A stretch of 36,986 nucleotides of DNA from an uncultured Archangium sp. (GTDB taxonomy: Bacteria > Myxococcota > Myxococcia > Myxococcales > Myxococcaceae), in the NCBI GenBank assembly GCA_903905455.1, contig CAIVGN010000102.1, positions 1 through 36,986 on the forward strand. The letters run 5' to 3'. A program made the translations under genes and the position numbers. The stretch's first letter is position 1. The number at the start of each line of letters is the position of its first letter. Of this stretch, positions 1 to 36,986 are shown one piece after another. Below the pieces are notes generated by a model. The model saw only the letters and a list, made by a program, of their open reading frames with translations, made no database searches and was not told the DNA's origin.

Positions 1-390
1 CCACTGCGCCTGGTGGGTGGTGATGAGGTCGGCCGCGTCGGCCTTGCCTTCCATGAACTTCACCGGGAACGACTTCACCTCGGGGGCGAAGACCTCGCCC
101 CGGCCCTCGTCGAGGCGCAACACTTCCCAGTCGGCCCCGCGCAGGCGCGTGGTGAAGACCCGCGTACGTTGCGCGCCCGCTTCGGAGAGCTTCGCCGGGA
201 GCACCAACCCGTCGGTCGGCGAGTTCGCCCCGGTGACGCGCACGAAGGCCCGCTGGTCCTTGAGCGGCTTGAGGAGCAGGACCTCCACCCGCTGCCCCTC
301 GGGGCCCTGGTACGACTTGAGGCTCGCCGCCTCGAAGGGCTGGGCGAAGGCGACGACCGACCACAGACAAGAGAGCGTGAGTGAGCGCAT
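1..390 (-). CDS. Secreted protein of unknown function, C-terminus cut off by window edge
   Basis: An open frame runs from an ATG at 390-388 to the first base of the window without a stop, so only the first 130 residues are present. It begins MRSLTLSCLWSVVAFAQ, a short Sec signal peptide with a likely AFA|Q cleavage site. The rest is soluble and alternates short hydrophobic and charged segments, as a small beta-rich domain would; I recognise no family. The ATG lies 3 bases after the stop of the upstream oxidoreductase gene on the same strand, so the two are probably co-transcribed. The plus-strand open frames over this stretch look like shadows, because they lack a signal peptide and any recognisable domain. 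Existence is well supported; function is unknown. Confidence 0.7.
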   Translation of the reverse strand, partial: MRSLTLSCLWSVVAFAQPFEAASLKSYQGPEGQRVEVLLLKPLKDQRAFVRVTGANSPTDGLVLPAKLSEAGAQRTRVFTTRLRGADWEVLRLDEGRGEVFAPEVKSFPVKFMEGKADAADLITTHQAQW

Positions 391-393
391 GTT

Positions 394-1419
394 TCAGTTC
401 CCGGCGACGCGGAGCACGAGCTTGCCGAAGTTCTCGCCGGAGAAGAGCTTGAGCAACGCCTCGGGGAAGGTCTCGAGGCCCTCCACGATGTCCTCGCGCG
501 AGGTGAACTTTCCTTCGGCCATCCACTGCGCGATGTCCTTGAGGGCCACCGGGTAGCGGTCCGCGTAGTCGAACACCACGATGCCTTCCATGCGCGCGCG
601 GTTGACGAGCAGCGAGAGGTAGTTCGCCGGGCCCTTCACCGGGGTGGTGTTGTTGTACTGCGAGATGGCCCCGCAGATGATGATGCGCGCGCCGCGGTTG
701 ATGCGGGTCAGCACCGTGTCGAGGATCTCCCCGCCCACGTTGTCGAAGTACACGTCGACGCCCGTGGGGCAGTACTTCTTGAGCCCGTCACGCACGTCGC
801 CCGCGCGGTAGTCGATGCACGCGTCGAAGCCGAGCTCGCGGACCACGAAGTCGCACTTCGCCTGTCCGCCGGCGATGCCCACCACCCGGCACCCCTTGAG
901 CTTCGCCACCTGGCCCACCGTCTGGCCCACGGCGCCCGAGGCCCCCGAGACCACCACCGTCTCGCCCGGCTTCGGCTGCCCCACGTCGAGCAACCCGAAG
1001 TAGCCCGTCATGCCCGGCATGCCGAGCGCGTTGAGCCACTTCTCGAGCGGCGCCACCGAGAGGTCGATGGCCGTGACGCCCTTGCCCGAGTCGAACGCGC
1101 GGTACTCCTGCACGCCGAGGCCCGCGCTCACGTACGTGCCCACCGGGAAGCTCGCATGGCGCGAGGCGATCACCTGGCCCACGCCACCGGCGCGCATCAC
1201 CTCGCCCAGGGCCACCGGGGGGATGTAGCTCTTGCCCTCGTTCATCCACCCGCGCATCGCCGGGTCGAGCGAGAGCATCAGCGTCTTGACCACGAAGCCG
1301 CTCTCCACCGGCTCGCGTACCGGCTCGGTGGTGAAGTTCCAGTCGCTGCGCTTGGGGAGCCCCACCGGGCGTGCGGCGAGGCGTACCTGGTGGTTCGTCA
1401 ATTCGGTCAGAGCGCTCAT
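394..1419 (-). CDS. NADPH-dependent MDR oxidoreductase (PTGR/CurA/YfmJ-like)
   Basis: A 341-residue zinc-independent medium-chain dehydrogenase/reductase that should reduce an activated C=C bond of an enone or aldehyde with NADPH in the cytoplasm. Seen: N-terminal LAARPVGLPKRSDW and LSLDPAMRGWMN segments typical of the leukotriene B4 12-hydroxydehydrogenase/curcumin reductase group, a Rossmann nucleotide motif GASGAVGQTVGQ near the middle, and VDVYFDNVGGEILD plus ICGAISQYN, both hallmarks of the group. The usual structural and catalytic zinc cysteines are absent, as expected. The ATG at 1419 gives the normal family length (about 335-345). The frame stays open further upstream, but that part overlaps the divergent PDZ gene and reads as low-complexity Ala/Pro. 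Only 44 bases separate it from that gene, so any promoters must overlap. The physiological substrate cannot be told from sequence. Confidence 0.9.
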   Translation of the reverse strand: MSALTELTNHQVRLAARPVGLPKRSDWNFTTEPVREPVESGFVVKTLMLSLDPAMRGWMNEGKSYIPPVALGEVMRAGGVGQVIASRHASFPVGTYVSAGLGVQEYRAFDSGKGVTAIDLSVAPLEKWLNALGMPGMTGYFGLLDVGQPKPGETVVVSGASGAVGQTVGQVAKLKGCRVVGIAGGQAKCDFVVRELGFDACIDYRAGDVRDGLKKYCPTGVDVYFDNVGGEILDTVLTRINRGARIIICGAISQYNNTTPVKGPANYLSLLVNRARMEGIVVFDYADRYPVALKDIAQWMAEGKFTSREDIVEGLETFPEALLKLFSGENFGKLVLRVAGN

Positions 1420-1455
1420 GGGGCAGGGTGTAGCCGCTTGGGGCCGCGTAGCATC

Positions 1456-1459
1456 GAGG
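1456..1459 (+). promoter_or_regulatory. Ribosome binding site deciding the PDZ gene start
   Basis: GAGG lies 4 bases upstream of the ATG at 1464 and only 1 base before the in-frame TTG at 1461, which favours the ATG. Confidence 0.45.
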
Positions 1460-1463
1460 TTTG

Positions 1464-2153
1464 ATGCTGCTCTTCGTGCTGGTGCCTGCGCTGGTGGGGC
1501 TGTCGCTGCTCGGCCAGCGGCTCGCCGCGGCGGTGCTGAAGGTGAAGGGACCGGTGCGCCCGCTGATTCCGTTCGCGCCCGGGACAACCGCGTCGGCCCA
1601 GTTCGCCGTGCGCGCCGCGGGGCTGGGGTTCACCTTCCTGCTCGTCGTGGCCGTCGGCGTCGCCCAGTTCAGCCGCGAGCTCGCCGTCAGCAGCCGCGTC
1701 GAGGTGGTGCCCGGGCTCGCGGCCGCGGAAGGGGGCCTCGAGTCGGGCGACGTGGTGGTGGCCGTCGAGGGACAGCCGGTGGCCTCGTTCAGCGCGCTGC
1801 GCGAGGGGATGCTGGGTGGCTCGGCGAAGAAGGTGCTCGAGGTGAGGCGGGCCGGGGTGGTGGTGCAGCGTACGGTCACGCTGCGTGACGGCGTGCTCGG
1901 GGTGAAGCCCGCAGGCGAGGTCCGCGAGGTGGCGCGGGGGCAGGTGCTCGGCGCGGCCCTGCGGTTCCCTTTCGTGGCGCCGTGGCTCGCGATGCGGGGC
2001 GGCGGTGATGGCGAGCCCGAGCCCCACTTCGCGGTGTGGGCGCTCTACGCCGTCGTCGAGGCGTGGTGGGCGACCGTGTTCCTCGAGCTCGCCGCGGCGC
2101 TCGTGCCCCTCGCTGCGCGCGCCCTGGCAAGGGCCCGGAGCGAGCACGGCTGA
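1464..2153 (+). CDS. PDZ-domain membrane protein
   Basis: A 229-residue protein starting MLLFVLVPALVG. One hydrophobic segment lies at the N-terminus (about 1-20), a second at about 50-65 (LGFTFLLVVAVGVA), then a PDZ-like domain at about 75-150 with AAEGGLESGDVVVAVEGQPV, the carboxylate-binding/turn pattern of PDZ domains in site-2 and HtrA-type proteases. The C-terminal third contains another hydrophobic stretch (HFAVWALYAVVEAWWATVFLE). No protease motif (HExxH or Ser triad) is visible, so it is more likely a scaffold or regulator than a RseP-type peptidase. A GAGG at 1456-1459 sits 4 bases before the ATG at 1464; the TTG at 1461 would leave only one base and is disfavoured. Its substrate or partner is unknown. 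Confidence 0.75.
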   Translation: MLLFVLVPALVGLSLLGQRLAAAVLKVKGPVRPLIPFAPGTTASAQFAVRAAGLGFTFLLVVAVGVAQFSRELAVSSRVEVVPGLAAAEGGLESGDVVVAVEGQPVASFSALREGMLGGSAKKVLEVRRAGVVVQRTVTLRDGVLGVKPAGEVREVARGQVLGAALRFPFVAPWLAMRGGGDGEPEPHFAVWALYAVVEAWWATVFLELAAALVPLAARALARARSEHG

Positions 2154-2250
2154 CGGTGGTCGTCGCTGTCTTGCCCCGCTCGCGCAGTGCCTCGAGTTCG
2201 AAGCGGGTCGACCGCCGGGTCCAGGCTTCGGAGCGGCGACTCCGCCAGGA

Positions 2251-2273
2251 CGGAATCCGTGCGCAACGTTCCG
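2251..2273. terminator. Candidate hairpin terminator between convergent genes
   Basis: In the 129-base gap between two converging genes, CGGAA at 2251-2255 pairs with TTCCG at 2269-2273, and CGT pairs with ACG inside, leaving a 2-base bulge and a GCGCA loop. A second small stem, CGGAG/CTCCG, lies at 2229-2244. There is no T-run, so intrinsic termination is only plausible. The rest of the gap shows nothing recognisable. Confidence 0.3.
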
Positions 2274-2282
2274 TTCAGGCGG

Positions 2283-5060
2283 TCAATCGGTGAGCGCGTC
2301 GACGACCTCTCGCAGTTCGGTGGCGCCCGGGTGCCGCTGCAGCACCCCGCGCGCCCGCTCGAGCTCAGCCTCGAGGCGCATCGGTTGGAACACGCTGTCG
2401 GTGTGCGCCCGCACCTTCGCCCCGGCGCGCAGCGACAAGGCCAGCGCCGCCGCGTCAGGCTCGTCCACGGCCACCAGCGGCGCCAGCGTCGCGCGCGCGA
2501 GCGAGGCGTCACCTTGCGCCAGCTGTGAGCGCGCCAGGGCGAGGCTCGAGCTGAGTCCTCCCGGGTCGCTCGTGGCCCAGCGCTGTGCCACCGAGCGCAG
2601 CAGCGGGTCGGCGTCGTCGTGCACGTGGTCGAGGGTGTCGAAGAGCTCGCCCCAGGACGCCGCGTCGAGCGGGTGCTCGCGCTCGTACTTCGTGAAGGCC
2701 AGGCGCTCCGGGTCTCCGCCTGCCGTGCGCTCGTCGTAGAGCGCCACCGCTTCACCCGACATGAAGTAGGCAATCGGCGAGAGGTACTCGAGGAGGTTGT
2801 GGTCGTCGGTGTTCACCGGCCCCTTCGCGGCGAAGGCGAGCTGCCCGTCGTCGGAGTGCACCTGCCGCGCGAGCAGCGTCGAGACGCGCGTGATGCCCAG
2901 GCGCCGGAGATCCTCGGCCACCGCTGGCGGCTGCATGCGCCGCGACATGGCCTCGACGTCGAAGACCTGCGGCTCCCGGCTGGCGATGAGCAACATGTCG
3001 GCCGCGCCCAACCACGTGGTGCCGTGCTCGAAGCTGTCGCGCAGCGTGCGCACCACCAACTGCACCAGCGGCTCGTTCGATTCGTAGGTGTGAATCCACT
3101 GCACCATGCGGCCGCCCGGCGCGAGGCGCTCGCGGGCGATGCGGAAGAAGTCTCGCGAGAACAGGCCCGAGACGCCCGTCACCCACGGGTTGGAGGGCAC
3201 GCTCACGATGAGGTCGTACTTCTCGGGTGAGAGCGTGAGGAAGGTGCGCGCGTCTTCGATGTGCACGTGGCAGCGCGGGTCGTTGAGCGCGTCGCGGTTG
3301 TCCGCCGAGAAGAGCTTCGCCGCGTCGAGCACGGCCGGGGAGATCTCCACGATGTCGAGGCGATCGATGGGGTGCGCCAACAACGAGCCCGCGGTGATGC
3401 CCGCGCCGATGCCCACCAACAGCACCTTCTTCACCTCGCCGGGGTGGGTGAGCACGCCCACGTGCGCCGCGAGCGTCTGGGTGTCGAGGTCGCCGCGCCC
3501 GTTCGAGCCGTCGGCCTTGCCGTTGATGCGCAGGAACCGGTGCGTGCCCTGCTGCTGGGCCACCATCACCGAGGCGAACACGTCGTCGGCGTAGAACAGC
3601 GACTCCGAGCGCTTGACCGCCTGCTGCTCGAAGCTGGCGAAGTCGGTGAAGTGCCCGTGCCATTCGCGGAAGCGCCCGGCCGTGGAGATGAACGTCGCCC
3701 AGCCCCGCGTGCCCACCGCGGTCACCAGCACCAGCGCCGCCGAGAGCACCAGGCTCGCCCGCGTCCACTTCGTCACGCGCTCCGTGGCCGGCCCCGCGCT
3801 CGCCCGCAAGGTCACCCCCGCGGCGATCAGGTTCGCCACCAGCCCCACCGTGAAGTTCCCCTCGAGCCCGATGAGCGGCAGCAACACCAACCCGCCGGCC
3901 AGCGAGCCGAGGATGGTCCCGATGGTGTTGAACAGGTACACGCGCCCGACCTCGCCGCCCACGCTGTCCTTCGAGCGCATCACCACCCGCGCCCCGAGCG
4001 GGAAGCTCGCGCCCATGAGGAACGTGGGGGGGATGAGCAGCAGCCCGCAGAAGAGCGAGGTGAGCAGCAGGTACACGCTCCACGAGGTGTCCGGCCGCAG
4101 CAACTGGGTGAGGTGGAAGAAGACGAAGGGCAGCCGCCGGTAGAGGGGAATGGTGAGGCACACCACGACCACCAGGCCCACCTGCAGCCAGCCGAAGGTG
4201 CGCAGCGCGTCGCCCTCGGCCCGGCGGGCGATCCAGAAGCTCCCCAGGGCGATGCCCAGGATGAACGTCGAGAGGATGAGGGTGAAGGCGTAGCTCGTGC
4301 CGCCGATGATGATCGACAGCAGGCGGATCCACGTGACCTCGTAGAGCATCGCCGTGAAGCCCGAGAGCGCCGTGCCGATGAGGACCGCCTTCACCGCGGC
4401 CTCGGTGTACACGCGCGGTGGCGTGGCTTCCGGGTGCGAGCCGTCAGCGACGACCGCCGGCACCCGGCTCCCGGCGATGGCCAGCACGCCCACCAGGATG
4501 TTGAAGAACACCGCGAAGTGCTCGGTCACCGCGAGCCCCGCGACGGGCACGAAGAAGACGCCCGCCAGCAGGCTGCCCACCGCCGCGCCCAGCGAGTTGA
4601 TGGCGTAGAGCGAGGCCAGCGTGCCCTTGGCCGTGTCGAGGCTCTGGGTGAGCGCGCGGGTCATCGCCGGCAGCGAGCCGCCCATGAGCAGCGTCGGCGG
4701 CAGCACCGTCACCGCCGCGAGCACCAGGCGCGCCGGGTTCCCGCCCACGCTCCCCACCGAGACGTAGAGCGAGCCCGCGAGGTCGAGCAGGGTGGGGAAG
4801 AGCAGCGCCAGCACCCCCACGCCCACCTCGAGCATGCCGTAGAGCCGCAGCGGCCGCGCCGAACGATCCGCCCGGCGCCCGAACAACCACGCGCCCATGG
4901 CCAGTCCGCCCATGAAGGTGGCGAGGAGGATGGCGTGCGCCTGGCCGGTGTTGCCCAGCCAGTTGGCGAGGCGCTTCGACCAGCAGAACTCGTAGAGCAG
5001 CCCGGTGGCGCCGCTGAAGAAGACGAGGGTCAGCGCCGTGGGCCGCGAGAGCGTGGGCAT
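2283..5060 (-). CDS. Fused polytopic membrane protein / spermidine synthase-like protein
   Basis: A 925-residue protein. Residues about 1-490 are strongly hydrophobic with roughly a dozen membrane helices and repeated small-residue motifs (FMGGLAMGAWLFGRR; FILGIALGSFWIARR; PPTLLMGGSLPAMTR; PPTFLMGASFPLGAR), an internal duplication typical of the 'fused MFS/spermidine synthase' family. From about 487 a cytoplasmic Rossmann methyltransferase-like fold follows: LLVGIGAGITAGSL near 547, LDIVEISPAV with the acidic cofactor residue, HIEDARTFL, and VSVPSNPWVTGVSGLFS near 620. A C-terminal tail of about 150 residues is helical and Ala/Leu/Arg-rich, possibly TPR-like. The ATG at 5060 starts just before the first helix; the longer upstream frame is charged and overlaps the neighbouring gene. 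A polyamine product is not assured, since many fusions of this family are uncharacterised. Confidence 0.85.
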   Translation of the reverse strand: MPTLSRPTALTLVFFSGATGLLYEFCWSKRLANWLGNTGQAHAILLATFMGGLAMGAWLFGRRADRSARPLRLYGMLEVGVGVLALLFPTLLDLAGSLYVSVGSVGGNPARLVLAAVTVLPPTLLMGGSLPAMTRALTQSLDTAKGTLASLYAINSLGAAVGSLLAGVFFVPVAGLAVTEHFAVFFNILVGVLAIAGSRVPAVVADGSHPEATPPRVYTEAAVKAVLIGTALSGFTAMLYEVTWIRLLSIIIGGTSYAFTLILSTFILGIALGSFWIARRAEGDALRTFGWLQVGLVVVVCLTIPLYRRLPFVFFHLTQLLRPDTSWSVYLLLTSLFCGLLLIPPTFLMGASFPLGARVVMRSKDSVGGEVGRVYLFNTIGTILGSLAGGLVLLPLIGLEGNFTVGLVANLIAAGVTLRASAGPATERVTKWTRASLVLSAALVLVTAVGTRGWATFISTAGRFREWHGHFTDFASFEQQAVKRSESLFYADDVFASVMVAQQQGTHRFLRINGKADGSNGRGDLDTQTLAAHVGVLTHPGEVKKVLLVGIGAGITAGSLLAHPIDRLDIVEISPAVLDAAKLFSADNRDALNDPRCHVHIEDARTFLTLSPEKYDLIVSVPSNPWVTGVSGLFSRDFFRIARERLAPGGRMVQWIHTYESNEPLVQLVVRTLRDSFEHGTTWLGAADMLLIASREPQVFDVEAMSRRMQPPAVAEDLRRLGITRVSTLLARQVHSDDGQLAFAAKGPVNTDDHNLLEYLSPIAYFMSGEAVALYDERTAGGDPERLAFTKYEREHPLDAASWGELFDTLDHVHDDADPLLRSVAQRWATSDPGGLSSSLALARSQLAQGDASLARATLAPLVAVDEPDAAALALSLRAGAKVRAHTDSVFQPMRLEAELERARGVLQRHPGATELREVVDALTD

Positions 5061-5102
5061 CGGGTGCGCACTGTAGCCATGCGCCCGTAGTATTCGGGGT
5101 CC

Positions 5103-5729
5103 ATGCGACGACTCGCCTTCCTGATGCTCACGCTCGCGGGCTGCCAGTGCTTCGTGCCCGTCGAGGATGACGCGGGTCCGTACCTGGTCCGCGACGCCGG
5201 GTCTGACGCGGGGCTGCCGCCTGAGTGTGAGAGCGCGGCCGACTGCCACGGCGCCTTCACCTCGGTGCGCTTCTGTTGGCCGGAGTCAGTGGACGCGGGC
5301 TTCAGCTGCCTCGAGCACCACTGCATCGTGCAGTGCGGTGATCAGTCCGGCGCGACCTGCACGGTGGACCCGGTGGTCGAGTGCCTCCAGTGTCCGCCGA
5401 CGGCGGAGTGCATTGCTCCGTCGTGCCCGTCGACCAGCGGAGCGTGGAACTACCACGTCGAGGATCTCGAGTGCCGGAGGCCGGTCACGGTCTCTCTGTG
5501 GGACACCATCACCCAGGGGCCCCTGGAGGCGGGCGTGTGTGGCGTGCCGCTGTGGTTGGCGACGGATGCGGGCTCGGTGCGGTTCGGCGTGCTCACGGAC
5601 CATGGCCACGGCGTGATGACCGCGAACGTGCCCCTGCTCGGTGGGTGGTGCCGCGTCAGCGACCTGCCCACGGGAGCGCCGCGCCTGCAGCTCGACTGCC
5701 CGTGGTGCCAGGTCGTGCTCGGGCCCTGA
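5103..5729 (+). CDS. Cysteine-rich lipoprotein with DAG spacer
   Basis: A 208-residue predicted lipoprotein: MRRLAFLMLTLAGCQC has a lipobox (LAGC) with the lipidated Cys at 14. It is followed by an Asp-Ala-Gly-rich spacer (DDAGPYLVRDAGSDAG), then a domain with about 18 cysteines in total, spaced like small disulfide-rich EGF-like or knottin modules in myxobacterial surface lipoproteins (AADCHGAF, CWPESVDAGFSC, CIVQCGDQSGATC). It is expected on the cell surface or in the periplasm. It starts 43 bases from the divergent membrane/spermidine-synthase gene and ends 2 bases before the stop of the convergent lipoprotein. No enzymatic motif is seen; function is unknown. Confidence 0.75.
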   Translation: MRRLAFLMLTLAGCQCFVPVEDDAGPYLVRDAGSDAGLPPECESAADCHGAFTSVRFCWPESVDAGFSCLEHHCIVQCGDQSGATCTVDPVVECLQCPPTAECIAPSCPSTSGAWNYHVEDLECRRPVTVSLWDTITQGPLEAGVCGVPLWLATDAGSVRFGVLTDHGHGVMTANVPLLGGWCRVSDLPTGAPRLQLDCPWCQVVLGP

Positions 5730-5731
5730 CG

Positions 5732-6592
5732 CTACTGCTTGGTGAGGGTGGTGCTGCCCTTCTCGGTGCCGGTGAGGCTGCTGGTGGTCTCGCGCAGGAC
5801 CAGCGAGGCGCCGGTGACGCAGGTGTTGAAGGTGCGCGTCTTGTTCGGGGCGACCACGGTCACCACGCCGCCCGCGGAAGTCCACGTGCCGGTCTCGTCG
5901 AAGGTGCTCGCGCCGCTCACGGTGCAGTCGCAGCCGGTGCGCGGCGACGCGGCGGTGACGCAGGCCGCGGTGGGCACCGACTGGCGCAGCAGGGTCTGAA
6001 TGGTGCTGCACCCGAGGCTCGCGCACGAGGTCGGGAGGTTGATGGTGGTGAGGAAGTTCGTGGTGACGTGGCGCACCACCGCCGTGCCGAGGAAGTCGAC
6101 GCGGCCCGCGAGGCTCGAGGTCGAGCTCACCGTGGACACCGAGCTGCACAACGAGCGGAAGTCCGCGAGCGGGTCGTCGGCGCAGGCGGCCGTGTAGAAC
6201 CAGGTTCCCGCGAGCGCACCCGCGCACGGGGTCACCGTCGCGCACGAGCCGGTGGTGACGCTCACCATGCCCGGCGTTCCCGCATCGGGGAGCATCAGCG
6301 CACCGCCTCCGCCACCGGTCGCAGCACCACCACCACCACCTCCTCCTCCTCCGGTCGCGCTGCCGCCGCCACCACCACCCACCGCGGAACCTCCACCGCC
6401 GCCCATCGACGAGCCCCCGCCGCCGCCAACCGAGGTGCCGCCACCACCGCCCGTGGTCGAGCCTCCGCCGGTGGCCGCGCCGCCACCGCTGCCGGCGTCG
6501 CCGTCACAGGTCGCCCCGCTGCACGGTGCGCTGCCACACGAAAGGAAAGCCAGGGACGCGCCCACGAGGGCAGGGAAGAGAAGTTCTCGCAT
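5732..6592 (-). CDS. Lipoprotein with long Gly-rich spacer
   Basis: A 286-residue predicted lipoprotein. MRELLFPALVGASLAFLSCG has a lipobox with Cys19. Residues about 35-97 are a low-complexity spacer of GGG/GGGGG runs broken by Ala, Thr or Ser. The folded C-terminal part (about 105-286) has paired cysteines (CATVTPCAG, CASLGCS, GCDCTV) and beta-strand-like Thr/Val-rich sequence ending in TEKGSTTLTKQ. This architecture (lipid anchor, flexible Gly linker, small beta domain) is common among myxobacterial surface proteins. The ATG at 6592 was chosen because it places the signal peptide at the N-terminus; upstream in-frame codons would add an unrelated polar leader. Ligand or function is not deducible. 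Confidence 0.75.
   Translation of the reverse strand: MRELLFPALVGASLAFLSCGSAPCSGATCDGDAGSGGGAATGGGSTTGGGGGTSVGGGGGSSMGGGGGSAVGGGGGGSATGGGGGGGGGAATGGGGGALMLPDAGTPGMVSVTTGSCATVTPCAGALAGTWFYTAACADDPLADFRSLCSSVSTVSSTSSLAGRVDFLGTAVVRHVTTNFLTTINLPTSCASLGCSTIQTLLRQSVPTAACVTAASPRTGCDCTVSGASTFDETGTWTSAGGVVTVVAPNKTRTFNTCVTGASLVLRETTSSLTGTEKGSTTLTKQ
6302..6490 (-). repeat. Gly-rich low-complexity tandem repeat inside lipoprotein gene
   Basis: Imperfect tandem repeats of short units encoding GGG(G)(A/T/S)-type segments, about 190 bases. The opposite strand reads as poly-Pro/Ala, which creates false open frames. Likely prone to length variation by slippage. Confidence 0.7.
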
Positions 6593-6634
6593 TGCGCGCA
6601 GAGTTGGCAGCTTCGGCGGCGAGGTCAACCGGCT

Positions 6635-8803
6635 TCAGCGCGTCGGCGGCACCACGCGCTCCGGCGGCTGCACCTCGACCGAGCGGAAGGCGAGCCGGGC
6701 GTTGCCCTCGGCGAACACCCGGAACTCGGCGAGGAAGACCTCTTCCTTGATGGTGAACTCGAACGTGCGGTCGACGGTGCCGTCGGGCCCCGCGTTCGCC
6801 GGGAAGATCTGCTCGGCCTTGAAGACCTGCGGCGAGGGCCCCGCGAAGTTGCCCACGTCCACCAGGGCGATGGCGCTGGCGTCACCGCGCTCGATCAACC
6901 GCAGGTGGTAGGTCACGCGGTAGGTGCCCGGCGACAGGTGCATGTAGGGGCCGAACGCGAGGTAGCCCTTCTCGTGCTCGCTGATGCGCTCGGTGGGCGT
7001 CGAGGTGGGGTGCGGCACGTTCGACGCCGCGTCACTGGCGCGCAGCAACCAGTGCCTCGGCTCGACCACCGCGAAGATGAGCCAGTAGCTCCGGTCGCCG
7101 AGCTGCAGCTTCGCGCGGCGCGTCTCCTTGAGGTCGATGCCCACGTCGGAGAACGACCGCTGCGCCCGGGCGAACCGGTCCGCGGTGTCGTCGAGCACCA
7201 CCACCGCGTCGCCCTTCTCGAAGAAGTCGTACGAGCTGTGCCCGTTGCCGCGGTAGCTGCGCGCGCCGTCGGGGTAGCTGTCCTTGATCCGCGAGAACGC
7301 AGAGAGGTGCGTCGAGGCGATGCTCTGAAAGACGCGCGCCAGGGGGCTCTGGTCGTCGTACCAATACAGCGGGCGCGTGCCGTGGAGCTCGTCCTGGACG
7401 ATGACCATCGCCTGCGCGATCGAGGTCGCGGCCTGCGACTCGGGGGCGTCTCCCGGGGCGACGAAGTTGATCGGCCCCGAGGTCACCAGGGTCACCGCCG
7501 CGGCCGCCACCAGCGTCGACCTCGGCCCGGGCCTGCGGGCGAGCCAGCGCCAGGCGCCCAGGCCCACCAGCGAGACCAGCACCACGGCCAGCTGCAGGTT
7601 GAAGAGCGGGATCTTCCCCAACCACAGCTCCGGCTGGCGCACCGGCAAGAACTGGGGGGCCTGGCTGGGGACGAAGTATGCGACCTCGAAGCGGTAGGTG
7701 AGGGCCGCGACGCAGGCGACCACCGCCGCGAGGCCCACCGTCGCGCGCAGGCTCGCCACGCCCTTCGTCCGCTCCCCCAGCAGCGCCGTCGCCACCAGGA
7801 GCGCCGAGGGCAGGAAGTACGAGACGAACCACGGGTACTCGAGCCAGTACGCGGGCGTGAAGAGCTCGAGGGCGACCATCGCGGTGAGCAGCCCCAGCCC
7901 CTGCAGCACGGCGAAGCCCTCGAAGGACGTGAGCCGGGTCCGGCGCACGGCGGAGCTCGCCAGCACCCCCACCGCGCTGAGCCACCCGAAACACCCGATC
8001 ACCAACCAGTTCGCGCGGGGCAGCCACTGCTCGAGCACCAGCTTCCAGGTGGACGGGGTGATGTGCAGCGCCGCCTGGACGATGGGCCCGAAGAAGGAAA
8101 ACCGGCCGTAGAGCCCCTGGCACACCACGGCGCAGGCCAGCAACGTCGCCACCGAGCCGAGCACCAGCGCGAGGCCCAGGCTCCCGGTGCGCGGGAGGGC
8201 GTGCCTCCGGCCTTGCCACGCGATGAGCGTCAGCGGCGTGAGCAGCATCGGCAGCGACATGGGGTGCGTCACCAGCATCGCGCCGAAGCAGCCGCCGGCG
8301 ACGAGCGCGCCCGACCACCGAACGCGAGGGCCTGCCCCCGGCCGATACCAGCGCGCCACGCCGGCGAGGCCGACCATGAACCACGCGAGGATCGACCCGT
8401 CGACGTAGCCCCAGCCGAGGCTGCGCAGCAGGTAGTGGCAGGTGCCGAAGATGAGCACGCCGGGAACCCACGAGCCGCGGCGCGCCACGCTCGTCAGGAA
8501 GTCGAGCACCGCCAGCAGCAGCGCCGTGGCGCACAGCACGCCGTAGAGGAAGTGCGCGCTCCCCTCGAGGAACACGCGCGTCAGCAGGTAGCGCGGCACG
8601 AGCACGAAGGGGCGCGCCGCGTAGTAGTACTCGCCGAGCGACGCGTTGCCCTGCACCAGGTCGCGGCCCAGCGCCCGGTAGACCCACGCGTCGATCATCC
8701 CGACCGGGGTCACCGTCCAGTCGGTCACCAGCAGCATCAGCCACGGCAACACCAGGGCGAGGGCGAGCGCGATGCGGCGTTCCTGCGGGGCCTCGGCGCT
8801 CAT
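6635..8803 (-). CDS. Polytopic membrane protein, probably GT-C-type glycosyltransferase
   Basis: A 722-residue protein with about a dozen hydrophobic segments over residues 15-480 and a soluble C-terminal domain (about 500-722). The first long loop after helix 1 holds DWTVTPVGMIDAWVYRALGRDLVQG and YYAARPFVLVPRYLL, resembling the first extracytoplasmic loop of GT-C enzymes (ArnT/PMT/oligosaccharyl transferase relatives), where an acidic residue is catalytic. The C-terminal part has a beta-sandwich-like end (GPDGTVDRTFEFTIKEEVFLAEFRV). By family logic it would move a sugar from a polyprenyl-phosphate donor outside the membrane, but no DxD/ExD is certain, so the call is by architecture. The ATG at 8803 immediately precedes the first helix. 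The upstream lipoprotein gene at 8868 is divergent (64-base gap), and the downstream lipoprotein gene on the same strand starts 42 bases after the stop. Confidence 0.6.
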   Translation of the reverse strand: MSAEAPQERRIALALALVLPWLMLLVTDWTVTPVGMIDAWVYRALGRDLVQGNASLGEYYYAARPFVLVPRYLLTRVFLEGSAHFLYGVLCATALLLAVLDFLTSVARRGSWVPGVLIFGTCHYLLRSLGWGYVDGSILAWFMVGLAGVARWYRPGAGPRVRWSGALVAGGCFGAMLVTHPMSLPMLLTPLTLIAWQGRRHALPRTGSLGLALVLGSVATLLACAVVCQGLYGRFSFFGPIVQAALHITPSTWKLVLEQWLPRANWLVIGCFGWLSAVGVLASSAVRRTRLTSFEGFAVLQGLGLLTAMVALELFTPAYWLEYPWFVSYFLPSALLVATALLGERTKGVASLRATVGLAAVVACVAALTYRFEVAYFVPSQAPQFLPVRQPELWLGKIPLFNLQLAVVLVSLVGLGAWRWLARRPGPRSTLVAAAAVTLVTSGPINFVAPGDAPESQAATSIAQAMVIVQDELHGTRPLYWYDDQSPLARVFQSIASTHLSAFSRIKDSYPDGARSYRGNGHSSYDFFEKGDAVVVLDDTADRFARAQRSFSDVGIDLKETRRAKLQLGDRSYWLIFAVVEPRHWLLRASDAASNVPHPTSTPTERISEHEKGYLAFGPYMHLSPGTYRVTYHLRLIERGDASAIALVDVGNFAGPSPQVFKAEQIFPANAGPDGTVDRTFEFTIKEEVFLAEFRVFAEGNARLAFRSVEVQPPERVVPPTR

Positions 8804-8867
8804 GGCGGGGCGCGGATAGCGCGATTACGGCTCAACCCCAACCCCGGCGCGCGTATATGAGCGGCCT

Positions 8868-9749
8868 GTGAACGCACGGTGGCTGGTCCCGGTGGTGCTG
8901 TGGGTGTCTGCCTGCGTGAAGGCCCCGGGGTCTTCGGCGGCGGCGCGCCCCGGCGTGGTGATCATCGCGGCCGGCGACGTCTCGGCCCCGGAACTCACCG
9001 GCCAGGTGCTCACCGCGGCGCTGGTCGAGTCGCAGCACCCGGAAGCCGTGCTGGTGCTCGGCGACGCGCAGTACGGCGAAGGCACGCCCGAGCAGTTCGC
9101 GCAGGCCTACGCGCCGACCTGGGGCCGCTTCAAGGACCTCACGCGGCCGGTGCCGGGCAACCACGAGTACAAGAGCGGCGCGGTCGGTTACTTCGGCTAC
9201 TTCGGCGCGCGCGCGGGGGAGCCGGGCAAGGGCTACTACTCCTTTGACCTCGGCGCCTGGCACCTCGTGGCCCTCAACACCTCCGACGGGTGTCGTACCG
9301 TGCGCTGCGACGCCGACTCGGAGCAGCTCGCGTGGCTCGAGGCCGACCTCGCTTCGACCGTGAAGAAGTGCGTGCTCGCGTACTGGCACCACCCGCGCTT
9401 CAGCTCGGGCCGGCACGGGTCGTTCGCCGGCGCGGCCCCCCTCTGGAAGGTGCTCACCCGGCACCACGTGGAGCTCGCGCTCAACGGCCACGAGCACCTC
9501 TACGAGCGCCTCGGGCCCGTGGACGAGAGCGGCGCGTTGGCCGACGGGGGCCTCGTGCAGCTCACCATCGGCACCGGGGGCATCGGCTTCACCGAATTCG
9601 GCGCCACGCCCGTGGCCGCGAGCCTGGTGCGCCAGAACGACACCCTGGGGGTGATGCGCCTCAAGCTGGGCGACGACGGCTGGGAAGCCGACTTCCTCGG
9701 CGTGCCCGGCTCGACCTTCACCGACCACGCCTCGGGGGCCTGCCGGTGA
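8868..9749 (+). CDS. Calcineurin-like metallophosphoesterase lipoprotein
   Basis: A 293-residue protein starting at GTG. VNARWLVPVVLWVSAC is a lipoprotein signal peptide with Cys16. Metallophosphoesterase motifs appear in order: AAGDVSA (36-37), LVLGDAQYGEG (65-66), PVPGNHEY (97-100), YWHHPRFS (174-175) and LALNGHEHLYER (207-214). Together they form the two-metal centre of the purple acid phosphatase/calcineurin group, and the GHEHLYER ending is typical of the PAP-like branch. It is predicted to be exported and to hydrolyse phosphate esters in the envelope; the substrate is unknown. An ATG at 8857 opens a four-codon frame ending just inside this start and is not the start. The stop overlaps the GTG of the next gene (GTGA at 9746-9749), implying translational coupling. 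Confidence 0.85.
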   Translation: MNARWLVPVVLWVSACVKAPGSSAAARPGVVIIAAGDVSAPELTGQVLTAALVESQHPEAVLVLGDAQYGEGTPEQFAQAYAPTWGRFKDLTRPVPGNHEYKSGAVGYFGYFGARAGEPGKGYYSFDLGAWHLVALNTSDGCRTVRCDADSEQLAWLEADLASTVKKCVLAYWHHPRFSSGRHGSFAGAAPLWKVLTRHHVELALNGHEHLYERLGPVDESGALADGGLVQLTIGTGGIGFTEFGATPVAASLVRQNDTLGVMRLKLGDDGWEADFLGVPGSTFTDHASGACR

Positions 9750-11842
9750 CGCGGCGCGGGTTCGCGTGCCTGCTGCTGGCGCTCGCGGCGTGCGGGCCCG
9801 AGGTGAGCGCGCCTGGCACCGTGACCATCGCCCAGTACCGCTCGGGCCTGACGATGGCGGCGGCCGGAGGCTGCGACACGTCCATCGCGTCGGGTCTCTC
9901 GGCGCAGCTCGTCGAGGAGCTCAACTGCGTCACCCCGAACCTGATGGTCGACTTCTCGGGGCCGCACGTGACGTTGTACTCGGCGGTGCTCCCGTACCTC
10001 GCGCCCGACGCCGCGCAGGACCTCGAGGCGGCCACCCTCGCCCAGAACGACACGATGACCATCAGCTCGGCCTACCGCACGCTGGGCCAGCAGTACCTGC
10101 TCTACAAGTGGTGGCAGGCGGGGCAGTGCGGCATCCAGGTCGCGGCGGTACCCGGCTCGTCCAACCACCAGAGCGGCCGGGCCATCGACACCCCGTACTA
10201 CTCGACGTGGAAGCCGGCGCTGACCGCCCGCGGGTGGACGTGGCTCGGCAGCGCCGACCTCGTGCACTTCGATCACCTCGCGTCGCCCAACATCGCGTCG
10301 ACGTCGATCCTCGCGTTCCAGAAGTTGTGGAACAAGAACCACGCCACCGGCCAGCTCTCGGAAGACGGCTCGTGGGGGCCGAACACCGAGAGCGCCATGT
10401 CGCAGGCGCCCACCTCGGGCTTCGCGGTGCACGGCTGCGTCACCACCGGCAAGCTCGCCGGCACCATCACCCAGCAGGGCACCACCACGCCGCTGTCCGG
10501 GGTCTCCGTCTCGGTGGGGGCCTCGAGCGTCACCACCACCGCGACCGGCGCCTTCGAGTTCACCCTCGGCGCCGGCCCGGTCACGGTCACCGCCGCGAAG
10601 GCGGGCTTCACCCCCACCTCCGTCACCCGCACCGTGCAGGTCGGCAACACCGTCTCGGCGTCCATGGCGCTCTCTCCCCTGGGCGCCAACGCCACGCTCG
10701 CCGGCACGGTGGTCGAGGCCGCGAGCCCCGGCACGCCCGTGGCCAGCGCCTCGGTGACCGTCGCGGGCCGCGCGCTCACCACCGACGCCAGCGGCGCCTT
10801 CCAGGCCGTGCTGCCGGCGGGCACGGTGACGGTCACGGTGTCCAAGGCGGGCTACGTGGTGAACACCAGCGCGGTGCCGTTGATCGCCGGGCAGACGAAG
10901 ACGGTGCAGATCTCCCTGGCGACCTCGACGGGAGATCAACCCCCGGTGCTCGAGCTCTCCTCTCCGGCCCCCTTCACCAGCTTCGACCTGTCGCGCATCG
11001 TGGTCGCGGGCGTGGCCGCCGACGACAGCGGGCCGTTGACCTCGCTGCAGTTGGTGCAGAACGGCGCGGCCGCGGTGACGTGGCCCCTCGTGGGCGGCGC
11101 CTTCGAGGTGCCGGTGCTGCTCGCGCCGGGCCTCAACGCGCTGGAGTTCTCCGTCAGCGACCCGGCCGGCCACACCACCCGGGTGACGTGGACGGGCGCC
11201 TTCCGCGCCGGCTTCTCGGGCCTGGTGCACCGCTTCGACGACGCCGCCGCGGTCATCGTCGACGCCGACCTGACGCTCTTCGATCCCGACACCCAGGTCG
11301 CGCTGGGCACCGCGCGCAGCGGCCCCGACGGGCGCTTCGAGCTCGAGGCGAGTGCCGCGAGGCTCGCGCGGTTGCACGTCGAGAAGGCCGGCTTCACCCC
11401 GCGAGACCTGCTGGTGGACGTCTCGGCCGAGCAGCGCACCGCGCTGGACGTGGGCCTCACGCCCGGCGACGTCGCGGAGCTGCGCTTCCTCGAGCCCTCG
11501 ACGGAGGGACCCTTCGAGGCCGAGGAGATCACCGTGTCAGGCGTGGTGACCGGCTTCGAGGTGGCCCAGGTGACGGTGAACGGCCAGCCGGCGACCTTGC
11601 TGGGCAGCGGCTTCGTGGCCCATCTCCCGTTGCCCGAGGGGCGCACGGTCTTCGAGGCCATCGCCGAGGGCGCGGGCGGGCAGTCGGTGCGGGGCCAGGT
11701 GGTGGCGCGCCGGCCCATGCGAGACGTCGTCGGGGGCTGTGGCGCGGCGCCGGGTGGGTCGCTCGCCGCGCTGGGGCTCTTGCTGCTTCTGCGTCAGCGG
11801 TTGCGCAGGTGCGCCAGCGCCTCGCCGATGCGCTTCTCGTAG
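9746..11842 (+). CDS. M15 (VanY-type) peptidase-like lipoprotein with carboxypeptidase-regulatory-like repeats and MYXO-CTERM tail
   Basis: A 698-residue protein from a GTG that overlaps the previous stop. Order: lipobox LALAAC (Cys16); D-Ala-D-Ala carboxypeptidase-like M15 domain at about 75-180 with SAYRTLGQQ, the zinc motif SSNHQSGRAID (His141, Asp148) and DLVHFDH (Asp171, His174); a peptidoglycan-binding-like segment at 187-218 (FQKLWN...DGSWGPNTESAM); two carboxypeptidase-regulatory-like beta domains at about 236-310 and 315-395 (GKLAGTI...GAFEF; ATLAGTV...GAFQA); and further Ig/beta domains. The end has GGCGAAPGG (Cys665), a Leu-rich helix and RQRLRR, matching the MYXO-CTERM pattern recognised by myxosortases. 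It probably trims peptidoglycan peptides at the surface. The last 49 bases overlap the convergent gene. Confidence 0.85.
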   Translation: MTRRGFACLLLALAACGPEVSAPGTVTIAQYRSGLTMAAAGGCDTSIASGLSAQLVEELNCVTPNLMVDFSGPHVTLYSAVLPYLAPDAAQDLEAATLAQNDTMTISSAYRTLGQQYLLYKWWQAGQCGIQVAAVPGSSNHQSGRAIDTPYYSTWKPALTARGWTWLGSADLVHFDHLASPNIASTSILAFQKLWNKNHATGQLSEDGSWGPNTESAMSQAPTSGFAVHGCVTTGKLAGTITQQGTTTPLSGVSVSVGASSVTTTATGAFEFTLGAGPVTVTAAKAGFTPTSVTRTVQVGNTVSASMALSPLGANATLAGTVVEAASPGTPVASASVTVAGRALTTDASGAFQAVLPAGTVTVTVSKAGYVVNTSAVPLIAGQTKTVQISLATSTGDQPPVLELSSPAPFTSFDLSRIVVAGVAADDSGPLTSLQLVQNGAAAVTWPLVGGAFEVPVLLAPGLNALEFSVSDPAGHTTRVTWTGAFRAGFSGLVHRFDDAAAVIVDADLTLFDPDTQVALGTARSGPDGRFELEASAARLARLHVEKAGFTPRDLLVDVSAEQRTALDVGLTPGDVAELRFLEPSTEGPFEAEEITVSGVVTGFEVAQVTVNGQPATLLGSGFVAHLPLPEGRTVFEAIAEGAGGQSVRGQVVARRPMRDVVGGCGAAPGGSLAALGLLLLLRQRLRRCASASPMRFS

Positions 11843-12723
11843 CCGGGCGTCTTGAAGCGCGGGTTCTTCATCATCCACAGCAGGAAGTCGCGCAGCTGCG
11901 GGGCACGGCTCACCTCGGCGGCGCGCATCATCGCCCAGCACATGCCGTCCGAATCACGGGCGGCGACGCGGCGCTTCCACAGCGCGGCGAAGATGAGATC
12001 GTCGGTCGCCGACTCGGCCAGCACCGCGGCCGCCACGTCGCGCGAGCGCAGGTCGTCGTGGGAGAGCACCTTCGCCAGGCGCTGCGCGGTCTCGATGTCC
12101 GGCTTGCCCAGCGCCAGCAGGGCCTTGAGCGGCATGTGCGCGGGGCGGCCGCCGAGGCGCTCGTCCACGTCGGCGGTGGGGAACTCCACCACGCTCAACA
12201 AGGCCTCGATGATCTCCGGGTGGGCCGTCTCGCCGAGCAGCGCGTCGACGTGCATCAGCACCTGGGCGTCGGGGTAGCGCAGCGCGAGCAGCAACCCGGG
12301 CAGCGCGGTGTCCATGTTCTTGCGCAGCCAGTCGGCGGCGAGCGACGGCTCCCGGGGCTGACCCGTTTCCCACCAGGTGAGCTTCTCGATGGTCTCCCTG
12401 GCGAGCGCCTCGCCGCCGGCGAGGAACTGGCTGCGCAGCACGTCGGCGTCGAAGCCCTGGTCGTCGGCCTCCCACCAGGTCACCAGCTCGTCGAGGCGGC
12501 GGCGCCAGTCGGGCGGGGTGCGCTCGGTGAACCCCTCGGCGAGCTGCTCCTGCACCAGGCCGTCGAGGTCGCGGGCGCCGAGCACCGGGGCGTCGAAGGC
12601 CCGCTTGCGCTCGATGGTCTCGCCGTCGCTGGTGATGCGCAGCTCGACGACGTTGCCGCGGAGCCTGATTTCCCACTGGCGGCCGTCATCGTGGGTGAAC
12701 TGGCGGAAGGGAGGAGCGCGCAT
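11794..12723 (-). CDS. Unknown protein, WGR-like N-terminus plus helical repeats
   Basis: A 309-residue cytoplasmic protein. The first 60 residues (FRQFTHDDGRQWEIRLRGNVVELRITSDGETIERKRAF) resemble the small WGR/WGR-like beta domain of proteins such as MolR/ParpB relatives: an aromatic-Glu-Ile strand, then a Gly turn, then a basic strand. The remainder is mostly alpha-helical with Leu/Ala-rich segments (about 150-290: LPGLLLALRYPDAQVLMHVDAL, PLKALLALGKPDIETAQRLAKVL, RSRDVAAAVLAES) suggesting HEAT-like repeats. No catalytic motif is seen. The ATG at 12723 is the first in-frame start after a stop-rich gap and leaves 34 bases to the histidine kinase stop upstream on the same strand, so the two are probably co-transcribed. 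The 3' end overlaps the convergent M15 gene by 49 bases. Confidence 0.7.
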   Translation of the reverse strand: MRAPPFRQFTHDDGRQWEIRLRGNVVELRITSDGETIERKRAFDAPVLGARDLDGLVQEQLAEGFTERTPPDWRRRLDELVTWWEADDQGFDADVLRSQFLAGGEALARETIEKLTWWETGQPREPSLAADWLRKNMDTALPGLLLALRYPDAQVLMHVDALLGETAHPEIIEALLSVVEFPTADVDERLGGRPAHMPLKALLALGKPDIETAQRLAKVLSHDDLRSRDVAAAVLAESATDDLIFAALWKRRVAARDSDGMCWAMMRAAEVSRAPQLRDFLLWMMKNPRFKTPGYEKRIGEALAHLRNR

Positions 12724-12757
12724 CGTCGGCTCGTAGCACGCCCTGCGACGGGGCCGG

Positions 12758-14422
12758 TCACGCAGTGGCGTGGGTGGCCGCCAGGGCCCGCTTGAGGGCC
12801 TCGAGGTTGAGCGGCTTGGTGAGGCAGTCGTTCATGCCAGCGGTACGGCAGGCGGCGAGCTCGTCGGCCATCACCGCGGCAGTCAGCGCGATGATCGGCA
12901 CCTGCCCGCGCGCCCCCTCGAGCTGGCGGATGCGCCGCGTCGCCTCGTAGCCGTCCATCTCCGGCATGTGGCAGTCCATCAGCACCGCGTCCCACGACTC
13001 ACGCTGCACCGCCTCGAGCGCCAGCAGGCCGTTCACCGCGTTGCCCACCTCGTAGCCCGCCGCGCGTACCAGGGCCGAGGCCACCTTGAGGTTGATGGGG
13101 TTGTCGTCGACCACCAGCACCCGGCCGCGGCCCGCGGGCGTGACGTGGGCGCTCACCGGCTCGACGTGCTCCGCGGCCGGGAGGGGGAGCTCGAACCAGA
13201 AGCGCGTGCCCTGGCCCGGGGTGCTGTGCAGCTCGAGCTGCCCGCGCATCAGCTCGACCAGCTGCCGCGAGAGCGCCAGCCCGAGGCCCGAGCCGCCGTA
13301 GCGCCGCGTCGTCGACGAGTCGGCCTGCTCGAACGGCGCGAAGAGGCGCTGGGCGACCTCCGGGGCGATGCCCGGCCCGGTGTCCTCCAACTCGAAGCGC
13401 ACCCAGAAGTCGCGCGACGAGACGCGCAGGCGCACCTCGCCCTGGCTGGTGAACTTGATCGCGTTGTCGATGAGGTTGCCCAGCACCTGGCGCAGCCGCA
13501 GCCCGTCGCCCTGCACGTCGGCGCGCAACCCCGGGGCGCGCTCCACCGCGAAGCGCAGCCCGCGCTGCTCGGCCAGCGGCGTGTACAGGCGCGCGACGTC
13601 CACCAGCAGGGCCTCGAGGGAGAAGGGCTGCGCCTCGAGGGTGAACTTGCCCGCCTCGATCTTCGACAGGTCGAGGATGCCGTTGACCAGCGAGACCATG
13701 GTCCGGCCTGATTGCCGGACGATCTCCAGGTCGGCGGCCAGCTGCGCGTCGTGGGGCCGCAGCAGCATCACCTCCACCATGCCCAGCACCCCGTTCATCG
13801 GCGTGCGCAGCTCGTGCGACATGTTGGCGAGGAAGCGGGACTTCGCCGCGTTGGCCTGGGCGAGCTCCTCGCGGGCCTCCGCCTGCGCGCGGTGGAAGGC
13901 GAGCGCGAACACCAGCACCGTCACCACCAGGCCCAGCGAGCGCGCCAGGGTCGCGAAGCGCGCCGCCTCCGACCACGCGGGCCCGTGCTCGGGGCTGAAG
14001 TAGAGGAAGAGCATCGCCCCCAGCACCAGCGGCACCCACCACGCCGAGGCCCGCGGACGATCGAGCAGTACCGCGAGGAAGGGGATGATGCAGAACCACG
14101 AGATGGCCGCGCCGTCGAAGTGCCCCTCGACCAGGGGCGTCAGGGTGAAGGCGAGCATCACCACCAACAACCCGACGTTGACCACCAGCGAGAGCGGCGC
14201 CCGGGCCCGGAGCGCGAACAAGCACCCCACGAGGACGGTGGCGATGCCGCCCGTCTGCACCACCAGCTGCTCCACCCCGCGCAGCAGGTAGAGGCCGAGC
14301 ATCGACAGGGTGATCGCCGCGCCGGTCATCAACACCTGCACCAACAACCGAGCGCGCCACCGCCCCTCCACCGTCTTCAAGAGCTCGGCGGGAATCCACC
14401 AGTCGGTGACCCGGTTCCACAT
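12758..14422 (-). CDS. Hybrid sensor histidine kinase with receiver domain
   Basis: A 554-residue membrane kinase. Residues about 25-175 hold roughly six hydrophobic helices with no clear periplasmic sensor domain. HisKA follows with the H-box ANMSHELRTPMNG (His203), then HATPase with N-box NLIDNAIKF (316-324), G1 DTGPGI (347-352), F-box APFEQAD and G2 GGSGLGL (376-382). A C-terminal receiver domain has VVDDN (Asp439/440), phospho-acceptor Asp483 in LMDCHMPEMDG, Thr514 and Lys536 in LTKPLN. All catalytic residues are present, so autophosphorylation and intramolecular transfer to Asp483 are expected; a separate response regulator or Hpt is not encoded nearby. Start ATG 14422 follows GGGGCG. 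Signal and output are unknown. Confidence 0.93.
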   Translation of the reverse strand: MWNRVTDWWIPAELLKTVEGRWRARLLVQVLMTGAAITLSMLGLYLLRGVEQLVVQTGGIATVLVGCLFALRARAPLSLVVNVGLLVVMLAFTLTPLVEGHFDGAAISWFCIIPFLAVLLDRPRASAWWVPLVLGAMLFLYFSPEHGPAWSEAARFATLARSLGLVVTVLVFALAFHRAQAEAREELAQANAAKSRFLANMSHELRTPMNGVLGMVEVMLLRPHDAQLAADLEIVRQSGRTMVSLVNGILDLSKIEAGKFTLEAQPFSLEALLVDVARLYTPLAEQRGLRFAVERAPGLRADVQGDGLRLRQVLGNLIDNAIKFTSQGEVRLRVSSRDFWVRFELEDTGPGIAPEVAQRLFAPFEQADSSTTRRYGGSGLGLALSRQLVELMRGQLELHSTPGQGTRFWFELPLPAAEHVEPVSAHVTPAGRGRVLVVDDNPINLKVASALVRAAGYEVGNAVNGLLALEAVQRESWDAVLMDCHMPEMDGYEATRRIRQLEGARGQVPIIALTAAVMADELAACRTAGMNDCLTKPLNLEALKRALAATHATA

Positions 14423-14534
14423 CGCCCCATGAGGCTAACGGTAGGTCGTCACCATGGCCCGCTGTTTCCATGCACGCGGGGGAGACCCGCGCAGGGCTTG
14501 CGCGCCGGGGCCCCGATGCCGGGTCTGAGCCTCT

Positions 14535-14572
14535 TTGACTGCCGTCTGCGCGTTTGAGATGAGAGCACCGCC
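14535..14572 (+). promoter_or_regulatory. Candidate sigma-70-type promoter for the Cys/Gly-rich lipoprotein
   Basis: In the 191-base gap between the divergent kinase and lipoprotein genes, TTGACT at 14535-14540 is one base off the consensus -35. The -10 region about 17 bases on (GATGAG, near 14558) is weak. It would give a leader of about 40 bases before the ATG at 14614. No other signal is seen in the gap. Confidence 0.3.
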
Positions 14573-14597
14573 CGTGGGGGGCGCTTGGTCTCGCCTT

Positions 14598-14604
14598 GGA
14601 AAGG
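14598..14604 (+). promoter_or_regulatory. Ribosome binding site deciding the lipoprotein start
   Basis: GGAAAGG ends 9 bases before the ATG at 14614. The in-frame TTG at 14596 precedes this site and would add six polar residues before the signal peptide, so the ATG is preferred. Confidence 0.5.
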
Positions 14605-14613
14605 CGCATCGAC

Positions 14614-15519
14614 ATGAAGACGAAGACGTGGCTGCTCGCGGGGGCCTTGTTGGGCCTGACCCTTTCGCTGGCACCGAGCTGTGGCAGCAGTGGTTCCGCG
14701 TGTACGTCCTGCAACGGGTGTTGTGACGCCTCGGGCATCTGCCAGGGAGGCATCCAGCCCAACGCCTGTGGCGCTGCCGGGAACGCCTGCATGGCGTGCT
14801 TCGCCGGCCAGGTCTGCAGCAGCATCGGCACGTGCGTGCCGAACACCGCGGGCACCGGGGGAAGCAACGCGACCGGGGGCGGCGCCGCGACGGGCGGCGG
14901 CACGGGCACCGGGGGCGGCGTCGCGACGGGTGGAGGCACTGGCACCGGGGGCGGCCTCGCGACCGGCGGCGGCACGGCCACGGGTGGCGGCACCGCGACG
15001 GGTGGCGGCACCGCGACGGGCGGTGGCACCGCGACGGGCGGCGGCACGGGCACCGGCGGCGGTTCCGCGTCGACCTGCAACCCGGCCGTGCCCCTCATCC
15101 CCTCCATCGACGGCTCGGGCGGCTGCGTGCTGCGCATGGTCTCGCCCACGGCCTGCGGCCAGGTGAACTTCGCCACCCTGGGCTACGTGGAGTTCGCCTG
15201 GCAGACGAGCGGCACCTTCTGCGAGGGCCCTCACCACTTCGCCATCGGCGGCAACCCGCCGAGCACCTGGGGGCCGCCGACGTACAACGGCATCAGCTAC
15301 TCGTTGACCTCGACCAACGGCAGCGGCGCCGCCTTCGGCACCAACGGCTCGGCCTACGCGATGACCCGGAACCTGGGCGGGCTGGTGCAACTCAAGCGCG
15401 CCGACCTCGCGGGCATCACCACCGACAACGGCCAGTACCACGTCGTCGTCACCGACTATTACGACGTGAACAACGGCGGCTCGCGGTCGAACTCCATCAC
15501 CTTCACCGTCGCGCCGTAG
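14614..15519 (+). CDS. Lipoprotein with Cys-rich module and Gly/Thr repeat spacer
   Basis: A 301-residue predicted lipoprotein: MKTKTWLLAGALLGLTLSLAPSC, lipidated Cys23. Residues about 30-77 form a compact Cys-rich module (CTSCNGCCDASGICQ, CGAAGNACMACFAGQVC, CVPN) that I recognise as recurring in myxobacterial surface lipoproteins. Residues about 85-150 are tandem GGGTAT/GGGTGT hexapeptide-like repeats. The C-terminal half is a globular beta-rich domain beginning CNPAVPLIPSIDGSGGCVLRM and ending NSITFTVAP, with aromatic-rich strands (YVEFAWQTSG, YHVVVTDYYDVNNGG) reminiscent of an Ig- or carbohydrate-binding-like fold. Exposure on the cell surface is likely; function is unknown. Confidence 0.8.
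   Translation: MKTKTWLLAGALLGLTLSLAPSCGSSGSACTSCNGCCDASGICQGGIQPNACGAAGNACMACFAGQVCSSIGTCVPNTAGTGGSNATGGGAATGGGTGTGGGVATGGGTGTGGGLATGGGTATGGGTATGGGTATGGGTATGGGTGTGGGSASTCNPAVPLIPSIDGSGGCVLRMVSPTACGQVNFATLGYVEFAWQTSGTFCEGPHHFAIGGNPPSTWGPPTYNGISYSLTSTNGSGAAFGTNGSAYAMTRNLGGLVQLKRADLAGITTDNGQYHVVVTDYYDVNNGGSRSNSITFTVAP
14871..15063 (+). repeat. 18-base tandem repeats encoding the GGGTAT-type spacer
   Basis: About ten imperfect tandem units, each roughly 18 bases and encoding Gly-Gly-Gly-Thr-(Ala/Gly)-Thr. The last four or five units are nearly identical (GGCGGCACCGCGACGGGT), suggesting recent expansion. The complementary strand reads as PPPVAV repeats, which creates a false long open frame. Confidence 0.75.
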
Positions 15520-15610
15520 GCGACGCGGCAGCCAACTCGCCTGGCGGTTCTGGTTCGCCTTGATGCAGATCAAGGCGAGTCGAAGCCCCGGGGCCTACGC
15601 GGCCACGTTC

Positions 15611-16282
15611 ATGCTGCGCTTCGTCGTGACCCTGTGCTGCCTCGCTGCGTGCTGCGCGTGGGCTGAGCCCCGTCCTCCAGCGCGCGACCACGCGCCGGCG
15701 GAGTTCTTCGCCGCGGCCGACGGCGGGGTCGACGCGCCCGGCGCCCGGTTCCTCGCGACGTTGCCCGTCTCGGCGCGCGACGCGGTGAGGCGCGAAGGCT
15801 ACGCGTTGCTCGACCAGAAGTCGGCCGGCGGTGGGCCGTCGCTGTTGCGCGCGGTGGTGCGTTTCGATCGCCCGCGCGACGAGGTGTTCGCGCTCATCAC
15901 CCAGCCCTCGCAGCAGAAGACCTTCCTCCCGCACGTCGAGCAGTCGAAGACCGTCGGGGAGCGGACCGCCGAGGGCGAGGCCATCGACATGGTGGTCAGC
16001 TTCCTCTTCACGTTCCGCTACCGCACCCAGCACTGGTACTACCCGGACGAGCACCGCATGGAGTGGAACCTCGACACCGCCGGGGGCGACGGGTTGATGG
16101 AGCAGTTCGGGTTCTGGCAGCTCTACGAGCTCGACGAGAAGACGACCATCGCCGAGTACGGCACGCGCATCGTGGCTCGCGGGGCGTTGCTCAACTTCCT
16201 GCGCAGTCTCGGCGAGCGGGGGGCCATCGGCGACGCGCTGGAGGCCTTCCGCAAGCACGTGCACACCGCGAAGCTCGACTGA
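15611..16282 (+). CDS. Secreted SRPBCC (START-like) domain protein
   Basis: A 223-residue protein. MLRFVVTLCCLAACCAWA|EP is a signal peptide with an AWA cleavage site; cysteines within it make a lipoprotein alternative less likely because no lipobox follows. The mature part carries an SRPBCC/polyketide cyclase-like helix-grip fold: a VRFDRPRDEVFALITQPSQQKTFLPHVEQSKTV opening (strand, helix, 'F-L-P' loop), central strands FRYRTQHWYY and MEWNLD, and a long C-terminal helix LLNFLRSLGERGAIGDALEAFRKHV. SRPBCC proteins bind hydrophobic ligands; the exported location suggests lipid or envelope handling. The ATG at 15611 is used because upstream TTG/ATG at 15560/15563 would put polar residues before the signal peptide. 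The stop is followed immediately by a REP-like hairpin. A second secreted SRPBCC gene lies at 25665. Confidence 0.75.
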   Translation: MLRFVVTLCCLAACCAWAEPRPPARDHAPAEFFAAADGGVDAPGARFLATLPVSARDAVRREGYALLDQKSAGGGPSLLRAVVRFDRPRDEVFALITQPSQQKTFLPHVEQSKTVGERTAEGEAIDMVVSFLFTFRYRTQHWYYPDEHRMEWNLDTAGGDGLMEQFGFWQLYELDEKTTIAEYGTRIVARGALLNFLRSLGERGAIGDALEAFRKHVHTAKLD

Positions 16283-16326
16283 CTCCCTCGCCCTGCGAAG
16301 CGGGGAGAGGGCCGGGGTGAGGGGCC
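16283..16326 (+). repeat. REP-like hairpin repeat, copy 1
   Basis: A 44-base element starting one base after a stop codon. CCCTCGCCCTGC and GCGGGGAGAGGG can pair around a GAA loop with one mismatch and a G-T wobble, followed by the conserved tail CCGGGGTGAGGGGCC. Shared with copies at 19330 and 27334. It may act as a terminator or mRNA-end stabiliser. The rest of the gap to 16514 holds no feature I can name. Confidence 0.8.
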
Positions 16327-16514
16327 AACCCAGGCACCCCGCCAGATTTACTCAGCAATTCAAGTCGCTTACCCTGTCGCGATCGATGCCATCGCCTGTC
16401 GCGCGCGGCCCCCGGGCCCGCCGACAACCCGGCATCTTGCACACCACTCACCTGACCCGGGTCTCCCCTCCGACCGCGCATCACCCGGTCGCGCTCACCT
16501 TCTCGGAGCCCTCC

Positions 16515-19325
16515 ATGTCCACGCCTGCCCCGCGCCCCCTGCGCGCCACGCTCTTCCTCTGCGCGCTGTCGCTCCTCGCCGCCTGCGCCACCCCCGACGA
16601 GCAGCTCTCGGCGAACGATCCCTTCGTGCGCGTGGCCCGCACCTCCGAGGCGTTGACCCTCGACGCCGGCAGCGACGGCTACACCACCGCGGGCAACGAG
16701 AACTTCTACCTCGCCATCAACAAGGCGCAGCTGGGCCAGAAGTGGTTCCTCTCGGCCTACCTCACGCAGTGGCACCCGTCGGAGAGTGGCCAGGCGGCGC
16801 GCTCGCTGGGCACGCGGGTGGTGACCTTCAAGATCCAGAACAACAAGCTCTACGTGTTCGACGCCACCGACGGCACCAAGTGGAGCGACGCGCTCGATCC
16901 GCAGCTGGTGGTGGAGGCCTACCCGCTGGTGACGGACTTCGCGCCGTTCAACGCGCTGCCCGGCGCGAGCAACTACGTGCTCATCGACCCGTCGGCGGGG
17001 CTCAACCGCTTCGAGGTGGTGGGCGACGACTTCGCGGCGAGCTACCAGGTGCGCTTCCAGCTCGAGCTCTCGTACCTGCAGCGCTTCCGCGCCCTGGGCG
17101 ACGGCGTGTCCTTCGAGCAGGTCTTCACCGGCTACTCCGAGGCGCCGGGCGCGGGGCTGCTCGCGTGGAACCAGCCGTTCCGCGGGTCGGGCACCATGTC
17201 GGTCTCGCTGCGTCGCTACGCCGAGAGCGCGGGCTTCGTCGCCACCGAGCGCACCACCAACCAGTACTTCGGCAGCAGCAACGTGCAGTACGTGCCCAAC
17301 GAGCCGCGGCTCAAGCAGAACGTCGTGAAGTGGAACATCAAGCCGGGCATGCAGCCCATCCCCTGGCGCATCACCTCCACGTTGGCGCGGCTCAAGGCCG
17401 ACCCGCGGTTGGCGGGCATCGACATCGAAGGTGCGCTGAGCCGCGGCATCACCGGGTGGAACGACGCCTTCGGCTTCCCGGTCTTCAGCGTGGTGCCCAC
17501 CACGGCGGCCGACTCCTTCGGTGACGACGACAAGAACTTCATCGTCGTCGACACCAACCCCGCGCTGGGCATGGCCTTCGCCAACTGGCGCGAGAACCCG
17601 AACACCGGGGAAATCCGCGGCGCGTCGGTCTACTTCTCCACCACCTTCATCGAGGGTGCGCTGCAGTCGGCGGGTGACGCGGGGCTGCTCGAGTTCGACG
17701 CGGGCACCCCGGTCCTCGACGCCGGTACGCCGGTGGTCGACGCGGGCGTCTTCGCTCCCTGCGCGCCGCAGCTGGTCATCAGCCAGGTCTACGGCGGCAA
17801 CTCGGCGACCGGCTTCCGCAACCAGGACTTCGTGGTGCTCCACAACCGCGGCGTGGACCCGGCGGTGCTCTCGGGGCTCTCGCTGCAGTACGGCTCGGCG
17901 ACGGGCACGGCGGCGTGGCAGGTCGTTCCCCTCACGGGTCCCGCCATCCCCGCGGGTGGCTACTACCTGGTGGGCTTCGCGGTGACGGCGGGCGGCACGG
18001 CGTTGCCCACGGTCGATCAGACCAGCGGCATCAACCTCGCGGCGTCGGGTGGCAAGCTGGCGCTGGTCCAGGGCACGACGGCGTTGACCGGGGCCTGCGG
18101 TCTCACCGCCTCCGTGCTCGACACCGTGGGCTACGGCGCCACCAACTGCAGCGAGCTGCGCCCGGCGCCCGCGGGCACCTCCACCGCGACGCTCCTGCGC
18201 GCCGACCTCATCGGCTGCGTGGACACCAACGACAACGGCGCCGACTTCATCAGCAGCGCCACCGCGCCCTCGAACCTGGGCAGTGGCGTGACCAACGCGT
18301 GCACCTGCGCCGCGCCCGTCGCGCCCCTTGCGCCTTCGCTCTCGACCGACGGCGGCGTGCAGCTCGCGATGCCCACCGGCGACGCGCGGCCGGCGCTGCG
18401 CTGGTCGGCGATGCCCGAGCAGGCGCTGTGCGCGATGAAGCTCGAGGCGGCGGCCATCCCCGCGGGGCTGACGCGCAAGGAGTTCCTCGAGAAGTACATC
18501 ACCGAGGTCATCCTCCACGAGGTGGGGCACACGCTGGGGCTGCGGCACAACTTCAAGGGCTCGCTCGAGGGCTCGTCGGTGATGGACTACAACGCCGAGG
18601 CCGACGCGGTGCGCCTCGACAAGCCGGGCGCGTACGACGTGGCGGCGGTGAAGTTCCTCTACGGGCTCTCGACGCTGGCGCCGACGCAGGCCTTCTGTAC
18701 CGACCAGGACACGGCCGTCGACGCGCTGTGCGCGCGCTTCGACCAGGGTCCCAATCCGCTGACCACCGACATCACCCCGCGGTACCAGGCGGCCATGCGC
18801 AAGGCACTGACCGCGCAGCAGGCCCTGCTGGTGACCGACGTCTTCCCGCTCACCCGGCACGTGCGCGGCGCGGCGAACGAGGCGCAGCGGCTCGAGGCCT
18901 TCAACGCGCTCATCGCGGACACGGCGCCCCCGCTCAAGGCCGAGGTGCTGGCCCTCACCCCGACCGCCGGGGCCTACGCCAACTTCTACAACGCGGTGTT
19001 GCTCAGCAACCTCTTCCTCACCGGGGCGGCGAACCGCGATGAGATCGGCGTCAACCCGTCGTTGGACGACGCGGCGTTCCGGGCGCGGGTCATCGAGGTG
19101 GTGAAGAACAGCCTCACCGGCAGCGACGGGCAGCGCTCGTTGGACACCATGCGGGTGATGGTCGACGTGCTCAAGGCGATGCAGCAGGGCGACGCGCTCA
19201 TCGCGCTCAACGCCGCCCGGGCCTCGTTCGTGGCGTCGCGGGCCAACTACCCGGTGTCGGTGCAGCCGTTGATCGACGACCTCATTCGCCGCATCGACCT
19301 GGCGACCTCGCCGTACTTCTACTGA
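16515..19325 (+). CDS. Zinc metalloprotease (metzincin-like) lipoprotein with inserted lamin-tail-like domain
   Basis: A 936-residue predicted lipoprotein: CALSLLAAC, Cys24. Residues about 40-375 match the N-terminal region of the large bacterial 'zinc-dependent metalloprotease' (DUF5117/DUF4953-type) family, with WNIKPGMQPIPW, GITGWNDAFG, VDTNPALGMAFANWREN and NTGEIRGASVYF. A DAG-rich linker (LDAGTPVVDAG) leads into an LTD/lamin-tail-like domain at about 418-596 (LVISQVYGGNSATGFRNQDFVVLHNRG; PAIPAGGYYLVGF; TVDQTSGINLAAS). The catalytic motif HEVGHTLGLRH follows (His668, Glu669, His672, His678), with a Met-turn VMDYN (Met690). All zinc ligands and the base are present, so it should be active outside the cell. 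The ATG at 16515 begins the signal peptide. REP-like repeats flank the gene. Confidence 0.85.
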   Translation: MSTPAPRPLRATLFLCALSLLAACATPDEQLSANDPFVRVARTSEALTLDAGSDGYTTAGNENFYLAINKAQLGQKWFLSAYLTQWHPSESGQAARSLGTRVVTFKIQNNKLYVFDATDGTKWSDALDPQLVVEAYPLVTDFAPFNALPGASNYVLIDPSAGLNRFEVVGDDFAASYQVRFQLELSYLQRFRALGDGVSFEQVFTGYSEAPGAGLLAWNQPFRGSGTMSVSLRRYAESAGFVATERTTNQYFGSSNVQYVPNEPRLKQNVVKWNIKPGMQPIPWRITSTLARLKADPRLAGIDIEGALSRGITGWNDAFGFPVFSVVPTTAADSFGDDDKNFIVVDTNPALGMAFANWRENPNTGEIRGASVYFSTTFIEGALQSAGDAGLLEFDAGTPVLDAGTPVVDAGVFAPCAPQLVISQVYGGNSATGFRNQDFVVLHNRGVDPAVLSGLSLQYGSATGTAAWQVVPLTGPAIPAGGYYLVGFAVTAGGTALPTVDQTSGINLAASGGKLALVQGTTALTGACGLTASVLDTVGYGATNCSELRPAPAGTSTATLLRADLIGCVDTNDNGADFISSATAPSNLGSGVTNACTCAAPVAPLAPSLSTDGGVQLAMPTGDARPALRWSAMPEQALCAMKLEAAAIPAGLTRKEFLEKYITEVILHEVGHTLGLRHNFKGSLEGSSVMDYNAEADAVRLDKPGAYDVAAVKFLYGLSTLAPTQAFCTDQDTAVDALCARFDQGPNPLTTDITPRYQAAMRKALTAQQALLVTDVFPLTRHVRGAANEAQRLEAFNALIADTAPPLKAEVLALTPTAGAYANFYNAVLLSNLFLTGAANRDEIGVNPSLDDAAFRARVIEVVKNSLTGSDGQRSLDTMRVMVDVLKAMQQGDALIALNAARASFVASRANYPVSVQPLIDDLIRRIDLATSPYFY

Positions 19326-19329
19326 GTCG

Positions 19330-19374
19330 CTCCCTCGCCCTGCGCCAGCGGGGAGAGGGCCGGGGTGAGGGGCC
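19330..19374 (+). repeat. REP-like hairpin repeat, copy 2
   Basis: A 45-base element, same orientation as copy 1, starting 4 bases after the metalloprotease stop. CCCTCGCCCTGC and GCGGGGAGAGGG pair around a GCCA loop, followed by CCGGGGTGAGGGGCC. A possible transcript end. Confidence 0.8.
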
Positions 19375-19434
19375 GGACCGACCTCTGACCAACATCACTG
19401 ACACGCCTCCTCCCCCGGTCTACCCTCGGCCACC

Positions 19435-20247
19435 ATGTTGAGCGTGACGCTGTCGCTGCTCTTGTCGGTGGCACCCTCAGTCGCCGTTCCCGGTCTCACC
19501 GGCGCAGGCCTCGAGGCCGGCGAAGTCGACCTCTACGGCACGCTCCTGGCGAGCGGCCTGCGGGAACGGGGGCTCAAGGTGATCACCGCCGAAGACATGG
19601 CGGCGATGCTGGGCATGGATCGGCAGCGGGCGTTGCTGGGCTGCGCGACGACCTGCAGCGCGGAGTTCGCCGCGGCGCTCGGCACCGACGGCATCCTCCT
19701 GGGGCGCGTGGGCCGCCTGGGCGCCGGGTACACGCTCTCGGCGCGGGTGCTCTCGGCCAAGGACGCCGAGGTGTTGGCCGAAGCGACCGAGACCGCGACG
19801 GGCCCCGAAGGCATGACCGCGGCCATCGATCACCTCGCGTGGCGGTTGGCGACGCAGCTCGATTGGAAGTGGGCGGGGCGGGGGCTGCACCCGGGTCCTG
19901 ACCCGACGGCGCCGAAGCCGGTGGCGACGTCACTGCGCCCCGCGGCGTGGGTCACGCTGGGCGTTGCGGTCGCGGGCCTCGCGTCGGGGCTCGCGCTGCG
20001 GCTCAAGGCCGAGGGCACCTGGCGTTCGCTGGGGCAGGCGAACACCTCGGCGGACATCGTCTCGCTGCGCAACGCCGGCAACCTCGAGCAGACGCTGGGC
20101 TTCTCGTTGATCGGCCTCGGTGGCGCGGCGGCGGTGACGGCGCTGGTGCTCGCGTTGGTGAGCCCCGAGCCGGCCTCGGCCGTGTCCTTCGGAGTGACGC
20201 CGCTGCAGGGTGGGATGTTCGCATCGCTGGGGTGGTCATGGCGCTGA
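19435..20247 (+). CDS. Exported membrane-anchored protein of unknown function
   Basis: A 270-residue protein. MLSVTLSLLLSVAPSVAVPG is a signal peptide. Residues about 25-140 form a small alpha/beta domain (VDLYGTLLASGLRERGLKVITAEDMAAMLG; SAEFAAALGTDGILLGRVGRLGAGYTLSARVLSA) resembling the N-terminal fold of CsgG/FlgO/TolB-N-like outer-membrane-associated proteins, where 'which system am I' paralogues gather parameters by name. Two hydrophobic segments follow, at about 165-185 (WVTLGVAVAGLASGLAL) and 220-242 (FSLIGLGGAAAVTALVLAL). No catalytic motif is visible. The ATG at 19435 lacks a clear Shine-Dalgarno sequence. Its last 10 bases overlap the next gene, so the two are probably translationally coupled and act together. 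The family match is by eye and uncertain. Confidence 0.65.
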   Translation: MLSVTLSLLLSVAPSVAVPGLTGAGLEAGEVDLYGTLLASGLRERGLKVITAEDMAAMLGMDRQRALLGCATTCSAEFAAALGTDGILLGRVGRLGAGYTLSARVLSAKDAEVLAEATETATGPEGMTAAIDHLAWRLATQLDWKWAGRGLHPGPDPTAPKPVATSLRPAAWVTLGVAVAGLASGLALRLKAEGTWRSLGQANTSADIVSLRNAGNLEQTLGFSLIGLGGAAAVTALVLALVSPEPASAVSFGVTPLQGGMFASLGWSWR

Positions 20248-21404
20248 GTCGGCTGCTGGTGTGCTCGGTGTTCCTCGTCGGCTGTTTCGACTTCAACGGG
20301 CTGGCGGAAGAGCGGTTGGCGGGGCTCGACGCGGGCGAGGTGGATGCCGGCGAAGTCGACCCCGGTCCGCAGGACGCGGGCGTACTCGACGCGGGCGTAC
20401 CCGACGCGGGCGTACCTGATGCGGGCGTACTCGACGCGGGCGTACCCGACGCGGGGCCGGCCGACGCAGGCCCGACCTGCGGGCCCAACCGGCTCCAGTT
20501 CGTCTCGCTCTTCGTCGAAGACGCGGGCATCGTCTCGTACGGTGGCGTGAGCGTCGGAGGCGGCTCGCTGCTGCTGATGGGCACGCACGGCGTCAACGAC
20601 ACCATGGCGCGCGCGTTCTCGATGGATGCGGGCGTCATCGCGAGCACCACGATGAGCCTCATCCCCTCGATGTTGGTGAACGATGGGACGGGGGTTGCGG
20701 GGAACGAGCAGTTCACCATCGATGAGCGCGGAGGCGGCGTGTTCCGGACGAACGTGGGCTACGCCCCCGTGATGCAGTCGGGCGCTTGCGCTTCGTTGAC
20801 GGCGGACGCGGTCTTCAGCCGCACGCCGAACGTCGGCCTCTACTGCTGCAACGACTTCAAGGTGTGCGAGTGGCGCGACGGGGGCACGAGCCTGCTCCCG
20901 CTGGCGGGCATCAGCGGGACCTGCGGCTCCTTGCGCCAGAACGACGCGGGCGAGGTCTGGCGCTCAGGCGTGGTGACGACTTCGCCGGGCGTGCAGCGCG
21001 CCGCGTTCGTCGCGCCGGACGGCGGGTTGACCCTGCTGCCGGCCGACGTCACCAACGTCTCGATGTTTGATTTCTTGAGCTCGGGCCTGCTCGTCTTCCT
21101 CGACCACAATGGCACTCCGCGCTTGCCGGTCAATGGGGGCTGGGTACCGCTCACGGGCGCGGGGACCATTCGGTCGATCGCCGTCGCGGGCCCGCGCGAG
21201 ACGTACCTTGCGGGCGCCGACGACGGGCTCCTGCTCTATGACGGTCAGTCGGTGTGCCGGCCGGAGATCCTCGGTCGCCCCGCGCTGCCCGGCGTCCCCA
21301 ACTTCCTCTCGGTGCGCGTCGATGGCGACTACCTCGTGCTCGTGGCCGACCTGCAGCACGCCTCGTTGCCGGTGGCGATGACGCTGCGGCGCGTGCCGCG
21401 GTAG
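20238..21404 (+). CDS. Lipoprotein with DAG repeat linker and beta-propeller-like domain
   Basis: A 388-residue predicted lipoprotein. MALSRLLVCSVFLVGC has a lipobox (LVGC, Cys16). It is followed by an Asp-Ala-Gly repeat linker (about residues 30-75; units such as GVPDAGVLDAG) encoded by a 15-base minisatellite. The rest (about 80-388) is rich in short beta-strand repeats of the kind seen in propellers (GGVSVGGGSLLLMGTHG; RSGVVTTSPGVQRAAFVAPDGGLTLLPADV; FLSVRVDGDYLVLVADL) with a few paired cysteines. It starts 10 bases inside the preceding gene. Neither the ligand nor the function is known; surface display on a flexible stalk is inferred. Confidence 0.72.
   Translation: MALSRLLVCSVFLVGCFDFNGLAEERLAGLDAGEVDAGEVDPGPQDAGVLDAGVPDAGVPDAGVLDAGVPDAGPADAGPTCGPNRLQFVSLFVEDAGIVSYGGVSVGGGSLLLMGTHGVNDTMARAFSMDAGVIASTTMSLIPSMLVNDGTGVAGNEQFTIDERGGGVFRTNVGYAPVMQSGACASLTADAVFSRTPNVGLYCCNDFKVCEWRDGGTSLLPLAGISGTCGSLRQNDAGEVWRSGVVTTSPGVQRAAFVAPDGGLTLLPADVTNVSMFDFLSSGLLVFLDHNGTPRLPVNGGWVPLTGAGTIRSIAVAGPRETYLAGADDGLLLYDGQSVCRPEILGRPALPGVPNFLSVRVDGDYLVLVADLQHASLPVAMTLRRVPR
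20373..20462 (+). repeat. 15-base minisatellite encoding a V(P/L)DAG linker
   Basis: Six tandem 15-base units of the type GACGCGGGCGTACCC, five of them differing at one or two positions. They encode Asp-Ala-Gly-Val-Pro/Leu. In-frame expansion or contraction would change linker length without breaking the gene. Confidence 0.85.
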
Positions 21405-21461
21405 CCGGGCCCAGGAAACCGGGGAACCACGAAGCGGTGCGGGCTACGTTCCCCCGCGACC

Positions 21462-21923
21462 ATGGAATGCAAGGCGTGCGGCCGGCCCGTGTTGCCGAAC
21501 TCGGCGATCTGTACGAGCTGCGGCGCGCGCGTCGTGGCCAACGTGGGCCCCAGCCTCAAGCCCGCGCCCATCGTCGCTGCGACCCCCTCCGTCCCCGAGC
21601 CGCCCGTCGTCGAAGTGAACGTGCGCCGCGAGCACGAGCGCACGTCGCTGCGCTACCGCCTGGCGCAGAACCAGCGAGTGCCCCGCGAGCCGCGCGCCGT
21701 GTTGGTGCCCACGTTTCTGCGCTGGTGGGTCGGGCTCTCGCTGCTCTCGGTACTCGCCAACGGGGGGAGCTTTCTCCTGGGTCGTCCCAGCTTCCTCATC
21801 GAAGGCCTGCTCTCGGCTTCGGGGCTCGCCTTGGTGGTGGTCGCGGTGAGGTTGAAGGGACACCGCGCGCGCCTCGAGCAGGAACAGCGCGAAATCGAAG
21901 AGAGCCTCGCGAAGCTGAAGTGA
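21462..21923 (+). CDS. Zinc-ribbon membrane protein
   Basis: A 153-residue protein. MECKACGRPVLPNSAICTSCGA is a CxxC-x11-CxxC zinc ribbon of the type found at the start of many small membrane proteins. A Pro/Ala-rich linker follows, then a conserved basic stretch (RREHERTSLRYRLAQNQRVPREPR), two membrane helices (about 88-105 and 112-128) and a C-terminal coiled-coil-like helix (RARLEQEQREIEESLAKLK). The N-terminus is expected in the cytoplasm, binding zinc. No enzymatic site is visible. It is followed 19 bases later by the CrtI-like oxidoreductase on the same strand, so co-transcription is likely. Confidence 0.7.
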   Translation: MECKACGRPVLPNSAICTSCGARVVANVGPSLKPAPIVAATPSVPEPPVVEVNVRREHERTSLRYRLAQNQRVPREPRAVLVPTFLRWWVGLSLLSVLANGGSFLLGRPSFLIEGLLSASGLALVVVAVRLKGHRARLEQEQREIEESLAKLK

Positions 21924-21942
21924 CGCCGTTACTTCGCGCGTC

Positions 21943-23388
21943 GTGAAGCCGTCGTCGATCGTCGTCGGAGCTGGCGCTGGAGGTCTCGTCGCCGCTCTCT
22001 ACCTGCAGCGCGCCGGGCACGACGTGGTGCTCCTCGAAGCCAAGTCGCGCGTCGGCGGCTGTGCCTCGGCCTTCCCGGTGAAGGGCTTCCGCTTTCTCGC
22101 CGGCGCCACCACGCTCATCGGCCTCGAGCCCGACATGCCGCTGGGCCGCGTGCTGGCCGAGCTGGAGATCTCCTTCGACGCCCCGGTGGCGCAGAAGAAC
22201 ATCAGCGTGTGGCAACACGGCGCGCCCTTGACGCTGACGCGCGACGCGGCCGCGAACCACGAGGTGCTCACCCGACACCACGGCGCCGACTTCGCCCGCT
22301 TCTGGGCCGAGTCCGCCCAGCTCGGGGCGCGCGGCTGGGGCCTCATCACCGAGCTCCACTTTCCCCCGCGGGGCCCGGGAGATCTCCTCGGCGCGGCGGG
22401 CAACGCGAAGGCCTGGGGCATGCTCCCGGCGCTGCTGCGCACCACGGCCTCCAAGCTCGCGGGGGCCGGCGCCATCACCGACGACGCACGAACGCTGCTC
22501 GATGAGCTGCTGCTCGTCTCGACCCAGGCCCGCGCCGCGCACACGCCGTACCTCTTCGGCGCGCTGGGCATGGAGTACCTCCAGCGCCCGCTGTACCTCG
22601 CCAGGGGCGGCCTCTCGTCGTTGCTCGAGCACCTCGCGGACCAGTTCGTCGCGCGCGGGGGCACGCTGAAGCTCGACACCGCGCTGACCGGCTACGCCAG
22701 GGGCGCCACCGGCTTCCACGTGGACACGCCGTCGGGCGGCTTCGACGCGCAGCACCTCGTGCTCAACCTCACGCACTGGGACGCGCAGCGCCTCGCCTCC
22801 CCCGAGCTCGCCCCCGTCTTCGCGGGCACCATCAAGCGCCACCCCGACGCCTGGGCGACGTGCACCCAGTACCTGGGCATCGAAGACGTCTTCGGGCCCG
22901 ACGCTGCGCCCTACCACCAGGTGTTGCTCGAGCAGCCGCTGCCCGTGAGCGGGGGCCACTCGGTCTTCGTCACCCTCTCGCGGCCGGACGATCGTTCGAT
23001 GGCGCCGGCGGGTTTTCGCGCGGTCACCATGAGCTGCCACGCCCCGGCGCGTGACTGGGAAGGCCTGAGCGACGCCGAGCACGCGGACCGCAAGGCGAAG
23101 GTGAGCGAGGAGCTGCTGGGCGCGCTGGCCGTGGCCTTCCCCGCGGTGCAGGGCGCCAGCAAGCCGGTGGTGATGCCCGGCACGCCGAAGACCTGGGAAG
23201 GCTTCACGGGTCGCAAGGGCGGGCGCGTGGGCGGCCTCGCCTTCGACTACGCGACGTTGCGCCGCGGCTACCCCACGGGACGCACCGGCGTGGCGGGCCT
23301 GGTGCGCGTGGGTGACACGGTGTTCCCCGGGCAGAGCGTGCCCGCCTGCGCGTGGGGTGCGCGGCGGGTGATCAGCGAACTGCGCTGA
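21943..23388 (+). CDS. CrtI-like FAD-dependent oxidoreductase (phytoene desaturase/isomerase family)
   Basis: A 481-residue flavoprotein from GTG. The dinucleotide-binding motif VVGAGAGGLVAALYLQRAGHDVVLLEAKSRVGGCAS (GAGAGG at 9-14, Glu at 32, then RVGG) and the C-terminal flavin motif VRVGDTVFPGQSVPACAWGARRV place it with the phytoene desaturase/carotenoid isomerase/retinol saturase group (usual length about 490). Members oxidise or isomerise polyene or lipid substrates using FAD. No phytoene synthase or other carotenoid gene is nearby, so a carotenoid role is not implied. The GTG at 21943 is the first in-frame start that keeps the FAD motif at the N-terminus. It ends 6 bases before the convergent methyltransferase stop. 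Confidence 0.85.
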   Translation: MKPSSIVVGAGAGGLVAALYLQRAGHDVVLLEAKSRVGGCASAFPVKGFRFLAGATTLIGLEPDMPLGRVLAELEISFDAPVAQKNISVWQHGAPLTLTRDAAANHEVLTRHHGADFARFWAESAQLGARGWGLITELHFPPRGPGDLLGAAGNAKAWGMLPALLRTTASKLAGAGAITDDARTLLDELLLVSTQARAAHTPYLFGALGMEYLQRPLYLARGGLSSLLEHLADQFVARGGTLKLDTALTGYARGATGFHVDTPSGGFDAQHLVLNLTHWDAQRLASPELAPVFAGTIKRHPDAWATCTQYLGIEDVFGPDAAPYHQVLLEQPLPVSGGHSVFVTLSRPDDRSMAPAGFRAVTMSCHAPARDWEGLSDAEHADRKAKVSEELLGALAVAFPAVQGASKPVVMPGTPKTWEGFTGRKGGRVGGLAFDYATLRRGYPTGRTGVAGLVRVGDTVFPGQSVPACAWGARRVISELR

Positions 23389-23394
23389 GTCGGC

Positions 23395-24477
23395 TCAGGC
23401 CGGCTGCAGCAGGTACATCGCGGTGATCTCCTTCGACCGCGCCTCGTGCAGCGGGTCGCTCTTGTCCTTCGCCTTGCCGTGCTTGGCGCCGATCTCGAAG
23501 GTCTCGATGCACTTCACGCCGTACTCCACGAAGAGCGCCTCGAGCGCGCCGGGCTCGCGCAGGCCCAGCAGCTCCGCCAGGTTCGAGATGATCAACGCGC
23601 CGCGGCCCTTGGGCGCGAGGTGCTTGTTGAGGCCCGACAGGAAGCCCTTGAGCATCTGGCTGTCCTCGTCGAACACCGCGCGGTCGATCTTGTTCTTCGG
23701 CGGCTCGGGCACCCAGGGCGGGTTGCACACCACGATGTCCGCGCGGCCCGCGGGGAACAGGGGGCGCTCCTCGATGGTGAAGTGCTCGGTCTGCTTGAAG
23801 AACTGGGCGTTCTCCTTGGCGCAGGCCACGGCCCGGGGGTCGATGTCCGTGCCCACCACGCTCGCCGCGCCCTTCTGCAGCAGCAAGAGCGCCAGCACGC
23901 CGGTGCCCGTGCCGATGTCGAAGCACTTGGTGCCCTTCACGTCGCCCAGGCGCCGCACCAGCTCCACGTAGTCGGTGCGCGTGGGGAGGTAGACGCCGTA
24001 GTGCGGCGTGAGCTTCTTGTTGAGCCCGGGCACGTCGATGCCCTTCTTGCGCCACTCGGCCGCGCCCACGATGCCCAGCAGGGTCTTGAACGGCACCACG
24101 GTGCGCTCGTCGGTGGTCTTGCCCCACGCCTGCTTGCAGGCCACCGAGACGTCCGGGGCGCGCTTGAGGTCGAGTTTGTACGAGGCGTCGAGCTCCACCA
24201 CGATGCGGCCCAGGGTGTCGTGCTCGATGGCGCGGGCCTTGCGCTCGGACCGGAAGGCCTCGAGCGGGGTACCGCTGTGGCGCGGGCTGGGCAGCCGGCG
24301 ACCCATGGCGCCGATGAGCTGGCGCGCGTTGTGGAAGTCGCCGCGGTACAGCAGGTACTCGCCCTTGCGGACGCGTCGCAGCGCGTCGTCCGCGTTCAGC
24401 GCGTCGTCGACGGGGCTCAGCTTCTCGGGCGCCGGGGTTTCACTCTCACTGCGCCAGGTAAAGGGAAGGGTGCTCAC
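23395..24477 (-). CDS. SAM-dependent methyltransferase with NPPW motif
   Basis: A 360-residue class I methyltransferase. The N-terminal 150 residues are an extra domain (ADDALRRVRKGEYLLYRGDFHNARQLIGAMGRRL, then a helical segment ending KKGIDVPGLNKKLTPHYGVYLPTRTDYVELV). The catalytic domain has motif I FDIGTGTGVLALLL (186-193), the acidic loop GTDIDPRAV, and IVVCNPPWVPEP (NPPW at 252-255), the N-Pro-Pro-aromatic motif of enzymes that methylate amide or amine nitrogens (HemK/PrmC, RsmC-like, N6-adenine). An RNA or protein target is therefore likely. No restriction gene is adjacent. The GTG at 24477 is preferred because further upstream the frame enters the shared 85-base divergent region and overlaps manC; confidence in the exact start is modest. 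Confidence 0.8.
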   Translation of the reverse strand: MSTLPFTWRSESETPAPEKLSPVDDALNADDALRRVRKGEYLLYRGDFHNARQLIGAMGRRLPSPRHSGTPLEAFRSERKARAIEHDTLGRIVVELDASYKLDLKRAPDVSVACKQAWGKTTDERTVVPFKTLLGIVGAAEWRKKGIDVPGLNKKLTPHYGVYLPTRTDYVELVRRLGDVKGTKCFDIGTGTGVLALLLLQKGAASVVGTDIDPRAVACAKENAQFFKQTEHFTIEERPLFPAGRADIVVCNPPWVPEPPKNKIDRAVFDEDSQMLKGFLSGLNKHLAPKGRGALIISNLAELLGLREPGALEALFVEYGVKCIETFEIGAKHGKAKDKSDPLHEARSKEITAMYLLQPA

Positions 24478-24562
24478 CCGGGCGCTTGTGTCACGTCTCC
24501 CGTACCCCTGAACAGATCTCCGCAGGTGACGGCGCCCCGGGCCTTGAATAAGGGCGCACCCC

Positions 24563-25630
24563 ATGAGCAACGACGTCTTCGCGGTCATCATGGCAGGCGG
24601 GAGCGGTACGCGGTTCTGGCCCCTTTCGCGCAGCACCAAGCCCAAGCAATTCCTCGCCCTCACCAGCAAGGAACCCCTCATCGCCGAGACCATGAAGCGC
24701 ATGGCCGGGCTCTCGACCCCGGCGCGCACCTCGGTGGTCTGCGGCGCCAAGCACGCGGCGCTGGTGCGCAAGGCCCTGCCGAAGCTGCCCAAGCAGAACG
24801 TGGTGGTCGAGCCCGAGGCCCGCAACACCGCGCCGGCCATCGCCCTCGCCTGTGCCCACGTCGCCCACAGCAACCCGCAAGGCATCCTCGTGGTGCTGCC
24901 GTCGGACCAGCACGTCGCCGACTTGAAGGGCTTCCGCGCCAGCATCGAAGAGGCCGTGCGCGTCGCCCGCGAAGGCCGCATCGTCACCCTGGGCATCACC
25001 CCCAGCCGCCCCGAGACGGGTTACGGCTACATCCGCGTCGGCGGGCCGCTCTCGGGCCAGGCGCGCCAGGTCGCCGCCTTCGTCGAGAAGCCGAACCTCG
25101 AGACCGCGCAGGGCTACCTCTCGTCGGGTGACTACCTGTGGAACGCCGGCATCTTCGTCTTCCGCGCCGACGTGATGATGGAAGCGCTGGGCCGCCACGT
25201 GCCCGAGATGGTCAAGCCGCTGGCCGCCGTGCGCGCCGCCTGGGGCACCAAGAAGGCCGCCGCGGTGCTCAAGAAGCAGTTCGCCAAGATGCCCGCGACC
25301 TCCATCGACTACGCCGTCGCGGAGAAGGAGACGAGCATCGCCGTGGTGCCCGCCTCGTGCGGCTGGAGCGACGTGGGCAGCTTCAACGCGCTCCCCGACG
25401 TGCGCCCCCATGACGCCTTCGGCAACGTGTCCGAAGGGCCTGCCATCCTCATCGACTCGTCGGGCAGCGTGGTGCTCGCCGGCAAGCGCCTCATCGCCGT
25501 GGTGGGCATGAAGGACGTGGTGGTGGTCGACGCCGGTGACGCCTTGCTCGTCATCCCCAAGGACAAGTGCCAGGACGTGCGCAAGGTCGTCGAGGCGCTC
25601 AAGGCGAGGAAGCTCAAGTCGCTGGTCTGA
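24563..25630 (+). CDS. manC: Mannose-1-phosphate guanylyltransferase
   Basis: A 355-residue nucleotidyltransferase that makes GDP-mannose from mannose-1-phosphate and GTP in the cytoplasm. Seen: the N-terminal signature AGGSGTRFWPLSR (11-23) with KPKQF (26-30), VEPEARNTAPA, LPSDQH (112-117), FVEKP (173-177), WNAGIF (193-198), DYAVAEK (249-255) and GWSDVGS (267-273), all classic for the family. It is the short single-domain form; the C-terminal phosphomannose isomerase (cupin) domain of bifunctional AlgA/ManC is absent. The gene starts 85 bases from the divergent methyltransferase and 34 bases before the secreted SRPBCC gene. The phosphomannomutase that would supply its substrate is on the opposite strand at 30330-31703. 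Confidence 0.93.
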   Translation: MSNDVFAVIMAGGSGTRFWPLSRSTKPKQFLALTSKEPLIAETMKRMAGLSTPARTSVVCGAKHAALVRKALPKLPKQNVVVEPEARNTAPAIALACAHVAHSNPQGILVVLPSDQHVADLKGFRASIEEAVRVAREGRIVTLGITPSRPETGYGYIRVGGPLSGQARQVAAFVEKPNLETAQGYLSSGDYLWNAGIFVFRADVMMEALGRHVPEMVKPLAAVRAAWGTKKAAAVLKKQFAKMPATSIDYAVAEKETSIAVVPASCGWSDVGSFNALPDVRPHDAFGNVSEGPAILIDSSGSVVLAGKRLIAVVGMKDVVVVDAGDALLVIPKDKCQDVRKVVEALKARKLKSLV

Positions 25631-25664
25631 AGAACCGAGGGGGGCGTGCTACAACGCGCAGGAA

Positions 25665-26267
25665 ATGCGCGCCCTCTTCGTGCCCCTCCTGGTCCTCGCG
25701 ACCGCCGCCTGGGCGGTCCCGGTCCCGTTCCCCAAGCTGACGGACACCGAGCAGAAGAAGCTCGAAGCGGGCGACGTGGTGCTGCGCGAGTTCAAGCCCA
25801 CGGACAACCGGGGCATCGGCGTGGAGTCGATGGCGCTGGTCGAAGCGCCGAGCTCAGAAGTGTGGCCGGTGCTGCGCGACTGCCAGCACTTCTCGGAGTT
25901 CATGCCGCGCACCAAGACGAGCACGGCCCTGGAAGAAGCCGGGGTGCCGTTGTGCCACGTGGAGCTCAAGCTCCCCTTCCCGCTGACCAACCTCTGGTCG
26001 GACACGAAGTCGGTGCAGCGCGAGGAGCCCGCGGGGCACTTCCTGCGGCAGTGGACGCTGGTGCGCGGCACCTACCACCGCAACAACGGCTCGTGGACGG
26101 TGTTGCCCTGGGGCGAGAGCGGCAAGCGCACGCTGGTGGTCTACATGATCGACTCGGACCCGGCGATGCTGGTGCCCGACGCGCTGTTGCGCTCGGCGCA
26201 GACCGGCTCGCTGCCCGAGGTGTTCGGCTCGATCCGCAAGCGGGTCATCGCCCTGCGCGCGCCGTGA
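25665..26267 (+). CDS. Secreted SRPBCC (START-like) domain protein
   Basis: A 200-residue protein. MRALFVPLLVLATAAWA|VP is a signal peptide. The mature part is a helix-grip SRPBCC domain: VESMALVEAPSSEVWPVLRDCQHFSEFMPRTKTS, LCHVELKLPFPLTN, FLRQWTLVRGTYHRNNGSWTVL and a C-terminal helix SLPEVFGSIRKRVIAL. The same fold and export type occur at 15611-16282, but the sequences are diverged. It follows manC by 34 bases on the same strand, so it may be co-transcribed; AGGA sits almost against the ATG and does not decide the start. It ends 1 base before the stop of the convergent lipid kinase. Ligand unknown, possibly a lipid. Confidence 0.78.
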   Translation: MRALFVPLLVLATAAWAVPVPFPKLTDTEQKKLEAGDVVLREFKPTDNRGIGVESMALVEAPSSEVWPVLRDCQHFSEFMPRTKTSTALEEAGVPLCHVELKLPFPLTNLWSDTKSVQREEPAGHFLRQWTLVRGTYHRNNGSWTVLPWGESGKRTLVVYMIDSDPAMLVPDALLRSAQTGSLPEVFGSIRKRVIALRAP

Positions 26268-26268
26268 G

Positions 26269-27297
26269 TCAGTTCTGGTCCCAGTCGATGAGGTCGACGG
26301 TCTCCCTGGCGAGCGTGAAGTCGACGACCTCGCGGGGCTCGAAGACGTCGCCGCCCAGCTGGTAGGGCATGGGCCGTGAGAGGTGCAAGCGCACGCCGGT
26401 CACCCACCAGTCGTACATGCCCTCGAGCTCGGTGCCGTTCCACAGCTTGAACATGTTGTTCACGCCGATGAGCACGTGGCGATCGTAGACGCGGAAGTTG
26501 AGGCGCCCGGGCACGAGGTAGGCGTGGGGGTAGGCCTTGAACTTCGCGCCCCAGTACGGCTCGACGCCGGCCGTGGCGATGGACATCGGGCCCTCGTAGA
26601 GCACGGGCTCCGAGGGCGCCTTGATGACCTGGCCGCGGCCATCGAAGGTGTACGCGGGCTCGCCGATGTTCTCGACCTTGATGCGGGTGCGGCCTTCGCG
26701 GGCGCGGGCCAGCTCGTCGGGCACGGTGAGGCGGAACAGCGAGTACAGGTAGCCGCCCACGCCCTTGCTCAGGGTGGCCGCCACGCCGCCGGCGAGGATC
26801 TGCTTCTCGCGCTTGGCGAGGTTGCGCTTGTAGTCGTGGAGCAGCGTCGCGTCCCAGCCCACGCCGGCGAACTGGCACACGCGGCCCTGGACCTCGCACA
26901 GCTGGAAGTGGTGCGTGCGCGGCGCGAGCTTGAGGCCGGGCAGTTGCTTGAGGGTGCGCTCGTAGCCCTTCGCCCCGACGGCGCTGGGCCAGCCGTTGCC
27001 GGTGCCCAGCTTGAAGAGGCCGATGAGGGGGAACTGCTTCATCCCACGGTCGCGCAGGAAGTTGAGGAGGGTGACGATGGTGCCGTCGCCGCCGCCGCAG
27101 AAGATGATGCGGGGCGGGTTCTTCACGAGGGCGTCGGCGTGGGCCTTGGCCTCGTCGAAGGTGGAGGCGGCGAAGACCCGGGCCTCGGGCAGCGCTTCGC
27201 GGAACGCGTCGACGCGAAGCTGCGTGACCCGCTTGGCGTGGGTGTTGAACCAGCCGGCGACCTGGGCGCCTGGGCCGATGAGCTCCTCGTCAGACAT
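26269..27297 (-). CDS. Diacylglycerol kinase/sphingosine kinase-family lipid kinase
   Basis: A 342-residue member of the DAGK catalytic family. IIFCGGGDGTIVTLLNFL has the nucleotide-binding GGGDGT (68-73), followed by IGLFKLGTGNGW (97-103, equivalent to the family PLGTGND). A C-terminal beta domain follows, with YEGPMSIATAGVEPYWGAKFKAYPHA and LNFRVYDRHVLIGVNN. Activity would be phosphorylation of a lipid such as diacylglycerol or a related alcohol at the membrane; specificity is not deducible. The ATG at 27297 is the first start giving a clean N-terminus. The gene is last in a minus-strand run behind hflX, with 133 bases between them that contain a REP-like repeat, so it may have its own expression. 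It is convergent with the SRPBCC gene. Confidence 0.85.
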   Translation of the reverse strand: MSDEELIGPGAQVAGWFNTHAKRVTQLRVDAFREALPEARVFAASTFDEAKAHADALVKNPPRIIFCGGGDGTIVTLLNFLRDRGMKQFPLIGLFKLGTGNGWPSAVGAKGYERTLKQLPGLKLAPRTHHFQLCEVQGRVCQFAGVGWDATLLHDYKRNLAKREKQILAGGVAATLSKGVGGYLYSLFRLTVPDELARAREGRTRIKVENIGEPAYTFDGRGQVIKAPSEPVLYEGPMSIATAGVEPYWGAKFKAYPHAYLVPGRLNFRVYDRHVLIGVNNMFKLWNGTELEGMYDWWVTGVRLHLSRPMPYQLGGDVFEPREVVDFTLARETVDLIDWDQN

Positions 27298-27333
27298 CGG
27301 CGCGGCCCATACCACCTCCCTCGCGAAGGTGCG

Positions 27334-27378
27334 CTCCCTCTCCCTGCGAAAGCGGGGAGAGGGTTGGGGTGAGGGGCC
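27334..27378 (+). repeat. REP-like hairpin repeat, copy 3
   Basis: A 45-base element between hflX and the lipid kinase gene. CCCTCTCCCTGC and GCGGGGAGAGGG form a 12-base stem with one G-T wobble closing a GAAA loop; the tail is TTGGGGTGAGGGGCC. This is the best-paired of the three copies. It lies downstream of the hflX stop on the transcribed strand and could partly end that transcript. Confidence 0.8.
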
Positions 27379-27430
27379 TTCCCTGGGCACCATCGCCCGA
27401 GCAGTGCCCGTGCACTCCACCCACAGGCCC

Positions 27431-28825
<1,395 letters not shown>

Positions 28826-28864
28826 GCAGCAGCTCGTACCACGGGCGTCGGGGGGAGACTTCCC

Positions 28865-29449
28865 TCAGCCGGCGAGGAGCTTCTTCACTTCGTTCGCGCA
28901 GGCCGCATGGGGAGGCTCGGCGCCCAGGCGCTGGCGCTGGCAGACGGCCTCGTAGCGGGCCCACTCGACCCTCGCGACGTCCTGGAGCGCAGCAAAGCGC
29001 TCGGCCGTCGCGAACGAGCTCTCTTGGCCCGGGGTCTCGAAGTACCGCCGCCCCAGGAGGTCGAGCGCCTGCACGTGCTGCTTCCGCTCTTCCAGCGCAT
29101 CCGCGCGCAGCCACGACGCGACCTCGCGCACCGCCAGCCACGAGTCCTGCACCAGCGAGCCGTGCGCGCGCCGCGAGAGCCAGGGAATGGAGCCGGAGTT
29201 GGCCCGCTTGATCAACGCGGCCTCGTCGAGCTTGAGCATGGCCCACTCGCCGGCCACCTGCGTCAGGTTGCCGATGGCCTCGGGGAACACCTCGGCCCAG
29301 AAGATGCGCTCCAGCGTCTCGTCGTCGAGGCCCGAGGCCACGCAGGCAAAGGCCACGTGGGGCACGCTCCAGCGCACCTCGGTGTCGAGGAAGAGGTCGC
29401 TCATGGCCTCCCACAGCGGCTGCCGGGTCGCGAGCTCGTCGTGGGTCAT
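28865..29449 (-). CDS. Small uncharacterised protein (DUF7079-like)
   Basis: A 194-residue cytoplasmic protein. Its beginning, RQPLWEAMSDLFLDTEVRWSVPHVAFACVASGLDDETLERIFWAEVFPEAIGNLTQVAGEWAML, resembles a small family of bacterial proteins with a 'LSDLFLDTE...EV.P....N...AGEW' pattern that I take to be DUF7079; the family number is from memory. The remainder is helical. There is no known function and no catalytic motif. The ATG overlaps the stop of the ROK kinase gene (ATGA), so the proteins are translationally coupled, and hflX follows 39 bases later. Confidence 0.7.
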   Translation of the reverse strand: MTHDELATRQPLWEAMSDLFLDTEVRWSVPHVAFACVASGLDDETLERIFWAEVFPEAIGNLTQVAGEWAMLKLDEAALIKRANSGSIPWLSRRAHGSLVQDSWLAVREVASWLRADALEERKQHVQALDLLGRRYFETPGQESSFATAERFAALQDVARVEWARYEAVCQRQRLGAEPPHAACANEVKKLLAG

Positions 29450-30333
29450 GTCAGCAGCGCTGCGCCCACGAGGCCCGAGTCATCACCCAGCGACGCCAGC
29501 TCGATGCGCAGCGCGCTGCTGCTGGCCACCGTCGACCGCGCGGCCACCGTGTCGCGAATGCGCTGCACCATGCCCGGGCACCGGCTGAGCACGCCGCCGC
29601 CCAGCACCAGCACCGCGGGGTTGAGCACCGTGACCTGGTTGGCGATGGCCAGCGCCAGGTTGCTGGTGGCGTAGTCGTAGAGCGTCTTGGCCTTCTTCTC
29701 TTCGACGCGGCCGGCGAGCGTCTCCAGGTCCACCGCGGTGCCCTCGATCTTCTCTTCCTTCATCCACTGCGCGAGCTTCGCGCCGCCGACGTAGGCCTCG
29801 AGACACCCCCGCTGGCCGCAGCCGCAGAGGCGGCCGCTCTCGACGACCAGCTTGATGTGCCCGAACTCCGCGGCCACGTGCGAGGCGCCGCTGAGCAGCG
29901 CGCCGTTGCTGATGATCGCGCTCCCCACGCCGGTGCCCACGAAGACCGTGAAGGTGTCCCTGGCGCCCTTCGCGCAGCCCGCCGAGTACTCACCCCAGGC
30001 CGCGGCCGAGAGATCGTTGACCAGGGTGACGTCACGACCCAGGGCCGCCGAGAGCGGGCCCCCGAAGTCGACGTCGCGCCAGCCGAGGTTCGGGGCGTTG
30101 ACCACCACCGGCCCGCGCAGCATGCCCGCGAAGCCCACGCCCACCGGCCCGGGCCCCACCTGGTGCTCCTTGGCCAACGCGGTGACCAGCTTCGCCGTGC
30201 CGGCGATGACCGCCTCCGGGGTGCGGTCGGTCCAGGTCTCCCGCGCCGAGCCCACGATGCGACCGGTCGCGCGCTCGACCACGGCGGCGCGCGCGTTCGT
30301 CCCACCCAAATCGACTCCCAGGCGCAGCGTCAC
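29446..30333 (-). CDS. ROK-family sugar kinase (glucokinase-like)
   Basis: A 295-residue ROK kinase. VTLRLGVDLGGTNARAAVV holds the phosphate-binding DLGGTN (8-13). Then come LVNDLSAAAWGEY (catalytic Asp at 107), FVGTGVGSAII, the ROK signature AAEFGHIKL (156-161) and the zinc centre GRLCGCGQRGCLEA (Cys170, 172, 177 with His159), and a C-terminal ATP-binding segment VLNPAVLVLGGGVLS. It phosphorylates a hexose with ATP; glucose is the usual substrate, but mannose or an N-acetyl sugar cannot be excluded. GTG 30333 overlaps the phosphomannomutase stop by 4 bases (GTGA), which sets the start and implies coupling. The two enzymes are consecutive in sugar activation: hexose to hexose-6-P to hexose-1-P. 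Confidence 0.9.
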   Translation of the reverse strand: MTLRLGVDLGGTNARAAVVERATGRIVGSARETWTDRTPEAVIAGTAKLVTALAKEHQVGPGPVGVGFAGMLRGPVVVNAPNLGWRDVDFGGPLSAALGRDVTLVNDLSAAAWGEYSAGCAKGARDTFTVFVGTGVGSAIISNGALLSGASHVAAEFGHIKLVVESGRLCGCGQRGCLEAYVGGAKLAQWMKEEKIEGTAVDLETLAGRVEEKKAKTLYDYATSNLALAIANQVTVLNPAVLVLGGGVLSRCPGMVQRIRDTVAARSTVASSSALRIELASLGDDSGLVGAALLT

Positions 30334-31703
30334 CCTCCGAGCTCCTTCTTGGCCTCGTAGATGGTGCCGTCGATGAGCGCCTGGATCTCCGCCAGCCGCG
30401 CCTCGCTCTTCGCCTCGTAGCGCACCACCAGGATGGGCGTGGTGTTCGAGGCGCGGATCAGGCCCCAGCCGTCGGGCCACACCGCGCGCACGCCATCGAC
30501 GGTGATCAGCTCGAGGCCCTTGGCCTTGAGCTTCTCCGTGCAGCGCTGCACCAGCGCGAACTTCTTCTCTTCCACCGTGTCGAAGCGCAGCTCGGGGCTC
30601 GAGTACGTCACCGGCACGTCGGACAGCAGCTGCGCCAGGGTCTGCGTCTCATGCGAGAGGATCTCCAGCAGGCGCGCGGCCGTGTAGGGCGCGTCGTCGA
30701 AGCCGAAGAAGCGGTGCTTGTAGAAGATGTGGCCGCTCATCTCGCCGGCCAGCGCCGCGTGCGTCTCCTTCATCTTCGCCTTGATCAGCGAGTGGCCCGC
30801 CTTCCACATGATGGGCTTGCCGCCGTGCTTGGCGATGTCGTCGTACATGGTGAAGCTGCACTTCACCTCGCCGACGATCGACGCCCCGGGCACTTCCTTG
30901 AGCACCGCGCGCGACAACAGGATCATCAGCTTGTCGCCCCAGAGGATCTCGCCGTCGCCGTCGACCACGCCGATGCGGTCCGCGTCACCGTCGAAGGCGA
31001 TGCCCAGGTCGGCCTTCGTCTCCTTGACCTTGGCGATGCACAGCTCGAGGTTCTTGGCGATGGTGGGGTCGGCGTGGTGGTTGGGGAAGCGCCCGTCGGG
31101 CTCGCAGAACAGGGGCACCACGTCGTAGCCGAGCTTCTCGAGCAGGGGCACCGCGACGATGCCGCCCACGCCGTTGCCCGCGTCGACGACCACCTTCATC
31201 TTCTTGTTCGGGGCCCGCTTCACCGTGCTGAGCACGAAGTGGAGGTACGGGGTGATGGCGTCGAAGTACGTGACCTCGCCCTTGCGGTCGCTCTTCTCGA
31301 AGTCGCCGGCCTCGATCATCTTGCGCAGCGCCTGGATGGTCTCGCCGTAGAACGTGGTCTTGCCCACGCCCATCTTGAAGCCGTTGTACTCGGCGGGGTT
31401 GTGGCTGCCGGTGATCATCGCCAGGCCGTCGACGGGCAGGGTGTTCGCCGCGAAGTAGACGATGGGCGTGGGCACGATGCCCACGTCGACCACGTGCATG
31501 CCGGTGGAGATCGCGCCCTTGATGAAGGCGTCGTTGAAGCGCGGCCCCGAGAGGCGCGCGTCACGGCCGACGACGATGGTGGTGCCGCCGGCCCGCTTGA
31601 CCATGGTGGCCAGGCCTCGGCCCAGGTTCTCAACCACCGCGTCCGTCAGGTCGGTGTCGACCAGGCCGCGAACATCGTACTCACGGAAGATCTGCGCGTT
31701 CAT
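30330..31703 (-). CDS. manB: Phosphomannomutase/phosphoglucomutase
   Basis: A 457-residue alpha-D-phosphohexomutase interconverting hexose-6-phosphate and hexose-1-phosphate in the cytoplasm. Seen: MNAQIFREYDVRG start, phosphoserine loop MITGSHNPAEYNG (Ser100), metal-binding loop AFDGDADRIG (238-243), sugar-binding GEMSGH (320-325) and phosphate-binding RASNTTP (417-423). The length and order match AlgC/ManB-type enzymes that accept mannose and glucose phosphates. It heads a minus-strand operon: the ROK kinase overlaps its stop by 4 bases. The product mannose-1-P would feed manC at 24563. The symbol is given by function; algC is equally apt. Divergent from the pseudokinase gene, 84 bases away. 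Confidence 0.92.
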   Translation of the reverse strand: MNAQIFREYDVRGLVDTDLTDAVVENLGRGLATMVKRAGGTTIVVGRDARLSGPRFNDAFIKGAISTGMHVVDVGIVPTPIVYFAANTLPVDGLAMITGSHNPAEYNGFKMGVGKTTFYGETIQALRKMIEAGDFEKSDRKGEVTYFDAITPYLHFVLSTVKRAPNKKMKVVVDAGNGVGGIVAVPLLEKLGYDVVPLFCEPDGRFPNHHADPTIAKNLELCIAKVKETKADLGIAFDGDADRIGVVDGDGEILWGDKLMILLSRAVLKEVPGASIVGEVKCSFTMYDDIAKHGGKPIMWKAGHSLIKAKMKETHAALAGEMSGHIFYKHRFFGFDDAPYTAARLLEILSHETQTLAQLLSDVPVTYSSPELRFDTVEEKKFALVQRCTEKLKAKGLELITVDGVRAVWPDGWGLIRASNTTPILVVRYEAKSEARLAEIQALIDGTIYEAKKELGG

Positions 31704-31745
31704 GCCCGCGCCTTACTCCAGTCCCACGCGCGGGGGGTACGGGAG

Positions 31746-31782
31746 TTGTCGGCACTTTCCCCTGCAGCGCATACAGTGCGCC
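31746..31782 (+). promoter_or_regulatory. Weak candidate promoter for the pseudokinase gene
   Basis: TTGTCG at 31746-31751 and CATACA at 31770-31775 with an 18-base spacer match the consensus at 4 of 6 and 3 of 6 positions, and end just before the GTG at 31788. This lies in the 84-base divergent gap with the mutase gene; nothing else is visible there. Confidence 0.22.
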
Positions 31783-31787
31783 CCCTC

Positions 31788-33665
31788 GTGGCCCTCGAGC
31801 TCGTCACACCACTCCCGCCGGGGTCTCCGTCGCACACCCGCCTCGCGAAGCACGGCGCGCGCCTCGTGGTGCTGCGGGAGATCAAGGACGGCACCGACTG
31901 CTCGTGGCCGCCCGCCTCGCCCCACCTGGTCACGCTGCAGGAGGTCGGCGAGTTGCAGGGCAAGCGCCACGCGCTCTTCGAGTGGGTGCCCGGGGTGACG
32001 CTGCGGGAGACCATCGCCGCCCTCGAACAGGCAGGCAACCCCATCCCCCTCGGACTGGTAGGCCGGGTGCTCATCGACGCCGCGCGGGCGCTCGCCCAGG
32101 TCACGCCCCCGCGCGCCCACGGGGGCCTGCAAGACGCCTCGCTGCAGATCGGCTTCGACGGGCAGATCTCGGTGCTCGACTACGGCGCGCCGCGCCTGAC
32201 CCGCTTCCGTCCGCTGGGGCGGGTGAACTTCTCCGCCGACGTCTTCGCCCTGGGCGGCGTGCTGCACAGCGCGCTCACGGGCTTCCGCGGGGAGTACGCC
32301 AAGGCGCCCCCGTCGTTGCCGCCGCCTTCCAGCTCGCACCCCGAGGCGACCCCGGCCATCGACGACGTGGTGCAGCGTGCGCTCTCGCCCCAGCCCGACG
32401 AGCGCCAGGCGGGCGCGGGGGCCTTCGCGGACGAGCTCGAGGCGGTGCTCGGGGAGCTCGCCTTCACCCATGACCAGGTCTCCCAGGTGGTGCGCTCGCT
32501 GTTCGCCGATCGCATCAAGCTGCTCCAGTCGCTCGGCGGGCTCCCGGCGCGCGCGTCGTCGGAGAATCTCGAGGCGGAGTTTCCCGGGGGCCTTCCCATG
32601 GGCACCCAGCCGGGCACCGGTGGCCCTCCCTTCGTGATGCCCGAGCCCGCGCCGGAGCTGACCCAGCCCCGCGTGGTGTCGAAGGAGGTCGGGCTCGAGG
32701 AGGTGGTCGAGCCCACGCTGCCGCGCGTCGTCTCGTCGGAGCTCGTGCCTCGAGCGAAGCGCCCCGGGCCCTCCGCGCCGACCGAAGCGCAGCCGCAGCT
32801 CGCCGTCTCGGAAGGAGCTGCGCTCGGGCCGCGAAGGCCGGTGCGCGCCTACGTCCCCGCGTCGACGCAGGACGTTCCCGCGCCGAAGCTCCCGGTGCGC
32901 GCCCGCCCCCCTGCGGAGGCCGAGGCCCCGCGCGACCCCGACCACACCCAGCCCCGAGCCAGCGCGCCCACGCGCAGGCCGAACCCGCCGCTGCCCGACG
33001 AGGACACCGACCCCCGGGTGCGGGCCGCGGCCATCGAAGACACCGCGCCGCGCGCACGCATCCCGGTGGCCCCTGCCGAGTCCCTCGACGACACCGATCC
33101 CAGCCGCGGCCCGCGCAACACCACCGAGCACGAGCGGCTCCGCGCGCGCGGCCAGGAGCGCCTGCGCACGCCGCCCCAGGGCCTGCCCGCGCTCGGCGAC
33201 GAGGCGTTGCTCAACGAGCCCACGGCCCTGCGGGCGCGGATCGCGTCGCCGGCCCCGCGCTTCACGGACACGGCGCAGTCGATGGCCCCGGTGAAGGCCC
33301 CGTCGTCGGGCGGCGGGTTGCGCGTGGTGATGGTGCTGTTGCTGCTGGTCGTCGTGGGCCTCGCGGTCGGGGTGATGCTCAAGGTGCAGCGCGCCCAGGT
33401 GGCCAGGACCCGGGAGCCTGTGGCGCCGGTCGTGGTCGACGAGGTGGACGCCGGGGAAGCGCTGCCCGAGGTGGACGTGCCCGACGCCGCGCTGGCGCTC
33501 GTCGCCGACGTGGCCGACGCCGCGGTGGAGCCCGTCGCCGCGCTGGCCGACGCCGGCGCCCCCGACGAGGTCGACGCGGGCACCCCCGACGCGGGCGTCA
33601 CCCCGAGCAAGAAGCCGGTGAAGAAGCCCGCAAAGAAGCCGGTGAAGAAAAAGAAGAAGCGCTGA
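31788..33665 (+). CDS. Membrane-anchored protein kinase-like protein, probable pseudokinase
   Basis: A 625-residue protein from GTG. Residues about 15-215 resemble a bacterial Ser/Thr kinase lobe: hinge-like LQGKRHALFEWVPGVTLRETI, then HGGLQDASLQIGFDGQISVLDYGAPR in place of the catalytic loop and DFG segment, and NFSADVFALGGVLHSALTG in place of SDVWALG. The HRD Asp is replaced (HGG at 111), the DFG is DYG (131-133), the beta3 Lys is not evident and no Gly-rich loop is seen, so phosphotransfer is doubtful. A long Pro/Arg-rich region follows (TDPRVRA, TQPRASA), then a TM helix (VVMVLLLLVVVGLAVGVML) and a DAG-rich external part ending KKPVKKPAKKPVKKKKKR. Start could also be GTG 31776. It is likely a scaffold or receptor. 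Confidence 0.75.
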   Translation: MALELVTPLPPGSPSHTRLAKHGARLVVLREIKDGTDCSWPPASPHLVTLQEVGELQGKRHALFEWVPGVTLRETIAALEQAGNPIPLGLVGRVLIDAARALAQVTPPRAHGGLQDASLQIGFDGQISVLDYGAPRLTRFRPLGRVNFSADVFALGGVLHSALTGFRGEYAKAPPSLPPPSSSHPEATPAIDDVVQRALSPQPDERQAGAGAFADELEAVLGELAFTHDQVSQVVRSLFADRIKLLQSLGGLPARASSENLEAEFPGGLPMGTQPGTGGPPFVMPEPAPELTQPRVVSKEVGLEEVVEPTLPRVVSSELVPRAKRPGPSAPTEAQPQLAVSEGAALGPRRPVRAYVPASTQDVPAPKLPVRARPPAEAEAPRDPDHTQPRASAPTRRPNPPLPDEDTDPRVRAAAIEDTAPRARIPVAPAESLDDTDPSRGPRNTTEHERLRARGQERLRTPPQGLPALGDEALLNEPTALRARIASPAPRFTDTAQSMAPVKAPSSGGGLRVVMVLLLLVVVGLAVGVMLKVQRAQVARTREPVAPVVVDEVDAGEALPEVDVPDAALALVADVADAAVEPVAALADAGAPDEVDAGTPDAGVTPSKKPVKKPAKKPVKKKKKR

Positions 33666-33682
33666 CTTCGCCTCGGCCTTCC

Positions 33683-33711
33683 TTGACGGCGCCCGGGTTG
33701 CTCAGCAGAAC
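33683..33711 (+). promoter_or_regulatory. Candidate promoter for eutB, possibly leaderless
   Basis: TTGACG at 33683-33688 and CAGAAC at 33706-33711 (17-base spacer). Transcription would begin near 33718-33720, at the GTG start codon itself, and no Shine-Dalgarno sequence precedes it. Weak -10 match, so tentative. Confidence 0.28.
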
Positions 33712-33719
33712 CCTCCCCC

Positions 33720-35093
33720 GTGGCCTTCTCGACCCGAGTGCATGGAGCGCACTTCACCTTCCCCTCGCTGAAGGTGGTGCTCGCGCGCGCCAACGAGGTG
33801 CGCTCGGGAGATCGCCAGGCCGGCCTCGCCGCCACCTCGATGCGCGAGATGGCCGCCGCCAAGCAGGTGCTCGCCGACGTCACCCTCGAGCAGCTCTACA
33901 ACGCGCCCTCGGTGCCCTACGAGGCCGACGAGGTGACGCGGGTGGTGGTCGACGGGCTCGACGCCTTCGCCTACGCGAAGGTGAAGGGGTGGACGGTCTC
34001 CACGCTGCGCGAGTGGCTGCTCGACGATCGCACCACCGGTGAAGACATCGCCGCCATCTCGCCGGGGCTCACGCCGGAGATGGTGGCCTCGGCCGCGAAG
34101 CTGATGTCCAACATGGACCTGGTGACGGCCGGCCGGAAGATGCGCGTCGTCGTGCGGTGCAACAACACCATCGGCCTCAAGGGCCGCATCTCCAGCCGCC
34201 TCCAGCCCAACCACCCCACCGACGACGTCGAGGGCGTGCTCGCGGCGATGAAGGACGGGCTGAGCTTCGGCAACGGCGACGCGGTCATCGGCGTCAACCC
34301 TTCGACCGGCGACATCCAGGGCACGGTGGACATCCTCACCGCGGTCAAAGACCTGATGCGCAAGTACCGGGTGCCCACCCAGAACTGCGTGCTCTCGCAC
34401 ATCACCATCCAGATGGCGGCGGTGCGACGCGGGGCGCCGCTGGACCTGATGTTCCAGTCCATCGCCGGCAGCCAGGGCGCGAACCAGAACTTCGGCGTGT
34501 CGGTCAGCGTGCTCGACGAGGCGTATGATTTGGCCCGCCGCGAAGGCACCGCCCAGGGGCCCAACGTCATGTACTTCGAGACGGGGCAGGGCACCGCGCT
34601 GTCGGCCAACGCGCACCACGACACCGACCAGGTGACCATGGAGGCCCGCGCCTACGGCCTGGCGCGCCGCTACAAGCCCTTCCTCGTCAACTCGGTGGTC
34701 GGCTTCATCGGGCCGGAGTACCTGCGCGACGCGAAGGAGATCACCCGGGCCGGCCTCGAAGATCACTTCATGGGCAAGCTCACCGGCATCTCGATGGGCT
34801 GCGACGCCTGCTACACGAACCACGCGATCGCCGATCAGAACGACCAGGAAAACCTGGAGATGCTGCTCACGCTCGCGGGCGTCAACTACCTGATGGGCAT
34901 CCCCATGGGCGACGACGTGATGCTCAACTACCAGACCACCTCGTTCCACAACAACGCGGCGCTCCGGGAGATCTTCGGGCACCGCCCGGCCCCGGAGTTC
35001 GAGGCCTGGCTCGAGAAGATGGGCCTGTGGCGCAACGGGAAGCTCACCGAGCGCGCGGGCGACGCGTCGGTGTTCGATCAGAACTTCCGCTGA
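33720..35093 (+). CDS. eutB: Ethanolamine ammonia-lyase large subunit EutB
   Basis: A 457-residue protein spanning the whole EutB family (E. coli 453). Its numbering aligns with E. coli: Arg160 and Gln162 (SSRLQPNHPTDD), Asn193 (GVNPSTG), Glu287 (MYFETGQG) and Asp362 (GCDACYTN) are all present; I recall these as the substrate-binding residues of the TIM barrel. The enzyme, with EutC and adenosylcobalamin, converts ethanolamine to acetaldehyde and ammonia. No eutC follows: the next gene on the other strand ends 7 bases downstream, and no eutA, eutR, permease or microcompartment gene is in the window. GTG 33720 has no Shine-Dalgarno sequence. EutC may be elsewhere, or this may act differently. 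Confidence 0.93.
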   Translation: MAFSTRVHGAHFTFPSLKVVLARANEVRSGDRQAGLAATSMREMAAAKQVLADVTLEQLYNAPSVPYEADEVTRVVVDGLDAFAYAKVKGWTVSTLREWLLDDRTTGEDIAAISPGLTPEMVASAAKLMSNMDLVTAGRKMRVVVRCNNTIGLKGRISSRLQPNHPTDDVEGVLAAMKDGLSFGNGDAVIGVNPSTGDIQGTVDILTAVKDLMRKYRVPTQNCVLSHITIQMAAVRRGAPLDLMFQSIAGSQGANQNFGVSVSVLDEAYDLARREGTAQGPNVMYFETGQGTALSANAHHDTDQVTMEARAYGLARRYKPFLVNSVVGFIGPEYLRDAKEITRAGLEDHFMGKLTGISMGCDACYTNHAIADQNDQENLEMLLTLAGVNYLMGIPMGDDVMLNYQTTSFHNNAALREIFGHRPAPEFEAWLEKMGLWRNGKLTERAGDASVFDQNFR

Positions 35094-35100
35094 ACCCGCG

Positions 35101-36300
35101 TCACTGCGGCGGCAGCTCGCCGTCGAGCGGGAACTCGAGCTTGCCCAGCGGCAGCAGCATGGCCTGCGTCGCGGGGCCCTCGAAGCCCTTGGTGTTGCAG
35201 GAGAGGACGAAGAGCGCGCCCTTGCCCTGGCCGTAGGTCTTGCTCGGCGCGCAGCCCTGGGTGCACGCGCGGGTGGCGGGGGTCTTCGTCTCCTTGATCA
35301 CCGGGATCGGCGTCTCGCCACCCATGAGGTACAGCTTCGCGGTGAGGAGCTCGGCCTTGAACGGGTCCATGCACTCGCGCACCGACTTGCCGCGGGCCAT
35401 CTTCACCTCGAGGTTGCCGATGGGCGCGCCTTCCTTCTCGGTGAGCTCGCCCTTCGCGTTGGTGTTGATCGACTTTCCGGGCACCAGCGCGGGGAGCTTC
35501 AGGCGCACGCGCTCGGTCTCGGCCCGGGTCTTCGCCTCGGCGAAGGCGTCTTCTTCGGTCTGCTCGGACGACTCGAGCTCGAACTCGATGGGCTTGCCGA
35601 TGACGCTCGCCTTCGCGGTGTCGAAGAAGGTGACGCGGCCCCAGGCGGTGCCCTTGCCGTCGTAGACGCCGTGTTCGATGGCCACGACCTTCGAGCCGTC
35701 GGGGGTGAACCCGAAGACGTCGACGCCGTCCTTCGACATCGCGCCGCTCTTCGCTGCGGGCTTGGCGGGGGCGGGGGCAGGGGTAGGGGTGGCCTGCGCC
35801 ACGGGCGTGGGGGCCCCGACCGACTTGTCGGTGATGGCGAAGGAGTTGAAGAACGGATCGACCCCCGCCTCGGCGAACGTGTGGCCGTGATCGACGTCGA
35901 CGATGACCGTGAAGCTGCGACCCTTCGTCACGAACAGGCGCGCGAGCGAGTCGACCTCCTTGCCCTGCATCTTGAGCTCGATGCCCGGCGCGCTGCCGAA
36001 CGACACGGCCTTCTCGGAGAGGATCTTCGCGTCTTCCTTCTCGGCCTCGCGGAAGCCCTCGAACTCGTCCTTGGCGTTTTCGAGGGTGAGCTCGCGGTCG
36101 GCGATCACCATCGCCATGTAGACCGCGAAGTCGGAGTCGAGCGTGTAGGTGCGCGTCACCACGCCCTTGTCCTTGCTGGTCTCGACCTTGGGCGTACCGG
36201 GGAAGTCGACGCGGAAGGGGTCTGATTTCGCGGTGTACGGGGTGAACTTCGGGGTTGCACCGGTGAGCAGGACGGCGACCAGACCGAGGGCGAGGTTCAT
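35101..36300 (-). CDS. Secreted protein with DUF2259-like domain
   Basis: A 399-residue protein. MNLALGLVAVLLTGATPK is a signal peptide. Residues about 20-165 form a beta-rich domain (PYTAKSDPFRVDFPGTPKVETS; VYMAMVIADREL; VIVDVDHGHTFAEAGVDPFFNSFAI) of the type found in many secreted small-domain proteins that begin 'F.v.fPg.P'. After an Ala/Pro/Thr spacer (TPTPAPAPAKPAA), residues about 200-280 read VDVFGFTPDGSKVVAIEHGVYDGKGTAWGRVTFFD, similar to the DUF2259 family of predicted secreted proteins (family name from memory). The C-terminal part has paired cysteines (CTQGCAPSK, LSCNTKGF). ATG 36300 gives the signal peptide; the frame runs much further upstream but overlaps the divergent methyltransferase gene. 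Function unknown. Confidence 0.75.
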   Translation of the reverse strand: MNLALGLVAVLLTGATPKFTPYTAKSDPFRVDFPGTPKVETSKDKGVVTRTYTLDSDFAVYMAMVIADRELTLENAKDEFEGFREAEKEDAKILSEKAVSFGSAPGIELKMQGKEVDSLARLFVTKGRSFTVIVDVDHGHTFAEAGVDPFFNSFAITDKSVGAPTPVAQATPTPAPAPAKPAAKSGAMSKDGVDVFGFTPDGSKVVAIEHGVYDGKGTAWGRVTFFDTAKASVIGKPIEFELESSEQTEEDAFAEAKTRAETERVRLKLPALVPGKSINTNAKGELTEKEGAPIGNLEVKMARGKSVRECMDPFKAELLTAKLYLMGGETPIPVIKETKTPATRACTQGCAPSKTYGQGKGALFVLSCNTKGFEGPATQAMLLPLGKLEFPLDGELPPQ

Positions 36301-36363
36301 GGCGCGCAGGATAGGCACCGACTGACGCGAATCGCATGGTCCGTGGCAGGCTCTGAGCCCTCG

Positions 36364-36984
36364 ATGACCAATCGCACCGAGCACTGGGAAGGCGTCTACG
36401 GCCGCAAGAAGACCGACGAGGTCTCGTGGTTTCGGCCGCACCTCGAGCAGTCGCTTTCGTACATCGAGGGCGCAGGGCTCGCTCGGGACGCGGGCCTCAT
36501 CGACGTCGGTGCGGGCGCCTCGACGCTGGTCGATGATCTGCTCGGCAAGGGCTACACCAACCTCACCGCGGTCGATCTCTCGGCGAAGGCGCTCGAGGTC
36601 GCGCGCAATCGCCTCGGTGAACGCGGCGACAAGGTGAAGTGGCTGGTGGGCGACATCACGCGGCTCGAGTTGCCCAGGCATGCTTACGACTTCTGGCACG
36701 ACCGCGCGGTGTTCCACTTCTTGCGCGAACCCGAAGACCGGCGTCGCTACGTCGAGTTGGTGCGTCACGCGCTCAAGCCCGGAGGTCACGTGCTGGTGGC
36801 GACCTTCGGTCCGCAGGGCCCCGAGCGCTGCAGCGACCTCGACGTGATGCGGTACTCGGGTGACGAACTCCACGGCGAGTTCGGCGGCGGGTTCACCAAG
36901 GTCAACGAGCTGACCGAGTTGCACGCCACGCCGTCGGGCAAGCAGCAGGAGTTCGTGTACTGCTACTGCCGCCTCGCGGGGTGA
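36364..36984 (+). CDS. Class I SAM-dependent methyltransferase
   Basis: A 206-residue cytoplasmic methyltransferase. The opening HWEGVYGRKKTDEVSWFRPHLEQSLSYI is typical of a small-molecule methyltransferase subgroup. Motif I is LIDVGAGASTLVDDLL (about 45-60), the acidic end of strand 2 is TAVDLSAKAL, motif II region is WLVGDITRLEL, then DFWHDRAVFHFL and LKPGGHVLVATFGPQGPERCSDL. Length and order fit thiopurine- or arsenite/organic-acid-type methyltransferases; the substrate is unknown. ATG 36364 is preferred over GTG/ATG codons further upstream because the protein would otherwise start with unrelated residues. It is divergent from the secreted DUF2259-like gene (63-base gap) and complete at the window end. 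Confidence 0.85.
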   Translation: MTNRTEHWEGVYGRKKTDEVSWFRPHLEQSLSYIEGAGLARDAGLIDVGAGASTLVDDLLGKGYTNLTAVDLSAKALEVARNRLGERGDKVKWLVGDITRLELPRHAYDFWHDRAVFHFLREPEDRRRYVELVRHALKPGGHVLVATFGPQGPERCSDLDVMRYSGDELHGEFGGGFTKVNELTELHATPSGKQQEFVYCYCRLAG

Positions 36985-36986
36985 GC

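Follow-up and report, generated by a model that had tools for sequence, protein, structure and literature searches.

The 36,986-nucleotide stretch of DNA from an uncultured Archangium sp. analysed here (the window) encodes P0001, a predicted exported M15-type peptidoglycan peptidase with a lipoprotein signal at its N-terminus (Cys16) and a Cys-hydrophobic-Arg tail at its C-terminus (Cys665). To judge from the sequences compared, this pair of tags is fixed in the family of P0001, and P0001 is one of a set of GH25, Amidase_2 and VanY enzymes in its genome that share both tags. We see about an even chance that both ends of P0001 are anchored to the cell's outer face, where it would cut foreign peptidoglycan.

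Gene, domains and genomic context

The GTG at 9746 is the sole start suitably placed ahead of the lipobox and the stop codon occupies 11840-11842, a frame and extent that agree with the original prediction. The start shares four bases (GTGA) with the end of the upstream metallophosphoesterase gene, and a convergent ORF (11794-12723, strand -) lies downstream. The metallophosphoesterase was considered as a conserved partner of P0001 and rejected because it does not adjoin the ortholog in L105, the single ortholog compared, in which the gene neighbourhood of P0001 is not kept. A scan of the named genomes using P0001 as query returned one relative, a Myxococcaceae MAG. The features identified are listed in Table 1.

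Table 1. Positions of P0001, its putative tags and domains, and the adjoining gene within the window
Feature	Position	Strand	Evidence or remark
Metallophosphoesterase upstream of P0001, lipobox-like N-terminus of its own (VSAC)	8868..9749	+	PF00149, 40.7 bits
P0001 coding sequence, M15/VanY-type, 698 aa, GTG start, TAG stop	9746..11842	+	
MTRRGFACLLLALAA-C16, predicted signal peptide of a lipoprotein, with LAAC as lipobox and Gly at +2	9746..9793	+	Lipobox in 5/5 M15 relatives
VanY / M15 peptidase match, residues 88-149	10007..10192	+	PF02557, 30.7 bits, cut-off 25; genome search agrees on place
Second M15 active-site motif, D171-x-V-H174	10256..10267	+	D-x-VH[FY] in 5/5 M15 relatives
Carboxypeptidase-regulatory-like repeat, the best of three; residues 317-391	10694..10918	+	PF13620
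Glucodextranase-B-like domain, residues 579-648	11480..11689	+	PF09136, 35.1 bits, cut-off 27
Putative MYXO-CTERM-class tail GGC665GAAPGGSLAALGLLLLLRQRLRR	11732..11809	+	Two purpose-built tail models; no match with TIGR03901
Ten residues past the Arg cluster (CASASPMRFS)	11810..11839	+	Overlap with end of convergent downstream ORF

P0001 is placed in peptidase family M15 by a PF02557 match above the gathering score together with both zinc-site motifs, which in M15 (VanY) enzymes are SxHxxGxAxD and a later (D/E)xxH. The first is present as SNHQSGRAID and holds H141 and D148, predicted zinc ligands as in M15 generally; in the second, D171 is the predicted catalytic Asp and H174 the predicted third zinc ligand. 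SNHQSGRA[IL]D and D-x-VH[FY] are each found in 5/5 M15 proteins including P0001. The best match in a PDB sequence search was 4mur (VanXYg) at an E-value of only 0.22, and AlphaFold2, run on an alignment of two sequences, gave a mean pLDDT of 44.9 with residues 1-234 below 50 and no usable M15 domain. Pfam bore out two parts of the original prediction, the M15 peptidase-like protein and the carboxypeptidase-regulatory-like repeats (CarboxypepD_reg, PF13620, 97.3 bits in three stretches). The peptidoglycan-binding repeats that it had also named were not recovered, the Pfam scan at E<=1 containing no peptidoglycan-binding family (PG_binding_1).

The N-terminal lipobox and the C-terminal tail

Signal classes were assigned throughout using our own pattern rules and not SignalP. 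Under these rules the N-terminus of P0001, MTRRGFACLLLALAAC, has the make-up of a bacterial lipoprotein signal, with a charged n-region, a hydrophobic core and a lipobox (ALAAC) whose Cys is Cys16. The putative lipidation signal claimed for this residue was therefore upheld as a canonical lipobox that is conserved in relatives. A Gly/Ser-rich or Asn/Asp-rich surface motif after Cys16, as in Acinetobacter, was considered and rejected, the residues at that position (GPEVSAP) showing no match.

Cys665 stands in GGCGAAPGGSLAALGLLLLLRQRLRR, where it is followed by a hydrophobic stretch with a short core of about 10-13 residues, an Arg cluster and ten further residues. The original prediction had proposed a TIGR03901-type search as its check and named the lack of a match to a MYXO-CTERM model as counting against it. 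For the curated model this was literally the outcome: hmmscan of the protein gave no match at E<=10, none of the 49 matches in the genome search lay on the contig of P0001 (C102), and P0001 falls outside formal TIGR03901 membership (curated cut-off 20 bits). Purpose-built tail models did match. The first, constructed from 93 MYXO-CTERM tails from eight other genomes, gave P0001 15.1 bits, a score reached by 0/292 ORFs without a census match and by 0/5000 shuffles, the best of which scored 15.0. The second drew on the tails of 36 related cell-wall enzymes, with P0001 excluded and 2 of the 14 GH25 tails omitted, and gave 21.8 bits; none of 10000 shuffles scored as high (best 13.9), and the two background ORFs of 302 that reached this score were both tail-bearing themselves. 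Since these models score the tail of P0001 and the relatives conserve it, we assign it by its sequence to the wider MYXO-CTERM class, defined by a Cys, a hydrophobic helix and an Arg-rich end, and the Cys665 tail as originally described stands.

Conservation and frequency of the paired tags

Cys16 and Cys665 are both invariant between P0001 and its ortholog, which is 57% identical, and both signals occur in 5/5 M15 proteins, P0001 included. Among 28 further relatives (27 amidase-type and one GH25-type sharing the C-terminal module) a lipobox was found in 25 of the 26 whose N-terminus was seen (a script found 24, and L227 was added by eye; L217 is an atypical relative with LLCC at the lipobox), the Cys-hydrophobic-Arg tail in 24 of the 24 with the C-terminus seen, and both tags in 21 of the 22 with both ends seen, tallies that were made partly by eye on related sequences and hence do not represent independent events. 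In the genome of P0001 itself all five matching proteins carried both signals (GH25 2/2, Amidase_2 1/1, VanY 2/2), and the tail was present in 0/10 M23 peptidases. The C-terminus was seen in 28 GH25 proteins, half of them with a tail and half without; a lipobox was present in 11/14 with a tail and in 10/14 without, and coupling of lipobox and tail within GH25 was rejected on these counts. Because the GH25 lipobox is about equally common with or without a tail, the two tags need not form a functional unit.

Such counts bear on a reading that we consider unlikely, namely that the N-terminal lipid alone matters and P0001 is a periplasm-facing outer-membrane lipoprotein remodelling the cell's own wall, its tail being a decayed or weakly used MYXO-CTERM. 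A protein of this kind would agree with the failure of TIGR03901 to detect the tail, with the shortness of the tail and its ten-residue extension, and with the tail-less GH25 relatives, which are usually lipoproteins too (10/14). Decay is difficult to reconcile with a Cys-hydrophobic-Arg arrangement kept in every M15 protein and in all other relatives with the C-terminus seen, or with the 36-tail model score that no shuffle equalled.

A census of 135 MYXO-CTERM proteins was compiled from 35 of the 49 TIGR03901 matches of the same genome and 100 proteins from eight other genomes, these being the best 100 by E-value of more than 140 matches listed. By N-terminus they comprised 17 with a lipobox (L119 among them probably being type I), 65 with a type I signal peptide, 43 unclassified and 10 cut by a contig end; five proteins overlooked by the stricter rules (L145, L156, L157, L193, and L202) were noticed by eye. 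A lipobox was thus rarer with the tail, occurring in 17 of the 82 MYXO-CTERM proteins whose N-terminus could be classified versus 32 of 69 other exported ORFs (32 lipobox and 37 type I, a few on both sides probably not being signal peptides). The idea that the two signals are unique to P0001 was rejected by this census, in which about a fifth of the classifiable proteins had a lipobox. The original prediction had regarded two anchoring signals on one protein as unusual; both signals are real, and since the census lipoboxes are joined by conservation of the pair in the enzyme's own family, the double tag of P0001 is no lone oddity.

From the other genomes 14 proteins were listed with a lipobox and a terminal tail. 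A family scan of ten such proteins (L193 and L156 among them) assigned two to trypsin-like, one to subtilase, two to HYR and two to Ig-like families and three to no family, and the idea that the double tag denotes a wall enzyme everywhere was rejected.

The census frequencies are also relevant to whether P0001 is an ordinary MYXO-CTERM surface protein with a single C-terminal anchor, either cut by signal peptidase I or with its lipobox unused. The type I signal peptide of 65/82 classifiable census proteins would be in keeping with this, but a canonical lipobox kept in 5/5 M15 proteins and 25/26 other relatives, against 17/82 at large, makes it improbable.

Sorting machinery, proposed mechanism and known systems

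A genome search for a myxosortase, which the original prediction had also suggested, found MrtX (NF040593, 330.1 bits, cut-off 180, at G000:C130). Lgt is encoded in the same genome, GspD gave two matches over cut-off, and a GspN match (TIGR04411, 224 bits) close to one of these indicates a GspN-containing type II secretion locus. According to the available portion of PMC11980579, MYXO-CTERM tails are cut by a myxosortase and the proteins reach the surface through the type II system, MrtX being reported as necessary and sufficient for cutting such a tail in Escherichia coli. The available portion of PMC12802150 describes Acinetobacter lipobox proteins that need GspN to reach the surface and Klebsiella pullulanase, which needs PulN.

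For P0001 held at both ends, Sec would perform the export, Lgt and LspA would lipidate and cut the N-terminus at Cys16, and the C-terminal helix would anchor the opposite end to the inner membrane up to the point at which Cys665 was lipidated and MrtX cut off the tail. With GspN assisting, the type II system would pass the protein in its folded state through the outer membrane, beyond which it would form an arch on the cell surface with both ends held; the tethered enzyme could therefore neither diffuse away nor reach the cell's own wall, and would cut foreign peptidoglycan at contact. The two signals and their conservation can be read from the sequences; we infer that P0001 is lipidated, is cleaved and reaches the surface, and what it acts on. 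It would require no special processing past the two known pathways, and its handling at the surface may be unusual. It is very improbable that the tail stays uncut in the inner membrane with the N-terminal lipid in the outer membrane, a periplasm-spanning tether with the enzyme at the own wall: the topology permits it (one end bears a lipid, the opposite one a membrane helix flanked by Cys and Arg), but MrtX, reported in the portion of PMC11980579 cited above to cleave such a tail in E. coli, is present in the genome, and no sequence feature favours retention.

Because double tagging recurs on other wall-cutting enzymes of the relatives, the doubly tagged wall enzymes are candidates for surface-tethered prey-breaking tools. 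As a tentative extension, possible rather than probable, a myxobacterial wall-cutting set (muramidase, amidase, D,D- or L,D-peptidase) may be lipid-tethered at both ends outside the cell via the lipoprotein pathway, myxosortase and GspN-equipped type II system, and open prey peptidoglycan locally at contact. The points counted against a double anchor were the TIGR03901 miss, the short core with its extension, GPEVSAP, the GH25 counts, and the unconserved neighbourhood.

A literature search found, among the matches listed, no description of lipobox and MYXO-CTERM double tagging; an earlier mention in Haft et al. 2024 or Sah et al. 2020 is possible. P0001 resembles the MYXO-CTERM/MrtX system (TraA, MXAN_4924) in its Cys, hydrophobic helix and Arg cluster and in the MrtX and type II locus of its genome, and differs from the model in the available portion of PMC11980579, which has an ordinary signal peptide, by its lipobox, its M15 peptidase and a tail missed by TIGR03901. 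With the type II-secreted surface lipoproteins pullulanase PulA and InvL it shares the lipobox and a genome encoding GspN; these are described with one N-terminal anchor in the portion of PMC12802150 referred to, whereas P0001 adds a C-terminal tail and lacks the Acinetobacter motif after the Cys. With the VanY/VanXY D,D-peptidases (PF02557; 4mur) P0001 shares the SxHxxGxAxD and later His motif of M15, and it is set apart from these enzymes by a long beta-repeat stalk, two anchoring signals and a distant sequence. P0001 has an Asp before the last His of the M15 motif, VanX and VanY a Glu. The GlyGly-CTERM/rhombosortase system (VesB of Vibrio cholerae) is similar in its C-terminal tripartite tag, intramembrane cleavage and type II export, as outlined in PMC11980579. 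Rhombosortase and myxosortase differ in protease class. To our knowledge, the GlyGly-CTERM tag has no invariant Cys, and we know of no lipobox on its substrates.

P0001 places a classical lipobox and a MYXO-CTERM Cys on one molecule and hereby makes the two comparable, the question of which enzyme lipidates the latter and that of its chemistry being left open in the available portion of PMC11980579. The corresponding portion of PMC8460266 proposes that, in Myxococcus, a cell-wall hydrolase not yet named acts where the cells touch their prey. For this hydrolase opening the prey wall at contact, the doubly tagged GH25, Amidase_2 and VanY enzymes provide a short list, which makes its identity directly testable.

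Domains and terminal signals of the M15-like protein

P0001, the VanY-type protein of 698 aa, is read from a GTG codon, the only suitably placed start ahead of the lipobox Cys, in a frame that overlaps the upstream gene by 4 bases. The signal peptide at its N-terminus, MTRRGFACLLLALAAC, carries a canonical lipobox with Cys16, by which pattern the protein is a predicted lipoprotein. Using the Pfam models, VanY (30.7 bits, the basis for assigning P0001 to M15), Glucodextran_B (35.1 bits) and CarboxypepD_reg (97.3 bits, three stretches) were found, the last in agreement with the carboxypeptidase-regulatory-like repeats of the original prediction; the peptidoglycan-binding repeats that it also proposed were not recovered, no such family matching at E<=1. 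The upstream gene encodes a metallophosphoesterase (PF00149) with a lipobox-like N-terminus, and two small exported proteins of the window have lipobox-like starts followed by long Gly-rich linkers.

Coordinates of the features discussed
Feature	Location	Strand	Description
P0001 open frame	window 9746-11842	+	698 codons, GTG start
Metallophosphoesterase	window 8868-9749	+	four-base overlap with P0001
Small exported protein	window 5732-6628	-	
Small exported protein	window 14596-15519	+	
GspN	G000:C98:46427-47395	-	TIGR04411 (GspN, Leptospira type) 224.2 bits, cut-off 50
L274, second VanY protein	G000:C197 about 29041-29346	-	511 aa; lipobox, Cys-rich repeats, MYXO-CTERM-class tail

The C-terminus of P0001 reads GGC665GAAPGGSLAALGLLLLLRQRLRR, followed by ten more residues. 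The curated MYXO-CTERM model TIGR03901 (NCBIfam) gave no match to this tail, and P0001 is not a member by that model's cut-off; elsewhere in the same genome the model gave 49 matches, 19 of them over the cut-off. Eight other genomes supplied 93 terminal MYXO-CTERM tails for a profile that scored P0001 at 15.1 bits; the 292 ORFs lacking a census hit all scored lower (next 13.0), as did all 5000 shuffles, the best of which came close (15.0). With a second profile, built on the tails of wall-enzyme relatives (36, P0001 excluded), the score was 21.8 bits against 13.9 for the best of 10000 shuffles, and was reached by two of 302 background ORFs, both tail-bearing. By both scores the tail belongs to the MYXO-CTERM class, as a member too weak for TIGR03901 to reach. 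The observation of an M15-like protein with lipobox Cys16 and a Cys665 tail was confirmed. The tail of L100, an amidase relative not listed for TIGR03901, scored 21.5 bits with the Synerg-CTERM model TIGR04564 (cut-off 22.5), an overlap of the two tag classes.

Distribution of the paired signals

Pattern rules were used to class the N-termini of 135 TIGR03901-matching proteins (35 from the same genome, 100 from eight relatives) as lipobox (17), type I signal peptide (65) or neither (43), ten being cut by a contig end. Among other ORFs of these stretches the same rules found a lipobox in 32 and a type I signal in 37 (Fisher p 0.0009), so that MYXO-CTERM proteins carry a lipobox less often than other exported proteins do, although it is far from excluded.

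At E<=1e-12 the M15 part (209 aa) matched five proteins, from 3 of the 195 genomes searched in the phylum; all five have the lipobox, the Cys-hydrophobic-Arg tail, SNHQSGRA[IL]D and D-x-VH[FY]. An ortholog lies in the MAG Myxococcaceae bacterium SSF41, whose genome is labelled as sharing the window's family, which makes Myxococcaceae the most likely origin of the window. The C-terminal half is common to amidase-type proteins (Amidase_2, SLT; 26 of 195 genomes at E<=1e-60) and occurs in a GH25 protein of genome G023 (L232). Of 28 such proteins examined, kin sequences whose counts are not independent events, 26 had a visible N-terminus, and 25 of these a lipobox (24 recognised by script and one by eye; the remaining one is atypical); the tail was present in 24/24 with the C-terminus in view, and both signals in 21 of 22 with both ends in view. 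The distinctive feature of the family is that the pair is maintained throughout. The original interpretation was partly supported: one protein does carry two signals, but it is not a lone oddity, given the 17 census proteins with a lipobox and a pair kept across the family.

All five GH25 (two), Amidase_2 (one) and VanY (two) proteins of the genome are doubly tagged, whereas its ten M23 peptidases all lack the tail, and a lipobox was recognised, by eye, in two of them. If tails were assigned at random, this split would have a probability of 1 in 3003 (calculated by hand), a descriptive figure since the families were picked after the first cases. From 63 GH25 matches listed in 60 relatives, 30 loci were read, 28 with the C-terminus in view; among these, 14 had the tail, and the script recognised a lipobox in 11 of 14 tailed versus 10 of 14 tailless proteins. 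Given this similar frequency, the lipobox goes with the enzyme class and the tail is an addition in a subset. In other genomes, trypsin-like, subtilase and Ig-like proteins were also doubly tagged.

Possible tandem precursors among MYXO-CTERM proteins

In 9 of 35 own-genome matches examined (L061, L062, L065, L069, L070, L074, L075, L077, L087), and in five proteins of relatives (L139, L141, L143, L187, L199), the tail lies inside a long open frame; another signal peptide, with a lipobox in L074 and L199, and a further exported domain follow directly, with no stop between. OmpA was found in three of eight own-genome downstream parts scanned. Such frames resemble precursors of two proteins each, the Arg cluster doubling as the start of the next signal peptide. 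PMC11980579 describes one such case, MXAN_5598; more were found here.

Sorting machinery and comparison with known systems

The search for a myxosortase was successful: one of the two proteins tested among four CPBP protease matches in the genome is MrtX (NF040593, 330.1 bits). Three Lgt matches and two GspD matches over the cut-off were also found, GspN lying near the stronger GspD at the far end of an apparent gsp operon (by eye; GspD and GspN being the model-tested members). According to PMC12802150, lipobox proteins of Acinetobacter, not soluble ones, need GspN to reach the surface via the type II system, and Klebsiella needs a GspN homolog for pullulanase; the Acinetobacter motif after the lipobox Cys is absent in P0001.

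Most likely, Sec would export P0001 while the inner membrane retains both of its ends; the lipoprotein pathway would lipidate and cleave the N-terminus, the C-terminus would be lipidated as well, and MrtX would cleave off the tail (following the model in PMC11980579). The type II system with GspN would then move it to the surface, to be displayed as an arch anchored at both ends and acting on foreign wall; beyond the presence of signals and enzymes, all of this we infer. Prey wall may be the target, a reading based on the enzyme classes, on predation in the group and on a wall hydrolase proposed to act at the Myxococcus contact site (PMC8460266).

No description of MYXO-CTERM combined with a lipobox was found in the literature searched, a search incomplete for key papers. 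P0001 resembles two known systems combined, MYXO-CTERM/myxosortase sorting and type II-secreted surface lipoproteins: the machinery is known, and its use is combined, on a set of wall enzymes.
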